The notes below the pieces were generated by a model. The model ran no database searches. It saw only the letters and a list, made by a program, of their open reading frames with translations, and was not told the origin of the DNA. Made by a program: the position numbers and the translations under genes. This document shows positions 1 through 64,000 of a DNA stretch of 64,000 nt, piece after piece. The stretch's first letter is position 1; the number at the start of each line of letters is the position of its first letter. Source of the stretch: an uncultured bacterium (GTDB lineage Bacteria; Bacillota; Clostridia; Lachnospirales; Lachnospiraceae); NCBI GenBank assembly GCA_947383005.1, contig CANDBT010000020.1, forward strand, positions 18,789-82,788. Direction: 5' to 3'.

Positions 1-299
1 ATTACACAACTGTGGAGTCCGGCAATCAGCGACAGCTCCTGATAGACCTTCCAATAGTAAGAAGGATAAGGCCCCAAATATTTCTCCCCGATAATCACTC
101 CCACATTGAGGATTCTCTTACCTCCACCGCCGCCTTTGGCCTGATAACCCATTTCTGCAGCCACCTGCTTAATCTTCGCCCTCAGCTCTTCGCTAACCCC
201 TTTTTGCCCTGCCAGTGCATTGGATACCGTCACTGTACTTACTTGTAATTTTTCTGCAATGTCTGACAAACGGACTGTTTTTTTCACTTTAATTCGCAT
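1..299 (-). CDS. LacI-family transcriptional regulator, N-terminal part (runs off the window)
   Basis: About 99 N-terminal residues are visible; the gene continues beyond position 1. The start is the ATG at 299. Residues 8-55 form a typical LacI helix-turn-helix: VRLSDIAEKLQVSTVTVSNA, then a hinge region ending near AAEMGYQ. After it the protein enters the periplasmic-binding-like domain (ILNVGVIIGEKYLGPYPSYY). Such proteins are effector-responsive DNA-binding dimers that usually regulate sugar use; the effector cannot be inferred because the binding domain is cut. It is transcribed leftward, away from the ATPase remnant at 363-1127. The family is certain, the target unknown. Confidence 0.9.
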   Translation of the reverse strand, partial: MRIKVKKTVRLSDIAEKLQVSTVTVSNALAGQKGVSEELRAKIKQVAAEMGYQAKGGGGGKRILNVGVIIGEKYLGPYPSYYWKVYQELSLIAGLHSCV

Positions 300-362
300 C
301 CCCTTTTTACTTTAATTTTTTAACTTATTTAATTATATTTAATTAATTGCAATCTGTCAATA

Positions 363-1127
363 GGGTCTCCGTATCACGGCATAGCAAAACCGAAGCGTGA
401 AATGTATATCGACGACATTATCCCGGACGGGATCTAAGTCTCCAGCCTTATACTTGCGACGCAAATGTTGTAACTTTATTATGAATTTTCTGTGGTGCCA
501 TTGATAATTTGAGAAATTCGTGGGAATGATATTCTGGATTTCCTCGCATCACAAATCAGTTCTCTGACCAATCCTACGAATATTGCTAATGCGCTGACCA
601 GTATGAAGAACGAAAAGGTCAACTCCACTCTGGTTTCCAACTACGTGCAGCACATCATCGATTCGTTCCTCATTTCGATGGCAAAGCGCTATGATGTGAA
701 AGGAAAGACCTATTTCAAATATCCAAACAAATACTACTATACGGATATCGGCCTTCGTAACGCTCGCTTGAACTATCGTCAGTATGATCCCGGCCACATT
801 ATGGAAAACATCATTTACAACGAACTTCTGCGCAGAGGATATTCCGTTGATGTTGGCGTTGTGACTGACCGTACTGGCGGTGCAAATGTACAGAAGGAAA
901 TCGACTTCGTTGTAAATGATGCAGATAAAAAAATCTACATCCAGTCAGCTTTCCAGATGGATACGGACAAAAAGGAATCCTCTAAGCTTGCATCATTGAT
1001 ACTGACAAAGGACTTTTTGAAAAAAATCATTGTTCGCATGGATATCCCTCATAACTTCTATGATGACAACGGAATTTTCCATTGCAATCTGATAGACCTA
1101 CTGCTTGGTCGTGTAGAATTGTTCTAA
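363..1127 (+). pseudogene. Decayed AAA-type ATPase remnant (DUF4143-like C-terminal half)
   Basis: The stretch 513-1127 reads as the C-terminal half of an archaeal/bacterial AAA ATPase with a DUF4143 domain: it contains SLTNPTNIANAL, YYYTDIGLRNARL, a MENIIYNELLRRGYSVDVG core and the nuclease-like EIDFVV strand. The P-loop half is missing. Upstream in the same frame, 363-434 gives KPKREMYIDDI, which fits the preceding part of that domain, but stops at 435, 471 and 510 interrupt it. A 174-residue ORF from the ATG at 603 could still be translated, but it has no good ribosome binding site. I call it a pseudogene. Intact relatives are usually stand-alone genes of about 400 residues. Confidence 0.75.
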
Positions 1128-1161
1128 CCAATAAGCCAAGCGGATATCTTTAATACCATTT

Positions 1162-1195
1162 AGGAGTGGCCCTTCGGGGTTACTCCTATTTTTAT
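1162..1195 (+). terminator. Rho-independent terminator after the ATPase remnant
   Basis: The stem AGGAGT(ggCCC) pairs with (GGGGtt)ACTCCT around a TTCG tetraloop and is followed by ATTTTT. It lies 35 bp after the remnant's stop codon and would end plus-strand transcription. Confidence 0.75.
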
Positions 1196-1203
1196 ACCGT
1201 TTG

Positions 1204-1277
1204 GCACCATTCACTGTATTCTTTCGTCGTTTGCGTCGCAACTTTCTGGTGAAATGGTGCTTTTTTCATGCCATTAA
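1204..1277 (+). repeat. Inverted repeat followed by a T-run
   Basis: GCACCATTCAC near 1204 pairs with GTGAAATGGTGC near 1251 (one extra base) across about 35 bases and is followed by TTTTTT. It could be a long-loop terminator or the edge of a lost mobile element; it sits just before the strong ribosome binding site of the small ORF at 1292. Confidence 0.4.
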
Positions 1278-1291
1278 GGAGGTGATATCGC

Positions 1292-1381
1292 ATGGCAGAT
1301 AGCTTTGGATTAAATTTTGCTTATTTTCTGCTATGCTTTTTCCGTTCTATCCGTTATAATAAGAGAAGCGGATTTATGTAA
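1292..1381 (+). CDS. Small ORF of 29 residues with a strong ribosome binding site
   Basis: The ATG at 1292 is preceded by AAGGAGGTGAT, a near-perfect Shine-Dalgarno sequence, at good spacing. The peptide starts MADSFGLNFAYF, has a hydrophobic stretch FAYFLLCFF and a basic tail RSIRYNKRSG. It is too short for family assignment and I recognise no domain. It sits between two terminator-like hairpins and the palindromic element at 1386, in a segment next to a decayed gene, so it may be the leftover 5' end of a lost gene. The strong ribosome binding site is the only real evidence for translation. Confidence 0.35.
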   Translation: MADSFGLNFAYFLLCFFRSIRYNKRSGFM

Positions 1382-1385
1382 CACG

Positions 1386-1540
1386 CCCAGACGGCATGGG
1401 ATTTGACATGAATTTGGAGCATAGATTTTGGGCGCAAGCTTGCCTATAAGCCAAAGTTTATGTCAAGTCCCATATCGAATGGTCGTCCCGGCTTTTGTCC
1501 GGCATAGACGGGCAGGAAGATGCCCCGTCTGGACGGTTAC
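1386..1540. repeat. Palindromic interspersed element, long copy
   Basis: A 155-bp intergenic block begins CAGACGG and ends CCGTCTGGACGGTTAC. It contains a 14-bp inverted repeat, ATGGGATTTGACAT (1396-1409) against ATGTCAAGTCCCAT (1460-1473), and a hairpin AGACGGG/CCCGTCT near 1506-1531. Parts recur at 13488-13540, 24982-25053 and 33179-33244, so this is a dispersed noncoding family. It lies upstream of the lipoprotein gene. Confidence 0.65.
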
Positions 1541-1599
1541 AATTTTGTACTCATCCAAAAACACACCGATTAGATCATATCCATATGAGGAGGAACCCT

Positions 1600-2445
1600 A
1601 TGATAAAATTTACCCTGCCCATTTCCTGCGGCAAGAAGGCTGTTTTGCTTTCTGCCATCGCCCTCGCCGCCTGCCTGGCTGCCGGCTGCCGTAAAGCGCC
1701 GGAAAAAATTGATCTCAGCAGCACCCATACCACGGCCGCGGAAACCATGGCTCCTGCAACACAGCCGCAATCCACCACGCCGCCGCTTATGGAAACCAGC
1801 GCCCCTCCTGCCGGGACTGATCATGCAGAAGGGCAAAACAACAGGAATATTTCCACAAAAATGAATACCTACTCTTCCGGCAAGGTTGCCATTGACTATC
1901 CCAACATTACCAATATGGCAGATGCCTCCAAGACTGCCGCTCTGGACGAGCTGATCAAGAAAAATGCCTTATCCGTCCTCGATGCCTGTTCTGTCCAGGA
2001 GGATAAGGATACCCTGTCCATCTCCTGCCAGGTATTATCTGCCGATCGCAGCCGGATCACCCTCCTTTACCAGGGAACCCTGACCGCTTCCGGCAGCGCC
2101 CATCCGCAAAATATTTTTTATTCCAATACGATTGATGTAGAAAATGTTTCGGATATCGGTTTCGATCATTATGCCGATCCCTATACGATGGCCGGTTATG
2201 TATTATCTGATGACTGTACTTTTTATCAGACAACGGATCAATTAAGGCCGGAACTCATGAAGGAAAAGAATAAAACCAGTATGGATGACTATACCAAAAT
2301 GTTTACCAATGCCGATTTCCCTTTTACCGGCTCTTTCCCTCAATCCTTTAGTTATGAACACCAGGGGGTAATCTATTTTTCCATTCCGGTTTCCCACGCC
2401 CTTGGCGATTATGCTATTGTCATGTTTGCCCCTGACACAAAATAA
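1600..2445 (+). CDS. Lipoprotein with a DUF4163/DUF3298 (RsiV/PdaC-like) domain
   Basis: The 281-residue protein starts at the ATG at 1600, behind GGAGGAA. A basic N-terminus, a hydrophobic core and the lipobox LAAGC (about residues 30-34) mark a lipoprotein anchored to the outer face of the membrane. A Ser/Thr/Pro-rich linker follows to about residue 85. The rest (KVAIDYPNI ... QSFSYEHQGVIYFSIPVSHALGDYA) looks like the DUF4163-DUF3298 module of RsiV and PdaC proteins, which bind or modify cell-wall material. No deacetylase domain is attached. It precedes upp by 24 bp and may be cotranscribed, but no functional link is obvious. An upstream in-frame start at 1495 lacks a ribosome binding site. 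Confidence 0.75.
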   Translation: MIKFTLPISCGKKAVLLSAIALAACLAAGCRKAPEKIDLSSTHTTAAETMAPATQPQSTTPPLMETSAPPAGTDHAEGQNNRNISTKMNTYSSGKVAIDYPNITNMADASKTAALDELIKKNALSVLDACSVQEDKDTLSISCQVLSADRSRITLLYQGTLTASGSAHPQNIFYSNTIDVENVSDIGFDHYADPYTMAGYVLSDDCTFYQTTDQLRPELMKEKNKTSMDDYTKMFTNADFPFTGSFPQSFSYEHQGVIYFSIPVSHALGDYAIVMFAPDTK

Positions 2446-2469
2446 AACCAAAAAAGGAGAACAATATCT

Positions 2470-3099
2470 ATGGAAAACCTGCACATCATCAGCCATCCGC
2501 TAATCCAGCACAAAATCTCCATACTCCGCGACAAACGCACCGGCACCAACGAATTCCGTGCATTGATTGAGGAAATCGCTATGCTTATGGGCTATGAAGC
2601 GCTTCGCGACCTTCCCCTTGAGGACGTCCAGGTTGAAACTCCTATCGAAACCTGTATGGCGCCTATGATTGCCGGGAAGAAACTGGCCATCGTCCCCATT
2701 CTCCGCGCGGGCCTGGGAATGGTCAATGGCATCCTGGCCCTGGTCCCCAGCGCCAAGGTGGGCCACATCGGCCTGTATCGGGATGAGACGACCCATGAGC
2801 CTCATGAATATTACTGCAAGCTGCCCGATCCCATTGAGCAGCGGACTATCCTTGTGACCGATCCCATGCTGGCCACCGGCGGTTCAGCCGTAGCTGCCGT
2901 AAACTTTATCAAACAACATGGAGGGAAAAACATCAAATTCATGTCGATCATCGCGGCGCCGGACGGCATTGAACGCCTGACAAAAGCCCATCCGGATGTA
3001 CAGATTTATCTTGGTCACCTGGATCGCTGCCTCAACGAAAACGCCTATATCTGCCCCGGCCTGGGTGACGCCGGCGACCGGATTTACGGCACGAAATAA
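2470..3099 (+). CDS. upp: Uracil phosphoribosyltransferase
   Basis: The 209-residue length is exactly typical. The enzyme salvages uracil: uracil + PRPP gives UMP + pyrophosphate, in the cytoplasm. The PRPP loop [11 protein letters not shown] lies at about residues 128-139. The uracil-binding C-terminus ([16 protein letters not shown]) is intact. An RRAG-type flexible loop is seen as PILRAGLGM near residue 75. The start follows AAAAAAGGAGAACAATATCT. The de novo pyrimidine operon is 20 kb away, so salvage and synthesis are separately placed here. Confidence 0.97.
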
Positions 3100-3120
3100 T
3101 AAAGGATCAGAAAAATACGA

Positions 3121-3169
3121 AAACAGCCGCCAAATGAGCACCAACGATAAACTCATTTGACGGCTGTTT
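3121..3169. terminator. Bidirectional terminator between upp and the convergent gene
   Basis: AAACAGCCGCCAAATGAG (3121-3138) pairs with CTCATTTGACGGCTGTTT (3152-3169) with one mismatch. T-rich sequence follows on both strands. The flanking genes upp and the acyltransferase converge here, so it can serve both. Confidence 0.85.
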
Positions 3170-3200
3170 CTCTGCCCTTCCTCATTCAACATTTTAGTAA

Positions 3201-3872
3201 TTATTGCTTTTGAACCACTTCCCCCTGCTTTTTATAAATAGAACCGGCATCCACGCACACACGCACACTGGAAAGCGGATAAATATTAGCATTCTTCCCG
3301 ATTACTGTCCCGGGATTCAACACCGAACCGCAGCCGACTTCGACTCCGTCGCCGATCATTGCGCCGAATTTCTTCATTCCTGTCTCGATATCCCCGTCCT
3401 CCGCATGGACTTTCACCAGCATTTTATCGGATTTCACATTGGAGGTAATCGAACCGGCGCCCATATGGGCCTTATAGCCCAGTATGGAATCCCCCACATA
3501 ATTATAATGGGGAACCTGTACGTTATCAAAAAGAATAACGTTTTTAAGCTCGGAAGAATTTCCCACCACCGCATTGGCGCCGATAATCACTTTGCCGCGG
3601 ATATAAGCACAATGACGGATTTCCGCTGCCGGCCCGATAATCACCGGCCCGATAATTCCTGCCGTGGGCGCCACCCTAGCCGTCTTATGAATCCAAATTC
3701 CCTCTGACGGATTCACATATTCGCTTTTGGGCAAAGTCTCCCCCAATTTGCGGACAAACTCCCCGATATGGGGCAGCACTTCCCACGGGTACTCATGCTC
3801 TTCCATAAGCGGCCTGGCCATCGTATGCTCCAGGCTGTATAAATCGCTAATTTTCATCTCTCTCTGCTTCAT
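3201..3872 (-). CDS. Left-handed beta-helix acyltransferase / sugar-nucleotidyltransferase-like protein
   Basis: The protein has 223 residues. The ATG at 3872 is chosen because AAAGGAGA lies 8 bases upstream; a TTG one codon earlier is less likely. From about residue 65 on it shows hexapeptide repeats (IIGPVIIGPAAEIRHCAYIR, VIIGANAVVGNSSELKN, VEVGCGSVLNPGTVIGKNA), the left-handed beta-helix fold of GlmU-type acetyltransferases. The N-terminal 60 residues are short and do not contain a full nucleotidyltransferase domain. Many annotations call this type UDP-N-acetylglucosamine pyrophosphorylase-related, but from sequence only the helix fold is safe and the substrate is unknown. It ends at the bidirectional terminator and lies 15 bp downstream of topB. 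Confidence 0.75.
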   Translation of the reverse strand: MKQREMKISDLYSLEHTMARPLMEEHEYPWEVLPHIGEFVRKLGETLPKSEYVNPSEGIWIHKTARVAPTAGIIGPVIIGPAAEIRHCAYIRGKVIIGANAVVGNSSELKNVILFDNVQVPHYNYVGDSILGYKAHMGAGSITSNVKSDKMLVKVHAEDGDIETGMKKFGAMIGDGVEVGCGSVLNPGTVIGKNANIYPLSSVRVCVDAGSIYKKQGEVVQKQ

Positions 3873-3887
3873 CAATCCTATCTCCTT

Positions 3888-5906
3888 TTACTGTTTATAG
3901 TTTTTCCCTGTTTCCTGAAAATACTCATCCAACTGGTTCTGGTTATTCAATTTCAATACCCCGCTGGTACGACCCGCCACAAAATGCTCCAGTTTTTCCA
4001 TATATTCATCCGGGGTGATCGTCCCTTCCGCCACATAAGTCAGCCCTTTTTCCCAACTGGCCGTCAATTCCGGATTTAACAGTTGGCGAATAGAACCATT
4101 CACCACATCAAAAACCAGTTCTCCCAGCAAGGTAGGCGTAATCACCTGCGTCTTGCCGTTGAGCGCCAGATAATTGATATTTACCAGTTTTTTCAATATC
4201 TCCGCTCTGGTAGCGCTGGTGCCGATACCGCTCCCCTTAATCTGGGCCCGCAGCTCCTCGTCCTCGATTAGCTGTCCTGCATTCTCCATAGCCAATATCA
4301 TGGAACCGGAAGAATAACGTTTGGGCGGGGAAGTCTCCCCTTCCTTTACAGACAGGCGTCTCAAAGGCAGCGCCATGCCTTTCTTTAATGTCTTCAGCAT
4401 TGCGGCAAAACGGGGATTTTCCTGATCTTTCCCATTCAGATCCGAATCTTCCCTGCCCTGCCCTGCTTCCTCCGCTTTCTTGCGAAAATGGGATACATCT
4501 GCCACTTTCAAATATCCCTCTTCTATCTGTATCCGGAAACCGGCAAAAAAATGTTCCCTGTCGGCTTCCATTTCCAGCGAATATTTCTGATAAACTGCTG
4601 CCGGATAAAAAACACTGAGAAACCGCCGGGCAATCAATTCATAAACCTTTACCGCCAAAGGCGCCAGGCCCTTCAAAGCTCCAAGCCCCTGGCCGGTAGG
4701 CACTATCGCATAGTGATCCGTAATTTGCTTATCGTTGACATACCTGGTCTTTGCGATATTTTTATAAGTCCCCTGGTTCAGCACCTCTGCCGCAAACCGG
4801 CTCACCGGCCCGAAATTTTTAAGGCCGCCGATATTTTTATGGATTTCCTTCGCTACCGCCGTGGACAGTACCCTGGCATCTGTACGGGGATAAGTAACCA
4901 GCTTTTTCTCGTAAAGTTCCTGGGCTATTTTCAGCGTCTGGTCGGGGCTGATCTTAAACATCTTCGAACAGTCATTCTGCAGTTCCGCCAGATTGTAAAG
5001 AAGAGGAGGATTCTTCGTCTCTTTTTTTCTCTCAACCTTCTTCAGCACAGCCGTCAAAGGCTCGTTCTGCTTTAACGCATCAATAAGCTTTTCGGCATAA
5101 ATTTTCTCTTTAAAGCCGTTTTCTTTATAGAGAACCGGCGATTGAAAGTAACGGGAACCTTCCACGCTCCTCCATTCCCCATCAAACTCCATATCCTCAA
5201 CAACAAAAGTACCGATCACCCGATAAAAAGGAGTCTTGACAAACTGCCGTATCTCCCGTTCCCGCCGGACGACCATCCCCAATACGCAAGTCATCACCCG
5301 CCCTACGGAGAGCACCGTGCGCTCGGTCTTCATATAACGGGATATGGACGGACCGTATTTGAGAGTAAGCAGACGGGAAAAATTAATCCCCATCAGATAA
5401 TCCTCTTTCGCCCGCAGATAAGCCGATGAAGCCAGATTATCATAAGCTGACCAATCCTTCGCATCCCGGATTCCTCTTAAAATTTCTTCTTCTGTCTGGG
5501 AATCAATCCAAACTCTTTTCCGCGTTTTCTTTTTTACCCCTGCCATCTGATCTACCAGGCGATAAATATACTCTCCCTCCCGGCCGGAATCGGTACAAAT
5601 ATAAATCGTATCCACATCTTCCCGGTTCAGCAGTTTGCTGACAATCTGAAACTGTTTTGACACGCTTTCGATCACCTGATACTTAAATTCCTTTGGCAAA
5701 AAAGGCAGCGTCTGCAGGCTCCACCGCTTGTATTTGACATCGTAAGCTTCCGGATAGCTCATCGTGACCAAATGGCCTACACACCAGGTCACTACAGCCG
5801 AATCTGATTCAATATATCCGTCAGCCCTCCGGCCCGAAATCTTCAGAGCGGCAGCAAACTGCTGTGCCACACTGGGCTTTTCTGCTATGTATAATGATTT
5901 TCCCAT
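3888..5906 (-). CDS. topB: DNA topoisomerase III
   Basis: The 672-residue type IA topoisomerase relaxes or decatenates single-stranded DNA regions through a 5'-phosphotyrosine intermediate. The TOPRIM domain is at the N-terminus (YIAEKPSVAQ; then CTDSGREGEYIYR near residue 105, with the acidic metal ligands). The catalytic tyrosine is in LVTYPRTDAR near residue 340. GIGTSATRAEI near 563 is the conserved region behind the active site. No C-terminal zinc fingers are seen, unlike topA at 34413. Length matches E. coli TopB (about 650). Homologues also occur on conjugative elements, but neighbours here are ordinary chromosomal genes. Confidence 0.95.
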   Translation of the reverse strand: MGKSLYIAEKPSVAQQFAAALKISGRRADGYIESDSAVVTWCVGHLVTMSYPEAYDVKYKRWSLQTLPFLPKEFKYQVIESVSKQFQIVSKLLNREDVDTIYICTDSGREGEYIYRLVDQMAGVKKKTRKRVWIDSQTEEEILRGIRDAKDWSAYDNLASSAYLRAKEDYLMGINFSRLLTLKYGPSISRYMKTERTVLSVGRVMTCVLGMVVRREREIRQFVKTPFYRVIGTFVVEDMEFDGEWRSVEGSRYFQSPVLYKENGFKEKIYAEKLIDALKQNEPLTAVLKKVERKKETKNPPLLYNLAELQNDCSKMFKISPDQTLKIAQELYEKKLVTYPRTDARVLSTAVAKEIHKNIGGLKNFGPVSRFAAEVLNQGTYKNIAKTRYVNDKQITDHYAIVPTGQGLGALKGLAPLAVKVYELIARRFLSVFYPAAVYQKYSLEMEADREHFFAGFRIQIEEGYLKVADVSHFRKKAEEAGQGREDSDLNGKDQENPRFAAMLKTLKKGMALPLRRLSVKEGETSPPKRYSSGSMILAMENAGQLIEDEELRAQIKGSGIGTSATRAEILKKLVNINYLALNGKTQVITPTLLGELVFDVVNGSIRQLLNPELTASWEKGLTYVAEGTITPDEYMEKLEHFVAGRTSGVLKLNNQNQLDEYFQETGKNYKQ

Positions 5907-6012
5907 TTATGCAAAGGATTCCTTTCCTAAACATTCACAATAAATCCCTGTGCCGCTCTTCCGGCGCCACCATAAATGAAATGGATTTACTATAGTTTAC
6001 ACACCAGCTATG

Positions 6013-6936
6013 TTATCCTCTTGGGTGCGCTTCCGAATATTCTGACCGCAGGGCCTCCTTCTGAATATAGTTGACATAAGCTTGAGTCGTGGCCAAATCC
6101 GCATGGCCCAACATCGTCTGCACCACCTGCAGCCCCGCGCCGCCGCTAATCAAATGAACCGCGAAAGAATGGCGCAAAGTGTGAGGAGTAATATCCGTCT
6201 GTATTCCTGCTTTCGCTCCGTAATATTTGACAATTTTCCAAAATCCCTGACGTGACATGGGTTTACCGCTGCAATTAGTAAAAAGCCAGGAAGATTCGTT
6301 ACCCTTGAGCAAAATCTCCCTGGCATGGCTCAAATAACCCCTCAGTGAGCTGCCGGCCGCCTTACCAAAAGGAATTGTCCGCTCTTTTAACCCGTCACGG
6401 CAAGTAATAAACCCCACCGATAAATTCACATCCTGCAACTGCAGGGCAACCAGCTCGGATACCCGGATTCCCGTGGCATAAAGAAGCTCAAGCATAGCCT
6501 TATCCCGAAGCTCTTTCGGCATATCCCCCTTGGGCTGGCTCAAAAAACGCTCTACTTCTTCCACCGTAAGAATAACCGGCGGTTTCTTCTCAGCCTTGGG
6601 CGCTTTCAACTGCTCTGCCGGATCTCTCCTGAGCTTTCCCTGGCTTACTTCATAATGGAAAAATGCTTTTGTCGACGCCATCATCCGAGAAACAGTTGCC
6701 GCTGCCTTTCCCTGCCCTTCCAAATACAAAGCATAAGAATTGAGACTTGTCCGAGTCACTTTCTCCCAATCGGCAATTCCCTGCCCCTCCAAATAGGAAA
6801 CCATCTGTTTCAAATCACGGCGATAAGAAAGCACCGTATTTTTGGAAGCTTTTTTGACCTCCTCCAAATAAGTTATAAATTCCTCAATTTCTTTCTGCAT
6901 CCCACTTTTCCCGATTCTTTCCTTAATATATGCCAC
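6013..6936 (-). CDS. xerD: XerD-type site-specific tyrosine recombinase
   Basis: The protein has up to 307 residues. It has an N-terminal SAM-like core-binding domain (FITYLEEVKKASKNTVLSYR) and a C-terminal catalytic domain with arginine in TGIRVSEL (about 158), HTLRHSF (about 252-258), GHADLATTQAYVNY with the histidine and the nucleophilic tyrosine near 287. XerD resolves chromosome dimers at dif together with XerC. The NUDIX and SpoIIM-like genes upstream match the B. subtilis nudF-spoIIM-xerD order, supporting an XerD rather than phage assignment. The start is uncertain: the GTG at 6936 or the ATG at 6900 (295 residues, nearer the usual length). Neither has a strong ribosome binding site. 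Confidence 0.88.
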   Translation of the reverse strand: MAYIKERIGKSGMQKEIEEFITYLEEVKKASKNTVLSYRRDLKQMVSYLEGQGIADWEKVTRTSLNSYALYLEGQGKAAATVSRMMASTKAFFHYEVSQGKLRRDPAEQLKAPKAEKKPPVILTVEEVERFLSQPKGDMPKELRDKAMLELLYATGIRVSELVALQLQDVNLSVGFITCRDGLKERTIPFGKAAGSSLRGYLSHAREILLKGNESSWLFTNCSGKPMSRQGFWKIVKYYGAKAGIQTDITPHTLRHSFAVHLISGGAGLQVVQTMLGHADLATTQAYVNYIQKEALRSEYSEAHPRG

Positions 6937-6990
6937 ATTCCATACATTATAGCTCTATTTTCCCGGAAAATCAAATACATTTTCCCCACT

Positions 6991-7019
6991 TGAAACAAAG
7001 AGTCCGGCTTGCCGGACTC
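6991..7019 (-). terminator. Terminator after the SpoIIM-like gene
   Basis: GAGTCCGGC/GCCGGACTC forms a 9-bp stem with a two-base loop at 7000-7019. On the minus strand it is followed by TTTGTTTC. It would separate the SpoIIM-like gene from xerD. Confidence 0.65.
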
Positions 7020-7080
7020 TCGCGCCGGGCAAGAGGTTTCGGGCATTCGCCCGATGGGGGAAAAACGGACAAAAACAACC

Positions 7081-7614
7081 TTACAAACAAATGTGCAGCA
7101 GAAATAGAGGATTGATATGAATTTCTGCCAATATCCCAAAAAGCAGCAGCGCCAACACTACCCCCCAAAAGCGTCTTTCCCGGGCTTCATATCCGGAAAA
7201 GTGCCGAATAATTAAAATCCCCCATGACAGCCCATAAAACAACTGATGAGGAAAATTTGACAGCAAAAACACCACCAGCCCATATGCGCCGTTATACCAG
7301 GTCATCAGCACCAGGGAAAATCCTGCCCCGCAGCCAATCCACAAAAGCAGCAGACCGACCCAGAGCCGGCGCATGCGGCTACGGCAAAGCATTTCCACCA
7401 TTACGGTTTCCGCCATCCTGACTAAGAGTATCCAAAATATGCTGCCCAGGCGTTTTTCTCCCGTATTCTGCCATCCCCGCTGCAAATAGCCATATAATAT
7501 CTGATAATCAACCACGCCGGATGCAAACAACTGATTAGCGGCAATTGTTGCCAGCAATATCCCTGCCCCGATCCAAAACAACAAATAAATCCCCTGAATT
7601 TTCCTTCTCGTCAT
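7081..7614 (-). CDS. SpoIIM-like membrane protein
   Basis: The 177-residue protein has about five hydrophobic segments (GIYLLFWIGAGILLATIAA, IFWILLVRM, LWVGLLLLWIGCGAGFSLVL, GLVVFLLSNF, FWGVVLALLLFGILAEI). The NFPHQLFYGLSW segment resembles the PHGxxE region of SpoIIM-superfamily proteins. SpoIIM is part of the SpoIID-P-M peptidoglycan machine used in forespore engulfment. Position between nudF and xerD is the same as in B. subtilis and is the main support. It is shorter than B. subtilis SpoIIM (about 214 residues) and sequence likeness is weak, so I give no gene symbol. Confidence 0.6.
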   Translation of the reverse strand: MTRRKIQGIYLLFWIGAGILLATIAANQLFASGVVDYQILYGYLQRGWQNTGEKRLGSIFWILLVRMAETVMVEMLCRSRMRRLWVGLLLLWIGCGAGFSLVLMTWYNGAYGLVVFLLSNFPHQLFYGLSWGILIIRHFSGYEARERRFWGVVLALLLFGILAEIHINPLFLLHICL

Positions 7615-7690
7615 AGCCGCTCAGATACTGCCGGTTTTTACCAATCTACGCGGCCGGGGGCTGTCTTATGCCTGCTTTTTTGCGTTATGC

Positions 7691-8272
7691 TTACTTCAGA
7701 TATTTGCGGGAATAAGCCATTATCGCTGCCACCGTTTTCGAATCCGTCATCTTTCCGGCATAAATAAGCGCTTCTAAATCTTCTACTGACCAGGCTTCCA
7801 CGGCAATCACTTCATCCTCATCCAAATGCTGATGAGAAGGAATCAAATTTCTCGCCACAAAAAGGTCAATTGCTTCGTCACAAAAGGCTACCGTGGTATT
7901 CAGCGTCATCAGGTATTCCAAATGATCGCAGCGATAGCCCGTCTCCTCCTCCAGCTCCCGGTAAGCGCAATCAATTCTCGGCTCATTCGGATCGTCTACT
8001 TTACCGGCAGGAATCTCCAATGTCCAGCGGTCCAAAGCATTCCGGTATTGGCGAACCATCAAAATCTTCCCATCATCCGTTACCGGTACAACAGCGGCTG
8101 CCCCATCATGATGGATATAGTCCCAATGAGCCTCATGCCCATTGGCAATGACCGTATCCTCATAAATCTTTAAAATCGTTCCCGTGTATCTTAATTCACG
8201 GCTTATGCGCACTACCGGCTCCATCTCGGATGCTTTCTGCCCCTTTTTATTTTCTGTTTTTCGCTCTTCCAT
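7691..8272 (-). CDS. nudF: NUDIX hydrolase, ADP-ribose pyrophosphatase type
   Basis: The protein has 193 residues from the ATG at 8272, which has GGAGAGG nine bases upstream; the ATG at 8290 has none. The NUDIX box is AGKVDDPNEPRIDCAY followed by RELEEETGY, with one residue more than the consensus between the first glycine and glutamate. The REXXEE metal-binding helix is complete. A preceding proline-rich strand LDRWTLEIPAG is typical of ADP-ribose pyrophosphatases, which cleave ADP-ribose to AMP and ribose-5-phosphate. Location next to the SpoIIM-like and xerD genes fits nudF (yqkG) of Bacillus. Confidence 0.88.
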   Translation of the reverse strand: MEERKTENKKGQKASEMEPVVRISRELRYTGTILKIYEDTVIANGHEAHWDYIHHDGAAAVVPVTDDGKILMVRQYRNALDRWTLEIPAGKVDDPNEPRIDCAYRELEEETGYRCDHLEYLMTLNTTVAFCDEAIDLFVARNLIPSHQHLDEDEVIAVEAWSVEDLEALIYAGKMTDSKTVAAIMAYSRKYLK

Positions 8273-8319
8273 TTCTTTCTGCCTCTCCATAATAAACGTC
8301 TCAAATGATCATTGTTACC

Positions 8320-9138
8320 CTATTCTTTATCGGCCATTTCCCGGCATCTGGCATAACAGGCATCTCCCGCCTTGAGCACTCCGCCGCGCAGCCCATATGC
8401 TTCCAAAGCGGCTACTGCCGCAATCGTCGTTCCCCCCGGAGAACATACCTGGTCTTTTAAACGGCCTGGATGTTCTCCGGTTTCCAAAACCATTTTTGCG
8501 CTGCCGAGAACTGCCTGAGCCGCCATCCGATAAGCGGTTGCCCGCGGAAGGCCGTATTTTACGCCGCTGTCTGCCAGAGCTTCGATAAACAGGTATACAT
8601 AGGCAGGAGAACTCCCGCTGACGCAGATCACCGCGTCAATCAGCTTCTCCTCCACTATCTCCATTTTCCCGAACGATTCAAAAAATGTCCGAACGGTCTT
8701 TTGCTCTTCCTGCGAAAACAGCAGCGGATCATAACAGACGCCGCTCATCCCTTCGCCTACCAGCGCCGGGGTATTCGGCATGGCACGCACCACCCGGCAC
8801 TCCTCTCCAAACTCCGCCTGCAAATCCCTGATTGTAACACCCGGAGCAATGGAAATCAGCACCTGGCCCCTGCCAATGCCTTCCCTGATCTGGTCTGCTG
8901 CTGCCACAAGCTGCTGAGGCTTTACTGCCAAGACCACATATTTTGCCGATGACGCGCATGCAAGGCCGCTGTCTGCCACGGTTATCCCTGTCCGTGCCGC
9001 CACATCCTCAGCCCGCTGCGTATCCTTCTCATAAAATATCATCTGTTCAGGAGAAAAAGACTGCAAAAGTCCTTTCATCATTGCGAAACCCATATTTCCC
9101 GCGCCGATAAAACCGAATTCATAAGAAAAATCTCTCAT
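8320..9138 (-). CDS. proC: Pyrroline-5-carboxylate reductase
   Basis: The protein has 272 residues from the ATG at 9138 (GGAGG seven bases upstream); an upstream in-frame start at 9189 lacks one. It catalyses the last step of proline synthesis, NAD(P)H reduction of pyrroline-5-carboxylate. The Rossmann motif FIGAGNMGFAM is at residues 8-18, VVLAVKPQQL and RAMPNTPALVGEGMSGV are further ProC signatures, and the dimerisation domain ends with DQVCSPGGTTIAAVAALE. It starts 11 bp after the phosphoesterase gene and continues the same transcript. Confidence 0.95.
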   Translation of the reverse strand: MRDFSYEFGFIGAGNMGFAMMKGLLQSFSPEQMIFYEKDTQRAEDVAARTGITVADSGLACASSAKYVVLAVKPQQLVAAADQIREGIGRGQVLISIAPGVTIRDLQAEFGEECRVVRAMPNTPALVGEGMSGVCYDPLLFSQEEQKTVRTFFESFGKMEIVEEKLIDAVICVSGSSPAYVYLFIEALADSGVKYGLPRATAYRMAAQAVLGSAKMVLETGEHPGRLKDQVCSPGGTTIAAVAALEAYGLRGGVLKAGDACYARCREMADKE

Positions 9139-9149
9139 CACAACCTCCG

Positions 9150-9863
9150 TCAACCCAATAGCGTATGCTCCAATATCCGTTCCGGACAAAATGCCAGATA
9201 ATCCGAAGATACCAGCTTATATTCAATCCCGTGAAAAAAGCCCCGAATGCTGTCCCCATACCGCTGTTTGCCATGGCAATGGGAATAGATTACCTTTTCG
9301 GCTCCATATTCTTCCGCTAAACGGGTAAACACGCTTTTCTGTTCTTTTATGCTGGTAGGCGGATAGTGAAGAAACATAATAAATTTTTTATAGTCTGCCG
9401 CCTTCGCCAGTTCAAAAGAAGTCCTGAGACGTGCCGACTCCCGTTTTAGCAGCTTCTGTACCTGCTTTGGCTCGTCCCGTCCCTCATCGCAGTAGCCTTT
9501 TGTCCCCACAAGGGCATAATCCTCATAAGCAAAGAAATTATCCTGAAGGAATTCCAAACGCCCGGCAAATTGCTGATTTAGCTGAAAGGTCTTTTTCGCA
9601 TCCCAAAACAGGTCATGATTCCCACGGAGAAGGATCTTCCTTCCCGGCAGCTTTTCAATAAATGCCAAATCCGGCTCACATTCCCTCAAATTCCTTCCCC
9701 AGGAATGATCCCCGGTAATCACCACCGTATCTTCCTTCCCTACCCGAGCCAGCCAGTTTTGCCTCAATCGGGACACATGGTCTTTCCATTCCTCCCCGAA
9801 TACTTCCATGGGCTTATGGAACATAAAAGATAAGTGAAAATCACCAATAGCGTATAAAGCCAT
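9150..9863 (-). CDS. Calcineurin-like metallophosphoesterase
   Basis: The protein has 237 residues from the ATG at 9863; the upstream extension to 9965 has no ribosome binding site and would overlap purD. All metallophosphoesterase blocks are visible: GDFHLS (D-x-H), ITGDHSWGRN, LLRGNHDLFW, FLHYPPTS and YSHCHGKQ. These coordinate a dinuclear metal centre. Substrates in this family range from nucleotides and phosphoproteins to nucleic acids, so the substrate is not predictable. It follows purD by 13 bp and precedes proC by 11 bp, so it belongs to the purine transcript without an obvious purine role. Confidence 0.85.
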   Translation of the reverse strand: MALYAIGDFHLSFMFHKPMEVFGEEWKDHVSRLRQNWLARVGKEDTVVITGDHSWGRNLRECEPDLAFIEKLPGRKILLRGNHDLFWDAKKTFQLNQQFAGRLEFLQDNFFAYEDYALVGTKGYCDEGRDEPKQVQKLLKRESARLRTSFELAKAADYKKFIMFLHYPPTSIKEQKSVFTRLAEEYGAEKVIYSHCHGKQRYGDSIRGFFHGIEYKLVSSDYLAFCPERILEHTLLG

Positions 9864-9876
9864 TTGTCCACCCCTT

Positions 9877-11151
9877 TTATACCTCGTCAATCGCTTTTCC
9901 GATATCGCGGCGCATGTACTTATTGTCAAATTCCACCCATTCCGCCGCCTGATACGCATTGGCACGGGCCTCTTTCAAGGTGTCTCCCTTGGCTGTAACC
10001 CCCAACACCCGTCCGCCATTGGTAACGACAGCGCCATCCTGGTCAAAACGGCTTCCGGCATGAAATACATAATATCCGTCTCTGCCCGCAAACTTCTCCA
10101 GCCCGGAAATCTTAAACCCTTTTTCATAATGCTCCGGATAACCATCGGAAGCCAGCACCACACATACTGCCGCATTGTCCTCAAACTCCAGATGGATCTG
10201 ATCCAGCGTACCGTCAATACATGCCTCAAATACCTGGATAAGGTCGTTTTTCATCCGCGGCAGCACCACCTGCGTCTCCGGATCGCCAAAACGAGCATTA
10301 TACTCCAAAACCCGCGGCCCTTTTTCCGTCAGCATCAAGCCGAAAAAAATAATCCCTTTGAATTCTCTTCCTTCCGCCCTCATCGCATCCACTGTAGGCT
10401 GATAAATATACTTTCGACAGAATTCATCCGTCTCTTTGGTATAAAACGGACTGGGAGAAAATGTCCCCATGCCTCCGGTATTCAATCCCTGGTCCCCATC
10501 CCTGGCCCGTTTATGGTCCTGGGCGGAAGTCATCACTTTGATTGTTTTTCCATCTACAAAAGACAGCACAGACACTTCTCTTCCCGTTAAAAATTCTTCG
10601 ATTACAATCCGGTTCCCGGCAGCGCCGAACTGCTTATCCATCATCAGCGCCCTGACACCGGCCCGGGCCTCCTCCCGGGTATTGCAGATCAGGACACCTT
10701 TGCCCAAAGCCAAACCGTCCGCTTTCAGCACAACCGGCAAATCAGCCGTCTCCACATAAGCAAGCGCCGCTTCCGGCGAATCAAAAGTTTCATATGCTGC
10801 CGTGGGAATTTCGTACTTTTTCATCAAATCTTTGGAAAACGCCTTGGAAGCTTCCAATATAGCTGCGTTCTTCCTTGGGCCGAATACTCTCAGTCCGGCG
10901 GCTTCAAAAGCATCTACCGCTCCGGCCGCCAAGGGGTCGTCCGGTCCCACGATAGTCAGATCAATATCCTTTTCCCTGGCAAACGCAACCAGACGGTCAA
11001 ATTCCATCACGCCGATATCTACACATTCCGCCACCTGCGCTATCCCTGCATTTCCTGGCGCACAGTATATTTTTTCCGCTTTGGGACTCTGTGCCGCTTT
11101 CCAGGCAATAGCATGCTCACGGCCGCCGCCGCCCACAATCAAAACCTTCAT
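9877..11151 (-). CDS. purD: Phosphoribosylamine-glycine ligase (GAR synthetase)
   Basis: The 424-residue length is standard. It joins glycine to phosphoribosylamine with ATP, the second step of IMP synthesis. The N-domain begins KVLIVGGGGREHAIAWK. The ATP-grasp core shows VVLKADGLALGKGVLIC near residue 140, GGMGTFSPSPFY near 230, and the metal-binding EYNARFGDPETQ near 285. The start ATG follows AAGGAGGACAGAGAAG, 26 bp after purN. No frameshift or missing motif is visible. Confidence 0.97.
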   Translation of the reverse strand: MKVLIVGGGGREHAIAWKAAQSPKAEKIYCAPGNAGIAQVAECVDIGVMEFDRLVAFAREKDIDLTIVGPDDPLAAGAVDAFEAAGLRVFGPRKNAAILEASKAFSKDLMKKYEIPTAAYETFDSPEAALAYVETADLPVVLKADGLALGKGVLICNTREEARAGVRALMMDKQFGAAGNRIVIEEFLTGREVSVLSFVDGKTIKVMTSAQDHKRARDGDQGLNTGGMGTFSPSPFYTKETDEFCRKYIYQPTVDAMRAEGREFKGIIFFGLMLTEKGPRVLEYNARFGDPETQVVLPRMKNDLIQVFEACIDGTLDQIHLEFEDNAAVCVVLASDGYPEHYEKGFKISGLEKFAGRDGYYVFHAGSRFDQDGAVVTNGGRVLGVTAKGDTLKEARANAYQAAEWVEFDNKYMRRDIGKAIDEV

Positions 11152-11177
11152 CTTCTCTGTCCTCCTTCATCCCCAAA

Positions 11178-11774
11178 CTATCCTACAACCCCCCGGGCAA
11201 TCCGGTCGATAGCCTGGGGCAGAATCACCCACTCCGCCTGTTCCATCACCCGCCGCTGCAGAACTTCTGGCGTATCCCCTTCCTTCACTTCCACAGCCTT
11301 CTGCAAAATAATCGGTCCTGTATCCATACCTTTGTCCACATAATGCACTGTGGCGCCAGTCACCTTTACTCCCCTGGCCAGTGCTGCCTCATGAACCTTC
11401 AGCCCATAATAGCCTACGCCGCAAAAAGAAGGAATCAGCGACGGATGAATATTAATAATCCGACGCTCGTATTTCTCTACCATTTTTTCCGGGATTTTTA
11501 CCAAAAAGCCGGCCAGCACAAGCAAATCGAGATGGTAAGAATCAACCTTTTCCAAAAATGCCTGGTCAAAAGATTCCCGGTCAGGAAAATCCTTCGGGGA
11601 CAGGCATATGGCCTCAATCCCGTGATTCCTTGCCCTTTCCAGAGCATAAGCTTTTGGATTGTTGCTGATCACCACGGCAATCTCCGTATTGGCAATCTTC
11701 CCCTCATCCAAAGCATCCAAAATCGCCTGCAGGTTCGTCCCGCCGCCTGACACCATCACTCCTGCCCTCAGCAT
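11178..11774 (-). CDS. purN: Phosphoribosylglycinamide formyltransferase
   Basis: The protein has 198 residues. It transfers a formyl group from 10-formyl-tetrahydrofolate to GAR, the third step of IMP synthesis. Signatures: MVSGGGTNLQAILDAL at the N-terminus, NIHPSLIPSF with the catalytic Asn-His pair near residue 106, and TGATVHYVDKGMDTGPII with the catalytic aspartate near 144. It overlaps the purM stop by 7 bases, so translation is probably coupled. Confidence 0.97.
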   Translation of the reverse strand: MLRAGVMVSGGGTNLQAILDALDEGKIANTEIAVVISNNPKAYALERARNHGIEAICLSPKDFPDRESFDQAFLEKVDSYHLDLLVLAGFLVKIPEKMVEKYERRIINIHPSLIPSFCGVGYYGLKVHEAALARGVKVTGATVHYVDKGMDTGPIILQKAVEVKEGDTPEVLQRRVMEQAEWVILPQAIDRIARGVVG

Positions 11775-12799
11775 AAAGTCACTCCCTTTTTCCCCGTCTC
11801 TACCGAACCGATCACATACGGGATCTCCCCTGCCTTCCTGATCGCTTCCATAGCTTTATCCGCATCCGCCGGGTCCACGGATACAATCATGCCGATACCC
11901 ATATTGAAGGTATTGTACATCATCTCCTCGGCGATATCCCCCTTATCCGCCAGCATGCCAAAAATAGCCGGAACCTCATAGCTGTCCTTTTTAATTACCG
12001 CATGCGTTCCTTCTTTCAACATTCGGGGGACATTCTCATAAAACCCGCCCCCGGTAATATGGCAGCACGCCTTGATGCGGACACCGGCCGCCTTGATCTG
12101 CTTCAGAGCTTTGACGTAAATTTTCGTGGGAGCTAAAAGCGCCTCGCCTAAGGTCTTGCCCAGCTCCTCATAATAGGTGTTCAGCCCTTCCCTGGTCAAT
12201 TCGTTCTCAAAAACCTTGCGCACCAGAGAAAAACCATTGCTGTGGACGCCGGAGGAAGCCATTCCGATCAGCATATCCCCGGCTTTCAGATCTTCTCCGG
12301 TAATCATCTCCTTTTTATCGCAAACCCCCACGGCAAAACCTGCCAGGTCATAATCTTCCTCCGGCATAAGCCCCGGATGCTCTGCCGTCTCACCACCGAT
12401 AAGAGCGGCTTCGGACTGCAGACACCCCTCGGCTACCCCCTTCACAATATCGGCGATTTTTTCCGGATGATTTTTTCCGCAGGCAATATAATCCAGAAAA
12501 AACAGAGGTTCCCCGCCGGCACAGGCAATATCGTTGACACACATGGCTACCGCATCGATTCCGATCGTATCATGCTTATCCATGATAATAGCCAGCTTCA
12601 CCTTTGTTCCGCAGCCATCCGTGCCAGACAGCAGTACCGGCTCATCCATTTCTTTGATTTTTGCCAGGGAAAATGCCCCGGAAAATCCGCCCAAGCCTCC
12701 CAGCACTTCCTCGCGCATGGTTTTCTTCACATGTTCCTTCATCAGTTCCACAGACTTATAGCCTGCCTCAATATCCACTCCGGCCTTCTTGTAATCCAT
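11768..12799 (-). CDS. purM: Phosphoribosylformylglycinamidine cyclo-ligase (AIR synthetase)
   Basis: The 343-residue protein belongs to the PurM/PurL superfamily. It closes the imidazole ring of FGAM with ATP to give AIR. Seen in order: DYKKAGVDIEAGYKSVE, LLSGTDGCGTKVKLAI, DIACAGGEPLFFLDYIACGK, LIGGETAEHPG and HITGGGFYENVPRML. The start ATG follows GTAGGAGGGAAAC. The 5' end of the gene is the right boundary of a triplicated purE-purM junction (12790-13005); the first purM codons are repeated in degenerate form upstream. Confidence 0.97.
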   Translation of the reverse strand: MDYKKAGVDIEAGYKSVELMKEHVKKTMREEVLGGLGGFSGAFSLAKIKEMDEPVLLSGTDGCGTKVKLAIIMDKHDTIGIDAVAMCVNDIACAGGEPLFFLDYIACGKNHPEKIADIVKGVAEGCLQSEAALIGGETAEHPGLMPEEDYDLAGFAVGVCDKKEMITGEDLKAGDMLIGMASSGVHSNGFSLVRKVFENELTREGLNTYYEELGKTLGEALLAPTKIYVKALKQIKAAGVRIKACCHITGGGFYENVPRMLKEGTHAVIKKDSYEVPAIFGMLADKGDIAEEMMYNTFNMGIGMIVSVDPADADKAMEAIRKAGEIPYVIGSVETGKKGVTLC

Positions 12800-13005
12800 G
12801 TTTCCCTCCTACTGTGCCAAATATTCCCTATAGCCGATGCACTCCAGTTTCTGCGCCTTCATGTAATCCACGTTTTCTTCCTACTGTGCCAAATATTCCT
12901 TATAACCGATGCGCCTTCAGTTTCTGCGCCTTCATGTAATCCACGTTTTCCTCTTACTGTGCCAGATATTCTTTATAACCGATGTGCTCCAGCTTCTGCG
13001 CCTTC
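12790..13005 (-). repeat. Three tandem copies of the purE-purM junction (72-73 bp each)
   Basis: On the minus strand each unit carries the end of purE (encoding about HIGYKEYLAQ), the stop codon, a GGA-rich ribosome binding site, GTG or ATG, then GATTAC and an AAGGC end. Unit starts are 12790, 12862 and 12935; the unit at 12935-13005 is the true purE end and the one at 12790 runs into purM. The real purE tail and the real purM start both contain AAGAAGGC, which could have served as the recombination microhomology. Two short GTG-started reading frames (about 14 and 20 codons) result. Confidence 0.9.
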
Positions 13006-13463
13006 TTTACCACATCTTCCTTCATCGTCTCGGCATACGCTTTCAGTTTTTCCAAAAGCGCTTCGTCCGACATCGCCAGCATCCTGGCCGCCAAAATCCC
13101 CGCATTGGCGCCGCCGTTAATGGCCACCGTAGCCACCGGCACGCCGGAAGGCATCTGGACAATCGAGTATAAAGAATCCACGCCCCCCAAATCAGAAGTT
13201 TTCATCGGAATGCCGATAACCGGCAAGGGGAAAAGAGCCGCGCACATCCCCGGCAAATGCGCCGCCTTCCCCGCACCGGCAATAATCACTTTGATTCCTT
13301 TTTCCTCTGCCGCTTTCGCCCATTGAAAGAAAATATCCGGCTCCCGGTGAGCAGAAATAATCGTCATTTCATAATCAATACCAAATTTATCCAAAATCTC
13401 CGCAGCCTTCGCCATCACTGGCATATCCGAATCGCTGCCCATCACTATTCCAACCTTTGCCAT
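12954..13463 (-). CDS. purE: 5-(carboxyamino)imidazole ribonucleotide mutase
   Basis: The protein has 169 residues from the ATG at 13463, behind AAGGAGAAAAAT; a longer in-frame reading to 13607 runs through the promoter and repeat. Class I PurE moves the carboxylate of N5-CAIR to C4. Motifs: VGIVMGSDSDMPVMAKA at the N-terminus with the substrate phosphate site, IISAHREPD with the catalytic histidine, and IAGAGKAAHLPGMCA. No purK is in the window. It heads the purine cluster and has its own promoter at 13603-13631. Confidence 0.97.
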   Translation of the reverse strand: MAKVGIVMGSDSDMPVMAKAAEILDKFGIDYEMTIISAHREPDIFFQWAKAAEEKGIKVIIAGAGKAAHLPGMCAALFPLPVIGIPMKTSDLGGVDSLYSIVQMPSGVPVATVAINGGANAGILAARMLAMSDEALLEKLKAYAETMKEDVVKKAQKLEHIGYKEYLAQ

Positions 13464-13487
13464 ATTTTTCTCCTTTATCTTAAAAAT

Positions 13488-13540
13488 GTAACAGTTCAAA
13501 CGGATATCTTCTTGCCCGCCTGCGCCGGACAAGAAGCATC
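13488..13540. repeat. Palindromic interspersed element, short copy in the purE leader
   Basis: GTAACAGTTCAAACGGATATCTT... CTTGCCCGCCTGCGCCGGACAA closely matches the copies at 24982-25053 and (inverted) 1490-1540. The CAGACGGG/CCCGTCTG stem is degenerate here. It lies between the purE promoter and the start codon and would be part of the leader RNA. Confidence 0.6.
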
Positions 13541-13602
13541 GCGCACCCCTTGCCAACACAATAATCATAACAGCCCGGATAACCCCTGAACCATTACCAA
13601 GA

Positions 13603-13631
13603 ATCATACAATGCTTCTTTCACAACGTCAA
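13603..13631 (-). promoter_or_regulatory. Sigma-A promoter of the purine operon
   Basis: On the minus strand TTGACG (13626-13631), a 17-base spacer and TATGAT (13603-13608) form a near-consensus promoter. It lies just after the DUF4132 stop codon and 140 bp upstream of purE, leaving a long leader. I see no clear guanine riboswitch in that leader. Confidence 0.8.
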
Positions 13632-13642
13632 TTACTTTTTTG

Positions 13643-16600
13643 TTATGGCCGGCGAACAATCTGATCCAGAATAAACGGGTCTTTTATCTTTTTATCTTCC
13701 GCCAGAAGTACGATTTTTGACATAATCTCCGCCGTCTTCGGGTCTTCATCGACAAACGGCAAAAACAGCTTGCCTCTCTTCTGGCTGTGCACCGGCAGGA
13801 TATTCAGCATAGCGCCGCCCTCCTGATGGATTACGCCGCTTCCCAGATGCACATTGTAGACTCCCCTTGTACCTTGAATAATTGCATGATTTTCCTTCAG
13901 GACAACATTGGTCAGGCCGAACAACGGCAGGTTGAATTCCACAATCGCCCGCCGCATCTCCACCGTCGAGTGGCTGGTTTCCGGATCTACTCCTCCGGCA
14001 TGAGCCACACTGACCGCCAGATCCACATCTCTCATGACCTCGCTGTAAATCCGATCCGGCACTTGTTCGATAAGCAGCGGATTAAATGTCTTCCTGTCAA
14101 AAAATTCCACCCACTCCAGCGTAGGTTCCTCCACATCTCCAGGAGAAAACCAATCTGCCAAAGCATAAATCCTGGCGATAATATTTTCTTTATAATATAT
14201 TTTTTGCAGCCCTTCCTCATAATCAGCCACCCAGCGTCTGTCACGCAGACAAGCCACCGTCTTTTTCGGCTGAATCTGATTTCCGGCAAACATCCGGGAA
14301 GCCTTAAGGCCCAGTTCCTCCGGCAGCTTGACATACAGTTCCCGGAATACTTGTTTAAATGGCTGACGGATCTGCCGGGCAAACAAATATTTCTGATAAT
14401 CATGCCACTGGCCCGAAGCATACAAGTCCAACGGATGGGCGATACGGAGGTTTTCTTCCCCTGTCAGGGAAATCTTCTCTCCCGACGGCTGTTCCAAATA
14501 AATATCCGTCCCGGCAGGTTCTTTCCTCGGCTCTCCGGCCGCGAAAAACCCCATCTGTCCCTGCTCCCCCACAAACACCAATGGCGCCAGGATCGCCCGG
14601 ACTACCGGATTGGCCATCAATCCCTCTATCTCGGACAAGGAAAACCCTTCTCCGCTCTCCATGGACTCCTCCATCATTTTCTTTGTCCGGGAATACTGTT
14701 CCTTAAGCTTTTTGTGGGCTTCCTTTACTTCCAACACATAAGGGTTCTTTCCCAGCCTTGAAGGAACCGATTTCAATTCCTTGTCTCTTTTGTGGCAGAG
14801 AATCTGGCTTTTTCCGTCCTCTCCGATATATAAGCAAATTTCCACATCTTCAACTGCCGTCCACTGACGGTAAACGCCAAACGATTCCGCCAGACGGCCT
14901 TCCACATTTAAAGTCAAACGGGTCACATCGGAAAATCCGGCCCTGACGCTCAAATTGACCAAAGCAAGCTCTGCCGCCTTTCCTTCACTGGCCCTGCGCT
15001 GGGCGCCAAACTGGCGGCTTTCCTTCCGGTATTGCTGGATAAACTGATAACGGTCCAAAATCTCCTGTTCCCGGTTTTCCCCAAAAGGAACCAGGCCGTA
15101 GCTCATCAGCAAATCTTTATTCCTTTTCGCGGAAATTTCCCTTTCCAGATCAGAAAGCTTTACTTTCCCTGCGGCGGCATCGGCATATTTCCTGGCCCGG
15201 GAATGCTTTTGCCCGTCGGAGACATATTTGGCGGCCTGATAGAGCATATGGAAATTTTTTTCTCCCAACAGCCCGTAAGCCTCTTCGAACCAGGCAGCGT
15301 CAAAAGCCCCGTCCTGCAGTTCCTCAGGAGTCAGAGGGGTGTATTTGGCAATTATCGCTTTCTTCTGATCGTCGAACCGTTCATTCATATGTGCCATAAA
15401 ATAATAACATCCGCTCTTTAAACCGGCCCAGCCCAAATATTCCTGGATAATATCAATCCACTGAGGGGCATACATCGCCACTTCCACCAGACGGGCTTCT
15501 TTGATGGACGTACCTTTTAAGGCTTTTTTCAAGTCCGCCCCCGTCTCGCCCTCCGCCGGATAACAAGATTTCAGCAAGCTGCTGAGCGCATCCTTTTTCG
15601 TCCTGTCCCCGCCATGGTAATACCAATAATAATACGCATCCCGGCTTAAGGTATCCTTTCCCAAAGCCATGAGTATCCGGATCAAAGTATCAATTCCCGC
15701 GATATACGTAACCCCCCGGATATCCCAGGAAAACTCCGTCTCCTTCTCCCCTCTGCGCAATTCCGTATCGACAATTACCGGGACAATCCTGTTATACGCC
15801 TCCACAATCATCTGCGTCAGCCAACTGTCCTCACTGAAATAAGCTTCTCCCGCCTGGTAAATTTCATCCGTCATTTCATGGCCAAAGAAATATCGCATCA
15901 TTCTTCCATTCAGCGGCTTAACCGCTTCCTTTTTCACCACCCTGCATAAAACCGTCAGGCAGTCAATCCGGTTGAAATATTCCATCATCGCCTTGTATAC
16001 AATATCCATTGAAATGAGCCCGATATGGCAGGCTTTAAAAAACCAATAAGGGCAGATAGGCGTCATCGCATCAGAGCCGTTATCCGGCGCGAACCGCCGC
16101 CGTTTCCTTTCAACCTGGCATGCCAGTTCCAACCGCCAGGCCGTATAGAAAGCCCGTGTAAATTCCTCATCCGTCTTCCAACATTTCAATCCTGAAAAAG
16201 CCCGGGAAAAGAAAGGCAGCTCGCTGACCCTCTTCTTCATCTGATATTGATGTCCGTTAAATCCCTCATAGGAATACGTAATGATACAATTCTCCTGATT
16301 CAAATAGGGGGTCAGCGCGGAAACAATCCGGATGCTCATCTCAAGCAGCTTTTCCCTCTCCATAAACTGTCGGCCGTAAATCATAAAAATATCTCTTACC
16401 ACGCCATAATATTTTAAATTGAAAGGGATCGGCTCAACCGGCTGCCGGCCAAAAACATTCTTGTAAAAAGGTTTTCCCACTTTGATGGCGGACTCTGTAG
16501 CCAACAGGCGTACGGCATCCGTCTCCATAAACGTTTCAAAACTGCCAATCTCCTCCTCATAAAAACGCTGGAACTTATCAGCCAAAGGATAATCCTCCAA

Positions 16601-18811
16601 AATGGCAGTCCCGGGGGCTTTTTGCTCTTCTTTCGGCTTTTTTAACAGCCGATAGCCGCTTCCCAGCAATATGCTGTCGCCGTTGAGCGGCTGGTATTCA
16701 AAATTTTCATTTTCCTTTACCAGATTATCCAGTTTTTTCAGTTTTTCCACGGCTTCTTTTTCCGTGACAGGCAGATACAGGGCGGCTATCTGCTTCGGCT
16801 CCATCAGTTCAGCTTCCGGTATCTCCTCCGGCGCGTGCGGATTGTAAATCCCGTAACCCTCCTTGTCTTCCGCCGATTCCCCAAGCTCTCCTTGTATCTC
16901 CTGGATAAGGATTTTTTCTTTGTCGGTCGGGTTCTCTACCAAGGCAGCCATGGATTTCACCTGCCCGAAAAACCCGGCCTGTTTCTCGTCCTTGGAAAGA
17001 CGCAAAAGAATATCCAGGCCCGCGCTGCGCTTTTCTTCCTTTTTGTCTTTCAACAGACGGTTAATCGCCCCCTTCAAAGGCTCCTGGGGCTGGTCCATAA
17101 TCATCTGGATGAGCGTCGAACGCAGATTGCTCCGTTTAAACCGCAGCATATCCTCCAGGCTCTTATACTCCTCCTCGGAAAGCGTCATCTTTTTCACAAT
17201 CTGCATGGCGATTTTCGAGGTACTCGTTTCTCCGTTGCCCATAAACTCGATAACGAGATCCCGCTGTTCCTGATTGGCCGGGGAATACAAAAGCAGATTT
17301 ACCAGGGTACTCCGGTAATTTGTGGCCTGGTTCAGCAAACTGGCTATGTAGGTGATTTTCTCCTCGTCCTGCAGCACATAAGCGAGAAAAGCCAACTGAC
17401 AAATCACTTCCGACGGATGCAGCTCAATTTTATACCAGGGGAAAATACAGGGGTCATAGACGATGCCTTTTTTAGGCAGACGGATATAAAGATCCATAAA
17501 ACGCTGATACAGTCCTTCAGCCTCTTCCCTGTCCCGGTAAAAATCGGTCAGCGACGGATGCTGCGGTTCCCTTATCTCATTGGAATAGCGGTTGCCCTGC
17601 TGAAAAAAGCCGTAAATCTGGCTTGACAGACGCTGCAAAAACGCCGGCATAAAAGCCGTAACAAGCTCGATATCCTCGATATGTTCCCAAATCACTTTTT
17701 GGGCCACCCGGATGGACAAATCCTGATCATATAAATTTTGATTATAAAAGGAAGCGGTCAGCTTCTGATTCTTTGTGCCCTGCTCGACCAGCTGTTCCAT
17801 AGCGCTTATCGCCTCTTCTGCCTCCCGGAAACCTAAAGCCCACAACCCTGCACTGATGGCAATGGAATCGTTGCTGCCAATCTGGCTGAAACAAAACGCC
17901 TTGTCCCTCAGGCATTGGCCCATCAGATTCAGCATTTTCCCATTGACCCGGTCAACGCTTGTCTCATCAAAAATCCCAATCCATGTGGATACCGCCCGCT
18001 TCACGGAAGAAAAACGGATCAGATCATTATCTTCAATTACCTTCAGCAGCCGTTCAAAAGCCGCGGGCGTACCCTCATCCATAGCCTCGCAAATCACCTG
18101 CCTCAGCCCTTCCTGAAGCCGGGCCGCCAGCAGCAGCTTGCACAAAAGCTCATGCAATTCCTGGTTATCCGAGCGGATAATCCCCAAAATCATCTCACGG
18201 TTGAGATAAGCCGTATTATTCTCGCTTAAAATCAAATCCTTAAGTGTCTGGATCACCGACTGGTTGCCCAGATCAATTTCCGCTGCATAGAGATAGCTGA
18301 AATCCCGGCCAAAATTCCAGGTATTCTGAATATAATCCAGTTTTTCCGGGTCCAGCCGGTTCAGCATATAATCCTCCAGCTTGTCTCCACAGTAAAACAA
18401 CTGTTCAAAACTCAGCAGCAGCAAAAACACCGCATTGCTCTGGGGCCCATAACCGGCTGTACGCATGGATCTCCTCCGCCATCCACGGCTAAAGGGAAAC
18501 TGACTAAGCTTATCGATAATGTAAAGATACGAGGGCTGATATCTTTTTGGCACAAATGCATCCAAAAGCCCCTGATGGGGACGGCTCGCCGGAAGTATCC
18601 CCTTCCTTCCGAACCACTGGGACGGCTTCAGCCCCTTATTTTCATAAAATTCACGGGAAATATCCCGGAAAATCTTAGCGCCTGTATGGCCGCTTTTCAG
18701 CTCCAAAGCCAGCTCTTTGTCCTTGCCGGAAAATTTTCCAATCCGCCCCGTCAGCTCGTCCGCCCTCTGCCTGGTTATCACTTGTCTGGTACTATAAGTA
18801 AATTCCGCCAT
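13643..18811 (-). CDS. Giant DUF4132-domain protein (MolR/YehI-like)
   Basis: The protein has 1722 residues. It is largely alpha-helical with HEAT-like segments in the first 700 residues (for example REMILGIIRSDNQELHELLC and LRSTLIQMIMDQPQEPLKGA). The region near 1380-1450 (YVLEVKEAHKKLKEQYSRTK, then NPVVRAILAPLVFV) matches the DUF4132 domain of E. coli MolR/YehI proteins. The C-terminal block near 1605-1722 (DVDLAVSVAHAGGVDPETSH ... VYNVHLGSGVIHQE) is the conserved end of this family. No N-terminal WGR domain is seen. The biochemical role of DUF4132 is unknown. It starts 2 bp after the small gene 18813-19244 and lies behind an M29-type peptidase, which suggests one three-gene unit. Confidence 0.85.
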   Translation of the reverse strand: MAEFTYSTRQVITRQRADELTGRIGKFSGKDKELALELKSGHTGAKIFRDISREFYENKGLKPSQWFGRKGILPASRPHQGLLDAFVPKRYQPSYLYIIDKLSQFPFSRGWRRRSMRTAGYGPQSNAVFLLLLSFEQLFYCGDKLEDYMLNRLDPEKLDYIQNTWNFGRDFSYLYAAEIDLGNQSVIQTLKDLILSENNTAYLNREMILGIIRSDNQELHELLCKLLLAARLQEGLRQVICEAMDEGTPAAFERLLKVIEDNDLIRFSSVKRAVSTWIGIFDETSVDRVNGKMLNLMGQCLRDKAFCFSQIGSNDSIAISAGLWALGFREAEEAISAMEQLVEQGTKNQKLTASFYNQNLYDQDLSIRVAQKVIWEHIEDIELVTAFMPAFLQRLSSQIYGFFQQGNRYSNEIREPQHPSLTDFYRDREEAEGLYQRFMDLYIRLPKKGIVYDPCIFPWYKIELHPSEVICQLAFLAYVLQDEEKITYIASLLNQATNYRSTLVNLLLYSPANQEQRDLVIEFMGNGETSTSKIAMQIVKKMTLSEEEYKSLEDMLRFKRSNLRSTLIQMIMDQPQEPLKGAINRLLKDKKEEKRSAGLDILLRLSKDEKQAGFFGQVKSMAALVENPTDKEKILIQEIQGELGESAEDKEGYGIYNPHAPEEIPEAELMEPKQIAALYLPVTEKEAVEKLKKLDNLVKENENFEYQPLNGDSILLGSGYRLLKKPKEEQKAPGTAILEDYPLADKFQRFYEEEIGSFETFMETDAVRLLATESAIKVGKPFYKNVFGRQPVEPIPFNLKYYGVVRDIFMIYGRQFMEREKLLEMSIRIVSALTPYLNQENCIITYSYEGFNGHQYQMKKRVSELPFFSRAFSGLKCWKTDEEFTRAFYTAWRLELACQVERKRRRFAPDNGSDAMTPICPYWFFKACHIGLISMDIVYKAMMEYFNRIDCLTVLCRVVKKEAVKPLNGRMMRYFFGHEMTDEIYQAGEAYFSEDSWLTQMIVEAYNRIVPVIVDTELRRGEKETEFSWDIRGVTYIAGIDTLIRILMALGKDTLSRDAYYYWYYHGGDRTKKDALSSLLKSCYPAEGETGADLKKALKGTSIKEARLVEVAMYAPQWIDIIQEYLGWAGLKSGCYYFMAHMNERFDDQKKAIIAKYTPLTPEELQDGAFDAAWFEEAYGLLGEKNFHMLYQAAKYVSDGQKHSRARKYADAAAGKVKLSDLEREISAKRNKDLLMSYGLVPFGENREQEILDRYQFIQQYRKESRQFGAQRRASEGKAAELALVNLSVRAGFSDVTRLTLNVEGRLAESFGVYRQWTAVEDVEICLYIGEDGKSQILCHKRDKELKSVPSRLGKNPYVLEVKEAHKKLKEQYSRTKKMMEESMESGEGFSLSEIEGLMANPVVRAILAPLVFVGEQGQMGFFAAGEPRKEPAGTDIYLEQPSGEKISLTGEENLRIAHPLDLYASGQWHDYQKYLFARQIRQPFKQVFRELYVKLPEELGLKASRMFAGNQIQPKKTVACLRDRRWVADYEEGLQKIYYKENIIARIYALADWFSPGDVEEPTLEWVEFFDRKTFNPLLIEQVPDRIYSEVMRDVDLAVSVAHAGGVDPETSHSTVEMRRAIVEFNLPLFGLTNVVLKENHAIIQGTRGVYNVHLGSGVIHQEGGAMLNILPVHSQKRGKLFLPFVDEDPKTAEIMSKIVLLAEDKKIKDPFILDQIVRRP

Positions 18812-18812
18812 T

Positions 18813-19244
18813 TTACCACATCCTTCCTGCCAGCATTGTCAGCCTGACAAAAGTAAAACTCTTCTCCTCCGTAATCTCCACCGGCTCGTCCAACGCTTCC
18901 AATGGCTGTCCGTCCATAAAAACCCGGTATATTCCATCCTCAAAGCACTGGATAGCATTATTCTGTGCCGACAAAACATCCGCTTTCTTTTCACCGTAAT
19001 TAACGCCAAAACCAATTTTACCTGCCTGGGCCTTATCCTCAATATCTTCTTTTGTCAGACAAGCAAGGATTTCCGGCTGGGCGGCAAAAGCCTCCTGACG
19101 TTTATTGTACTCCTCTGCCTGGGAAGCCACCACAGCCAGAATCAGTTCCCTCAGCGTAGCCGGGCGCCCGGCAATCTCACAAAAAGCCTCTTCCACGGAA
19201 TTTTTTCGTTTTCCCATATGCTTTACGTTTATCCTGAGTTTCAT
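18813..19244 (-). CDS. Small protein of unknown function between the M29 peptidase and DUF4132 genes
   Basis: The protein has 143 residues from the ATG at 19244, preceded by GGGGGAAG; a GTG at 19256 is possible. The start lies 68 bases inside the end of the peptidase gene, in another frame. I recognise no family. It is soluble and acidic: a helical N-terminal half with TLRELILAVVASQAEEYNKR, and a C-terminal beta-like part (IYRVFMDGQPLEALDEPVEI, SFTFVRLTML). The tight packing with both neighbours suggests a partner role in the same process. A frameshifted extension of the peptidase was considered, but the separate ribosome binding site argues for an independent gene. Confidence 0.7.
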   Translation of the reverse strand: MKLRINVKHMGKRKNSVEEAFCEIAGRPATLRELILAVVASQAEEYNKRQEAFAAQPEILACLTKEDIEDKAQAGKIGFGVNYGEKKADVLSAQNNAIQCFEDGIYRVFMDGQPLEALDEPVEITEEKSFTFVRLTMLAGRMW

Positions 19245-21450
19245 ATCTTCCCCCACTCTGCCTTAAATTCTGTAACACCGCTTTGACCCCGTCCAACGGC
19301 TCATTCAAAAGTTCTGTCCCGTCCACGGCAAAGCTTCCATCCCGGACAATAAAAACCTCCGTCCCGTCCGGCCGCACCGCCACAATGTCCCCCAGCTCGG
19401 AATAAGGAATCGTAATATCCAAATGACAGCCGAAATAGGCTTTTGACACATCCTCCTTACGCAAAATGGATATTTCATTATCCCGTGCGATTACCTCTCT
19501 GCCATCCGGATTGTACATGGGAGAATCCTCGCTCCAGCTATAGCAGGTGTCCCCTACAGCAAAATGAGGCCCCATTTTCTCCACGATAAGAATAGGCAGT
19601 TTTCGGGTAATCTGATAATTTTCGGCCATGGCATAAGCGGCCGTATTGGTTCCGATGGCAAACTCCCCCATGGGAAGCGTATCATGATTTTTGAGAATCT
19701 CCTGACGGATCAGCGCCTTCCCTTCCTCGGGATTGTCAAAATTATCGCAGGAATATCCGCTCACCCTGCCATCGGAAAACCACAATTTTAGATTGCGGTA
19801 CAGAATATTGCCCAGATAAACCTGATTGACATGCAAAAGCCCGTCGGTGCCGGCCAGCCTTGGCGAAGTGAAAACTTCTCCCAACGGGATATTCACATCA
19901 GCCACACAATTTTCAAAATTTGTTTCCTTTGTTTTATCCGCCAGCGGGTGCAGGGCAATCCGGATGTCGGTCTCGTTATCCCTGGCCAGGCTTCCGGCAT
20001 CCCCTCCCCGGCCTTGCGGGCTTCCGGTATCCCCTTCCCGGCCATCCGCCCTTCCGGCAACGCCCTGGGCCTTTCTCCCCGTCACCCGCACATATTCAGC
20101 CTCATCCAACGCCAAAATCAGCTTTTGCTGAATGTCTTTATATATCTCATAGTCCAGGGTATTGATTCGGATCGTCTCCGCGAAAATCTCTTCAAAATCT
20201 TTTCCGATATCCGGCAGGGGGAACGCAATAATCGTAAAGCTGGTTTCCTCTCCGGGAACATAAGTATTGATCACGGGCATGGCTTCCCGCGAATAGGCTA
20301 TGGCCAATTCCTCCTGCTTTTTGCTCAGCGAGAGGGCTTCCGGCTTATTCAGCGGCTGGAAATCCGCTTCCCCAAAAGTTTCCACCACAGCCGGTCCCGC
20401 AAAATCCGACGCTTCTTTCTTCCACGTTTCATATGCGGTCTTTAACACAGCCAGTTTCCGATCCTTAAAAGCTTTATCCAGATAAACCGCCTGGTCATAA
20501 CGATGGTCATAATCATACTGCCTGTTGGGAGAAACACCATGATAACCGAGCTTCCTGCCGGAATTCCGGGTCACTGACCATACAGCCGCCCGGTAGATAA
20601 TCGGCTCCATCCCCAGCTTACGGAAAAGATATATGGCTTCACGGATCATCCGCTCAAAACCAAGCTCATACCGGATGGCAACCGTCCGTTTCTTCGATAA
20701 ATCCCGCCCCATGACCACAAAACCTTTTCGGTACCCTTCCACATAAGTCTCTGCCATCCGGGCAATCGTCTCCCCGGGCAGGGAATTCAAAAAGCCGGCA
20801 ATCTTCAGCTCCGAATCCGAAATATATTCCCCAAACCGGTACAAATACCGCAAATCATTCAAGTCACTATCGAGGATAATATCCTTGGCAAAAGACAAGG
20901 ACTCATCCAACTGCTCCCGTATCCGATAAGGCAGGATCACATCCGTATAATCGCTGTTAAACCAATACAAAATATCCCGGATCGCCTTAACCGGCGGTAC
21001 TTCTCCTTCAAACCGATTATATATTTCGATGAATGTCTCACAAAGAATCGTAATATCCGTCAAACGGCACTCATAAGCGAACACAACAGCCCCCCGCAAC
21101 TGGGCATAGAAAGAGGCCAGCAGCGGGCCATAATCCTTCCCCAAAATCCCGGCCGCATAAGCAGGGTTCCCATAGCTTTTTTCATAATGATCCGGCAGTA
21201 TATCTTCATACAATTGACGGTTCAGCCTGGCCAGCTCCTCCAAGGAAAGCCTATCCAGCTCTCCCTGTGCCTGCCGCCTGGCCAAATCGTCAATCTGCCC
21301 CACAAACCGGGCCATTTGAACAAAATAATTGTCAAAGGGTTTCTGAACCTGCGGCTCTGTCAAAATTTCCTGAATCCGTTCCATGGCCAGGTTGTATCTT
21401 TCAGAAATCTTATCGTTCTCTTCCTTCCACAACTCCCTGTAATCCATCAT
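19177..21450 (-). CDS. M29-family aminopeptidase with a large N-terminal extension
   Basis: The protein has 757 residues. The C-terminal 300 carry M29 aminopeptidase signatures: IPLGEVFTSPRLAGTDG near 520, MGEFAIGTNTAAYAM near 600, EKMGPHFAVGDTCYS near 625 and CHLDITIPY near 678. These supply the expected metal ligands (two Glu, two His, one Asp) and a catalytic-type tyrosine. The first 430 residues are a helical extension not found in short M29 enzymes such as AmpS. A Gly-rich linker (about 467-490) is built from a 30-bp DNA repeat. It should remove N-terminal residues from peptides in the cytoplasm. It heads the block with the small gene and DUF4132. Confidence 0.8.
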   Translation of the reverse strand: MMDYRELWKEENDKISERYNLAMERIQEILTEPQVQKPFDNYFVQMARFVGQIDDLARRQAQGELDRLSLEELARLNRQLYEDILPDHYEKSYGNPAYAAGILGKDYGPLLASFYAQLRGAVVFAYECRLTDITILCETFIEIYNRFEGEVPPVKAIRDILYWFNSDYTDVILPYRIREQLDESLSFAKDIILDSDLNDLRYLYRFGEYISDSELKIAGFLNSLPGETIARMAETYVEGYRKGFVVMGRDLSKKRTVAIRYELGFERMIREAIYLFRKLGMEPIIYRAAVWSVTRNSGRKLGYHGVSPNRQYDYDHRYDQAVYLDKAFKDRKLAVLKTAYETWKKEASDFAGPAVVETFGEADFQPLNKPEALSLSKKQEELAIAYSREAMPVINTYVPGEETSFTIIAFPLPDIGKDFEEIFAETIRINTLDYEIYKDIQQKLILALDEAEYVRVTGRKAQGVAGRADGREGDTGSPQGRGGDAGSLARDNETDIRIALHPLADKTKETNFENCVADVNIPLGEVFTSPRLAGTDGLLHVNQVYLGNILYRNLKLWFSDGRVSGYSCDNFDNPEEGKALIRQEILKNHDTLPMGEFAIGTNTAAYAMAENYQITRKLPILIVEKMGPHFAVGDTCYSWSEDSPMYNPDGREVIARDNEISILRKEDVSKAYFGCHLDITIPYSELGDIVAVRPDGTEVFIVRDGSFAVDGTELLNEPLDGVKAVLQNLRQSGGRYETQDKRKAYGKTKKFRGRGFL
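19990..20062. repeat. 30-bp tandem repeat coding for the M29 linker
   Basis: Units begin at 19990, 20020 and 20050 with GCTTCCGG(C/T)AT(C)CCC. Two full copies and a partial one encode a Gly-rich 10-residue repeat (GREGDTGSPQGRGGDAGS). It stays in frame and lengthens the hinge between the extension and the peptidase domain. Confidence 0.75.
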
Positions 21451-21486
21451 CTCTTCTCCTTATTCCAACAGCCATAAAATTCAAAA

Positions 21487-21810
21487 TCACACCATTAACC
21501 CTACAATAATCAAGCAAATCCAAAAAATCAGCAATCCTCCGGAAATACCCATGCCGATTTTGCTGAGAAGATAATTCCCCTCCCGGTCAAACAGCGACAG
21601 TCCTCCGTAAACCAGACTGCAAAAAGCAAACAGAAAGCTGCTGATTCCCCAAGCTGCCACATTCAGCTCTCCCGCACCCTGAAGCCGAACGCTTAACGTC
21701 AAGCTGATCATCCCCAAAGCTAAAGACACCACAGACAACATCAGGCAGGTAAAACTCTTTTTGGCAAATGGTTTCCGTATATAAGAAATCTTATATTTTT
21801 TCCTTGGCAC
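21487..21810 (-). CDS. Small membrane protein, possibly DUF6142
   Basis: The protein has 107 residues with a GTG start at 21810 (GGAGGCGGCAGC upstream). A basic N-terminus (PRKKYKISYIRKPFAKKS) is followed by three or four membrane spans: CLMLSVVSLALGMISLTL, VAAWGISSFLFAFCSLVYGG and KIGMGISGGLLIFWICLIIV. It fits the small Lachnospiraceae family I know as DUF6142, whose role is unknown. It overlaps the VanZ-like gene by 20 bases, so the two are probably translated together. Confidence 0.6.
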   Translation of the reverse strand: MPRKKYKISYIRKPFAKKSFTCLMLSVVSLALGMISLTLSVRLQGAGELNVAAWGISSFLFAFCSLVYGGLSLFDREGNYLLSKIGMGISGGLLIFWICLIIVGLMV

Positions 21811-22267
21811 GCTGCCGCCTCCTTATCCGCAGTATCTGTATGATATAGTAAAATCCATCTCCCAGCGCTCCGCCCAGGGTATTCAGCAGCAAATCGTCCA
21901 CATCAAAGCTCCCTACCCGAAATACCAATTGTATCGTTTCAATACACAAGCTCAGGCCAAAACAGAACAGTATTGTATTATACCATTTCTCAGCCTTATT
22001 GATAATAATAGGAAGGAAAAAACCACAGGGCATAAACGCCACCATATTTCCCGCTACATTCAATAAAAATGCCTTCATTCCCAACTGATGCCTGTATTGA
22101 TAAAACCGTTTGATTTCTTTAAATAATTCCAAATTGTACGCATATCCATGTTGCGCCGGATCTCTTCCAAAAGATTCGGCAAAAAACATAAAATAGACCA
22201 ACATAGCCAGATAAGCCATAAACAGCACCCATCCGAACCTTTGATTCATGGTCTTATTTTTTATCAT
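21791..22267 (-). CDS. VanZ-like membrane protein
   Basis: The protein has 158 residues with four membrane segments: WVLFMAYLAMLVYFMFF, VAGNMVAFMPCGFFLPIII, TILFCFGLSLCIETIQLVF and LLNTLGGALGDGFYYIIQIL. The NxxGN..F.P.G motif and the SFDVDDLLLNTLGG motif are the VanZ signature. VanZ of the vancomycin cluster gives low-level teicoplanin resistance, but chromosomal members like this one have no established role. It starts behind GAGAGGAATGTT and is followed by the overlapping small membrane protein. Confidence 0.85.
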   Translation of the reverse strand: MIKNKTMNQRFGWVLFMAYLAMLVYFMFFAESFGRDPAQHGYAYNLELFKEIKRFYQYRHQLGMKAFLLNVAGNMVAFMPCGFFLPIIINKAEKWYNTILFCFGLSLCIETIQLVFRVGSFDVDDLLLNTLGGALGDGFYYIIQILRIRRRQRAKEKI

Positions 22268-22344
22268 AACATTCCTCTCAATCTATGGGAGCGCCCAACC
22301 GGGCTATCAATAACATATCTCCCGGAAAATAAGACCGCTTAACG

Positions 22345-22494
22345 CTAAAATTCAATTTCCGATTTCCGCTTCAGCAGCAGGCTTCCCCAGACAATCGACA
22401 TTGTCCCCACGGCAATCCCCGCAGATAATATAATAATTCCTGCAACAATATTGTACGCTCCTGCGTTTCTCATCGTTTTATAAATTTTTTCCAT
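22345..22494 (-). CDS. 49-residue single-pass membrane protein coupled to pyrE
   Basis: The peptide starts MEKIYKTMRNAGAYN, has one membrane helix (IVAGIIILSAGIAVGTMSIV) and ends in a basic-acidic tail LLLKRKSEIEF. Its ribosome binding site GGGAGAAAG directly follows the pyrE stop at 22509, so it is probably translated from the pyr transcript. No family is recognised. Composition, topology and placement support a genuine gene even though it is very short. Confidence 0.6.
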   Translation of the reverse strand: MEKIYKTMRNAGAYNIVAGIIILSAGIAVGTMSIVWGSLLLKRKSEIEF

Positions 22495-22508
22495 ATGCTT
22501 TCTCCCTA

Positions 22509-23180
22509 CTATGCGCCATATTGCTTATAATATGCGTCAATAGCTCCTTTTAATTGATCATCAATAATAATTTTTCCTTTATATGGGCGGTTATACAAAT
22601 GTTCGATCACATCTGCCATAGTGACAATCGCCGTCGTCTTAAAACCGTATTTTTCTTCTATTTCCTGCAGGGCGGACTTGGTGCCTGTCCCTCTCTCCAT
22701 TCTGTCCACGGAAACCACCAGACCCAACACCTCAACATCGCCCTGGGCCCGGATAATCGGAAGCGTCTCCTCGATAGAAGTGCCGGCAGTAGTTACATCT
22801 TCAATAATCACTACCTTGTCCCGGTCTTTAATGGGGCTTCCCAGCAAAATCCCTTTGTCGCCATGATCTTTTATCTCTTTGCGGTTGGAACAGTACCGGA
22901 TATCCATATCATAAAACTCACTGATTGCCATGGTTGTCGCTACAGTCAGGGAAATCCCTTTATATGCCGGACCAAACAATACATCAAAATCCAGTCCGAA
23001 AGCGTCATGAACCGCCTTTGCATAATACTCTCCCAGACGGCGCAATTGAGTCCCCGTACGGTAAAATCCCGTATTGACAAAAAACGGCGTCTTCCTTCCG
23101 CTTTTGGTCACAAAATCGCCAAACCGCAAAACCTCGCTGTCTATCATAAATTCAATAAATTCTTTCTTGTAATCTTCCAT
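22509..23180 (-). CDS. pyrE: Orotate phosphoribosyltransferase
   Basis: The protein has 223 residues from the ATG at 23180, which has GGAGG eight bases upstream; two earlier ATGs (23201, 23198) do not. It converts orotate and PRPP to OMP. Seen: FGDFVTKSGRKTPFFVNTG near the N-terminus, FGPAYKGISLTV, and the PRPP loop VVIIEDVTTAGTSI near 125-138. It is the last enzyme gene of the pyrF-K-D-E transcript, 68 bp after pyrD. Confidence 0.96.
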   Translation of the reverse strand: MEDYKKEFIEFMIDSEVLRFGDFVTKSGRKTPFFVNTGFYRTGTQLRRLGEYYAKAVHDAFGLDFDVLFGPAYKGISLTVATTMAISEFYDMDIRYCSNRKEIKDHGDKGILLGSPIKDRDKVVIIEDVTTAGTSIEETLPIIRAQGDVEVLGLVVSVDRMERGTGTKSALQEIEEKYGFKTTAIVTMADVIEHLYNRPYKGKIIIDDQLKGAIDAYYKQYGA

Positions 23181-23248
23181 CGACTTATCCTCCGTCATCA
23201 TGATTCGGTATCTTCATGCCGTCTTCCGTCTGTTTATCACGGCTACGT

Positions 23249-24154
23249 CTATTTCACACACCCGATTATCTCCGTAATATTCCCCACATGATTGTCCCGC
23301 ATAAAATCTTCTATCCCCTCGATAATCTCCACCGTCGCATAAGGATTGAAAAAATTGGCTGTACCTACCGACACGGCAGTCGCGCCCGCCATCAAAAACT
23401 CCAATGCATCCTCTGGCGTGACTATGCCTCCCATACCGATAACCGGGATTTTTACGGCTCTGGCCGCTTCATAAACCATCCGGACAGCTATGGGCTTTAT
23501 CGCCGGGCCAGACATGCCGCCGGTCTTATTGGCCAGGGCAAAAGTCCGGCGGGCAATATCAATCTTCATACCGGTCAAGGTATTGATGAGGGAAATCCCG
23601 TCAGCCCCTCCCGCTTCGGCAGCCTTGGCCATCAGGGAGATGTCGGCCACATTAGGGCTAAGCTTCATGATTACCGGCTGCCTGGCATGGGCCTTTACCC
23701 CCCGGGTAACTTTCTCCACCGCTCTGGGGTCCTGGCCAAAAGCTATCCCACCCTCTTTGACGTTGGGACAGGAAATATTTATTTCCAGCAAATCCACCGG
23801 CTCCTCCGCCAGCCGCTCCACAACCTCTTCATAATCTTCAAGTGTTCTGCCGCACACATTCACCATGATTTTGGTGTCATATTGTTTTAAAAACGGAATA
23901 TCCCTTCGGGCAAATACCTCAACGCCCGGATTTTGCAAGCCGATAGCATTGAGCATGCCCCCATAAACCTCCGCAACCCGGGGAGTCGGATTGCCCGGCC
24001 AGGGAACATTCGCCACCCCTTTTGTCACCACCGCACCCAAACGGTTTAAATCCACAAATTCACTGTATTCCATACCGCTTCCAAAAGTCCCGGAGGCAGT
24101 CATCACCGGATTGTTCAATTCTATGCCAGCCAGATTTACTTTTGTGTTTATCAC
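23249..24154 (-). CDS. pyrD: Dihydroorotate dehydrogenase, class 1B catalytic subunit
   Basis: The protein has 301 residues. The start is a GTG at 24154, with AGGAGGTGG upstream and a 4-base GTGA overlap with the pyrK stop; the longer reading to 24196 lies inside pyrK. It oxidises dihydroorotate to orotate with FMN and passes electrons to PyrK and NAD. Motifs: NPVMTASGTFGSGMEY, LEINISCPNVKEGG with the catalytic cysteine region, MKLSPNV, VIGMGGIVTPEDALEFLMAG for FMN phosphate binding. Pairing with pyrK defines type 1B. Confidence 0.96.
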   Translation of the reverse strand: MINTKVNLAGIELNNPVMTASGTFGSGMEYSEFVDLNRLGAVVTKGVANVPWPGNPTPRVAEVYGGMLNAIGLQNPGVEVFARRDIPFLKQYDTKIMVNVCGRTLEDYEEVVERLAEEPVDLLEINISCPNVKEGGIAFGQDPRAVEKVTRGVKAHARQPVIMKLSPNVADISLMAKAAEAGGADGISLINTLTGMKIDIARRTFALANKTGGMSGPAIKPIAVRMVYEAARAVKIPVIGMGGIVTPEDALEFLMAGATAVSVGTANFFNPYATVEIIEGIEDFMRDNHVGNITEIIGCVK

Positions 24155-24957
24155 AATTCCACCTCCTGTGCCTGGAAAACCGGCCCGTCCTTGCAAATCC
24201 GTTTGTTATGCACATGGGAATGGGGATCAATATCCTTTGACTGACAGACACAAGCCAGACATGCCCCGACCCCGCAGGCCATCTTCTCTTCCAACGACAG
24301 CCAACACTCCACGCCCTGCTCCCTGGCATAAGCTTTCACGGCCCGCAGCATAGGCGTCGGTCCGCAGGCATAGATGACTTCGGCCGTCAGCCCGTGGGCT
24401 TTAATGGCATCAATCACATTTCCTTTTATCCCTGCGCTTCCGTCCTCCGTGGCAACATATACCTTGCCATAAGAAGCAAAATCCTGTTTCAAAAAAAGCT
24501 GCCCATCCCGGTAGCCGAGGACAATCTGCCGTTCTCCTTCCAGTTCCTGTGCCAACCCCAGCATGGGGGGGATACCGATGCCGCCGCCGATAAGAATCGC
24601 TTTTTTCTTTTTATCCGATGTATCTCCCGCGAAAAAGCCATTCCCCAGCGGCCCCATGACCGACAGGGAATCTCCCGCCTTACAGCGGGAAAATTCTTTC
24701 GTGCCTGCTCCTGCCACCCGATATACAAGCCGAAGCCTGCCTCTCTCTCGATCTATCTGGCAAATACTGACGGGGCGGGGAAGCAGACGGCTTGCGTCTT
24801 TGGTATAGACGGAAACAAACTGCCCCGGCCCGGATTCCCGCACGATTTCGTCAGCTTGAAGCCACAAATCAAAAACCCCTTCCGCCAGCCTTTCCTGGCT
24901 GAGCACACCAGCCCATATTTTTCTCTTCTTCCCCTCAGCCGCTTCTCTTTTTTCCAT
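24151..24957 (-). CDS. pyrK: Dihydroorotate dehydrogenase electron transfer subunit
   Basis: The protein has 268 residues from the ATG at 24957 behind AAGGAGACGAC. PyrK carries FAD and a [2Fe-2S] cluster and links PyrD to NAD. Seen: the FAD site RLLPRPVSICQ near 62, AILIGGGIGIPPML near 125, ACGPTPMLRAV near 205, and the cluster ligands CGVGACLACVCQ with a later cysteine in ICKDGP. The upstream in-frame extension contains the repeat at 24982-25053 and is not coding. Confidence 0.96.
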   Translation of the reverse strand: MEKREAAEGKKRKIWAGVLSQERLAEGVFDLWLQADEIVRESGPGQFVSVYTKDASRLLPRPVSICQIDRERGRLRLVYRVAGAGTKEFSRCKAGDSLSVMGPLGNGFFAGDTSDKKKKAILIGGGIGIPPMLGLAQELEGERQIVLGYRDGQLFLKQDFASYGKVYVATEDGSAGIKGNVIDAIKAHGLTAEVIYACGPTPMLRAVKAYAREQGVECWLSLEEKMACGVGACLACVCQSKDIDPHSHVHNKRICKDGPVFQAQEVEL

Positions 24958-24981
24958 GTCGTCTCCTTTTCGGATAAATAT

Positions 24982-25053
24982 ACGGTTCAGACGGGTATCT
25001 TCCTGCCCGTCTGCGCCGGACAAATGCCGGAATGCTACAGCCGGCCAGAACCG
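24982..25053. repeat. Palindromic interspersed element between pyrF and pyrK
   Basis: About 72 bp bounded by ACGGTTCAGACGGG and CCGGCCAGAACCGT, which are inverted relative to each other. Inside, CAGACGGG/CCCGTCTG makes an 8-bp stem over TATCTTCCTG. The core CTTCCTGCCCGTCTGCGCCG is nearly the same as at 13501-13526 and, inverted, 1499-1530. Confidence 0.65.
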
Positions 25054-25072
25054 TTTCGATACACAACAATAT

Positions 25073-25990
25073 TTACAGCACGCTGCCAATATCCGCCGCC
25101 ATATCCAGAACCGCCTGCCGGGATGCCTCAGCAAAATGCTCCGGTCCGAACTTGGCATATTTTTCCTGTTTATAGGCGGCAATAATCCCCCGTGATGAAT
25201 TGATAATAGCTCCCAGGCCATCCTCATTAAAACAAGGCTTCAAATCCTTTGCTGTAGCTCCCTGGGCGCCATAACCGGGTACCAGGAAATATGTATGAGG
25301 CATCTGCTTGCGCAAAACCGCACTCATCTCAGGATAAGTGGCTCCCACGACAGCGCCTACATTACTGTATGAGCCATCCATACAATCCCGTCCCCATTCC
25401 ACTACCTTCTCTGCTACCAGCTCGTATAAGGGACGCCCTTCAAATGTTTTATCCTGAAATTCCCCGCTTGATGGATTGGAGGTTTTAACCAGCACAAACA
25501 GCCCTTTATCTTCTGCCTTGCACACATCCACAAAAGGCTTGACCCCATCTGTACCCAGATAAGGATTCACAGTCAAAAAATCTGTATTGAATGCTGTACA
25601 CAAGGCATTTCCTACCATGACCTTCCCCAGATGGGCCGTGGCATAAGCTGCCGAAGTAGAACCGATATCGCCCCTCTTGGCATCTCCAATCACCAGCAGC
25701 CCTTTTTCCTGGCAATAACGGACGGTTTTCTCATAAGCCAGCAGCCCCCAGGTCCCAAACTGCTCATACATGGCAATTTGCGGCTTCACACAGGGAACCA
25801 GCTCCCATGTATAATCAATAATTTCTTTATTGAAGTTCCAAATGGCATCGGCTGCTCCCTCAAGTGTCTCGCCGAAAGTTTTAAAAGAAGCCTGTAAAAT
25901 ATATTCGGGAATATAGCTCAGCATCGGATCCAGCCCCACACAGACAGGGGCTTTCGTTTTCTTTATATTTTGAATTAATTGTTGAATCAT
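25073..25990 (-). CDS. pyrF: Orotidine 5'-phosphate decarboxylase (type 2)
   Basis: The protein has 305 residues. Of two adjacent ATGs, the one at 25990 has the better spacing (5 bases) to AGGAGG. It decarboxylates OMP to UMP. Motifs: APVCVGLDPMLSYIPEY at the N-terminus and the catalytic GDAKRGDIGSTSAAYA near residue 90. The length and the large N-terminal region fit the longer type 2 subfamily rather than the 240-residue B. subtilis form. It is the first gene of the pyr transcript with a promoter at 26029-26057. Confidence 0.95.
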   Translation of the reverse strand: MIQQLIQNIKKTKAPVCVGLDPMLSYIPEYILQASFKTFGETLEGAADAIWNFNKEIIDYTWELVPCVKPQIAMYEQFGTWGLLAYEKTVRYCQEKGLLVIGDAKRGDIGSTSAAYATAHLGKVMVGNALCTAFNTDFLTVNPYLGTDGVKPFVDVCKAEDKGLFVLVKTSNPSSGEFQDKTFEGRPLYELVAEKVVEWGRDCMDGSYSNVGAVVGATYPEMSAVLRKQMPHTYFLVPGYGAQGATAKDLKPCFNEDGLGAIINSSRGIIAAYKQEKYAKFGPEHFAEASRQAVLDMAADIGSVL

Positions 25991-26028
25991 CATGTCCTCC
26001 TTGTATGCCGGTGGGCTTTTATTGTCCC

Positions 26029-26057
26029 ATTTTAACATATGATTGAAACCGTTTCAA
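26029..26057 (-). promoter_or_regulatory. pyr operon promoter with overlapping palindromic operator
   Basis: On the minus strand TTGAAA (26052-26057), 17 bases, then TAAAAT (26029-26034). The perfect 15-bp palindrome TTGAAACGGTTTCAA (26043-26057) covers the -35 box and part of the spacer. This shape suits a LacI-family repressor or similar dimer. No PyrR attenuator was found in the short leader. Confidence 0.65.
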
Positions 26058-26082
26058 GCAGAATAATCGCGACTGTACCACC

Positions 26083-26291
26083 CCTTGTTTTGTTACTGTT
26101 CACAGATACCCTGTGAACGTAACCGCATATGCCCATACTAAATTGCCTTCGGGTTCTAAGCGCCAGTGGCGCTTGTTTAGAACCGACCGGAACGGAGTGT
26201 AGACGGGGCATATGCTTTGCTCCCGTAACGATATCTGCCCATGGCTAATCAGAGGAGTGATTAGCCATGGTGTGAACAATAACCTTGTTTT
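26083..26291. mobile_element. MITE-like insertion with 9-bp target-site duplication
   Basis: A 191-bp block (26092-26282) is flanked by direct repeats CCTTGTTTT (26083-26091 and 26283-26291). Its ends, GTTACTGTTCACA and TGTGAACAATAA(C), are inverted repeats. Inside are nested palindromes: GCATATGCCC/GGGGCATATGC, GGTTCTAAGCGCCA/TGGCGCTTGTTTAGAACC (26152-26184) and CCATGGCTAATC/GATTAGCCATGG (26239-26270). There is no transposase. The central hairpin and its flank (CGACCGGAACGGAGTGTAGA) resemble the elements at 28327 and 29546. Confidence 0.75.
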
Positions 26292-26335
26292 TTCCATCTA
26301 TTTCCTGTATATTAATAAAGTACTCCTATAGTAGA

Positions 26336-26392
26336 ACTTATCGGAAATTGCACGGGGATTTCCGATAAAAGGCACAGCTTTTTGTTCCGCAA
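26336..26392. repeat. Stem-loop repeat upstream of the GNAT gene
   Basis: ACTTATCGGAAAT/ATTTCCGATAAA forms a stem over a ten-base loop, followed by AGGCACAGCTTTTTG. It is the same layout (ACTTATC..GATAAAAGGCAC) as the tandem array at 30785-31020. It may act as a terminator or be a member of that repeat family. Confidence 0.6.
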
Positions 26393-26414
26393 ATGAAAGG
26401 AATATCCTGTTCTC

Positions 26415-27236
26415 ATGAAAAAACATATTTTTATCCGCCATATACAAAAACTCACCAAACAACAGCAGCAATCTCTCCGCCTTCTGGCCGCCTGCTGCCA
26501 AAAACATGACCAGATCTCTCTGTCCTGCCCCACAGTAGAAGATGGTTTCCGTTCCCACTATTTGATGACGGGAGAAGACGGCAAGCTGCTGGCTGCCCTG
26601 TCCCTGGCCCACATCAATTCCAAAGAGGCTGAATGCACCGCTTTTACCCACCCTGCCTGCAGGAGAAGGGGATATTTCTCCCGCCTTTTTCGTCTTGCCA
26701 AAAAAGAATGCGAAGACCAAGCCATATCCTTTCTCGTTTCGGAGAATTGCCCGGATACCATAGCTGTTTTAAAACACCTGGGCGCCCGGTTGCAAAATCA
26801 GGAATATCGGATGGACTATCTTCTTTCAAATACTCCCCACTCATTTTCTGACTGCGCATTTTCTGTCCGCGCAGAAGCAGCCATACTTAGCGCGCCAAAA
26901 AACATCAGGGGCAATTCTGCCCTCTGGACTTTATCCCTGCCGGCTCCCATGGAGCATGCTGCCGCTTCTGTGATACCGGCCGGCTTGTGCCTCACATCAC
27001 CGGCCGGCCCGGACAGTATCTGCCTGCACCATGTGAAAATCCGTCCAAGCCTTCGCAGGCAGGGTCTGGGGTTTTTGATGATTCTGATGCTCCTGTCCCG
27101 CCTCCGTCAGGAACATATCAGCCATGTTATCCTCCATGTTTCCGGTGACAATTTCCCTGCTGTTTCCCTATATAAAAAAGCCGGGTTTTCCATTACCGAA
27201 ACCCTGGCTTTTTATCAAATTCAGTTCCCTGATTAA
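26415..27236 (+). CDS. GNAT-family N-acetyltransferase with two GNAT domains
   Basis: The protein has 273 residues. Two acetyl-CoA-binding motifs are seen: THPACRRRGYFSRLFRLAKK near 77-96 and IRPSLRRQGLGFLMILML near 216-233, both of the R/Q-x-x-G-x-G/F type. The second half ends HVSGDNFPAVSLYKKAGF, typical of GNAT strand 5 and helix 4. The first domain also has VSENCPDTIAVLKHLGA. A tandem arrangement is common in Firmicutes GNAT proteins of unknown substrate. It is the only plus-strand gene in its neighbourhood and starts after the stem-loop at 26336; no strong ribosome binding site is seen (AAAGGAATATCCTG is nearest). Confidence 0.8.
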   Translation: MKKHIFIRHIQKLTKQQQQSLRLLAACCQKHDQISLSCPTVEDGFRSHYLMTGEDGKLLAALSLAHINSKEAECTAFTHPACRRRGYFSRLFRLAKKECEDQAISFLVSENCPDTIAVLKHLGARLQNQEYRMDYLLSNTPHSFSDCAFSVRAEAAILSAPKNIRGNSALWTLSLPAPMEHAAASVIPAGLCLTSPAGPDSICLHHVKIRPSLRRQGLGFLMILMLLSRLRQEHISHVILHVSGDNFPAVSLYKKAGFSITETLAFYQIQFPD

Positions 27237-27251
27237 TCGATTTTCATTTCT

Positions 27252-27953
27252 CTAACTGTGTTCCCGCGCTTCAATGCTTTTGCGTATCTCCTGCATCCAT
27301 TGATCCGTCCCCGCAATCATGTCCGCGCATTGACGCAGCTCCTCGCCAATCTCCTCCGCCACATCCCCGATATTCTTTTTATACTTTAATTGATGGTCAA
27401 GACTGGCCCAGAAATCCATAGCGATAGTCCTGATCTGAACCTCTACCCTCACGTTTTCCTTCCGATCCGATAAAAACACCGGCACTTCAATAATCAAATG
27501 ATAGCTGCGATAACCGTTATCCTTAGGATTCTTGATATAATCCTTGATTTCAATTACCGTCACATCATCCTGGCTGACCAGCATATGGGCTACCGCGTAA
27601 ATATCATCCAAAAAAGAACAAATTACCCGAACTCCTGCGATGTCATTTAAATTTCCCATCATTGATTCCAAAGTAATCGGCAGATTTCGCCGTTTGAGCT
27701 TCCCGACAATGCTCTTAGGCTTCTTCACCCGGGACTTGATCATCTCAATCGGGTTGTGCTGACTTCGTATGGATAATTCGTCATTGAGCACTTCCAGTTT
27801 TGTTTTTACCGCACGAATCGCACACGAATAAATCATGATTGCTTCCTGAAACTCTTTTGCCTGACTAAGCAAATCTTCCGGCACCTTTACCAGACTGGGT
27901 ACACTTACTACAGATTGATCCAATCCACTGTTGGGATTAATACGAGTATCCAT
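27252..27953 (-). CDS. Small alarmone synthetase (RelQ-type GTP pyrophosphokinase)
   Basis: The 233-residue protein has only the (p)ppGpp synthetase domain, without hydrolase or TGS parts. It makes ppGpp/pppGpp from ATP and GDP/GTP. Motifs: NDIAGVRVICSFLDDIYAVA near residues 100-120, EIKDYIKNPKDNGYRSYHLI near 146-165 with the G-loop tyrosine, and VRVEVQIRTIAMDFWASLDH near 178-197. A C-terminal helix for oligomerisation follows. It has its own promoter (28012-28040), as expected for stress-controlled small synthetases. Confidence 0.92.
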   Translation of the reverse strand: MDTRINPNSGLDQSVVSVPSLVKVPEDLLSQAKEFQEAIMIYSCAIRAVKTKLEVLNDELSIRSQHNPIEMIKSRVKKPKSIVGKLKRRNLPITLESMMGNLNDIAGVRVICSFLDDIYAVAHMLVSQDDVTVIEIKDYIKNPKDNGYRSYHLIIEVPVFLSDRKENVRVEVQIRTIAMDFWASLDHQLKYKKNIGDVAEEIGEELRQCADMIAGTDQWMQEIRKSIEAREHS

Positions 27954-28011
27954 TCCTATACACCTCTTGACTCTGCTTGCTCATAAGTAATAATTACCAT
28001 ATCCAGTTCCT

Positions 28012-28040
28012 ATCATAACTCGTTCCTACCGGTTATGCAA
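28012..28040 (-). promoter_or_regulatory. Promoter of the small alarmone synthetase gene
   Basis: On the minus strand TTGCAT (28035-28040), a 17-base spacer and TATGAT (28012-28017). It lies about 60 bp upstream of the ATG at 27953. Confidence 0.7.
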
Positions 28041-28094
28041 GCATTACTTTGTTAGCGGTTACTGCTCACAGGTTCTGCAATAACGATTCAAAAA

Positions 28095-28286
28095 TTATCC
28101 GAATATAAGCTTTGATCCTATGGCCGTTACCGCCCCGTTATGATTAGCCGGCCTGCTGACAAGAATAAAAATATCCTTAGTTAAAGGCTTTACTTTTTCT
28201 TTAAATATGATATCCTTATTGAATAGGTAAAAATCATTTTGCCCATTATGATACGAATACGTGTCTGTATTTACGACAGCAGCCAT
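28095..28286 (-). pseudogene. Possible gene remnant, 63 residues
   Basis: The reading frame MAAVVNTDTYSYHNG ... FYLFNKDIIFKEKVKPLTKD ... FGS-like end has protein-like composition but no ribosome binding site and no family I know. It abuts the palindromic element at 28296 and may be the end of a gene cut by it. Evidence is weak. Confidence 0.2.
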
Positions 28287-28295
28287 TTCCCTTTG

Positions 28296-28383
28296 CGCGG
28301 AGTGGGCTCTACGTTCCACTTCGGTCGTTGCTAAACGAGTGCCACTGGCACTCAGCAACCTCGCGGAGCGTTTTTGGTATCAT
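28296..28383. repeat. Interspersed palindromic element (copy with GTTGCT stem)
   Basis: The core GTTGCTAAACGAGTGCCA/TGGCACTCAGCAAC (28327-28359) is a strong hairpin. It is flanked by CTACGTTCCACTTCGGTC on the left and CGGAGCGTTTTTGGTATCAT on the right. The same elements recur inverted at 29517-29597 and, in divergent form, inside the insertion at 26092. Confidence 0.75.
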
Positions 28384-28451
28384 AAGGCACACTTTCCTAT
28401 GATAAGAAAAATGCTGCCTCTTCCGGCGGCTAATGAATGGAGGAATTATAC

Positions 28452-29297
28452 ATGAGCGAAGCAATTGAAAACTGTACCCATGACTGCGGCTCCTGTGAAG
28501 CCAACTGCAGCAGCCGTACCACTGACCGCACCAGTTTTTTGGAACCTTTGAATCCGGCCAGCTCCATAGACAAAGTCATCGGCATTGTCAGCGGTAAAGG
28601 CGGTGTGGGCAAATCTTTGGTTACTTCTCTTCTCGCTGTCCAAATGAATGCCAAAGGGAAGCACACCGCTATTCTTGACGCAGATATCACCGGACCTTCT
28701 ATTCCAAAAGCTTTCGGACTGGGTACAGACGGCCTCAGCGTAACACCTGACGGACTGATGGTTCCGGCCACCACGGCAACCGGTATTGATATTATGTCTG
28801 CCAATCTGCTTTTAGACCACGATACCGACCCGGTTATCTGGCGCGGCCCGGTCATCGCCGGAGCCGTAAAGCAATTCTGGCAGGAAGCCCTGTGGGAAAA
28901 TGTGGATTATCTGTTTGTTGATATGCCTCCCGGAACCGGGGACGTACCGCTTACCGTGTTCCAGTCTCTTCCGGTCAACGGAATTATTATTGTGACTTCT
29001 CCTCAGGAGCTGGTTTCCATGATCGTGTCTAAAGCAGTCAACATGGCCAAGAAAATGGATATCCCTATCCTTGGCCTGGTAGAAAACATGAGTTATCTGG
29101 AATGTCCCGATTGCGGAAAGAAAATTTCTGTATTCGGCGAAAGCCATATCGATGAAATTGCAAAAGAATTCGGCCTTCCGGTGCTGGCCAAATTGCCCAT
29201 CGCCCCGGCTATAGCCGAACATGTAGATGCAGGAACTATCGAATATCTGAAAGAAGACTGGATGAAAGACGCCGTTGAAAAACTGCTGGCCCTGTAA
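28452..29297 (+). CDS. Mrp/NBP35-type P-loop ATPase for Fe-S cluster delivery
   Basis: The protein has 281 residues from the ATG at 28452 with GGAGG upstream; the ATG at 28437 has none. An N-terminal cysteine cluster (CTHDCGSCEANCSS) resembles NBP35. The P-loop is VSGKGGVGKSLVTSLLAVQM near residue 40, with the deviant Walker A lysine. LDADITGPSIPKAFGL and FVDMPPGTGDVPLTVFQ follow. The C-terminal CPDCGK is the CxxC that binds a bridging cluster in this family. It is thought to carry and transfer Fe-S clusters in the cytoplasm. A terminator-like palindrome follows. Confidence 0.9.
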   Translation: MSEAIENCTHDCGSCEANCSSRTTDRTSFLEPLNPASSIDKVIGIVSGKGGVGKSLVTSLLAVQMNAKGKHTAILDADITGPSIPKAFGLGTDGLSVTPDGLMVPATTATGIDIMSANLLLDHDTDPVIWRGPVIAGAVKQFWQEALWENVDYLFVDMPPGTGDVPLTVFQSLPVNGIIIVTSPQELVSMIVSKAVNMAKKMDIPILGLVENMSYLECPDCGKKISVFGESHIDEIAKEFGLPVLAKLPIAPAIAEHVDAGTIEYLKEDWMKDAVEKLLAL

Positions 29298-29309
29298 TCC
29301 GACTTTTGA

Positions 29310-29409
29310 GCTGTTGCAAAATAACAGACGTATACAATATATGGCATAGTAGTCACGCGTACTCTTGCCATATATTGTAGAAATACTGAATATTGCAACA
29401 GCCCCTTTT
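29310..29409 (+). terminator. Long palindrome after the Mrp gene (terminator or MITE remnant)
   Basis: GCTGTTGCAA/TTGCAACAGC (29310-29319, 29393-29402) and TACAATATATGGCA/TGCCATATATTGTA (29333-29346, 29366-29379) are nested perfect inverted repeats, followed by CCCCTTTTT. The T-run suits termination; the near-symmetrical ends also resemble a small palindromic element. Confidence 0.65.
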
Positions 29410-29469
29410 TCTATATGCGCAGCCCCATGCAAAGAAAGTATGCCGCAGAAGCGGCGCATGGGAGCGCGG

Positions 29470-29653
29470 CGAGTAGGGGAAGATGGTTATTTCCTACTCG
29501 ATTCATAGGAAAATACATCTTATGATACAAAAACGCTCCGCTTAGGTTGCTGAGTGCCAGTAGCACTCGTTTAGCAACAACCGAAGTGGAACGTAGACGT
29601 ACTGCGGCGAGCCGCACGGCGAGTAGGGGGGAAAACTCCTCCTACTCGATAAG
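29470..29653. repeat. Palindromic repeat cluster with two CGAGTAGG hairpins
   Basis: CGAGTAGG/CCTACTCG hairpins occur at about 29469-29502 and 29621-29653. Between them lies an inverted copy (29517-29597) of the 28296 element: CTTATGATAC then AAAAACGCTCCGC, the hairpin GTTGCTGAGTGCCA..AGCACTCGTTTAGCAAC (29546-29578) and CCGAAGTGGAACGTAGA. No coding region is credible in 29298-29695. Confidence 0.75.
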
Positions 29654-29695
29654 AAAAATCCATCCCATGAAAACCGACATGATTTTTGCCAAATT

Positions 29696-30562
29696 TTATG
29701 TCGGCGAATGTACTCCCAGCCATTCACGAAGCTCCTCCAACCGTTTTTCGGTATCTTTCCGCCCCAGGTCATAAACTTGCTGCAGTTTTTCCGGGTTACT
29801 CTCCATCCGGCCTATTGTCAACTCCCGGCTCGGACGGAGGACAAACACTTTTCCGTCCCGCTCCAGCTTACGGATATAAGCAAGTTTTTTATTGTATTGA
29901 ATATGGCGCAGTCTCATGGCCTTTAAAAATTGGGGATATCTGGCATAGAGAAACTCGCCCAGCCGTTTCCTCTCCGGTTCTTTATGATATCCTTCATGGC
30001 GAGTCAATACCACCACCGTTTTTTGATAACCCATTTTTCTGAATGCTTCCACCGGTATGCTATCCGTACAAGCTCCGTCCAACAGTTTCATCCCCCTTAC
30101 GCGGACAACCCTGGATATATATGGCAAAGACGCCGAAGCCCGCATAATATCCACATCTTTCTTCATATCTTTTATCTGCAAATATTCCGGCCTTCCCGTT
30201 TCCAAATTGCTGCATACCGCATAAAACTTTGTTTTTGAGCGTTTAAATGCCTCATAATCATAGGGGTCCAGCCGAACAGGAATATCTTGATAGCAAAATT
30301 TTGCCCCTACCATATTTCCCGTCAGCAAAAGGCTGCGCAGGCTCATAAAGCGCCAGTCCTGACAATACCGCTTGTAGTAGCGAAGGCTTCTGCCCTTTTG
30401 CCCAGATAGATAAGAGCAGCCCTGGATTACTCCGGCCGACACGCCAATCACACCATCAAAAGAAATTCCCTGTTCCAAAAACACATCCAGCGCTCCCGCC
30501 GTATACATTCCGCGCATTCCGCCGCCTTCCAGCACCAAGCCGCTCTTTACGTCATATTCCAT
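29696..30562 (-). CDS. Patatin-like phospholipase family protein
   Basis: The 288-residue protein has the patatin hydrolase layout: oxyanion loop GLVLEGGGMRGMYTAGALDV near 8-27, nucleophile elbow IGVSAGV (G-x-S-x-G) near residue 41, and catalytic Asp in LLDGACTDSIP near 160 (DGA rather than DGG). It resembles bacterial YjjU-type proteins. Expected activity is lipid acyl hydrolysis in the cytoplasm; the substrate is not known. No signal peptide or membrane span is seen. AGGAGG lies 13 bases before the ATG, a little far. Confidence 0.88.
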   Translation of the reverse strand: MEYDVKSGLVLEGGGMRGMYTAGALDVFLEQGISFDGVIGVSAGVIQGCSYLSGQKGRSLRYYKRYCQDWRFMSLRSLLLTGNMVGAKFCYQDIPVRLDPYDYEAFKRSKTKFYAVCSNLETGRPEYLQIKDMKKDVDIMRASASLPYISRVVRVRGMKLLDGACTDSIPVEAFRKMGYQKTVVVLTRHEGYHKEPERKRLGEFLYARYPQFLKAMRLRHIQYNKKLAYIRKLERDGKVFVLRPSRELTIGRMESNPEKLQQVYDLGRKDTEKRLEELREWLGVHSPT

Positions 30563-30564
30563 CT

Positions 30565-30783
30565 TTACTGCTTTTCCTCCTGTTTCCCTTTGCCCAATCC
30601 TAATGATACCGCCGATTGTTTTGCACTATATACTTTCACAATACTAAAACACCTCAAATCCGCACATTTTTTCTGCGAAATGGCTTCTTCTCGGTGTTTT
30701 CGCGGATTCCAAAATCCAAAATCCCTTGCAAGCGAAACTTGCATGGGATTATCAACCTTTTTGGCCTTGGCATCATTCATCAT
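30565..30783 (-). CDS. Doubtful ORF of 72 residues upstream of the patatin-like gene
   Basis: The reading frame ends 2 bp before the patatin-like gene and carries that gene's ribosome binding site in its last codons. It has no ribosome binding site of its own. The sequence (FGFWNPRKHREEAISQKK, KVYSAKQSAVSLGLGKG) does not look like a known domain. The DNA contains a small hairpin (GCAAGC GAAA CTTGC) and adjoins the array at 30785, so it may be repeat DNA rather than a gene. Confidence 0.2.
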   Translation of the reverse strand: MMNDAKAKKVDNPMQVSLARDFGFWNPRKHREEAISQKKCADLRCFSIVKVYSAKQSAVSLGLGKGKQEEKQ

Positions 30784-30784
30784 A

Positions 30785-31020
30785 ATATAACTTATCAGAA
30801 TTTGCGAAGCAAATTTTGATAAAAGGCACCGTTTTTCGTGCCATAAATCCGATTACAGGGTTCGCGAAGCGGTTCCTGTAATATAACTTATGAGAATCAC
30901 GCTTTTGATTCTCATAAAAGGCGCATGCTTTTGCGCCGTAAATCCGATTATAGGAAGCCGGTTTTGCTTCCTATAATATAACTTATCAGAATTTGCGAAG
31001 CAAATTTTGATAAAAGGCAC
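30785..31020. repeat. Tandem stem-loop array, about 2.5 units of 95 bp
   Basis: Three TATAACTTAT(C/G)AGAAT starts lie at 30786, 30882 and 30977. Each unit makes up to three hairpins: TTATCAGAATTTGC/GCAAATTTTGATAA, GGCACCG/CGTGCC or GGCGCA/TGCGCC, and GATTACAGG or GATTATAGGAAGC with its complement. Stems are conserved while their sequence differs between units (compensating changes), so RNA or DNA secondary structure seems selected. It lies between the GlgX-type and patatin-like genes. Confidence 0.85.
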
Positions 31021-31025
31021 CGTCT

Positions 31026-33161
31026 TTACAGCGGCCTTCCCGTAAATACTGCCACCGACCGGGGACGCATGATAAAGGAACTGTCAATACGCACTTCATG
31101 TCCTTCCTCATAAAAGTACCTTCCCATACCATCACCAAAAGTATTGGCGCTTAAATACCAGGCGTTCTTATTATGCAGTTCCGGCAAAGTAATCTCCACA
31201 TCTTCCCAGTAAGTATTAATCACCAGATACACTAAATCGTCTTTTCCTTCTTTCCGGTCATATCCAGCAAAACTGATCGCAATTGTCCTGGCATCTTTGG
31301 GGATATCTACAATATGCTCTGCCCGGATATAATGTGTGTGCATGGGTTCCATTCCGCAAACGGCATCTGGCAGTTTCTTCCGTATCACCATATGCTTTTT
31401 TCGGTAATGGATCATAAACTTAAAAAATTCAAATAAATCCCTATTTTTTTCCAAAAGCCCCCAATCCAGCCAGGATATCTCATTATCCTGGCAATAACAA
31501 TTATTATTGCCGAACTGCGTATTGGCAAACTCATCTCCCGCCAAAAACATAGGCGCCCCCCGGCTGCACATCAATACTGCACAGGCGTTGCGGATCATAC
31601 GAAACCGGAGTCCGAGCACCTCCGGATCATTTGTCTCTCCTTCGCATCCGCAATTCCAGCTTCGGTTGTCGTCAGCCCCGTCTGTATTATTCCAACCGTT
31701 GCCCTCATTGTGTTTTTCGTTATAGGAATACAAATCGTATAGTGTAAATCCGTCGTGACAAGTAAGAAAATTCACGCAAGAATTATAACCTGCATAGTCA
31801 TTATCATAATCCGAATAATAACCGCCATATAAATCACCCGAACCGCATATACTCCAGGCCGCATCCCACGCCTCCCAGCAGTCCCCTTTTAAATATCCCC
31901 GCAGGGCATCCCGATATCTGCCGTTCCACTCCGCCCACCGCCCGCTGGCAGGGAAACTCCCTACCTGATATAATCCTCCGGCATCCCAAGCTTCAGCAAT
32001 CAGCTTTACGTTGCTCAAAAGCGGGTCATTCGCCAAACTCTCAAGCAGCGGCGGTTTATTCATCGGCGAACCGTCCTCGTTTCTTCCTAAAATACTTGCC
32101 AAATCAAACCTGAACCCATCCACCCGGTAATTGATTACCCAATACCGCAAGCATTCCAATATCATCTGGCGGACTACCGGGTGATTGCAGTTCAATGTAT
32201 TGCCACAACCGCTGAAATTGTAATAATTTCCTTCCGCTGTCAGCATATAATAGATCTTATTATCAATACCCTTAAAACAAAATGACGGCCCCAGTTCATT
32301 CCCTTCTGCTGTGTGATTAAACACCACATCCAGGATCACCTCAATGCCGTTATCATGAAACTCTCGTATCAATTCTTTTAACTCTGTTCCTTCTCGGTTA
32401 TACTCCGCCGTCGACGCATAATTGCTGTTCGGCGCAAAAAAGCCTACCGTATTATACCCCCAGTAATCCAACAACTGACGGCCATCTACTATTCGGCTGT
32501 TCATTGTTTCGTCAAATTCAAAAATAGGCATTAATTCTACCGCATTGATTCCCAGTTCTTTCAAATAAGGAATCTTCTCCCGGATACCGGCAAAAGTTCC
32601 CGGATACTTTACCCCTGAAGATGGGTGATAGGTGAATCCTCTCACATGCATCTCATAAATAATCAAATCAGACAGCTCTTGGGAGGATTGAGGCATAGCG
32701 CCCCAGTCAAAAACATCCCTTACCACCCTGGCATGGTAATGCTTAATCATCCTCTCCCCCCATTTTTCCTGCCCTGTTACTGCCCTGGCATAAGGATCTA
32801 ACAAAACCACTTCTTTATTAAAAAGCAATCCTTTTTCCGGGCAATATTCACCATCAATCTGGTAGGCATATTCAAAATCTTCAATTTTCAAATCAAACAC
32901 GATCATGGAATACACATCCCCGACCCGGTATTCCTCCGGGAAAGGAAGAATGGCGTAAGGTTTCTCTTCACCCTTATGGAACAATAAAAGTTTACAAGAT
33001 TTTCCATTATGGGTATGGATAGTAAAATTAACTCCTGAACCTACCGCCATCGCTCCGTTCATGTCAAATAGCCCTGGTCTTACCGGATATCTTGAGATCT
33101 TGCCCATCGGCGTCACCGATACGGGGTAATCCAGAGTCAATCTTTGGCCATACAAATTCAT
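31026..33161 (-). CDS. glgX: Glycogen debranching / isoamylase-type enzyme (GH13, GlgX-like)
   Basis: The protein has 711 residues. An N-terminal CBM48-like domain (about 10-140) precedes the GH13 barrel. Conserved regions: LDVVFNHTAEGNE (region I), DGFRFDLASILGR with the nucleophilic Asp (region II), LIAEAWDAGG with the acid/base Glu (region III) and FLTCHDGFTLYDL (region IV). IYEMHVRGFT and the long loop GNGWNNTDGADDNRSWNCG are typical of GH13_11 isoamylase/GlgX enzymes, which cleave alpha-1,6 branches of glycogen or limit dextrins. No signal peptide, so it acts inside the cell. No other glycogen genes are near. Confidence 0.92.
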   Translation of the reverse strand: MNLYGQRLTLDYPVSVTPMGKISRYPVRPGLFDMNGAMAVGSGVNFTIHTHNGKSCKLLLFHKGEEKPYAILPFPEEYRVGDVYSMIVFDLKIEDFEYAYQIDGEYCPEKGLLFNKEVVLLDPYARAVTGQEKWGERMIKHYHARVVRDVFDWGAMPQSSQELSDLIIYEMHVRGFTYHPSSGVKYPGTFAGIREKIPYLKELGINAVELMPIFEFDETMNSRIVDGRQLLDYWGYNTVGFFAPNSNYASTAEYNREGTELKELIREFHDNGIEVILDVVFNHTAEGNELGPSFCFKGIDNKIYYMLTAEGNYYNFSGCGNTLNCNHPVVRQMILECLRYWVINYRVDGFRFDLASILGRNEDGSPMNKPPLLESLANDPLLSNVKLIAEAWDAGGLYQVGSFPASGRWAEWNGRYRDALRGYLKGDCWEAWDAAWSICGSGDLYGGYYSDYDNDYAGYNSCVNFLTCHDGFTLYDLYSYNEKHNEGNGWNNTDGADDNRSWNCGCEGETNDPEVLGLRFRMIRNACAVLMCSRGAPMFLAGDEFANTQFGNNNCYCQDNEISWLDWGLLEKNRDLFEFFKFMIHYRKKHMVIRKKLPDAVCGMEPMHTHYIRAEHIVDIPKDARTIAISFAGYDRKEGKDDLVYLVINTYWEDVEITLPELHNKNAWYLSANTFGDGMGRYFYEEGHEVRIDSSFIMRPRSVAVFTGRPL

Positions 33162-33178
33162 ACACTGCCCCCTTCATT

Positions 33179-33244
33179 GGTAACAGTCCAGGCAGGCTTA
33201 ACGCCCAAAATCCATATCAAATCCCCCCCGTCTGAACTGTTGCC
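33179..33244. repeat. 66-bp element with terminal inverted repeats
   Basis: Ends GGTAACAGTCCAGGC and GTCTGAACTGTTGCC are inverted repeats (12 of 15 match). The interior (inverted: GGGATTTGATATGGATTTTG, then GGCG) matches the long copy at 1396-1430. A lone half site, GCAACAGTTCAGACGG, lies at 34322-34338. Confidence 0.6.
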
Positions 33245-33418
33245 CTCACTGTAAAATGTATCTCCAGAATCTCTGAAAACACATTAAGAATAGTATCACA
33301 AACAAACAGATAACCATGTTTTTTCTTATCATTCCCCTCATGCCGGTCTGTTAAACAAAATATTTCTGTATGCTCCCTATTCCTTACACTGTTTTCGGCA
33401 TTCCCCCCCCCGATTGCC

Positions 33419-34195
33419 TTACTTTAAAGCCTTATTATTCTTTAATTCATCAAATACCACATCATTCAGTACCTTGATGTAAGTTCCTTTCATTCCTGAA
33501 GACCGGGACTCTATAACTCCGGCGCTCTCAAATTTACGCAACGCATTGACAATTACCGAACGAGTGATGCCCACCCGATCGGCAATCTTGCTGGCAACCA
33601 ATATCCCCTCATTCCCATCCAGCTCCTCAAAGATATGAGTAATTGCCTCCAGCTCAGAAAAGGATAATGTACTAATCGCTGATTTGACAATCTGAATTTT
33701 CCGGCTTTCTTCTGCATTCTCTTCATTTACCGAACGCATCATCTCCAATCCTACCACGGTTGTGCCGTATTCACTCAAAATAATATCATCAATATCATAC
33801 TGCTCATTACATTTGTAGATAAATAATGTACCTAAACGTTCTCCGGCAATATCGATAGGAGTAATGATCGCCTGATACTTCTTTACATTCTCCTCTGCGA
33901 ATCCCAATGTCGCCAGGTTGACATTTTCCTTGGTAGATAAAATACTAAGCAGCCTTTCATTGAGCATACGATCTACATATCCCCCAACTTGATCTTCGAT
34001 CAGTTCCTCAATTTCATCCACTCCCGGACAAATACCTACTCCTAAAACCTTTCCTTTTTTGCTGATGACCAAAATATTAGAGAGCTGAATTTCACTCAAC
34101 ACCTTACAAATATCGTTGAATACTACTTTGTGCGAGTTGTTGTTGTGCAATAATTTATTGATTTTTCTTGTCTTATCCAGCAACTGTACACTCAT
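33419..34195 (-). CDS. codY: GTP-sensing pleiotropic transcriptional repressor CodY
   Basis: The protein has 258 residues from the ATG at 34195 (GAGGAGG upstream). CodY senses GTP and branched-chain amino acids and represses nutrient-starvation genes. The N-terminal GAF domain starts SVQLLDKTRKINKLL and includes the ligand region with YQAIITPIDIAGERLGTLF. The C-terminal winged helix near 200-245 contains ASKIADRVGITRSVIVNALR, identical in pattern to B. subtilis CodY. It lies downstream of topA; a promoter of its own is at 34254-34282. In Bacillus it follows hslUV, here it does not. Confidence 0.97.
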   Translation of the reverse strand: MSVQLLDKTRKINKLLHNNNSHKVVFNDICKVLSEIQLSNILVISKKGKVLGVGICPGVDEIEELIEDQVGGYVDRMLNERLLSILSTKENVNLATLGFAEENVKKYQAIITPIDIAGERLGTLFIYKCNEQYDIDDIILSEYGTTVVGLEMMRSVNEENAEESRKIQIVKSAISTLSFSELEAITHIFEELDGNEGILVASKIADRVGITRSVIVNALRKFESAGVIESRSSGMKGTYIKVLNDVVFDELKNNKALK

Positions 34196-34253
34196 TTCGA
34201 GAAACCTCCTCAATTTATGGTTATCTTGCCGCGAATCAAACTCCGCTATTTAA

Positions 34254-34282
34254 ATATTAACACGATTTTTTAGCAATAACAA
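34254..34282 (-). promoter_or_regulatory. Promoter of codY
   Basis: On the minus strand TTGTTA (34277-34282), a 17-base spacer and TAATAT (34254-34259). AT-rich sequence just upstream (AATAATTTCGAAAAACT and AATTTTGATGAAATG) is loosely like the CodY box AATTTTCWGAAAATT, so autoregulation is possible but unproven. Confidence 0.6.
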
Positions 34283-34357
34283 GAGTTTTTCGAAATTATT
34301 TGACATTTCATCAAAATTTGTGCAACAGTTCAGACGGCGGGGAAAAACAGATAATAT

Positions 34358-34405
34358 GACAAAACATGGCTGAATAACTGTCATAGAGACTTGCTTTCAG
34401 CCATG
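34358..34405 (-). terminator. Terminator after topA
   Basis: CATGGCTGAA (34365-34374) and TTCAGCCATG (34396-34405) form a perfect 10-bp stem. On the minus strand TTTTGTCATATTATC follows. It separates topA from codY. Confidence 0.75.
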
Positions 34406-34412
34406 CAACGGC

Positions 34413-36503
34413 CTACCCTTCAGCCGCTTTTGTTTTTATATTCATCGTATATCCGCATTGTTCATCTGCACACAGCAGCTTACTTCCCCGTTCCACCATA
34501 TATCCGCCACATTTCGGACATTTCTCCAAAGAAGGCTTTTGCCAAGACATAAAATCACATTCGGGATTATCTTCACAGCCGTAAAAACGGCGGCCTTTTT
34601 TTGTTTTGCGGATAACCACTTCTTTGCCGCATTTCGGACAAGGCACACCAACTTTTTCCAAATATGGCTTGGTATTCTTACACTCGGGGAATCCGGGACA
34701 AGCCAGGAATTTGCCATGAGGACCATATTTAATCACCATATTCCGGCCACAGAGATCGCATACCACATCAGATACTTCATCAGCAATCTTCACCGACTCC
34801 AATGTCTCCTGAGCCATTTTCACCGCTTCGTCCAAATCCGGGTAAAAATTTTCTACCACTGTCTTCCATTTAACTGTCCCATCTCCTATTTTGTCCAGCA
34901 AAAGCTCCAAATTGGCCGTAAATCGCGTATCTACAATACTGGGAAAGCATTTGCGCATAATTCCGTTGACCACTTCGCCCAGTTCCGTCACATACAGATT
35001 TTTATTCTCTTTTGTCACATAACGCCGCGCCAAAATCGTGGTAATCGTAGGCGCATAAGTACTCGGGCGCCCGATTCCCTGCTCCTCTAAAGCTTTTACC
35101 AGGGAAGCCTCGGTATAATGAGGCGGCGGCTGGGTAAAATGCTGACTTGGGGTAAGCTGAACTGCCTTGAGTACATCTTTCGGTTCCATCTTGCCCAGCA
35201 AAGTATTATTCTCCTCTTTATCTTCATCCTGGACATAGACAGACATAAAACCGTCAAAAGCCAATTGGGAAGCAGATAAGCTGAACAAGTATTCCTCTGC
35301 CGATATTTTCACCGAAACCGTCTCATATACAGCCGGCTGCATACGGCTGGCTGTAAAACGTTTCCAAATCAACTGGTACAAACGAAACAAATCCCTTGAC
35401 AGGGAATCTTTTACCTTAGCCGGGGTAAGAGTGATATCGGTAGGACGAATCGCTTCATGAGCATCCTGAATCTTTCCGTTATTCTTGGTAGAGACATCAC
35501 TTTTCAACACATAATCGCTGCCATAAACCTGTTCTACATACTTGCGTGCCAGTGCATCCGCTTCTTCGGCGATTCGGGTAGAATCTGTACGCAGATACGT
35601 AATTAATCCGATCGTATCATGCCCCTCAATATCTACTCCTTCATACAACTGTTGCGCCAGACGCATGGTTTTCTGAGTCGAAAAATTCAAAACTTTAGAC
35701 GCCTCCTGCTGAAGCGTACTAGTCGTAAAAGGTATCGGCGGCTTTTTCATCCGTTCGCCCGTCTTCACTTCCTCAACCATAAACACTTGGTCTTTCAAAT
35801 CCGCCAGAATCTGATCCATTTCCTTCTTTTCGTGAATAACCAGTTTCCCATGGCGGGTACCGTAAAACTTCGCCTTCATCGGCTTACGGCTTCCCTCCTG
35901 CAGCAGTTGTGCTTCCAAATTCCAATACTCCTCCGGGATAAAAGCAGAAATCTCATCTTCCCGGTCGCAAATCATACGCAACGCTACCGACTGTACCCGG
36001 CCGGCGCTTAGCCCTCTCTTTACCTTTGCCCACAAAAGAGGACTGATCCGGTATCCTACCATCCGATCAAGCATCCTTCTGGCTTGCTGTGCATCTACCA
36101 AAGCCATATCGATTTTGCGAGGACTCTTCAGGGAATTCTTTACTGCTGTCTTGGTAATTTCATTAAAACTGACCCGATAAACCTTCTTGCTTTCCTGCTC
36201 ATCCAGCTTCAGCGCTTTCATCAAATGCCAGGAAATCGCTTCACCTTCCCGGTCAGGGTCTGTTGCCAGGTATATCTTATCCGCCTTCTTTACTTCCTTG
36301 CGAAGTTTTGACAAAATATCTCCTTTCCCCCGAATGGTAATATATTTCGGTTCAAAATCATGGTCCACATCAATGCCCAAAGAACTTTTTGGCAAATCTC
36401 GCACATGTCCGTTGGAGGCATCCACCTCATAATTCGTTCCCAGGAATTTCCGAATGGTTTTCACTTTTGCAGGTGACTCTACTATTACTAAATTCTTCGC
36501 CAT
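34413..36503 (-). CDS. topA: DNA topoisomerase I
   Basis: The protein has 696 residues and relaxes negative supercoils. The TOPRIM domain starts NLVIVESPAKVKTIRKFLG and continues LATDPDREGEAISWHL. The catalytic tyrosine is in LITYLRTDSTRI near residue 305. EEQGIGRPSTYAPTITTI follows. Three C-terminal zinc ribbons of the CxxC type are present: CDLCGR..CPGFPEC, CPKCGK..CEDNPEC and CPKCGG..CADEQCG. It is complete and of normal length. It lies 16 bp after dprA, as in many Firmicutes (dprA-topA pair). Confidence 0.97.
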   Translation of the reverse strand: MAKNLVIVESPAKVKTIRKFLGTNYEVDASNGHVRDLPKSSLGIDVDHDFEPKYITIRGKGDILSKLRKEVKKADKIYLATDPDREGEAISWHLMKALKLDEQESKKVYRVSFNEITKTAVKNSLKSPRKIDMALVDAQQARRMLDRMVGYRISPLLWAKVKRGLSAGRVQSVALRMICDREDEISAFIPEEYWNLEAQLLQEGSRKPMKAKFYGTRHGKLVIHEKKEMDQILADLKDQVFMVEEVKTGERMKKPPIPFTTSTLQQEASKVLNFSTQKTMRLAQQLYEGVDIEGHDTIGLITYLRTDSTRIAEEADALARKYVEQVYGSDYVLKSDVSTKNNGKIQDAHEAIRPTDITLTPAKVKDSLSRDLFRLYQLIWKRFTASRMQPAVYETVSVKISAEEYLFSLSASQLAFDGFMSVYVQDEDKEENNTLLGKMEPKDVLKAVQLTPSQHFTQPPPHYTEASLVKALEEQGIGRPSTYAPTITTILARRYVTKENKNLYVTELGEVVNGIMRKCFPSIVDTRFTANLELLLDKIGDGTVKWKTVVENFYPDLDEAVKMAQETLESVKIADEVSDVVCDLCGRNMVIKYGPHGKFLACPGFPECKNTKPYLEKVGVPCPKCGKEVVIRKTKKGRRFYGCEDNPECDFMSWQKPSLEKCPKCGGYMVERGSKLLCADEQCGYTMNIKTKAAEG

Positions 36504-36518
36504 GGTTACTCCTATAAA

Positions 36519-37667
36519 TCAAATTTTCTTTCCAAAATAATGCGTCGCTGAACGGAACACGAAGCCACTCAGCTCCAACTCCAGCAAAATCCCCATACAT
36601 TCACCGGGTTCTAACCCACAGTTTCTCATAATTTCGTCTAAATGTTTGGGAGTGAAATCCAAGCAACTATACACCATTTTTTCTTTCTTTGCAAGAGTGT
36701 TTATGTTTTTTTCATGAAGAATTAACACTTTCTGATGCTTAACTCCTAAAAATTCCAAAATATCATCGGGTGAAATTGCCATGTGTGCTCCCTGCTGAAT
36801 CAATCGGTTGCAGCCGGCGCTTAAGGGATCCGTAATCCGCCCTGGAACAGCAAAAATCTCTTTCCCCTGCTCTAATCCCAGCTCTGCCGTTATCAGGGAA
36901 CCGCTCCTCTCTTTAGCTTCCACAATCAGCACCGCATCGGCCAGGCCGCTGATAATCCGGTTTCTCATGGGGAAATGACGTGCTAAAGGCTTTGAACCTA
37001 ACGGAAACTCTGACAAAATCCCGCCGGTGCGGATCATCACCTCAAAAATCGCATATTGGGAAGAAGGATAACAGATATCTACCCCACAACCTAATACCCC
37101 AAAAGTAAGGCCATTGGCTTTTAACGCACCTCTGTGGGCGCATCCATCAATCCCCAAAGCCAGTCCGCTGACAATCTGTACTTGTGCTCCAGCCAGATGG
37201 CGGGCAAATTCTTTAGCTAATTGTTCCCCGTAAGCAGAACAGCCGCGGGCACCTACGATTGCCACAGAAGGAAGCTCTTCTCTTGGCAGATCTCCTCTGA
37301 CAAAAATCCCCATAGGATAGTCATAAATCTCCCGCAAACGTTTAGGATAATCCTGGTCGAAAGGAGTAACAAAACGAATCTGTTTTTCTGACAACTTGTC
37401 ATATTCATACCAACACGACTCCAACTGCCCGCGCCAGTCAATCAAGGCTTGTCTCTGCGCCTCACTAAGGATTCCGGCATCCTCCAACCCTGTCTCTTCT
37501 ATATTATATATTGCTTCAAAGCTCTGAAAATACTCATATAATTTTCGAATAGAAACTGCCCCCAAAACAGGAAGCTTACACAGCCAATATAGATATCTTT
37601 TCTCCCTTTCGCTTCTCTCCTGTTCTTTTAATCCCTTCCTATTTTTATCCGTCTTTCCCTTTTCCAT
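36519..37667 (-). CDS. dprA: DNA-processing protein DprA
   Basis: The protein has 382 residues. DprA loads RecA on single-stranded DNA taken up during transformation. A helical N-terminal domain is followed by the Rossmann-like fold: SVAIVGARGCSAYGEQLAKE near 140, QIVSGLALGIDGCAHRGAL, GVLGCGVDICYPSSQ, FPMRNRIISGLADAVLIVEA and ELGLEQGKEIFAVPGRI. A C-terminal winged-helix (DprA-WH) is present near 320-380. The start follows AAAAAGGAGGAGGA. Next to it lies the broken comM, another natural-transformation gene. Confidence 0.95.
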   Translation of the reverse strand: MEKGKTDKNRKGLKEQERSEREKRYLYWLCKLPVLGAVSIRKLYEYFQSFEAIYNIEETGLEDAGILSEAQRQALIDWRGQLESCWYEYDKLSEKQIRFVTPFDQDYPKRLREIYDYPMGIFVRGDLPREELPSVAIVGARGCSAYGEQLAKEFARHLAGAQVQIVSGLALGIDGCAHRGALKANGLTFGVLGCGVDICYPSSQYAIFEVMIRTGGILSEFPLGSKPLARHFPMRNRIISGLADAVLIVEAKERSGSLITAELGLEQGKEIFAVPGRITDPLSAGCNRLIQQGAHMAISPDDILEFLGVKHQKVLILHEKNINTLAKKEKMVYSCLDFTPKHLDEIMRNCGLEPGECMGILLELELSGFVFRSATHYFGKKI

Positions 37668-37766
37668 TCCTCCTCCTTTTCCCCATTATGTGCTCTCGGA
37701 GTCTCTCAGTGCCTGAATTTGTGAGATGATTTTTTGTCAAATGTGCATAAATTTATTCATAACCCT

Positions 37767-38300
37767 TCAGACAGCATCTTCCTTTCCCCAATATTTTTCC
37801 TGCAAATCCCGATACCCGACAGCTTCATATAAATGTTTCCTGCCAATCCGCCCGCTTCCTTCCATATCGGCGACCGTCCGGGCCACCTTCAAAATTTTTT
37901 GATATCCCCGGGCGCTTAAATGGCAATCCTTAAAAGCCTTCTGCAATAATTCTTCCTCGCGCTCCCCTAAAAAACAATACTCCTTTACTTGTTTGCTGCT
38001 CATCTCACTGTTAAAAAAAATTTTGCTTCCCTGAAATCGCTTTTTCTGTATTTCCTGTGCCCGTTCCACCCGTTCACGGATGATTTCCGAAGATTCGTTT
38101 TGTTCCCCCATTCCCCGCAAATCCTCAAAGGAAATCCTCGCCGCTTCCACACAAAGATCAATCCGATCCAGCAAAGGCCGGGAAATCCGTCCCAAATACC
38201 GGTGAATCTGCTGTTTTGTACAACTGCATCTGCTTCGGTCAGGATAAAAACCACATGGACAGGAATTCATCGGTACAACGAAATTGATACAATTCAACGA
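37767..38300 (-). pseudogene. comM: ComM/YifB-family AAA ATPase, 3' fragment cut by the prophage
   Basis: About 175 C-terminal residues remain, from about the strand before the conserved MNSCPCGFYPDRSRCSCT through ISRPLLDRIDLCVEA and SARGYQKILKVARTVADMEG. Intact ComM has about 500 residues with an N-terminal Lon-like domain and P-loop, all absent here. The reading frame changes to non-homologous sequence (MHLGGASLNC) near 38300, where prophage DNA begins. ComM is a helicase that helps branch migration in transformation, so the insertion should inactivate it. An upstream ATG at 38318 belongs to prophage DNA. Confidence 0.85.
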
Positions 38301-38330
38301 TGCACCCCCTAAATGCACCCCCCTAAACCT
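38260..38330. other. Predicted attachment junction of the prophage in comM
   Basis: comM homology stops between about 38275 and 38300. Directly next to it are two adjacent copies of ATGCACCCCC(C)TAA (38300-38312 and 38313-38326). Serine recombinases use short core sites, so the exact crossover cannot be set without the other end, which lies outside the window. Confidence 0.5.
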
Positions 38331-38331
38331 A

Positions 38332-38366
38332 AAAAATGCGGGCCGGAAACTGATTATTCCGGCCCA
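38332..38366 (-). terminator. Terminator after the recombinase genes
   Basis: GGGCCGGAA (38340-38348) and TTCCGGCCC (38357-38365) form a 9-bp stem. On the minus strand GCATTTTTTAGG follows. Confidence 0.8.
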
Positions 38367-38415
38367 GAAAAAAATTTTCTTTCTATATTAAATAGCGAAA
38401 TTTACACATTTTTAC

Positions 38416-39999
38416 CTATCCATCAACTTTCACTTCGTTCCCCGCCTTGAAAGTGAATCGGATGTCGTCTCTGGCATAAACCGTGGCGTAGTCAAGGAGC
38501 GCCGTCCAAAGTTCCTCATCAAACTTTCCGCAGAAGCCGTCCAGCTTTTGCAGCCCGCCGATAAACCGCATATAGGTTTTCCTCTTTCCCTGCCTGTCGG
38601 AAATCTCCCCGGATGCTTTTTCGTACCCGTCCCTTGCCGCCTCATACCGGGCGACCAGTTCATTGCGGCGTCTCTGGTATTCCTCCTGGTCCATGGCTTC
38701 AGCTTTGTTTTCCGCCACAATCCTTTTTACCATTTCCGCCACCATCTTCGTCTCAGTCAGAAACCGGCTCTGCTCCACCTCCAGCTCCGTGGTGTCGCAT
38801 AATGTCCGCATCATCACCTTGGTGTTCGCTATCAGCTCATCCTTTTCCGGGATGACCGCATTGACGGCTTTCACGAAGGCATCCTTTATCTCGTCCTCTG
38901 TAAGGTGCGGCGTCCGGCATTTCTTATCGTTCTTGAACTTGCGGTTGCACTGGAAGATCACCCTGCGGTATTTGTCCTGTGAGTGCCACACCTTGGAGCC
39001 GTACCAGTTCCCGCACTCGGAACACTTGATTTTCGAGGAAAATATGCTCGTGCTGCTGTACCTTGCGCCCATGCTCTTCCTCCGCTCCATCTCTTCCTGC
39101 ACCAGCTCCCATGTTTCGGGAGGGATGATTGCCTCGTGGTTCCCCTCCACATAATACTGCGGGATTTCCCCCTGGTTCCTCTTCCGCTTTTTGGTGAGGA
39201 AGTCCGCCGTGTACTGCTTCTGCAGGAGCGCATCCCCTTTATACTTCTCGTTGGTGAGGATGCTCTTGACGGAACTCTGGTGCCAGGTGTCCTTCCCCGC
39301 GGGGCTCTTGATGCCAAGCCCCGTCAGCTTCTTGCCGATGGCATACGGGCTCAGTCCCTGCAGGAAAAGCTGGTATATCAGCTTTACCGTTTCTGCCTGC
39401 TCCGGGTTCACTCTCAGGCTACCGTCCTCGCCTTTCTCATATCCGAGGAAAGTGCTGTAGGCAAGGCTGCCTTTGCCGTCCGCAAACTGCTTCCGCTTGC
39501 CCCAAGTGGTGTTCTCTGAAATGCTCCTTGACTCCTCCTGCGCAAGGGAGCTCATGATGGTGATGAGCAGCTCCCCCTTGGTATCCAGCGTGTAGATGTT
39601 CTCTTTTTCAAAATAAACCTCGATGCCCTTCTCCTTCAACTTCCGTACTGTCGTTAAGGAATCCACCGTGTTCCTTGCGAACCGGCTGACCGATTTTGTG
39701 ATGATGAGGTCAATCTTCCCCGCCAGGGCATCCTCAATCATCTGGTTAAAACCATCGCGCTTTTTTGTGTTCGTTGCAGAGATGCCTTCGTCCGTATACA
39801 CCCCGGCAAATTCCCAATCCTCCCGGCCGTTTATGTACCGGGTGTAATAATCGACCTGTGCCTCATAGCTTGTCGCCTGTTCCTCGGAATCCGTGGATAC
39901 CCTCGCATACCCCGCCGTCTTCCGCTTTTTCGCCACCGCAATCGGACTGGAGTCAAACCGGTTCAGCGTGGCGGGTATGGTTGTTACTTTCTTTGCCAT
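38416..39999 (-). CDS. Large serine recombinase 1
   Basis: The protein has 527 residues. The N-terminal resolvase domain has the nucleophilic serine in AGYARVSTDSEEQATSYE near 30-45 and the SRFARNTVDSLTTVRKL helix. A recombinase domain follows (GIKSPAGKDTWHQSSVKSIL), then a zinc ribbon (KCSECGNWYGSK ... FQCNRK ... CRTPHL) and a coiled coil near 400-480. Such enzymes integrate and excise phages or conjugative elements without a high-energy cofactor. It starts inside the end of the second recombinase (16-base overlap) and lies nearest the attachment junction. Confidence 0.93.
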   Translation of the reverse strand: MAKKVTTIPATLNRFDSSPIAVAKKRKTAGYARVSTDSEEQATSYEAQVDYYTRYINGREDWEFAGVYTDEGISATNTKKRDGFNQMIEDALAGKIDLIITKSVSRFARNTVDSLTTVRKLKEKGIEVYFEKENIYTLDTKGELLITIMSSLAQEESRSISENTTWGKRKQFADGKGSLAYSTFLGYEKGEDGSLRVNPEQAETVKLIYQLFLQGLSPYAIGKKLTGLGIKSPAGKDTWHQSSVKSILTNEKYKGDALLQKQYTADFLTKKRKRNQGEIPQYYVEGNHEAIIPPETWELVQEEMERRKSMGARYSSTSIFSSKIKCSECGNWYGSKVWHSQDKYRRVIFQCNRKFKNDKKCRTPHLTEDEIKDAFVKAVNAVIPEKDELIANTKVMMRTLCDTTELEVEQSRFLTETKMVAEMVKRIVAENKAEAMDQEEYQRRRNELVARYEAARDGYEKASGEISDRQGKRKTYMRFIGGLQKLDGFCGKFDEELWTALLDYATVYARDDIRFTFKAGNEVKVDG

Positions 40000-41495
40000 T
40001 CGACCACCTCCCCATCCGTAAAGTGAAATTCAAACCTGTCCTCGTATGCCGTCACTCCCGCAATCTCCTTCACAAAGCGGGGTTCGTAATCCTCCCGCCC
40101 CAGGACTTCCGCCGCTGCCTTTCGGAATTCATCATCCAGCAGCCTGCGGAAGGAACACCCCCGGCACACCCAAACCTTATATTTTTCCTTCTGCCCTTTC
40201 GGACCCATCTTCCAGTAATCGCATTCCAGTTTCCTGCCGCAGCACCCGCAGGTGATTTTCTGCGAAAATGCGCTGCGGCCTCTTTGGTATGCCCGCATGA
40301 CCTCTCTTGCCTTCCCGCTTTTCATGCGGAACTCAATGCGGTCTGCATTTATGACAATCTGCTCGACTTCCCTCCGGACTGCCACCCCGTCAAAGGCGGC
40401 AAGCTCCAGTGCGGCGGCCGCCGCCTGCTCCAGCTCCGTTTCATAGACCGGCCGGAGCCCGCACACATCTTTCCCTTTGCGCTCCCTGGTATTGCAGTTC
40501 CATTTCTTGCCGTATTTTGTGGTGCGCCTGCTCACCGAACGGCCGCATTCCCCGCATTTCACCAGTCCTGAAAAAGCCGTGAGCGTGGGGTTTTTATTGG
40601 CGGCGGCATCCGCCCGCTGCTCCCGTATGAGCTGCGCCTTTTCAAAATCTGCCTGCGGGATGAGCGGCTCGAACATACCCTCCACCATGTACATGGGCAG
40701 CTCGCCCTTATTCCTTTTCCTCGTATGCCCCTCGGAAATATAATTCTTCTGCAGGAGCATGGAGCCCGTATAGGACGGGTTCGTGAGGATGAACTTGATG
40801 GTGGAGTCGTCCATCGGCACGCCTTTCTGCCCCGTGATGCCCCGCTTTGAAAGCTCCTTTGCAATCCCATAGGCAGATGTGCCGGAAAGGTACTTTGCAA
40901 AAATCTCCTTTATGACCTCCCCCTGCTCCGGTATGACGCGGTACATTTCCCCGTCCCACTCATATCCGTATGGCGCTTTATGCCCGTTCGGGATGCCCTG
41001 TTCAAACCGTTTCCGGATGCCCCACTTCACATTTTCGGAAATGCTGCGCGATTCCTCCTGTGCGAAGGACGCGAGCAGGGTGAGCAGCAGCTCCCCTTCG
41101 TCAGAAATGGAATGGATGTGTTCCCTTTCAAAATAAACATCAATCCCAAGCTCCTTCAGGTGCCTCGTTGCTGTCAAAGTATCCACGGTATCCCTCGCAA
41201 AACGGCTGATGGACTTTACCAGCACCATGTCAATCTTCCCGGCATCGCAGTCCGCAAGCAGCCTGTTGAAGTCATCGCGGTGGCTTGTGTCTCTTCCGCT
41301 GATGCCCTCATCCGCATATATGCCCGCAAACTCCCAATCAGGATTTTTTTGTATCAATCCGTTGTAATGGCTGACCTGCGCGGAAAGGGAATGGAGGAGC
41401 ATTTCCGTCTCCATCGACACCCTGGCATAAGCCGCCACCCTCTTCCTCTTTTTCAGTTCCGGCAGAACCTGCCCGATTACGCTGATTCTCGGCAT
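39984..41495 (-). CDS. Large serine recombinase 2
   Basis: The protein has 503 residues from the ATG at 41495 behind AAGGAGGG. The resolvase domain has AAYARVSMETEMLLHSLSAQ, IYADEGISGRDTSHRDDF and SISRFARDTVDTLTATRHL. The recombinase domain follows. Two zinc-binding modules are seen: VKCGECGRSVSRRTTKYGKK and TCGCCGRKLECDYWKMG with VCRGCSFRR. It is about 30-40% like its neighbour by eye in the catalytic domain. Paired recombinases are frequent at the ends of Clostridia prophages and related elements. Which one is the integrase, or whether both are needed, cannot be told from sequence. Confidence 0.93.
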   Translation of the reverse strand: MPRISVIGQVLPELKKRKRVAAYARVSMETEMLLHSLSAQVSHYNGLIQKNPDWEFAGIYADEGISGRDTSHRDDFNRLLADCDAGKIDMVLVKSISRFARDTVDTLTATRHLKELGIDVYFEREHIHSISDEGELLLTLLASFAQEESRSISENVKWGIRKRFEQGIPNGHKAPYGYEWDGEMYRVIPEQGEVIKEIFAKYLSGTSAYGIAKELSKRGITGQKGVPMDDSTIKFILTNPSYTGSMLLQKNYISEGHTRKRNKGELPMYMVEGMFEPLIPQADFEKAQLIREQRADAAANKNPTLTAFSGLVKCGECGRSVSRRTTKYGKKWNCNTRERKGKDVCGLRPVYETELEQAAAAALELAAFDGVAVRREVEQIVINADRIEFRMKSGKAREVMRAYQRGRSAFSQKITCGCCGRKLECDYWKMGPKGQKEKYKVWVCRGCSFRRLLDDEFRKAAAEVLGREDYEPRFVKEIAGVTAYEDRFEFHFTDGEVVEWQRK

Positions 41496-41496
41496 A

Positions 41497-41715
41497 TCAT
41501 CCCTCCTTGTCAGTGTCACATGATGCCATAGAATCGGCTTTATATCCACTCATTTCGGTCTGTAAACTAACCAAAATCGGGCGGTATTTTTCCCGGAAAA
41601 TTGTATCAATCTGACCGTACTCCTCTGCCGTCATTGCCCCCTGTTCCATGAGGGATTTCGCTATGTTCATGGTGGCGTGGTACATTTTTTCATTCTGGAA
41701 CTGCTCCTCACTCAT
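41497..41715 (-). CDS. SHOCT-domain small protein beside the recombinases
   Basis: The protein has 72 residues from the ATG at 41715 with GGAGGTGG upstream. It contains the short helical pattern AKSLMEQGAMTAEEYGQIDT followed by IFREKYRPIL, typical of SHOCT-like proteins that accompany serine recombinases in Lachnospiraceae elements. The role is unknown; an accessory or regulatory part in recombination is plausible from position only. It overlaps the upstream gene by 8 bases and ends one base before the recombinase 2 start. Confidence 0.75.
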   Translation of the reverse strand: MSEEQFQNEKMYHATMNIAKSLMEQGAMTAEEYGQIDTIFREKYRPILVSLQTEMSGYKADSMASCDTDKEG

Positions 41716-42130
41716 CTGCGCCACCTCCGAACCTGTCAGCCACATAACACGCATGGCAGCAGTATTTCCTGCCGGCATTGCCGTAGGCCGTGAACGGCTT
41801 TTTGCAGTAAGCGCACACGAATTCATAACGTGCCTTCCGTTCTATCTGGTCCGGGTGGCTGTTCCACCACTTATTGCGGCATTTATCGGAACAGAACTTC
41901 TTGGCTTTCCGTCCCGGATTCTGTTTTACCTCTGCCCCGCAGCATGGGCAGATACCCTTATCCCCATCCGCAGACGGCACTGCTGCTTTTATTTTCCCCG
42001 CACTCAGTCCCTTCCTCCGGCAGAATGATTTTACTGTGTTCTCTGAAATGCCAAGTTCCTGCGCAATCTTCATATATCCATAGCCAGCAGCCCTCATCTG
42101 CCGTATCCGGTCTTTTTGCCTGTCAGTCAT
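41708..42130 (-). CDS. Helix-turn-helix and zinc-finger protein of the recombination module
   Basis: The protein has 140 residues. The N-terminal 45 form a resolvase/sigma-like helix-turn-helix (IRQMRAAGYGYMKIAQELGI, then SENTVKSFCRRKGL). Two cysteine-rich fingers follow: CPCCGAEV..KFCSDKCRNKWW and FVCAYCKKPFTAYG..KYCCHACYVADRF. The first finger type is common in MYM/FCS-like or HNH-related zinc ribbons. It starts behind GAGGAGGCG and is first in a four-gene overlapping unit with SHOCT and both recombinases. It probably binds DNA, perhaps as a regulator or directionality factor; that is inference. Confidence 0.8.
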   Translation of the reverse strand: MTDRQKDRIRQMRAAGYGYMKIAQELGISENTVKSFCRRKGLSAGKIKAAVPSADGDKGICPCCGAEVKQNPGRKAKKFCSDKCRNKWWNSHPDQIERKARYEFVCAYCKKPFTAYGNAGRKYCCHACYVADRFGGGADE

Positions 42131-42187
42131 AAAAACGCCTCCTCACTATACGGAGATTTGAACCGCAGTTCGGCGGGGTGTTTTCAC

Positions 42188-42237
42188 AAAAAAAAAATAA
42201 CGCCTGCAGGAATCCCAAAAGGAACTCCTGCAGGCGT
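42188..42237 (-). terminator. Strong terminator after the endolysin gene
   Basis: ACGCCTGCAGGA and TCCTGCAGGCGT form a 12-bp perfect stem at 42200-42237. On the minus strand a run of nine or more T follows. It closes the late operon, just downstream of the endolysin stop. Confidence 0.92.
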
Positions 42238-42245
42238 AAAACCAT

Positions 42246-43757
42246 TTATACCCTCTTTGCGTAATCCAGCGAAATCCATCCGTCTCTCTTTTCCTGGTAG
42301 GATTTCAGCAATCCCCACCTGGATGCGCCTTCGCCGTCTGCCTCCTCCACTATCGTGAAAGTGCCGGCTCCGGTATATTTCCCGGTCTTGCCGTGGTCAG
42401 TGCCAGGGCCTTTCCGGATGTTAAGGTTTGGGATGGATACCTGCACCAGATACGGCTTGAACGCTGCCGTACTGGAATACACTGCCTTCCCCGACTCATC
42501 AAACACGGAGCAGCCCGGATTCTCATCCGCACATTTCTTTGCGTTCTCCAGCGACTTGAACGCCCCTTTCTGCGAGGATGCGTCTGCCCAGGTCTTCCGG
42601 ACGCGGTACCAGATTTCCGTTTCTATAGGAGCCGGGGAAGATGCCTCTCCTTCCGTTCCAAGGATGCCTTTCAGGATCGTGAGTATCTTCTCCCCATAGC
42701 CGGCGCCTGTCGCCCATCCCTTTCCGGCAGGGTTTTCCTTCTGCCCAAGCCACTCCACATATTCCGCACAGCCCCTTGTGACATATTTGAACCGCGGGTC
42801 AATGCAGGTGTTCTTGAGTGCGTCCGTGGAAGCATAGGCTTTCAAGTGCTGCACCTGCGCCCGGATGCCGAGCTGCGGCGTGTCAAAGGAATTCCCCTTT
42901 ACACCGTTAGAAGTCACGCCCATGCCGCAGAAGTTGTTCTGTGAAAGCGTGACCGCAGAGCCGGAAAAGGTGAAGTTCCCGGTCTCAAGGCAGGACTGCG
43001 CAAAGGCAATGTCGCCACGGACTCCTTCTGCTTTTCCTTCCGAAAGGTACAGCGGAACCATGTCGAGGACGGACTGCGCCACGGACGGGTTCTTCGCTTT
43101 CAGATATGCTTTCATCTGCTCCGCCGTTGCCGTGGCATTCCCCATGATCTTGGTGTATCTGTCTGTGCCAGAAGCAGTGCCGCCCATTGCCGCTTTGACC
43201 GCCTTGCGGAATCCGTCCATCGTGTACCCCATCCCAAGCTGCGCCCACAAATGCTCCGGGTCGCCGTGGTTGCTGGCAATGCCCCTCGCACAGCCTTCCT
43301 TGTGGCTGATGATGACACCGTCCGCAAGCGGGTCAAGGCTGTACTTTTCACAGAGCATGGCGAACAGCTCCACCGCCGTCTCATAAGTCCTTTTCGCCAC
43401 CGCCTTTGCCGCAGCCGTGTCGGAGCAGGTGAAATTGCTGCCCGATGTGTACTTGATACACGCCGGTTCGCACATTTCCACCCCGATATGGGTATTGTTG
43501 CCGCTGCCCTTGCTGCCGGAGCCGCAGTGCCACCCCCTGTGATTCCACGGTAATGTCTGGTAAGCCGTGCCATCGTTCCCGTCAATGAATCCGTGGACGC
43601 AGGATGTGTCATGCGCAGGGCTGTTCCATGAGTTGATGAATACGGACGCCTTCGGCTGCGGGCAGCCCACGGAATGGAGCATCAGCCCCTTTACCGTGAT
43701 CTTCCTCCCTGCCGTGTAGCAGGGGTTTTTCGTCAGAATGCTTTCTACCAGTTTCAT
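42246..43757 (-). CDS. Phage endolysin: amidase, glucosaminidase and SH3b domains
   Basis: The protein has 503 residues. An amidase_2 (PGRP-like) domain spans about 20-170, with zinc-ligand regions VKGLMLHSVGCPQP and ISHKEGCARGI. A glucosaminidase domain covers about 205-370 (GDIAFAQSCLETGNFTFSGS and NNFCGMGVTSNG). A short SPOR-like segment (VRKTWADASSQKGAFKSLEN) is near 390-430 and an SH3b wall-binding domain (VSIPNLNIRKGPGTDHGKTG) near 438-503. It cuts both amide and glycan bonds of peptidoglycan at lysis. No signal peptide, so it depends on the holin 1 bp upstream. Confidence 0.93.
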   Translation of the reverse strand: MKLVESILTKNPCYTAGRKITVKGLMLHSVGCPQPKASVFINSWNSPAHDTSCVHGFIDGNDGTAYQTLPWNHRGWHCGSGSKGSGNNTHIGVEMCEPACIKYTSGSNFTCSDTAAAKAVAKRTYETAVELFAMLCEKYSLDPLADGVIISHKEGCARGIASNHGDPEHLWAQLGMGYTMDGFRKAVKAAMGGTASGTDRYTKIMGNATATAEQMKAYLKAKNPSVAQSVLDMVPLYLSEGKAEGVRGDIAFAQSCLETGNFTFSGSAVTLSQNNFCGMGVTSNGVKGNSFDTPQLGIRAQVQHLKAYASTDALKNTCIDPRFKYVTRGCAEYVEWLGQKENPAGKGWATGAGYGEKILTILKGILGTEGEASSPAPIETEIWYRVRKTWADASSQKGAFKSLENAKKCADENPGCSVFDESGKAVYSSTAAFKPYLVQVSIPNLNIRKGPGTDHGKTGKYTGAGTFTIVEEADGEGASRWGLLKSYQEKRDGWISLDYAKRV

Positions 43758-44171
43758 TTACTCGTCCCCCTTTTCTGCTTTGTCATGGAGCTGTGCCAGG
43801 ATATCCTTCAGCTTCTCCGGGATGGGCAGCCCCAGGTGTCCGGCGTTCTCCAGGAGGCTCACGCCCTCGTTGGAGATATAGAAAAAGATGACCGCCGTCC
43901 GCAAAACGCTGCCTGTGCCGATGACCTGCACATCGAGGATGTTGGCAATCCCCACGAGCAGGAAGATCAGCACCTTCTTGGCAATGCCCCGGAACCCTAC
44001 CTCGCTGGACAGCTTCTTATCCGCCGCGGCGCACATCACGCCAGTGATATAGTCCACCACGACAAAAGCGACCAGCGCATACAGCAGGCCGTCACAGCCG
44101 CCGAGGAAGTAACCGAGCCATCCCCCGACACCCGCAAAAATGAGTTGAATTGTGTTCCAGAATTCCTTCAT
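43758..44171 (-). CDS. Phage holin (phage_holin_4 / toxin-secretion type)
   Basis: The protein has 137 residues from the ATG at 44171 (AAGGAGGGTTTCACT upstream). Membrane helices: FWNTIQLIFAGVGGWLGYFL, GLLYALVAFVVVDYITGVMC and VLIFLLVGIANILDVQVIGT, followed by TAVIFFYISNEGVSLLENAG. The DYITG motif and ISNEGxSxxEN are signatures of this holin family. It makes lethal holes for the endolysin, whose gene follows immediately. The charged C-terminus (HDKAEKGDE) faces the cytoplasm. Confidence 0.93.
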   Translation of the reverse strand: MKEFWNTIQLIFAGVGGWLGYFLGGCDGLLYALVAFVVVDYITGVMCAAADKKLSSEVGFRGIAKKVLIFLLVGIANILDVQVIGTGSVLRTAVIFFYISNEGVSLLENAGHLGLPIPEKLKDILAQLHDKAEKGDE

Positions 44172-44206
44172 AGTGAAACCCTCCTTAAAAAGATTTTTTG
44201 TATGAT

Positions 44207-44236
44207 AAAAGGCCGCCCGCCAATCGGCGGACAGCC
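44207..44236 (-). terminator. Hairpin between the tail and lysis genes
   Basis: GGCCGCCCGCC (44211-44221) and GGCGGACAGCC (44226-44236) form a near-perfect stem, followed on the minus strand by TTTTATCAT. It may reduce read-through from the structural genes into the lysis cassette. Confidence 0.65.
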
Positions 44237-44253
44237 CTGTATCCATGGAAATA

Positions 44254-46725
44254 TTAAATTTGTTTCGGCAGCCACTCCCAAATCCTCATGTCCTCCTGCC
44301 CAAGCGACCACATACACATCCCCCGCAGCTTCCAGCGGTACGCCGCCTGGTTCGCCCAATAGACGAGGGAGTCCACGTCCTGGTAATAGAGGATGGAGAA
44401 GCCGTCCGCATCCCCAAGAAACAGCCGGGAAATCCAGATATTGATATCCCTCGGAGTGACCTCAGCCGTGTAGTTGTTCCCGCAGGATATCTCCATCAAA
44501 TCTGAATGGAAAAAATCATAATCCATCGAAATGTCCTCGCTGCGGGTGGCGCTCTCCTCCACATCGGCAGTCAGCGTGAACACCTGGAATTCTTCATCCC
44601 ACGCCACATTGCTCCTGCTGATCCGTCCGAAGGATTTAAAACTTCCGTCCGGCATCCGCACATCGAACCGCTCGTAAGGCTCATATGTCCATGAGTCCCC
44701 AAGTCTCATCAGTTCACAGACGGTACGGTTATCGGAGCGGTATCCTGCATACCCGCCACTGAATCCGGATATGGAGGCCGTGAAACGCAGCGCATAAGAT
44801 GCGCCGGAATACACCCGCACCCTGTTTCCACGGATGCGCATCTCCACCGTGTACATGGCGGGATTCCCTCTGAGGTCTGCATTCGCCGTCCGGCTGATCG
44901 TCTGGCTGTAACTGCCAAGAAGGGTGGAACCCTTGTAAAGCTCCACCCTCTGTGTGTCATAATTTAAGCAGCAGAAAACATCCCCGCAGAACACCCCCGC
45001 CTTCCCGCTGCCGCCTGCCGGGAAGGCCAGCCTTGCCCGCAGATGGATATCGGAAAAGCCGCTGTACTTCCATGCAAGCTGCCCGCTCCCCTCAAGCTGG
45101 GAGTACGGCCGGTTCTCATAGCCCTCCCGCCACACCTCCCACTTGCCGGAGAGCGTCGTCCAGTAACTCTCCGGCAGAGGGTTCTCATCCCGGAAGTCCT
45201 CGTACCAGATGAGCGCCGAGTCCGGCTTCCTGCGGAGCATCTCCAGCGTCAGCTTGAAGCCCCTGTCCGGCTGTGCCATGTTCCCGTCCACATCTTTGAA
45301 TTTCCGCGGCGCAAGCGTGTAGGTGGCGGAGCCGGTGCTCGGTTCTTCCGAAAAAGCAGAGCAGACACGGAAACCGTAAAACTGCACGCCCTTCACATCC
45401 ACCGAAACTGTGATTGTATGCGTACCTGCAGAGAGGGAAATCCCCTCTGCCAGCGCCGACCAGAAGGTGGTCCTCCAGTATGGCCACCACAGGCGGCTCT
45501 CCGTGAAATGCTTCCGACTTCCGTCAATGGAAATGTATATCCCATTTTTATCCCAAAAGGGAAAGCACAAGCGCACCGCCACATCATAAGTTCCTGCTGT
45601 GGATACAGAAAAACGGTAAACAGCGGAGCCGTTATCCCCCATCGTCACCATGCCCTCCGAAACAGACACGATGCCGGAATAACTGTCCGGGTTCCCGCCG
45701 TTACGGTCGACCACAATGCCGTCAAATTCCGTCTTCTGCTCTTTGCCGTAGGCGGTAAGGTAATGCCTGCGGTTGTATGTGCCGGAAAGCAGCGGGTAAT
45801 CATAGGAAACCGCATCCCGCCCCTCCATGTAGTCGTACACATGGGGGAGCGCCCACGGCACCTTGTCGTAGTCATCCCAATAGGCCACGATGGGGATGAA
45901 CGGCTGCGGCGGCTTGTCGTCCGTGAAATTGTATCCTCCCGTCATCCATAGCTGCGCAGCATAGTAGGTGTTGGAAGTCCCCCGGTAGGTGACTCCCATG
46001 TTCTTTGGCGTATCGTGTATCCGCCAGTTCCACCCGTAGGCAGGCATCCCCAAAAACACTTTATCCGGATTCATCACTTTTACGGCGTAATTATAGATGC
46101 CCTCCAGCCAGGAACGCGGGGAGACCGGCCCCGGTGCGCTGCCCGCCCATGCCATGCCGTAGCTCATGATGGATGCTGTATCGCAGTATGCGTTCAAGTC
46201 GCCGTAGACGCACCAGTTCTCCCCGCCGACAGAGCCGTTAATGCTGTCCATCCCCGGCAGGCAGATATTCATCAGCTTTGCGGGATTGTAGGATTTCACC
46301 GTATTGTAAATATTTCGGAACATGGCGGTTGACTTCGCCGCCGTAGAATAATCGTCCCCTTTTTCCAGGTCGATGTCCACGCCGTCACACCATGGATACT
46401 TTTCCATGATCCGCACAAGCTCCGAAAGGAACATATCCTGCGCCCCGTTTGTGTTCTCCCGCAGTGCTTTGAAGATGCTGTTCGTGCCGTCATTGGCGAC
46501 CGTCAGCAGCCATTTGATGTGCGGCCACTTTCGTATATACGTCCGCATGGTGGAGCCTTCCGCAATGGAAACGCCGCTCTCATAAATTTCCCCGGTTGCC
46601 CTGACCTTGAAAGAAAACAGCCCTATCTGGCTGATGCGGTCGCCGTAATCCCGGAGCGCCTGGTACATCCTTGTATTGCCCATGAACGTCCATACCATGA
46701 TCTGCTTTCCTTTGAGTGTGTCCAT
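44254..46725 (-). CDS. Tail-associated GH18 protein with CBM and LamG-like insertions
   Basis: The protein has 823 residues. The N-terminal 300 are a GH18 (chitinase-type) barrel: the acid/base motif is DGVDIDLEKGDD near residue 115, and VFLGMPAYGWNWRI near 233 is a later strand. A carbohydrate-binding module (about 365-455, ending VQFYGFRV) and a LamG/concanavalin-like domain (about 515-670) follow. The end, YYQDVDSLVYWANQAAYRWK then MCMWSLGQEDMRIW, looks like the last GH18 strand, so the barrel seems interrupted. It likely binds or cuts cell-surface glycans during adsorption. It overlaps the upstream gene by TGATG. Confidence 0.8.
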   Translation of the reverse strand: MDTLKGKQIMVWTFMGNTRMYQALRDYGDRISQIGLFSFKVRATGEIYESGVSIAEGSTMRTYIRKWPHIKWLLTVANDGTNSIFKALRENTNGAQDMFLSELVRIMEKYPWCDGVDIDLEKGDDYSTAAKSTAMFRNIYNTVKSYNPAKLMNICLPGMDSINGSVGGENWCVYGDLNAYCDTASIMSYGMAWAGSAPGPVSPRSWLEGIYNYAVKVMNPDKVFLGMPAYGWNWRIHDTPKNMGVTYRGTSNTYYAAQLWMTGGYNFTDDKPPQPFIPIVAYWDDYDKVPWALPHVYDYMEGRDAVSYDYPLLSGTYNRRHYLTAYGKEQKTEFDGIVVDRNGGNPDSYSGIVSVSEGMVTMGDNGSAVYRFSVSTAGTYDVAVRLCFPFWDKNGIYISIDGSRKHFTESRLWWPYWRTTFWSALAEGISLSAGTHTITVSVDVKGVQFYGFRVCSAFSEEPSTGSATYTLAPRKFKDVDGNMAQPDRGFKLTLEMLRRKPDSALIWYEDFRDENPLPESYWTTLSGKWEVWREGYENRPYSQLEGSGQLAWKYSGFSDIHLRARLAFPAGGSGKAGVFCGDVFCCLNYDTQRVELYKGSTLLGSYSQTISRTANADLRGNPAMYTVEMRIRGNRVRVYSGASYALRFTASISGFSGGYAGYRSDNRTVCELMRLGDSWTYEPYERFDVRMPDGSFKSFGRISRSNVAWDEEFQVFTLTADVEESATRSEDISMDYDFFHSDLMEISCGNNYTAEVTPRDINIWISRLFLGDADGFSILYYQDVDSLVYWANQAAYRWKLRGMCMWSLGQEDMRIWEWLPKQI

Positions 46726-47303
46726 CAGAATGTCCCGCCCCCTTCCTGCATCTCCTGCATTGTAAATAATAATCTCGCCGTTTTGCCGCTTTCCAGCGCC
46801 ACCTTATGTTTGGAATCCCATGCGGCGCTGTACTGGTAGAATCCCTCTTTCTTAAATGCTGCGCCGTTCCGTGTACACTCCCTGCTTTCAGCAAGCAGCG
46901 CAATATCATCCTCTGCTTTCATGGCATCGGGAAAAGACACCCTCTGGCCGCCCACGCCCTGGGCAAGCCGCACCGTCCCCGCCGCCATGTCCGATTTTGG
47001 GTAGATGTGGATGTCTAATGGAGCGGATGTTTTCCCCATGTTGAAAAGGACCACCGTCTCCTCCGAGCGCACCACGCCATTGAACCATACGGGAGGCTTA
47101 ATCCCACCGTTCTCCCGGCATTTCTGCAGGCAGACCTCCGTGTGCGGAGCATAACCGCTTAACGCAGAGCCTTCCTGCAGTTGGAGGTCGGTAAACCAGA
47201 TACGCCCGGAGCAGTCGGCAATGGTGGGGATCACCGTCACGCTCACGATGCGCATATCCTTTTTCTTATTGACTACTTCCGCAAGCCTTACAAATTCAGC
47301 CAT
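46725..47303 (-). CDS. Phage tail/baseplate-region protein, unknown
   Basis: The protein has 192 residues. The N-terminal 50 (MRIVSVTVIPTIADCSGRIW, then FTDLQLQEG) are similar to the small protein encoded just upstream (47296-47511). The rest has beta-rich short repeats (VVRSEETVVLFNMGKTSAPL, KSDMAAGTVRLAQ). No domain is recognised. Position between the endopeptidase-like tail protein and the GH18 protein suggests a baseplate or fibre part. It starts behind GAGGTGG. Confidence 0.65.
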   Translation of the reverse strand: MAEFVRLAEVVNKKKDMRIVSVTVIPTIADCSGRIWFTDLQLQEGSALSGYAPHTEVCLQKCRENGGIKPPVWFNGVVRSEETVVLFNMGKTSAPLDIHIYPKSDMAAGTVRLAQGVGGQRVSFPDAMKAEDDIALLAESRECTRNGAAFKKEGFYQYSAAWDSKHKVALESGKTARLLFTMQEMQEGGGTF

Positions 47304-47511
47304 CCAGTGTCCACCTCAGTTCCGAGGGATGCCCCACCCATCCCATTGCCACCGGCCCGCCCTGCAGGAGGAGGTCCGTGATGTAGAATTCGCCCGTGCA
47401 GTCTGTGATGCAGACGCGGACGGTGACGGATTTCAGCCTTCCGGATGAGAAGTTTTCCGGGGTAATCTTTGCAATTGTCCGTGAAAAATATGCCACACAA
47501 ACCCCTCCCAT
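47296..47511 (-). CDS. Small phage tail-region protein, paralogue of its neighbour
   Basis: The protein has 71 residues. The ATG at 47511 overlaps the stop of the upstream tail gene (TGATG), and the end overlaps the next gene by 8 bases. The pattern SVTVRVCITDCTGEFYITDL followed by LLQGG resembles VSVTVIPTIADCSGRIWFTD in the next protein, so the two probably arose by duplication. Function is unknown. A reading in another frame (47288-47578) is rejected because it breaks this overlap pattern. Confidence 0.7.
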   Translation of the reverse strand: MGGVCVAYFSRTIAKITPENFSSGRLKSVTVRVCITDCTGEFYITDLLLQGGPVAMGWVGHPSELRWTLDG

Positions 47512-50039
47512 CAATACAAATCGATAAACCTTGATTCCGTGCTGCCGTCCTCGTATTCCAGCACAATCTCAATACCAACCTGCGAATTCCCGCTCAGTTT
47601 CTTAAGGTTCTCGGACGCAATCTGCGCCGAGATAGTATAGCTGTCACGGTTGGCAGGGTACACCGTCTGCGACAGGCTTTTGGTCATGCCCGCCACTCCC
47701 TCCGCCTTAAAAGAAGCCGTGCCGCTTGCCCCGTTTTCCCCGTCCGCCTCAAAGCCGGAGGACACCCAATACGCAAGCCCATCATCGGCACGGGAATTGC
47801 GGAGCAGATTGAACGGCACAAGTTCTGCGATGTCCTCGCTGGACACCACGCTGACGCCCTCCAGGGAATCGGCGGCATTGTCCCACTTGCTCGTGGAGCT
47901 GCCCAGGTTCTTCAGCACCGTGGAAAGCTCCAGCACCGTGTTCCATGGCTCCTGCAGGTTGTATTCCCTCCGCACGATCCTCGTGGTGACCGAAAGCCCC
48001 AGGTCCTTATCCTCCACCCGCACATAATCCCCAAGCTCCCACGCCTCATGCTCATACCCGGTCAGGACGGATAAATCCATGGCGTTCAGCACATAGGAGA
48101 CGGTCGGCCTGCAGTAATCCGCAAGGCGCATCCTCGTAAACTCCAGCATCTGGTAGGGGTTCGTGAATGCGGAACAGTCCAGGGAAGATACACGCACCTC
48201 CTTGGAATAAGTGAAATCCTCCACATAGGGCTTCCCGCCGTTGATGCTGGCAAAGGTCATTCCATCCGCACCGACGGCATACAGCCTCGTGACAAGCCCT
48301 GTGGTGTCCACCGTCCGCTCAATGTCCTTCATGTTCTTCCCGTACATGAACAGCGCGCCGCTGTCCTTCCCGTTTAAGGTAAGCAGATGCACCAGCCGGT
48401 TCGGGCAGTCAAAGACTAAATCCCCTCCATGTAAATCCGCCACGTTGCGGAGGATGGAGAGCGCATTTTTCTCCGTAGAGGTCCATGTGCGCTTGGTCGT
48501 AACCGTGACCGTGCCGACCTTCCATTCCGTGCCGGAAAGGGCATAGGCCATGGCCGCATCCGCCGTCTCCGCGTCAAAGGCTTTCTCTTCCTTCCGGACG
48601 GAATAGGCAAGGTTGTAAAACTCCGCCTCGGCGTACACCTCCGTCACAGCGTTGCCGGAGGCATCCTTGCTGTCCGTGACCGTGCGGATGATGTATATGT
48701 CATCCACAATCTGGATTTTCTTCTCGTTATCGATATACTTCCGCTTGGCGTCGGCAAAGGGGATAGAGAAGGAAAGCGTATCCTCCCCGTTGACCTCGCC
48801 CGTCACGATGATATTATAGGCGTTTTCCAGCACCGCCTCCCATGCGCCGTTTGAGTCCAGCACCACCGGGCGGGCATAGCCGATTTTCTCGTAGGGGGAC
48901 TTCGGTATGTCATAAATCTGGATGTCCGTCAGTTTCGGCGTCCTTGCCGTGTCATTTGTAGTGAGAGTCACCCGGAAACGGATGTATGTGCGGGCAGGGG
49001 ACGGCATCTTCCCGTCCGCGCCCACCGCCGCCCAATCGCTCCAGCTAATGAGGTCATTGCTCGTGGAGGTCTCCACAAGGGGAATGTCCGTCACGCCGGG
49101 GATGCACTCACTGGAAACGGACACCTTGCCCGCGCCAGAAATGCCATACTCTACGGCACGGGTATAAAGCACGCCGCTTTCCGGGTACGCGCCATTACTT
49201 CCTTTTCGCAGCGTCACACACCCCGGCTCTGCCAGGGCATCCACCGGCCCCGCAATATCGCCTCCGTTGGCAAAGGCCGTGGCACGGAAATAATCCGCCA
49301 AATCCTCTGCCGTAAGCTGCGAATCGCAGTCTAAAAACCAGTCGTCAAAGCCGCCCGCAAACCAGTAGGAGCCGGCGTGCATCCCCATGATGAGGTCTGC
49401 CGTGCAGGAGCGGTTCAGCTCCCCGGTAAAGGGGAGCGCCGCAGAAACCCACACCGCCCCGCTTTCCCGGTCTCCTATGACATACCACGCCTTCTTATTC
49501 CCCGGCTCTATCACGCAGGCAATGAAATACCACCCGTTGTTCACAAAGGAAAAAGGCGGCGTCACCGACTCATCCAGTATCAGGGAGCCTGCGGAATTAT
49601 ACAGCATGATCCTCGGCTTTCCCCGGATGAGGGAAAGGTAGAAAATCGGCTGCCCCGGCCCCTGCCTGGTGTTAAAAATCGGGCAGTAGGTATTTCCGAT
49701 GGAATAGGTGGTAGGGTTCATCCAGCCGCCCACAATGATCCGTTCCCCAAGGCTCTGGAAAACGGAGCCGTCATTCGTCACTTTCAGATAGGTTTTCTCC
49801 GAAGTGGGGTTCGTGATGTTCATGCGGAAATGCCGCCCCTTCTGCCCGCCCCGGAAGCCGGCGCTCGTTCCCGACCAGCCGGAAACAAACATCTTCCTGC
49901 CTTTCCCGGAGGAATCGATAAGCTCTGTGTCCGCATCCGGGGCATTCTCATTGAAGCGCCATAGTCCGTCCTTTGCATATTCCATCGGGAACTCCCCCGT
50001 AAAATCCGTCTGTGCTTTTAAGACTGCCTGTAAGCCCAT
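47511..50039 (-). CDS. Phage tail protein with LamG-like and prophage endopeptidase-tail domains
   Basis: The protein has 842 residues from the ATG at 50039 (GGAGGTGA upstream). The N-terminal 240 residues are a LamG/concanavalin-like jelly roll (RIIVGGWMNPTTYSIGNTYC, WYFIACVIEPGNKKAWYVIG, FAGGFDDWFLDCDSQLTAED). From about 395 to 745 it follows the Prophage_tail family (NAYNIIVTGEVNGEDTLSFS, TDSKDASGNAVTEVYAEAEF, YEHEAWELGDYVRV, VTTRIVRREYNLQEPWNTVL). This is the tail-tip (Tal-like) protein of siphoviruses, needed for host contact. The sugar-binding-like N-terminus is unusual for the family and may recognise host glycans. Confidence 0.85.
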   Translation of the reverse strand: MGLQAVLKAQTDFTGEFPMEYAKDGLWRFNENAPDADTELIDSSGKGRKMFVSGWSGTSAGFRGGQKGRHFRMNITNPTSEKTYLKVTNDGSVFQSLGERIIVGGWMNPTTYSIGNTYCPIFNTRQGPGQPIFYLSLIRGKPRIMLYNSAGSLILDESVTPPFSFVNNGWYFIACVIEPGNKKAWYVIGDRESGAVWVSAALPFTGELNRSCTADLIMGMHAGSYWFAGGFDDWFLDCDSQLTAEDLADYFRATAFANGGDIAGPVDALAEPGCVTLRKGSNGAYPESGVLYTRAVEYGISGAGKVSVSSECIPGVTDIPLVETSTSNDLISWSDWAAVGADGKMPSPARTYIRFRVTLTTNDTARTPKLTDIQIYDIPKSPYEKIGYARPVVLDSNGAWEAVLENAYNIIVTGEVNGEDTLSFSIPFADAKRKYIDNEKKIQIVDDIYIIRTVTDSKDASGNAVTEVYAEAEFYNLAYSVRKEEKAFDAETADAAMAYALSGTEWKVGTVTVTTKRTWTSTEKNALSILRNVADLHGGDLVFDCPNRLVHLLTLNGKDSGALFMYGKNMKDIERTVDTTGLVTRLYAVGADGMTFASINGGKPYVEDFTYSKEVRVSSLDCSAFTNPYQMLEFTRMRLADYCRPTVSYVLNAMDLSVLTGYEHEAWELGDYVRVEDKDLGLSVTTRIVRREYNLQEPWNTVLELSTVLKNLGSSTSKWDNAADSLEGVSVVSSEDIAELVPFNLLRNSRADDGLAYWVSSGFEADGENGASGTASFKAEGVAGMTKSLSQTVYPANRDSYTISAQIASENLKKLSGNSQVGIEIVLEYEDGSTESRFIDLY

Positions 50040-50047
50040 AAAAAAAA

Positions 50048-50824
50048 TCACCTCCACCGGCTCTTTGCCTGTATTTCAAGTTCCGTAAATGCGGCGTTCG
50101 ATGCCGCCACCTCCACCGTGTTCAGCCCCGCCCCAAGCGTGGGGAAGTTCAGCTCGCCGATATACGGCAGGGCGTTGCGGAGCGTGTTCCCCTCCGCGTC
50201 CTCCACCCATGCCGTCATTTTCGCCGTATCAATTACCAGCGTTTCCCCTTCCGAAAGCGTGGCGTTTGCTATTTTCAGCTCCGCCCCGTTTGTAGAAATG
50301 CTGATATGCCTTCCCGCCCCGGATGCCAGGACGCCTTTCAGCCGGTACACGGGATTGGAGTATAAGTTTCCAAGCCTCCGCCTCACCGTGTGGTTTCCTG
50401 CTTCCGTGATGGTAAAGACCTCATCCTCCGCAGCGTAGCCGAAGGGGTCAGGGCAGAAAAAAGCGAGGTCGAAGGTCGCCGCAAGCCGCACCACCCGCTC
50501 AAAGGTTACGCCCTCCTGAAGCCTTGCGTAATACACCCGCCCCGGTTCCGTGTCAAGCATAAGCGCACATACGCCTTTGTCCGGACTCAGCCAGCTTACG
50601 ATTTCATCCTTGCACTCAAGCAGCTCCGCCGCCGTCCGCTTTGGAGGGATGAAGCAGGATATCTCTATCACCCGCTCGGAAAGGGACGCGCCCAGGTCAA
50701 TGAGGCCGTCCCTGCCCGCCATGGAAATGGTGCGGTTTTTCAGTTCCGGCACCCGGTTCTCCGTGGCCATGCGGCTTGCAATCCCCATGCTTTTTGATGT
50801 GACGCCGTCAAAAGAAAATCCCAT
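50048..50824 (-). CDS. Distal tail protein (Dit family)
   Basis: The protein has 258 residues. MGFSFDGVTSKSMGI, the central RDGLIDLGASLSERVIEISC and the FFCPDPFGYAAEDEVFT region are typical of Siphovirus Dit/Sipho_tail proteins. Dit forms the hexameric ring joining the tail tube to the tip proteins. It lies between tape measure and the tail-tip protein, the usual place, and its stop is 8 bp upstream of the next start. Confidence 0.92.
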   Translation of the reverse strand: MGFSFDGVTSKSMGIASRMATENRVPELKNRTISMAGRDGLIDLGASLSERVIEISCFIPPKRTAAELLECKDEIVSWLSPDKGVCALMLDTEPGRVYYARLQEGVTFERVVRLAATFDLAFFCPDPFGYAAEDEVFTITEAGNHTVRRRLGNLYSNPVYRLKGVLASGAGRHISISTNGAELKIANATLSEGETLVIDTAKMTAWVEDAEGNTLRNALPYIGELNFPTLGAGLNTVEVAASNAAFTELEIQAKSRWR

Positions 50825-50839
50825 CCATGCATCCCTCCT

Positions 50840-53677
50840 TTACGAATACCCGTTTGCCCGCCGCCCCTGCTGGAGCTGCCGGTAAAGCTGCTGTGAAATT
50901 TTGCGGATGTCCTCCTCGCTCCTCACGTTCATTTCCTTCACCTCGATCAGCGGGCCGTTTATGGAGCTTCCCTGCGGGGAGCCTCCAGTTCCATCTCCGG
51001 ATACAGAAATCTCCTGCACGGTTGCGGAAGGGTTCAGGATCATGTCTGCCGCCACGCCGTCCATTGCTTTTGCCACCATGCTCTTGCTGTCCTCGATGCC
51101 CTTTGCCAGCCCCTTCATGAAGTCCGGCATCCAGCTCTCGTAATCAGTCAGCGGCCCTTCGTCCGGCACGGAGAAGTGCAGGAAAGATTTTATTTTATTC
51201 GCCACGCTACTCACGGCATCGCCCACAGCGCCGATACAGCTCTTAATGCCGTTCACGATGCCCATGATCATGTCCTTGCCCCACTGCAGGGCTTTGGACG
51301 GAAGGCTCGTGATGAAGGAAATCGCCTGGTTAAAGCCGTTCTTTATCACAGACACAATATTGCCCATGGTTCCGCTGATGGAGGACTTGATGTTATTGAA
51401 CACCGTGGAAACTGTATTTTTTATGCCGTTAACCACAGTGCTGACCGTGTTCTTTATCCCGTTCCAAACGGTAGAAATTACATTTTTTATAGCATTTACC
51501 ACACTTGTGACCGCGGACTTGATTGCATTCCATACTGTGGTAATTACCGTCTTTATCGCATTCAGGACTGTAGTGACTGTATTTTTGATGGCGTTCCATG
51601 CCGTGGTGATAAAGGTCTGGATTGCCGTCACCACCGTGGTGACCACGGTTTTGATTCCATTCCATACGGTCGTAAATACCGTCTTTATCGCATTTAAGAC
51701 CGTTGTGATGATGGTCTTGTAAATATTGAAATAGGTGGTGATGATGGTCTTTATCACTTCCACCACAGTGCTGAATATCGTTTTTATCCCTTCCCACAGC
51801 CCGGAAAAGAAATCCTTTATCCCGTTCCAAACTGCCTGCGCCGTGGACGAGATGGCCTCCCATGCTGCCGAAAAGAAGTTCTTGATTGCCTCCCATACGG
51901 CAATGGCGACCTCCTTCACATTCTCCCAGAGGTTGATCCAGAACTGCCGGAAATCCTCATTTGTGTTCCACAGATAAATAAATGCCGCCACCAGTGCCGT
52001 AATCGCTGCGATAATGAGGAATATGGGATTGGCAAGCATGGTGGTGTTTAAGGCGGCGAAAGCGGTCTTTACCGTATTGATGACTCCTGCCACCTTCGGC
52101 ACTATGGTCATAATCGTGCCGACCGCAGACACCACTTTCCCGATGACAATCAGCACCGGCCCAAGAGCCGCCGCAAGGAGCGCGATGGTAGTCACCACTT
52201 TCTTCGTCCCCTCGTCCATGCCGTTCAGCCAGTCCACGAACTTCTGCACCCATCCGACAATCATTTTGATGGCGGGCAGCAGAAGCTCCCCAAAAGAAAT
52301 AGCCAGCCCTTCCAAGGCTGACTTTAAAATCGTGATCTGCCCCTGCAGGTTGTCAAGCTGTGTGTCCGCCATCTGCTGCGCCGCACCGCCGCTGTCAATG
52401 ATGGACTGCTGCAGGTCATCCCATGTGCTTCCCGTGTTGGCAAGCAGGGCATTCACGGAGGACAGGTCGGTCTTGTTGAAAATCTGCCCGATGATGTTGG
52501 ACTTCTCCGCCGCCGTCATGCCGTCCATGCTCGTGTTCAGGTCTCCAAGGATGTCATTGAGGGAGCGCATATTCCCCTCGGAATCGTAAACATCCAGACC
52601 AAGCTGCTCCATGCAGGCGGCCGCCTTGTCGGTGGGATTCTGCAGGGAGAGGATGACGTTACGCAGATGTGTGCCGCCCTCCGCACCCTTGATGCCGTTG
52701 TTGGCGAGGATGCCAAGTGCCGTGTTCAGCTCCGCCGTGCCGCCCTTCACGGTCTTTGCAGTTGCGCCGATGGTAAGAATTCCCTCGCCGAGCTGCGCCA
52801 CAGAGGTGTTGGTGGTGGAGGCGGTCTTCGCCATCTGGTCCACCATCGTCCCTGCCTCATCCACGCCCATGCCCAGGGCGGACATGGCATCCGTCACCAT
52901 GTCCGATGCCGCCGCAAGGTCAATGCCGCCGGCCGCCGCAAGGTTTAAGACGGTAGGGAGCGTGTCGCACATCTGCTGCGTGTCGTACCCGGCAAGGGCA
53001 AGGTAGTTCAAAGCCTCCGCGCACTCCGAAGCGGAGAAGGCCGTCTCGCTGCCCATCTTCTTTGCCAGTGCGGAAAGCGTATCCATTGTATTGACACTCT
53101 CGCCGTTGACCGTGGACATGGCATCCTTCGTGATGCCCATGGTCGCCTGCACCTGCGACATAGACGACTCAAAATTTGCCGCCGTGCTGACTGCCGCCGT
53201 CCCCAAAGCCGTAACGCCCGCCGTGACAGGGAGCAGCTTCTGACCGGCAGAGGAAATGTTATCCCCGACAGTCTTCAGCTTTTCCCCCGTGGCGGCGATT
53301 TTCTGCAATGCCACAGCGGACTGCCCTGCCTGCCGCTCCAGGTCACGCAGATTGTTTTCCGTTTCGATGATCTCCCTCTGGAGGGCATCGTACTGGTCCT
53401 GCGTGATCTCCCCATTGGCAAGAGCCGTGTTTGCCTGCTCTGCGGCGGTCTTTAGGGTTTCCAGCTTTTCCTTCGTCCCCGCCACTGCCTCGCCTAAAAG
53501 CCTGTGCTTCTGCGCCAGCAGCTCCGTGTTGCCGGGGTCTAATTTTAAGAGTTTCTCCACATCACGGAGCTGCGACTGCGTATCCCGGATGGAGGAATTG
53601 ACTCCCTTTAATGCGGTCTGTAACTTGGTTGTATCCCCGCCGATCTCAACAGTGATACCCTTGATTCTGTTCGCCAC
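50840..53677 (-). CDS. Phage tail tape measure protein
   Basis: The protein has about 945 residues. A GTG at 53677 fits GGAAGGGG upstream; another GTG at 53686 is possible. An N-terminal coiled-coil region (about 20-120) precedes a TP901-type core (ANFESSMSQVQATMGITKD, ETAFSASECAEALNYLALAG, GVDEAGTMVDQMAKTASTTN). Two hydrophobic stretches lie near 495-580. Residues about 640-780 are repeats of the type TVxNAIKTVxTTVWNxIK. The tape measure sets tail length and helps DNA exit. No muralytic domain is seen. Confidence 0.95.
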   Translation of the reverse strand: MANRIKGITVEIGGDTTKLQTALKGVNSSIRDTQSQLRDVEKLLKLDPGNTELLAQKHRLLGEAVAGTKEKLETLKTAAEQANTALANGEITQDQYDALQREIIETENNLRDLERQAGQSAVALQKIAATGEKLKTVGDNISSAGQKLLPVTAGVTALGTAAVSTAANFESSMSQVQATMGITKDAMSTVNGESVNTMDTLSALAKKMGSETAFSASECAEALNYLALAGYDTQQMCDTLPTVLNLAAAGGIDLAAASDMVTDAMSALGMGVDEAGTMVDQMAKTASTTNTSVAQLGEGILTIGATAKTVKGGTAELNTALGILANNGIKGAEGGTHLRNVILSLQNPTDKAAACMEQLGLDVYDSEGNMRSLNDILGDLNTSMDGMTAAEKSNIIGQIFNKTDLSSVNALLANTGSTWDDLQQSIIDSGGAAQQMADTQLDNLQGQITILKSALEGLAISFGELLLPAIKMIVGWVQKFVDWLNGMDEGTKKVVTTIALLAAALGPVLIVIGKVVSAVGTIMTIVPKVAGVINTVKTAFAALNTTMLANPIFLIIAAITALVAAFIYLWNTNEDFRQFWINLWENVKEVAIAVWEAIKNFFSAAWEAISSTAQAVWNGIKDFFSGLWEGIKTIFSTVVEVIKTIITTYFNIYKTIITTVLNAIKTVFTTVWNGIKTVVTTVVTAIQTFITTAWNAIKNTVTTVLNAIKTVITTVWNAIKSAVTSVVNAIKNVISTVWNGIKNTVSTVVNGIKNTVSTVFNNIKSSISGTMGNIVSVIKNGFNQAISFITSLPSKALQWGKDMIMGIVNGIKSCIGAVGDAVSSVANKIKSFLHFSVPDEGPLTDYESWMPDFMKGLAKGIEDSKSMVAKAMDGVAADMILNPSATVQEISVSGDGTGGSPQGSSINGPLIEVKEMNVRSEEDIRKISQQLYRQLQQGRRANGYS
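51360..51780. repeat. Coding repeats in the tape measure gene
   Basis: Units of about 33 and 66 bp encode TVxNAIKTVxTTVWN-like blocks; T/C-rich motifs such as TTCATTCCA-type and GTAATTACCGT recur. Repeats of 11 or 22 residues are normal in tape measures and keep a helical register. This explains the dense repeats, which are not a CRISPR array. Confidence 0.7.
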
Positions 53678-53729
53678 GGCGGACACCCCTTCCTGTTAAA
53701 ATGCAGAAATAAACCCAGGGGGACGCCGC

Positions 53730-54271
53730 CTAAAAGCGGTCGAAATCCTCCTGGGTAGCGATTTCCTTATAGCCCTTGTATTCGTCGTTCCTGCTCTCCG
53801 CGAACATATCATTGACCATGCCGATGGTTAGAAGGTCAAGGTCACGGATGGAAAGCCCAAGCTGCACACAGCGGAGCAGGAACAGCGGCGTTGTCATTTC
53901 CCGGTCAGTCGGGCGAAGTTTTTTTTAGACTGGACATCCGTCTGCACGTTCAGCCCCCAAAGCTGTATCAGCTTGGGCAGCACCTGATAGATGGAGAAGG
54001 TGTTGAATTCATCCAGCCACTCCTCCGGGCTGTCCGGGATATCCGGGTCTGCGTGTTTCGCCATTACATAGGCGATATTCTCAAACATCTCCAAAGAGAA
54101 TAAATCCAGATTGGAACTCTCCTCGTCCCCGTCACCGATGGATTTCTCAAGGCTCCTTAAATCCTTATAGATGTCCCGGTGGAATTTCATCCGGTAAATG
54201 CGCGGTATGGCTGCGGATGCCCTGAAAGGCACCTGCTTCCCGTCAATCTCGATATTCTGCTTCATGCTCAT
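53730..54271 (-). CDS. Tail assembly chaperone, -1 frameshift product (G-T fusion)
   Basis: A slippery heptamer A AAA AAC (53918-53924) lies in frame near the end of the upstream chaperone gene. A -1 shift joins residue 118 of it to 62 more residues: LRPTDREMTTPLFLLRCVQL, then GLSIRDLDLLTIGMVND ... ATQEDFDRF, ending at 53730. The tail part is the conserved C-terminal chaperone domain of siphoviruses (about 180 residues in all). The shifted product binds the tape measure during tail assembly. The T part also has an ATG at 53895-53897 overlapping the stop (ATGA), so separate re-initiation is an alternative. Confidence 0.88.
53894..54271 (-). CDS. Tail assembly chaperone, unshifted form (G protein)
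   Basis: The protein has 125 residues, starting at the ATG at 54271 behind GGAGGGG. Sequence: EIDGKQVPFRASAAIPRIYR at the N-terminus, an acidic middle with NLDLFSLEMFENIAYVMAKH, and KLIQLWGLN near 108. This is the family of short tail chaperones preceding the tape measure gene in Firmicutes siphoviruses. The stop at 53894 comes 7 codons after the slippery site, matching the gpG/gpGT arrangement of lambda. Confidence 0.9.
   Translation of the reverse strand: MSMKQNIEIDGKQVPFRASAAIPRIYRMKFHRDIYKDLRSLEKSIGDGDEESSNLDLFSLEMFENIAYVMAKHADPDIPDSPEEWLDEFNTFSIYQVLPKLIQLWGLNVQTDVQSKKNFARLTGK
53918..53924 (-). promoter_or_regulatory. Programmed -1 ribosomal frameshift site
   Basis: On the minus strand the heptamer A AAA AAC sits in the correct phase (codons AAA AAA AAC) 21 bases before the 0-frame stop. 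It is the standard slippery sequence for tail chaperones. A clear downstream pseudoknot was not evaluated. Confidence 0.88.
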
Positions 54272-54274
54272 AGG

Positions 54275-54898
54275 TTATCCCTCCCCTTCCGTATCAACAG
54301 TGCCGCCGGTATCTGTATCTGTATTCCCGCCCGCTGCCGCATCCGGCAGGTACACGCTCTTGTACCAGTTCTGGTAAACTTCATCCGTGGTGGCGTCCCC
54401 GGTCTTCGCCTTCACATAGCCGCTCGCCAGGGGCGCAGCCGTGATGGACAGCGTCTCGGTCTGCACCTCGATCTCCTCCTCGTTGGTCTGGGACTCAATG
54501 GTCGGACGCGCTGCCGAGCAGTTGTACAGCACATGGCGGATTTTCCGCACATCGCCGTCAAACTCGAACAGCAGGGCGAAGTTCTCCGTCTCCGCGTTGG
54601 CGTTCTCTAAAAGCACTTTATTCTCATCCAGCGACTCCTTCAGCACGTCGGTGCGGAAGCTCTCCGGCACCATGGCAAGCTCCAGGTCGCCCTCGTAGCC
54701 CATGTTGTTGCTGACCGTGTAATAAGCGTACCCGTCCGCATAGAAATTGCTCGGCTCGCCGTTGGGGTCCAGGGAAAGGGAAACGGCGCCGGGCATCGCA
54801 ACGGGCGTGCCAAAGGACACCGCCCCGTCCGTCCCCAGCGTCAGCAGCGCGTAATGCACGTTGCAGATGTTGAATTTCACTTTATTCTTCTTCGGCAT
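54275..54898 (-). CDS. Major tail protein (phi13 family)
   Basis: The protein has 207 residues from the ATG at 54898 (GGAGGTGG upstream). KVKFNICNVHYALLTLGTDG, GAVSLSLDPNGEPSNFYADG and YTVSNNMGYEGDLELAMVPE are typical of phi13-type major tail proteins, which polymerise to the tail tube. The last 30 residues (AAAGGNTDTDTGGTVDTEGE) are an acidic, Thr/Gly-rich tail that may be exposed on the tube. It overlaps the upstream gene by 17 bases. Confidence 0.92.
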   Translation of the reverse strand: MPKKNKVKFNICNVHYALLTLGTDGAVSFGTPVAMPGAVSLSLDPNGEPSNFYADGYAYYTVSNNMGYEGDLELAMVPESFRTDVLKESLDENKVLLENANAETENFALLFEFDGDVRKIRHVLYNCSAARPTIESQTNEEEIEVQTETLSITAAPLASGYVKAKTGDATTDEVYQNWYKSVYLPDAAAGGNTDTDTGGTVDTEGEG

Positions 54899-55220
54899 CG
54901 TAAACCACCTCCATGTCAAACTGGTAGAGGACCTCGTACAGCTTCTCGCTGGCAATCCAGACCTCCGACTTGTTGTAGAAGATGCGCCGCTTATCCAGCG
55001 CGTCCTCCAGTTTCTTTTCCACCGACGGGTCCTTGGTGTCGGTGTATAATTCTATCTTCACGCCGCTTGCCTTGAAGTACACCATGCCGTCAGCGGCGAA
55101 ATTGTCGCTCTGCGGCAGGAGGTAGCAGACAAACGGCGGCTCCGGCGATTCGCCCTCCGCAAAATGGTCATAGGCGAAGGGGATGCCGGTTTCCTTTAAA
55201 AGCGCCAGTAATGTTTTCAC
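54882..55220 (-). CDS. Phage tail-completion-type protein, unknown
   Basis: The protein has 112 residues with a GTG start at 55220 (GGAGGGATAAATT upstream). It is acidic at the end (VVYDAEEE) and has ALLKETGIPFAYDHFAEGES and VKIELYTDTKDPSVEKKLED, a pattern shared by small siphovirus proteins between the gp10-like protein and the major tail protein. By position it would be the tail terminator or tail completion protein. Family name is not certain. Confidence 0.75.
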   Translation of the reverse strand: MKTLLALLKETGIPFAYDHFAEGESPEPPFVCYLLPQSDNFAADGMVYFKASGVKIELYTDTKDPSVEKKLEDALDKRRIFYNKSEVWIASEKLYEVLYQFDMEVVYDAEEE

Positions 55221-55223
55221 AAT

Positions 55224-55604
55224 TTATCCCTCCAATGCTTTCTGTATCTCTTTTTCAAGCTGCTCTATGCCGGCCTGCTCCGCCGCCGCGATATGCGGCT
55301 TTGCCGGGACGCGCCCGCCGCCCCGCTTGGCGTGGCCGTGTTCCAGAAGGTGCGAAAGCTGGTAGCGGTTCCTGGAATGCACCGTCACTTCCAGCGAATT
55401 GGATGTTTCCTTCGTGGTCTTCACCGCCCATGACTTTGCATACTTCCCGGTGTCCTTGGGTGCGTTGGTTTCAATGTCCCTGCGTACCGCTGTCCCGGCT
55501 TTCTTCACCGCCTTTTTCACATCCTCCGTGGCAAGGTCCGCATATTCCGTCAGCCCCTTCATGATCTCCTCCGCCATCCGGTCAATAGATACGCCGCTCG
55601 CCAT
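55224..55604 (-). CDS. HK97 gp10-type phage protein
   Basis: The protein has 126 residues from the ATG at 55604. It carries TAVRRDIETNAPKDTGKYAK followed by SW, and LSHLLEHGHAKRGGGRVPAK, the signature of HK97 gp10-like proteins that act at the head-tail joining step or tail termination. It starts 3 bp after the upstream stop and precedes the tail-completion-type gene by 3 bp. Confidence 0.9.
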   Translation of the reverse strand: MASGVSIDRMAEEIMKGLTEYADLATEDVKKAVKKAGTAVRRDIETNAPKDTGKYAKSWAVKTTKETSNSLEVTVHSRNRYQLSHLLEHGHAKRGGGRVPAKPHIAAAEQAGIEQLEKEIQKALEG

Positions 55605-55606
55605 CC

Positions 55607-55948
55607 TCACCGCCTCGCTTTCCTGCACTTGAATTTAATGCATTTCTTTTTATAATTCATGTGGTCGATGGCGAGGATGTCGTACAGCTCCCCGCCAAAA
55701 ACCACCCGGTACCCCGTGGAATCAACCGCGGACGCTTTCCTGCACCAGCGGACAGTAAACGAAACCTCCGATTCATCCGCCACGGTTCCGGCCACATCTG
55801 TCTCACTGGTCTGCTTCCCGGCCTCACCGCTTACTGTAGCATGGCAGGAATAATAATCTGCCCATGTGTTTTTGTGGTTGCCGATGCTGTCCACCTCCAC
55901 GGCATTCTTCTGAAAGGTGATGCGGACATTCAAAAGGGAAACCTCCAT
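55607..55948 (-). CDS. Phage head closure / head-tail adaptor
   Basis: The protein has 113 residues. VRITFQKNAVEVDSIGNHKN, DESEVSFTVRWCRKASAVDS and GGELYDILAIDHMNYKKKCI match the SPP1 gp16-like head closure family, beta-barrels that seal the portal channel. It overlaps the upstream connector gene by one base (TGATG). Confidence 0.85.
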   Translation of the reverse strand: MEVSLLNVRITFQKNAVEVDSIGNHKNTWADYYSCHATVSGEAGKQTSETDVAGTVADESEVSFTVRWCRKASAVDSTGYRVVFGGELYDILAIDHMNYKKKCIKFKCRKARR

Positions 55949-56223
55949 CAGAACGCCTCCTTCCGGCTGCCGGAAAGAAGCGCACGGAGCGTCAGCATCA
56001 TGGCATGGTGGTCGGCATCCTCCCGGTGTTCATACAGATAGGCGGCCGTATACTGTACTGCTATCTCTGCATTTTCCACTGCGTAAAATTCCTGCGTGTC
56101 ATCCATCCTCGCCACATCCATGCAGATTTTTTCCGATGCCCTGACCATGCTTTCAATCAGGGCATCATCATCGTCATAATCCACACGGAGGTAGTTCTTC
56201 ATTTCTTCCAGCGTCACCGCCAT
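55948..56223 (-). CDS. Phage head-tail connector (gp6/gp15-like)
   Basis: The protein has 91 residues from the ATG at 56223. TLEEMKNYLRVDYDDDDALI, ASEKICMDVARMDD and YTAAYLYEHREDADHHAM fit the HK97 gp6/SPP1 gp15 DNA-packaging connector family, helical proteins docking on the portal. The ATG at 56244 is less likely because it would touch the capsid stop. It follows the capsid gene, its usual place. Confidence 0.88.
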   Translation of the reverse strand: MAVTLEEMKNYLRVDYDDDDALIESMVRASEKICMDVARMDDTQEFYAVENAEIAVQYTAAYLYEHREDADHHAMMLTLRALLSGSRKEAF

Positions 56224-56243
56224 GCCTGCAGCACCCCCTTTCA

Positions 56244-57464
56244 TTAACCTGCGGATGCGGCCTTCTGCACCAGCACCTTCACTGCCTCCGCAAGGATCAT
56301 CTTCCCGTCCACACGCTGTGAAGCGAGGAATCCCACCTGCCCGGTGGCTGCAAACAGCTCATTCAGGCGCTTGAAGCTGCGCCCCTGCCTGTCAGCAATC
56401 CAATAGTAGCTGAAATCACCGAAAGCGATGGTCTTCGCTCCCGCGGCAATGGCCGGCATATATGCAGAAGTCTTGATGGGGCGGCCTAAGATCATGTCCG
56501 GAGCCCCGGCTGTCAGGGACGGCTGCCACAGGTACTGCCCGTTATTGTCCTTCAGCTTGCGGATGGCCTTGATGGTGGAATCGTTCAGCACCCACACGGA
56601 TTTCTTGCGGTACGGCGATTTCAGCGAATAATACAGATCCATCAGCTCATCCGCCGTCACTGCCGTGGCAGATGCCGCGGTCACGCCCGTTTCCGCGCCG
56701 CCAGTGGCCGCAAGCACCCCTAACGGCTTGCCCTTGCCGTCCCCCGTGAAGAACGCCTCCTCTTCCTTCGCCCCGATGCGGCGGGCAAACTCGCGGGAGA
56801 TATAGGACTGCAGGTCAAACACGCTGTCGTTTAACAGCTCCTCGGAAACCTTAATCATGGTGCCCAGCTTGTAAGCCCCGATGGAAACCTGCCCGAAGGA
56901 ATCGTCGCTCTCCGGGTATGCGCCCTCCTCGTCAATCCATGACGCCGTACCCTTGGAAGCCACCACGGGAATCTTGCGGTCCCCGCTGGAGGTCTTGATG
57001 ACCTTCGCCATCTGCCGGAAGATGTTCTCCTCCTCCAGTGCTTCCACCAATGTGCGCTCGTATTCATCCGGTACCAGATAGCCGCCCTCGGAGTCCGTGC
57101 CGACCTGCAGGGCATTGGTGACTGCGGGCATCGGTGCCTTGGAGCGCATGGCGTTCCAGAAGTTCTTCCGGTAATCGTCGGAGGCGCGCCCGGTCTTATC
57201 CTCCCCATCGTCCGCATCTGCCCTGCCGCCCGGCTTCCCTGTAAGGGGCCTGTTCACCGGGCGGTTCAGTTCCGCATCCAGGGCCTCCTGCCGCTCCAGC
57301 CTTGCGATCTCTTTCCCAAGGTCTGTGATCTCCTGCTCCATCTTCGTGTATGCGGCGTCATCCTCTGCGGAAAGGACTCCGTTTTCCTTCCTGTGGGAAT
57401 CTAAGAATGCCTTTGCCGCCTCCCATGCTTTTGCGCGCTTCTCGCGCAGTTCAAGAATCGTCAT
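56244..57464 (-). CDS. Major capsid protein (HK97 fold)
   Basis: The protein has 406 residues. Residues 1-65 form a coiled-coil delta (scaffold) domain (LREKRAKAWEAAKAFLDSHR, EQEITDLGKEIARLERQEAL) that the protease removes. A linker rich in Gly and Asp follows. From about 110 the HK97 fold appears: NALQVGTDSEGGYLVPDEYE, ENIFRQMAKVIKTSSGDRKI, SEELLNDSVFDLQSYISREF and ARRIGAKEEEAFFTGDGKG. The gene order protease-capsid-connector is standard. Confidence 0.96.
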   Translation of the reverse strand: MTILELREKRAKAWEAAKAFLDSHRKENGVLSAEDDAAYTKMEQEITDLGKEIARLERQEALDAELNRPVNRPLTGKPGGRADADDGEDKTGRASDDYRKNFWNAMRSKAPMPAVTNALQVGTDSEGGYLVPDEYERTLVEALEEENIFRQMAKVIKTSSGDRKIPVVASKGTASWIDEEGAYPESDDSFGQVSIGAYKLGTMIKVSEELLNDSVFDLQSYISREFARRIGAKEEEAFFTGDGKGKPLGVLAATGGAETGVTAASATAVTADELMDLYYSLKSPYRKKSVWVLNDSTIKAIRKLKDNNGQYLWQPSLTAGAPDMILGRPIKTSAYMPAIAAGAKTIAFGDFSYYWIADRQGRSFKRLNELFAATGQVGFLASQRVDGKMILAEAVKVLVQKAASAG

Positions 57465-57480
57465 AATGAAATCCTCCTTC

Positions 57481-58314
57481 TTATCGTTTCAATAAATTAA
57501 GCCGCTCCATGAGTGCGTCCACGGAACGGCCGGTTTCTGCATCCGGCGCAGGGATTTCTGCCTGCGCCTGGATATCTGCTTTCGGTTTTTCCCCGCCATA
57601 TTTGGCGGCCAGTTTATTCAAAAGGGCGTTGTTTGCCGCCCTGCGGGAAAACAGCATGGAGCTTGAAGCCGGAGGGAATTTCTTTTCATCTTCCTCATCC
57701 TCTTCGGAACTGTCCCCTTCGCCCTCCTCCGGCTCCTTTTCCGGCTCCGCCTTTGCCCGCGCCATGATCTCATCCGCAAAGCCAAGCTCTACTGCCTTAT
57801 TTGCATCCATCCACGTTTCCGCATCCATCAGATGCGACAGCTTCGGGCGGGAAAGCCCCGTCTTTAACACATAAGCATTGATGATGGACTCCTTCACTTC
57901 GGCAAGCATATCAATGGCCTTCTGCATCTCGGCATGGTCGCCCCAGGCGATGGTGGCGGGATTGTGAATCATAAGCATGGATACCGGGGACACCAGGACG
58001 GTGTCGCCTGCCATGGCAATGACGGATGCCGCCGAAGCAGCGATGCCATCAATCTTTACGGTTACCTTGCCTTTGTAGTTGGAGAGCATATTGTAAATCT
58101 GTGCCGCCGCCACGCAGTCGCCGCCCGGCGAATTGATCCACACGGTAATATCACCGCTCCCGGCATTCAGCTCATCCTTGAAAAGCTGCGGCGTGACGTC
58201 ATCATCAAACCAGCTTTCCTCTGCGATGGTGCCGTTCAGAAACAGAGTCCTCTCCTCCGGAGCCGTCCCCGCCTCCGCCTGATTCCTCCACTTCCAGAAC
58301 TTCTTCGTTTTCAT
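57481..58314 (-). CDS. ClpP-type head maturation protease
   Basis: The protein has 277 residues from the ATG at 58314 (GAGGAGG upstream). It has WINSPGGDCVAAAQIYNMLS, the nucleophilic serine in DGIAASAASVIAMAGD near 94-109 and the histidine in MLMIHNPATIAWGDH near 119-133, followed by an Asp region. It is the S14-like peptidase that trims capsid and itself. The C-terminal 80 residues are acidic and Glu/Asp-rich. The first 37 codons overlap the portal gene in another frame. Confidence 0.93.
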   Translation of the reverse strand: MKTKKFWKWRNQAEAGTAPEERTLFLNGTIAEESWFDDDVTPQLFKDELNAGSGDITVWINSPGGDCVAAAQIYNMLSNYKGKVTVKIDGIAASAASVIAMAGDTVLVSPVSMLMIHNPATIAWGDHAEMQKAIDMLAEVKESIINAYVLKTGLSRPKLSHLMDAETWMDANKAVELGFADEIMARAKAEPEKEPEEGEGDSSEEDEEDEKKFPPASSSMLFSRRAANNALLNKLAAKYGGEKPKADIQAQAEIPAPDAETGRSVDALMERLNLLKR

Positions 58315-59563
58315 TGGATTCCTCCTCTCTGTCCTTTTTGCCGAACAGACCGGCATCGGACAATTTTGTCATGTTCCCGTTTATCAAATACAAATCACCT
58401 CCCAATTCCTCCGGGATACGGTCAAGGTTCTCCAGCTCCCGGATGTCATTTGCGGACATCCACCCGTTCTGCCGCCCCACGGCGTACCCGTTCATGCGGC
58501 TCTGGTAATCCCCGCGGAGCAGGCCGTCCACATTGAACTTCATGAAATACTGCTTCTTTTCCTCTGGGGTCAGCAAAGACCGCGCCATGGACTGCTCCCA
58601 TCTTGACACCCATGGGTCAAGTGTATATTTCACGAACTCAAGGCTCTGCTGCTCGATGTTGGAGAAGCTGCTCTTTTCCAGATCGCCCACCATGTGCGGA
58701 GGCACACGGAAAATCCTCGCAATCTCATTGATCTGGAATTTCCTCGTTTCCAAAAACTGCGCCTGTTCCGGGGAAATGGAAATAGGCGTATACTTCATGC
58801 CCTCCTCTAAAACTGCCACCTTGTTTGCGTTGTGGCTGCCGCCGAAGGTGGACTGCCAGCTCTCCCTTACCCTTGAAGGGTCTTTCAGCGTCCCCGGATG
58901 CTCCAGCACGCCGCTCGGCTGTGCGCCGTTGGCGAAGAACTTCGCCCCGTATTCCTCGCAGGCAATCGCCATGCCGATGGCGTTCTTTGCCATGGCGATG
59001 GGGGAATAGCCAACCAGACCGTCAAAGCCGAGTCCGGGGATATGCAGCACCTCCGACGGCGGCAGGATGACCGTGCTGCCCTTCACGGTCGGCGCGTCAT
59101 CCATGCTCACCGTGTATTCATAATAGAGCTGCCCTTTGCTGTCACGCTCCACGCCCATCCGGTCCGGCATCAGCGGGTACAGCCCCAAGACCTCCCCCTT
59201 GCCGTTGCGGATGATCTGTGCGTAGGCATTGCCCCAAAGGAGCAGGTGCGTCATCAGCGTTTCCCGGAACACGAAGGAAGTCATCTCCGGGTTTGGCTCA
59301 TCATGGAGTAAAAAATACAGCGGGTGTTCCGCCGCTTTCTCCTTCCCGCCGTTATCCGTATAGCGGTACATATGCAGCGGCAGCCCCGCCACCGCCTCGG
59401 ACAGAATCCGGACGCAGGAATACACTGCCGTCATCTGCATGGAAGAACGCTCATTGACACGTTTCCCGCTCGTGCTGCCGCCCATGAAAAAGCTGTAGGC
59501 GCTGCCGGAAGTCCTGTTCTGTGGTGCGTCCCTCGCCCTGAACAATCCACTGAATAATCCCAT
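58205..59563 (-). CDS. Portal protein (HK97 family)
   Basis: The protein has 452 residues from the ATG at 59563. AYSFFMGGSTSGKRVNERSS, MTAVYSCVRILSEAVAGLPL, ADSYFLLHDEPNPEM-like region (PLYFLLHDEPNPEMTSFVFR), GNAYAQIIRNGKGEV and FQINEIARIFRVPPHMVGDL match HK97-type portals. Twelve copies form the DNA channel. The last about 37 residues (EEVLEVEESGGGGDGSGGED) overlap the protease gene by 110 bases in another frame; they are Glu/Gly-rich and probably disordered. Confidence 0.93.
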   Translation of the reverse strand: MGLFSGLFRARDAPQNRTSGSAYSFFMGGSTSGKRVNERSSMQMTAVYSCVRILSEAVAGLPLHMYRYTDNGGKEKAAEHPLYFLLHDEPNPEMTSFVFRETLMTHLLLWGNAYAQIIRNGKGEVLGLYPLMPDRMGVERDSKGQLYYEYTVSMDDAPTVKGSTVILPPSEVLHIPGLGFDGLVGYSPIAMAKNAIGMAIACEEYGAKFFANGAQPSGVLEHPGTLKDPSRVRESWQSTFGGSHNANKVAVLEEGMKYTPISISPEQAQFLETRKFQINEIARIFRVPPHMVGDLEKSSFSNIEQQSLEFVKYTLDPWVSRWEQSMARSLLTPEEKKQYFMKFNVDGLLRGDYQSRMNGYAVGRQNGWMSANDIRELENLDRIPEELGGDLYLINGNMTKLSDAGLFGKKDREEESNENEEVLEVEESGGGGDGSGGEDSVSERHHRRGKLV

Positions 59564-59582
59564 AGGAACCACGCTCCCTTCC

Positions 59583-59628
59583 AAAAGACAGACAGCAGAA
59601 AGGCACCGCCAAAGCGATGCCTTTCTGC
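59583..59628 (-). terminator. Hairpin between the small acidic gene and the portal gene
   Basis: GCAGAAAGGCA (59595-59605) and TGCCTTTCTGC (59618-59628) form an 11-bp perfect stem. On the minus strand TGTCTGTCTTTTGG follows. It may be a weak terminator or an mRNA processing site inside the packaging operon. Confidence 0.6.
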
Positions 59629-59647
59629 TGCCCGTGTTATGTGTTTT

Positions 59648-59947
59648 TTATTTATTATCTTCCCTGATCTGCTTTATCAGCCTGTCAAGGCTCACCCCGT
59701 CCCGGAATCCTGCACGGTAGTAGTATTCGTTTTCCCGCGTGGCTTCCGAATTTGCCACATCCTCGCACAGCTCCATCATTTCCCGCTGCTCCGCGCTTAA
59801 CTGCTCAAACAGCAGCTCGTGTGCCTGGTCTGCTTTTTCCGCTTCCGCCGCCTGCTCCTCCGTAAGGGGATATTCCTTTTTAAAGGCGTCATGGTGCATC
59901 CCCATCCGTTCCGAAATGATAAGCTCAAGTAAATCCTTCTCATCCAT
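59648..59947 (-). CDS. Small acidic phage protein (DUF6809-like)
   Basis: The protein has 99 residues from the ATG at 59947 (GGAGGTGGAAAG upstream). The helical, acidic chain has EEQAAEAEKADQAHELLFEQ and ends EYYYRAGFRDGVSLDRLIKQ, which is like the Y-x-x-G-F-x-x-G end of DUF6809-type phage proteins. Role unknown. It sits between the large terminase and the portal gene and is followed by a hairpin. Confidence 0.7.
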   Translation of the reverse strand: MDEKDLLELIISERMGMHHDAFKKEYPLTEEQAAEAEKADQAHELLFEQLSAEQREMMELCEDVANSEATRENEYYYRAGFRDGVSLDRLIKQIREDNK

Positions 59948-60041
59948 CTTTCCACCTCCTTCGCCAGACAGCATAAAGGAATATGTGGAAAATAGCCATA
60001 TAAGGAACCGACAAAGATAATGTGTACAGACTGGTGAAAAA

Positions 60042-61649
60042 TCAAAAAACAAGCAGCCCCCGGCTGTCATAGACGGAAGCCCCCGCATCATTCCCGCAGC
60101 GGATGGCACGGTCAAGCCCCATGATCGTGGCCACCGCACCGTCAATCTTCTCCGTGGATTTCTCCTTGTCCGCCTTGATGTTCCCCGCAGGGTCGGTGCG
60201 GATGAAGATGTTATCCATCATCCACCGGAGTACCGGATGCCCGCCGTGGGCAATGCTCTGCTCCAGCACCAGCTTCATCAGCTCCTTGGTGGGCGGGGAC
60301 ATATCCTTAAAGCCCTGCCCGAACGGAACCACCGTGAAGCCCATGCCCTCAAGGTTCTGCACCATCTGTACTGCGCCCCACCGGTCAAAGGCGATCTCCC
60401 GGATGTTGAACCGCTCACCGAGCCGTTCAATGTATTTCTCGATAAAGCCGTAATGCACCACGTTCCCCTCCGTGGTCATCAGCTTCCCCTGCCGCTCCCA
60501 CACATCGTAGGGGACATGGTCGCGCCGCACACGCAGCTCCAGCGTTTCCTCCGGCACCCAGAAGTACGGCAGGATACAGTATTTATCCTCCTCATCCAGC
60601 GGCGGGAACACCAGCACGAACGCCGTGATGTCCGTGGTGGAGGACAAGTCCAGCCCGCCGTAGCAGACGCGCCCCTCCAGACCATCCTCCGAAACCGGGA
60701 AGGCGCAGGCGTCCCATTTATCCATGGGCATCCACCGCACCGCCTGTTTCACCCACTGGTTTAAGCGGAGCTGCCGGAAACTGTTCTCCTCCCCCGGATT
60801 CTGCTTTGCCGACTCGCAGGCGGCCTCCACCTTGTCAATCCCCACCGTGATATTCAAAGAGGGGTTCGCTTTCTTCCACACCTTCGGGTCCGTCCAGTCG
60901 TCCGCCTCATCCGCGCCGTAGATGACCGGGTAGAAGGTCGGGTCAATCTTCCTGCCCTCGATGATGTCCTTTGCCTTCTGGTGCGTTTCGTAGCAGATGG
61001 AATGGGTGTCCGTCCCCGCCGTGGTGATGAGGAAATACAGCGGCTGCATCCTGGCATCCCCGGAGCCCTTGGTCATGACATCGAACAGTTTCCGGTTCGG
61101 CTGCGTGTGCAGCTCGTCAAACACCACGCCGTGGATGTTGAAGCCGTGCTTGGAATACGCCTCCGCCGAAAGCACCTGGTAGAAGGAGTTGGTGGGCGTG
61201 TAGATGATCCGTTTCTGCGATGCGAGTATCTTCACCCGCTTGGAAAGGGCAGGGCACATCCGCACCATATCCGCCGCCACATCAAAAACGATAGTGGCCT
61301 GCTGCCGGTCGGCGGCGCACCCGTACACTTCCGCGCGTTCCTCCCCGTCCCCGCAGGTCAAAAGCAGCGCCACGGCCGCCGCAAGCTCCGACTTTCCCTG
61401 TTTCTTCGGAATCTCAACGTATGCCGTGTTGAACTGGCGGTAGCCATTGGGCTTCAGCGTTCCGAAAATATCCCGGATGATCTGCTCCTGCCAGTCGATC
61501 AGTTCAAAGGGCTTCCCCGCCCATGTCCCCTTGGTGTGGCAGAGGCTCTCGATGAACATCACGGCAAAATCGGCGGCATCCTTGTCATAGCGGCTGTCCT
61601 TCGCTTTGAATTTTGTCGGCTTATATTTTTTCAGTTTCCGCATTGCCAT
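60042..61649 (-). CDS. Terminase large subunit
   Basis: The protein has 535 residues from the ATG at 61649 (GGAGG eight bases upstream). The ATPase has the Walker A-like VEIPKKQGKSELAAAVALLL near 80-99 and Walker B HGVVFDELH near 175. The nuclease domain shows CYGGLDLSSTTDITAFVLVF near 335 and STEKIDGAVATIMGLDRAIR near 505, giving the acidic metal ligands. It cuts concatemeric DNA and drives packaging. No recognisable small terminase lies directly upstream, which is unusual. Confidence 0.95.
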   Translation of the reverse strand: MAMRKLKKYKPTKFKAKDSRYDKDAADFAVMFIESLCHTKGTWAGKPFELIDWQEQIIRDIFGTLKPNGYRQFNTAYVEIPKKQGKSELAAAVALLLTCGDGEERAEVYGCAADRQQATIVFDVAADMVRMCPALSKRVKILASQKRIIYTPTNSFYQVLSAEAYSKHGFNIHGVVFDELHTQPNRKLFDVMTKGSGDARMQPLYFLITTAGTDTHSICYETHQKAKDIIEGRKIDPTFYPVIYGADEADDWTDPKVWKKANPSLNITVGIDKVEAACESAKQNPGEENSFRQLRLNQWVKQAVRWMPMDKWDACAFPVSEDGLEGRVCYGGLDLSSTTDITAFVLVFPPLDEEDKYCILPYFWVPEETLELRVRRDHVPYDVWERQGKLMTTEGNVVHYGFIEKYIERLGERFNIREIAFDRWGAVQMVQNLEGMGFTVVPFGQGFKDMSPPTKELMKLVLEQSIAHGGHPVLRWMMDNIFIRTDPAGNIKADKEKSTEKIDGAVATIMGLDRAIRCGNDAGASVYDSRGLLVF

Positions 61650-61764
61650 TCCGGTCACCTCCCCAAAGACGGCATCAAAAATGGCCTGCCAGCAGCAAGC
61701 CGTAATCTATCAGTACAAGACACAGAGCCTTGCGGCTCCGCTCTTGGAATGTCCAGTTTTAATT

Positions 61765-61959
61765 TCAGAAAAGTGCGTCAATCTTATCGTACTCGGCCTT
61801 AAGCCTCGTGTATTCCTGCGCTATGCACTGCCTCCTGAATCCGTTTTTGCAGGCTTTCCCCTCTTTCCAAAGGCGGTCAAGCTCCGCTTTCCGTTTCGTC
61901 AGTACCTCAATTCCGTTTCCTTTCTGTGCATCTCTCAAATCCCTTTCAAATCTTGTCAT
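61765..61959 (-). CDS. Small phage protein of unknown function
   Basis: The protein has 64 residues from the ATG at 61959 (GCGGAGGAGAAAGGC upstream). It is basic and helical: FERDLRDAQKGNGIEVLTKR, KAELDRLWKEGKACKNGF, ending YTRLKAEYDKIDALF. No family is recognised. It precedes the terminase by 115 bp. It is too short to be a normal small terminase. Confidence 0.6.
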   Translation of the reverse strand: MTRFERDLRDAQKGNGIEVLTKRKAELDRLWKEGKACKNGFRRQCIAQEYTRLKAEYDKIDALF

Positions 61960-62085
61960 GCCTTTCTCCTCCGCTTTCTGTGTTTTCCCTTTCGGTAGTA
62001 CACATATTCGCTCTTTCTGCGGATAATAGCAAGCGGATTTTGAACATATACTGTGCAAATATCTGCAGGAGAAATTGTGTAGTTT

Positions 62086-62466
62086 TCAATGGTTAGGGAT
62101 GTGTTTCCCGTCCTCTATCCAGTCAACCAGGACGATGATCTCCCCTTCGGTTTCCATCCGTTCAAGCTCCGCCACATCGTCCATGTCCCAATTGACCGGG
62201 TACACCCCGCAGAATTCCACAATGCAGTCGATCTCGCCCGTCTCAATCCAGTCCCGGTTCAGGTTCCATGCGCCGCAGACCGTATCCACATGGCCGTGGC
62301 TGACATGGTTCTTATCAAGGATGCCCTCGATTTTCTTGATGGTTTCATCCTTGTAAAGGTCGGTGTCTTTCGGGACGGTGATGTAAAACATACATTTTGT
62401 TGCAGCCTCGCCCCGTTCCCTTCTTGCGTCAATCCACTCCTGGATGACCTCTGTCCTTTTTTCCAT
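62086..62466 (-). CDS. Phage protein of unknown function, 126 residues
   Basis: The ATG at 62466 has AAGGAG nine bases upstream; an ATG at 62499 overlaps the previous stop (ATGA) and is an alternative with 11 more residues. Sequence: RTEVIQEWIDARRERGEAAT, TVPKDTDLYKDETIKKIEGI, VSHGHVDTVCGAWNLNRDWI, DWIEDGKHIPNH. It is acidic and soluble, with an alternating alpha-beta look. I do not recognise a domain. Position just ahead of terminase genes is often used by small phage accessory proteins. Confidence 0.65.
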   Translation of the reverse strand: MEKRTEVIQEWIDARRERGEAATKCMFYITVPKDTDLYKDETIKKIEGILDKNHVSHGHVDTVCGAWNLNRDWIETGEIDCIVEFCGVYPVNWDMDDVAELERMETEGEIIVLVDWIEDGKHIPNH

Positions 62467-62495
62467 AGCTGTACGCTCCTTTGCCTTTATAATTT

Positions 62496-62705
62496 TCATC
62501 CCCTGCCGTAGCACCTGTGGATGGCTTCCAGAATCTGTTCCTGCTCCTTCCCGTCCACCCCGATGCTCTCCAGAGCCTCCCTGGTGCCGCAGTCCGGGCA
62601 GAGCGGCGTTCTGCCGTCCGCCCGCGAAACTGCCGGCCTCCCGTGGTAGGTCTGCCCGCATCGTGGGCAGACCGAAATCCTCGCAATATTATCTGTTTCT
62701 TTCAT
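62496..62705 (-). CDS. Small zinc-ribbon phage protein
   Basis: The protein has 69 residues. Two CxxC pairs (VCPRCGQTYHG and PLCPDCGTREALESIG) make a zinc ribbon at residues 10-45. The rest is helical (KEQEQILEAIHRCYG). The start at 62705 lies inside the end of the cyclotransferase gene (17-base overlap), and its stop overlaps the next possible start by 4 bases. Such ribbons often bind nucleic acid, but no partner is seen. Confidence 0.7.
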   Translation of the reverse strand: MKETDNIARISVCPRCGQTYHGRPAVSRADGRTPLCPDCGTREALESIGVDGKEQEQILEAIHRCYGRG

Positions 62706-63381
62706 CGCTGTTTCCTCCTAAGTCCATATTCTCCTGCCGTGGGGCAAGCGCCTCCACCTTGCTGCGGAACATCCGGCCTGCGGATGCGCGGTAACGGCTG
62801 CCCCTGCTGTTCTGGAGCCAGAAATATTTCCCATCGAATCCCAGCACGGTGTAGTTGCCCGTGCAGCCGTTCTTCCGGTTGGTCACCATGAAGCAGGCGT
62901 CCCCGGTCTTCCACCCGCCCGGAAATTTCTCCCTGCTGTCGGCATACGCCCGTTCCAGAAATGCCTCGTCGAATCCGAAACTCTGGTAGCCCTGCCTGCA
63001 GGTCTCCATATAGAACCCGCTCGGAACCCCAAGCGGGCGGTCCTCATGCATGATGTAGACGAAAACCTTCCGCAGCCGCACCTTTCCGGTCTTAATCCCT
63101 TTAAGGGGCAGCTCCATCTCCTTTTTGTAGTAAAAGTGGGGGAAGCCCTCGTAGCGGTCAAGCGCCGCCTCATCCTCCTCCGTCACCGCCCATGCCGCCA
63201 CGGGGACGCTTGCGCCCTCCTGTGGCTCGATGGTGAGGTAGGAGCCGGTCCTGCTGCCCTTGAACAGCAGACGGTAGCCCTCAATCACCGAAGTGCCGAT
63301 AATCCTCGCCCCGGGGCAGCGCATCCGCATCTGCCGGATGTTTAAGTTTGAGCCGTAAGCAATGTAGTATCTTTTTTCCAT
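62689..63381 (-). CDS. Gamma-glutamylcyclotransferase (AIG2)-like protein
   Basis: The protein has 230 residues from the ATG at 63381. The fold signature is complete: YIAYGSNLNIRQM at residues 6-18 (the YGSN substrate loop), a catalytic-type glutamate in ALDRYEGFPHFYYKKEMEL near 85, and VFVYIM. Cyclotransferases release gamma-glutamyl or similar groups as 5-oxoproline. The last 65 residues (ACFMVTNRKNGCTGNYTVLG, SRYRASAGRMFRSKVEALA) are an extra domain I cannot name. Directly upstream is an amidoligase, its usual partner in predicted peptide-modifying systems. Confidence 0.85.
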   Translation of the reverse strand: MEKRYYIAYGSNLNIRQMRMRCPGARIIGTSVIEGYRLLFKGSRTGSYLTIEPQEGASVPVAAWAVTEEDEAALDRYEGFPHFYYKKEMELPLKGIKTGKVRLRKVFVYIMHEDRPLGVPSGFYMETCRQGYQSFGFDEAFLERAYADSREKFPGGWKTGDACFMVTNRKNGCTGNYTVLGFDGKYFWLQNSRGSRYRASAGRMFRSKVEALAPRQENMDLGGNSDERNR

Positions 63382-63427
63382 CTTGAAATCCATCCTTTCC
63401 GAAGGGGGCACCCTTCTACCACCTTAA

Positions 63428-63490
63428 GACCGCCGGAGCGGTCCACTGCCGTTTCCGCGGCAGGAAAGGTGGCAGGAGGCTACCTCCTGC
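63428..63490. other. Three consecutive hairpins in the amidoligase-cyclotransferase gap
   Basis: GACCGC/GCGGTC (63428-63443), CTGCCG/CGGCAG (63446-63463) and GCAGGAGG/CCTCCTGC (63472-63490) follow one another. The last contains an AGGAGG-like sequence. They may control messenger stability or translation of the two enzymes. Confidence 0.5.
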
Positions 63491-63497
63491 GTTCCCT

Positions 63498-64000
63498 TCA
63501 AGCGGCCCTTCCGTTTCGGAAGGATGCGTCCCCTGCAAGCCTCCTTGTGAGGATGTCCCTTGCGGTCTTGAATTCGTCCCCGATGAAGCCGAGCCGGAGG
63601 AGCCATGTCCGCATGGCGTATTTCGGGTTCTCGCTCTGCTGCGGCTTCGGGCTTGCCGTCTTTACTTCCTTCGCCATCTGGCTGAGTGCGAGGCAGAGCT
63701 GGATGTAGCTTTTAAGCTGCCCTGCGTGGAGGCCGCCCCTGCGCCCGTCGCCCGGTTCGTCGAACTGGAAGAGCCGGAACTCGACCGTGCCTTTGGTGAA
63801 GGTTGCGTGGTAATTGAGCATATGGTAGCGGCTGTCGTTGTAGTGCTGGTCCCTGCCGTAGCTTGCGCCGTGGCTTGTGTACCAGATGTCCGCAAGGGCC
63901 GCCATCGTGGAAGGTTTCTTTCTGTTGACCTGCTCCAAAAACCGTGGGTCAACCGTGCGGCAGTAGCGGTTCATCCTCCAGCGGTCAAGGTTTAAGGCAT
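63498..64000 (-). CDS. Amidoligase family enzyme, C-terminal part (runs off the window)
   Basis: The frame is open to the window edge; an ATG at 63974 has GGAGG before it but the reading ALNLDRWRMNRYC continues upstream without a stop. About 167 residues are visible. MAALADIWYTSHG and the core YHMLNYHATF, then GTVEFRLFQFDEPGDG are hallmarks of the Amidoligase_2 family (glutamine-synthetase fold, COOH-NH2 ligases). It ends with a helical region, LLRLGFIGDEFKTARDILTR. These enzymes form amide bonds on peptides or proteins; the substrate is unknown. The cyclotransferase follows 117 bp downstream. Confidence 0.82.
   Translation of the reverse strand, partial: ALNLDRWRMNRYCRTVDPRFLEQVNRKKPSTMAALADIWYTSHGASYGRDQHYNDSRYHMLNYHATFTKGTVEFRLFQFDEPGDGRRGGLHAGQLKSYIQLCLALSQMAKEVKTASPKPQQSENPKYAMRTWLLRLGFIGDEFKTARDILTRRLAGDASFRNGRAA

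What the first reader, a model, noticed from the sequence alone, without database searches (positions are those of the whole stretch)
62689..64000. Phage-borne amidoligase next to a gamma-glutamylcyclotransferase-like protein
An Amidoligase_2-type enzyme (core TVEFRLFQF) lies just upstream of an AIG2-like cyclotransferase (YGSN and DRYEG motifs) with an extra C-terminal domain. In predicted amidoligase systems these pair up: one would attach amino acids to a peptide or protein, the other remove or cyclise the group. Here they are embedded in a packaging operon, before the large terminase. The target, possibly a host or phage protein or a small peptide, is not known to me. This is the best candidate for an undescribed system in the window.
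Basis: partly seen in the sequence, partly recalled or inferred. Interest (0 to 1): 0.75.

Follow-up and report, generated by a model that had tools for sequence, protein, structure and literature searches.

The report
Mobile amidoligase–cyclotransferase pair with dead paralogue
Two neighbouring phage genes look like a matched pair of enzymes, one making and one cutting the same kind of amide bond; the pairing is already known, and here it is seen to move as a unit in phages and conjugative-type elements, while these phages also keep an older third gene that looks like an inactivated copy of the bond-making enzyme.

Summary
Window 63498-63998(-) is the C-terminal half of an Amidoligase_2 protein (B), cut by the contig end. 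Window 62689-63411(-) is a GGCT/AIG2 protein (G). An IMG/VR contig with identical protein sequences in this part (L003) shows the whole locus: C5-methyltransferase, V, DUF4314 (S), DUF6809, B, G, zinc-ribbon-like Z, then TerL.

The pairing is not new: several phage papers report it and some credit Iyer et al. 2009. What this work adds:
(1) B and G come and go together. Among 35 loci chosen by terminase: B+G+ 16, B+G- 1, B-G+ 0, neither 18. Their distances correlate at r 0.91, and 0.90 after TerL.
(2) The pair also sits in conjugative-type elements.
(3) The 'second amidoligase' annotated in such phages, V, is a degenerate homologue: most catalytic positions are replaced or deleted, the C-terminal tail is kept. 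V and S occur about as often without B as with it.

Best reading: a mobile write/erase pair for a gamma-glutamyl-type amide. The target is unproven; the host envelope is the least unlikely. New variant of a known kind.

The parts
63498..63998 (-). C-terminal half of the Amidoligase_2 protein (B), from about residue 149-150 of 315; carries the EFR motif and the C-terminal tail shared with V; cut by the contig end
   Evidence: Pfam PF12224 63.6 bits, profile 149-244; contig end; position in the full-length relative; full-length L003 protein 180.3 bits over profile 2-244
62689..63411 (-). Gamma-glutamyl cyclotransferase-like protein (G); ORF as listed, likely start near 63381 (MEKRYY)
   Evidence: PF06094 44.7 bits; PHROG 2520 177.4 bits; Glu of DRYEG aligned with human GGCT E98
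62689..62910 (-). Lineage-specific C-terminal extension of G (about residues 168-240); role unknown
   Evidence: Present in 9 of 38 aligned G proteins; no Pfam family above cut-off there
62496..62705 (-). Small zinc-ribbon-like protein (Z) overlapping the end of G; mostly travels with B-G
   Evidence: PHROG 2945 80.1 bits; in 35 terminase-chosen loci with B in 12 of 17, without B in 1 of 18
60042..61658 (-). Large terminase downstream of the cassette (context, used as backbone marker)
   Evidence: PF20441 155.6 bits and PF03354 78.6 bits

Best explanation
B and G form a self-contained, mobile two-enzyme module (often followed by Z). B is inferred to use ATP to form an amide on a glutamyl-type carboxylate. 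G is inferred to remove such a group by cyclising the gamma-glutamyl moiety to 5-oxoproline and freeing the amine. They would be writer and eraser of the same bond. Shown here: gene content, conservation of the putative catalytic residues, and joint gain, loss and diversification. Inferred: both activities and the shared substrate. The target is not shown; the least unlikely is a host cell-envelope gamma-glutamyl site (about 0.35), as proposed in print for podoviral modules, because the pair also sits in conjugative-type elements, there beside a NlpC/P60 hydrolase (one region read) or a thioester/SpaA surface adhesin. V is a separate core phage gene: a degenerate amidoligase that has probably lost catalysis and keeps the tail, perhaps as a binding or adaptor protein.
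For: B: the full-length relative scores 180.3 bits to PF12224. E20, E22, D71, E83, H120, H122, R206, N211, E222 and R224 are identical in 28 of 28 non-redundant B proteins. G: YGSN and the Glu aligned to human E98 are invariant in the 38 aligned. Given B with adequate flanks, G lies within 3.5 kb in 42 of 42 type-1, 41 of 41 type-2 and 3 of 3 distant loci. Chosen by terminase, 35 usable of 80 fetched: B+G+ 16, B+G- 1, B-G+ 0, neither 18, Fisher p 4e-9, not corrected for kinship. On a tree of 67 terminases the B label needs 14 changes, at least 5 on well-supported branches. B-G Mantel r 0.91, 0.90 after removing TerL; S, also next to or near B, gives 0.52 and 0.41 with B. Same pair in conjugative-type contexts. 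V degenerate.
Against: No activity has been measured and no structure could be predicted (tool switched off). In the phage strips read, no envelope gene adjoins B-G. One type of conjugative-element context puts B straight after a C5-methyltransferase, which does not favour an envelope target. In 7 of the 27 survey regions with G, G is 1.8-6.4 kb from B. The B-G correlation could partly come from the two being neighbours; S is an imperfect control for that. The split of B into two types in the Mantel set comes from choosing loci with two queries; within each type r is 0.68 and 0.77. The five supported independent contrasts for B against G cannot reach p<0.05.
Confidence: 0.5

Rival explanations
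1. B modifies a phage- or element-encoded protein or peptide (for example V or S, or a virion protein made next door), and G reverses it.
For: In these phages V, S, B, G lie in one strip before the terminase; V and B share a tail that would suit a common partner.
Against: In 35 terminase-chosen loci V and S are about as frequent without B (14 and 13 of 18) as with it (15 and 15 of 17; p 0.66 and 0.40); B-G stands without V and S in conjugative-type elements; the C-terminus of S is variable, unlike a ligation tag.
Confidence: 0.15
2. Auxiliary metabolism: the pair makes and breaks gamma-glutamyl metabolites and feeds glutamate or nitrogen metabolism of the host.
For: Proposed in print for an amidoligase and a GGCT of Phage-ZRK32 (PMC10945688, passages read). 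[quoted passage not shown]
Against: In the passages read, that proposal rests on growth effects and on gene absence in the host, and the authors call part of it speculation; a metabolic role does not explain the surface-adhesin neighbours in conjugative-type elements.
Confidence: 0.15
3. DNA modification or anti-restriction: B amidates a modified base, together with the neighbouring methyltransferases.
For: C5-methyltransferase directly before B in 12 of 33 survey regions (one of the 12 confirmed by Pfam, 261 bits); methyltransferases before V in the phages.
Against: In two phages with V but without B the methyltransferases also adjoin V, so they may follow the backbone rather than B; no nucleic-acid amidoligase of this family is known to me (recalled).
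Confidence: 0.12
4. Addiction or conflict pair: unchecked B harms the cell and G is the antidote.
For: B without G is rare: 1 of 17 terminase-chosen loci. In the five insertion-broken B loci with sequence beyond B, G is there (whole ORF in L009, L047, L523, L524; a part at the contig edge in L557); the sixth, L255, ends at the insertion.
Against: No match of B or G in PADLOC at E<=0.01; that G outlives B says nothing about the loss of G.
Confidence: 0.1

Closest known systems
Firmicutes Amidoligase_2 + AIG2 gene neighbourhoods of Iyer et al. 2009 (PMC3268129, not held; known to me from citing papers and from recall)
   Same: Same two families side by side in Firmicutes (recalled).
   Different: I do not recall from it the separable V-S module, the degenerate status of V or the joint gain and loss of B-G; I could not read it.
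Terrisporobacter phage TPDSL_ph1 and C. clostridioforme LM41 prophages phi13-alpha and phi13-epsilon
   Same: Both papers report two amidoligases and one GGCT (passages); TPDSL_ph1 was read here gene by gene.
   Different: In TPDSL_ph1 the first 'amidoligase' is V: it matches PHROG 2443, but has no Pfam Amidoligase_2 match at E<=0.5, and the V family lacks most catalytic residues. The LM41 sequences were not examined; the same is likely there.
Podoviral peptidoglycan modification module (PSA-HP1, RIO-1, phiEco32, LUZ24 and others)
   Same: Amidoligase and GGCT together in a phage (PMC5498523, PMC11945000, passages read).
   Different: The PSA-HP1 module also carries a second amidoligase, an ATP-grasp enzyme and a glutamine amidotransferase; none was found among the neighbours tested here.
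Tn6164 Orf22-Orf23-Orf24
   Same: Amidoligase, AIG2/GGCT-like protein, phage terminase in that order, after a 'virulence-related protein' (Orf21), a name also given to V (PMC3485107, one passage of a table).
   Different: In the passage seen it is a table entry without a proposed function; the sequence was not fetched.

Membership tests
Amidoligase_2 (PF12224) | Profile match above the curated cut-off | tested here: met
   Window fragment 63.6 bits; full-length relative 180.3 bits; cut-off 22
Amidoligase_2 (PF12224) | Conserved putative catalytic/ATP-binding acids, HxH and EFR | tested here: met
   28 of 28 non-redundant B proteins for ten positions. The window itself holds only the part from about residue 150. 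That these positions are catalytic is inferred from invariance.
Amidoligase_2 (PF12224) | ATP-dependent amide ligation; glutamine-synthetase-like fold | not testable with these tools
GGCT / AIG2 (PF06094) | Profile match, YGSN loop and catalytic Glu | tested here: met
   44.7 bits; Y13 G14 S15 N16 and E82 invariant in the 38 aligned; aligned to human GGCT E98 (that E98 is catalytic is recalled)
GGCT / AIG2 (PF06094) | Release of 5-oxoproline from a gamma-glutamyl compound | not testable with these tools
   Needs an enzyme assay
Podoviral peptidoglycan modification module | Amidoligase plus GGCT | tested here: met
Podoviral peptidoglycan modification module | ATP-grasp enzyme and glutamine amidotransferase in the same module | tested here: not met
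   No such Pfam match among the cassette and neighbour proteins tested (7 of the window; 10 of L003, L094, L095 and L097); other parts of the phages were not scanned
Amidoligase (for V, filed in PHROG 2443) | Homology to the amidoligase core | tested here: met
   hhalign of V without the shared tail against B: score 66, E 5.2e-10 (one comparison); best of 100 column shuffles 20.2
Amidoligase (for V, filed in PHROG 2443) | Catalytic residues | tested here: not met
   Of 93 V: H120 column T 48, C 14; H122 column S 31, E 23, Q 17, A 15; R224 column P 85; E22 column N 73; E222 column S 51; regions with E83, R206 and N211 deleted; the E20 column keeps E in 11 and the D71 column D or E in 41

The most novel reading that the evidence does not exclude
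V is a retired amidoligase kept as a core phage protein because its conserved C-terminal tail binds the same partner as the active enzyme. V would then be an adaptor or a decoy: it marks or shields the site that mobile B-G modules (carried by rival phages and conjugative elements) write on and erase. This would make B-G and V-S two sides of a mobile-element conflict over one gamma-glutamyl modification.
Probability: 0.15. Interest if true: 0.8.

Novelty: new variant of a known kind. Interest (0 to 1): 0.5.

Why it matters
The amidoligase-GGCT pairing recurs in phage annotations as a prediction without a known substrate. Here it behaves as one mobile unit in phages and in conjugative-type elements, which makes a two-gene test worthwhile. 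A gene that annotation counts as a second amidoligase is very probably inactive, so experiments aimed at 'two ligases' could go astray. If V's tail and B's tail bind the same partner, V is a ready bait for the unknown target.

Tried and rejected
S (DUF4314) as a peptide tag or dedicated substrate: judged unlikely, because its C-terminus varies and its presence is independent of B.

Two active amidoligases per phage: rejected for the V family on catalytic positions. The first sign was that the only significant BLASTP match of V to B is 75 residues at the C-terminus.

A catalogued defence system: no PADLOC match at E<=0.01 for B, V, S, G or Z; the methyltransferase matches methyltransferase models, best an orphan one.

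A structured RNA: no Rfam family at gathering score in four loci.

Genes that take the place of B-G in phages with V-S only: 88 loci examined. The slot holds mostly small ORFs that I could not assign, and they gave no clue to the target.

B as the most conserved gene of the locus: an early impression from one clade; rejected, since B is more identical than TerL in only 59 of 400 pairs.

The larger table (67 loci: B+G+ 20, B+G- 1, B-G+ 0, neither 46) as the main evidence: set behind the 35-locus table, because part of the 67 were chosen by V, which inflates both V and the 'neither' cell.

A limit of the gene calling: the iterated V and B profiles each pick up the other's tail; proteins were assigned by the better score.

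Full report
1. What is in the window. The amidoligase ORF at 63498-63998(-) matches PF12224 over profile positions 149-244 (63.6 bits), and the ORF at 62689-63411(-) matches PF06094 (44.7 bits). The window ends where the contig ends (C20, 82,788 bp), so the amidoligase (B) is cut. A search of the same genome found no other PF12224 match, and DNA from a relative covering V, S and the first half of B found only two short matches of 78 and 57 bases, both on the same contig. Whether the gene is whole in the strain cannot be told.

2. The whole locus from relatives. The IMG/VR contig of L003 (L082 is an overlapping stretch of it) is identical to the window's B fragment (166 of 166 residues) and to G (240 of 240). 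Its order is: C5-cytosine methyltransferase, V (251 aa), S (76 aa, DUF4314, 101.7 bits), DUF6809 (93 aa), B (315 aa, PF12224 180.3 bits), G, Z (zinc-ribbon-like), and after a gap with small ORFs the large terminase. The same order, with small differences in the small genes, is seen in two 'Ca. Heliusvirales' gut phages and in Terrisporobacter phage TPDSL_ph1.

3. B looks like a complete enzyme. In 28 non-redundant B proteins E20, E22, D71, E83, H120, H122, R206, N211, E222 and R224 (numbering of L003) are identical in all 28. No convincing solved relative was found by sequence. G aligns to human gamma-glutamyl cyclotransferase, with its invariant Glu at human E98; that E98 is catalytic is recalled.

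4. V is a degenerate homologue of B. The only significant BLASTP match of V to B is the 75-residue C-terminal tail (41% identity). Profile comparison without the tail (V 1-164 against B 1-236) still aligns 117 columns in order, score 66, E 5.2e-10 for this single comparison; the best of 100 column-shuffled B profiles scored 20.2, the reversed profile 19.1, and the unrelated S and G profiles 11.7 and 20.0. Among 93 V proteins the H120 column has T in 48 and C in 14, the H122 column S, E, Q or A in 86, the E222 column S in 51, the R224 column P in 85, the E22 column N in 73; the stretches with E83 and with R206 and N211 are missing. Two columns are less clear-cut: E20 keeps E in 11, and D71 keeps D or E in 41. 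In the tail V keeps the shared residues (G213, G216, R223 and G232 in 93 of 93). Mean conservation in V is 0.53 in the core and 0.73 in the tail; in B 0.63 and 0.66. I conclude that V has very probably lost ligase activity and is kept for its tail. Two papers count two amidoligases in such phages (PMC11253131 and PMC11318856, passages). In TPDSL_ph1 one of the two is V; the LM41 sequences I did not examine.

5. Two modules. Loci chosen by B show G within 3.5 kb in 42 of 42, 41 of 41 and 3 of 3 cases, V in 39, 40 and 0, S in 34, 37 and 0 (loci with too little flank and near-copies were left out). To avoid choosing by B, I chose loci by the window's terminase: of 80 returned, 35 had enough upstream sequence and were distinct. 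B+G+ 16, B+G- 1 (L289), B-G+ 0, neither 18 (Fisher p 4e-9, not corrected for kinship). V is in 15 of 17 with B and 14 of 18 without (p 0.66), S in 15 of 17 and 13 of 18 (p 0.40), Z in 12 of 17 and 1 of 18 (p 8e-5). Loci chosen by a V from an Erysipelothrix phage, 46 usable of 80: 43 have V and S but not B or G, 2 have all, 1 has V only. A joint set of 67 distinct terminases gives B/G 20/1/0/46, but part of it was chosen by V. On its terminase tree the B label needs 14 changes, at least 5 on well-supported branches; in five independent supported contrasts G went with B in 4.9 on average and never against it, too few for significance.

6. Joint diversification. In 50 dereplicated loci the distances of B and G correlate at r 0.91, and 0.90 after removing the terminase. 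S, which lies next to or near B, gives 0.52 and 0.41 with B, and V 0.42 and 0.26. Terminases up to 89% identical carry B and G of two types that are only about 50% identical. The two types come from two different queries, so the split itself is by choice; what is informative is that G follows B while the terminase does not. Within each type B-G is 0.68 and 0.77, B-terminase 0.10 and 0.52.

7. Outside phages. PF12224 is in 28 of 299 genomes sampled from the family and 34 of 398 from the phylum, the window's own included. In 33 wider regions from the family survey G was found in 27: within 500 bp of B in 20, and 1.8 to 6.4 kb away in 7. Of the other six, four reach a contig end next to B, and two hold only weak, divergent amidoligases. 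In 29 loci of the phylum survey with about 1.5 kb flanks, G was found in 23. Three settings recur: the phage strip; B-G after a VirB4-like ATPase gene (AAA_10 and TraG P-loop matches in the two tested), in the one such region read gene by gene followed by a NlpC/P60 hydrolase; and B directly after a C5-methyltransferase in 12 of 33 regions. All nine of these twelve that have enough flank hold a giant ORF next to B or G; the two tested carry a thioester domain and 8 or 14 SpaA domains, and by eye end in a sortase-type signal. One region has B and G as an apparent two-gene unit facing away from its neighbours, between two small HTH regulators. That these elements are conjugative is inferred from VirB4-like, coupling-protein or partition genes; I did not delimit them.

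8. Mechanism. From family knowledge, Amidoligase_2 enzymes should form amides with ATP (a prediction) and GGCT enzymes release 5-oxoproline from gamma-glutamyl compounds. That two such enzymes are gained, lost and diversified together argues that they act on one product. The substrate is open. I place the cell envelope first (about 0.35) because the pair is carried both by phages and by conjugative-type elements, which share the host envelope as a point of contact and exclusion, because surface and wall genes adjoin it in some of the latter, and because it was proposed for podoviral modules (PMC5498523, PMC11945000). This is weak evidence. A protein, metabolite or DNA target remains possible.

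9. Relation to the literature. Papers of which I saw passages: PMC11318856, PMC11253131, PMC3485107, PMC5513430, PMC5498523, PMC11945000, PMC10945688, PMC10145940, PMC12427128, PMC3414803, and PMC7824862 (a reference-list entry only). Iyer et al. 2009 is not held; what I say of it comes from citing papers and recall. Searches for 'DUF4314' and for 'amidoligase' with 'pseudoenzyme' found no paper in this library, which lacks most subscription journals and preprints. So I cannot say that the status of V is unpublished, only that these searches did not find it.

10. Verdict. The finding is real and its pairing is right, but the pair is a known kind. To my knowledge new are the separation into two modules, the joint gain and loss of B-G, and the degenerate partner V.

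Noticed in passing
L009:2437-5908, L047:2437-5908, L523:1461-4952, L524:1477-4971; also L255 and L557: Elements with three adjacent tyrosine recombinases (RIT-like, about 3.5 kb) are inserted in the amidoligase gene. Four insertions lie at the same codon, right after the first His of the HxH motif, in both orientations and in amidoligases of different types: two copies of one element in one genome (L009, L047) and two copies of another, with recombinases 37-40% identical to the first, in a second genome (L523, L524). In L255 and L557 the break is near residue 205-210; L557 shows the same amidoligase end on both sides, so it may be misassembled. Of 30 loci fetched with the recombinase in the family survey, one adjoins an amidoligase, many having short flanks.
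   Followed up: partly
window 61979-62005(-); L003:5507 and 7997: A conserved leader (ACTACCGAAAGGGAAAACA, behind a sequence that looks like an extended -10) precedes B in 69 of 90 type-1 and 17 of 79 type-2 loci (not dereplicated), V in 2 of 140, Z in 3 of 91, and 0 of 168 G, 0 of 137 S and 0 of 163 TerL genes. In the window it stands before the small ORF ending at 61765. It suggests that B-G(-Z) has its own promoter.
   Followed up: partly
L231, L236 and relatives: Amidoligase and GGCT lie beside or around a giant thioester-domain/SpaA adhesin gene in an element with a C5-methyltransferase; L231 also has an S-adenosylmethionine synthetase and an actin-like protein gene.
   Followed up: partly
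L052:5466-6498: Amidoligase read in two overlapping frames, probably a frameshift.
   Followed up: no
L525:1334-1642: Amidoligase after a VirB4-like gene that stops after about 109 residues, with no RIT-like recombinase match in the fetched stretch.
   Followed up: no
G000:C126 (L552): The window's own genome has RIT-like recombinases near the start of contig C126; whether this has to do with the contig end inside the amidoligase is unknown.
   Followed up: no
L102, L103: V is annotated 'virulence-related protein' in a Streptococcus and an Erysipelothrix phage; nothing seen here speaks for a role in virulence.
   Followed up: partly
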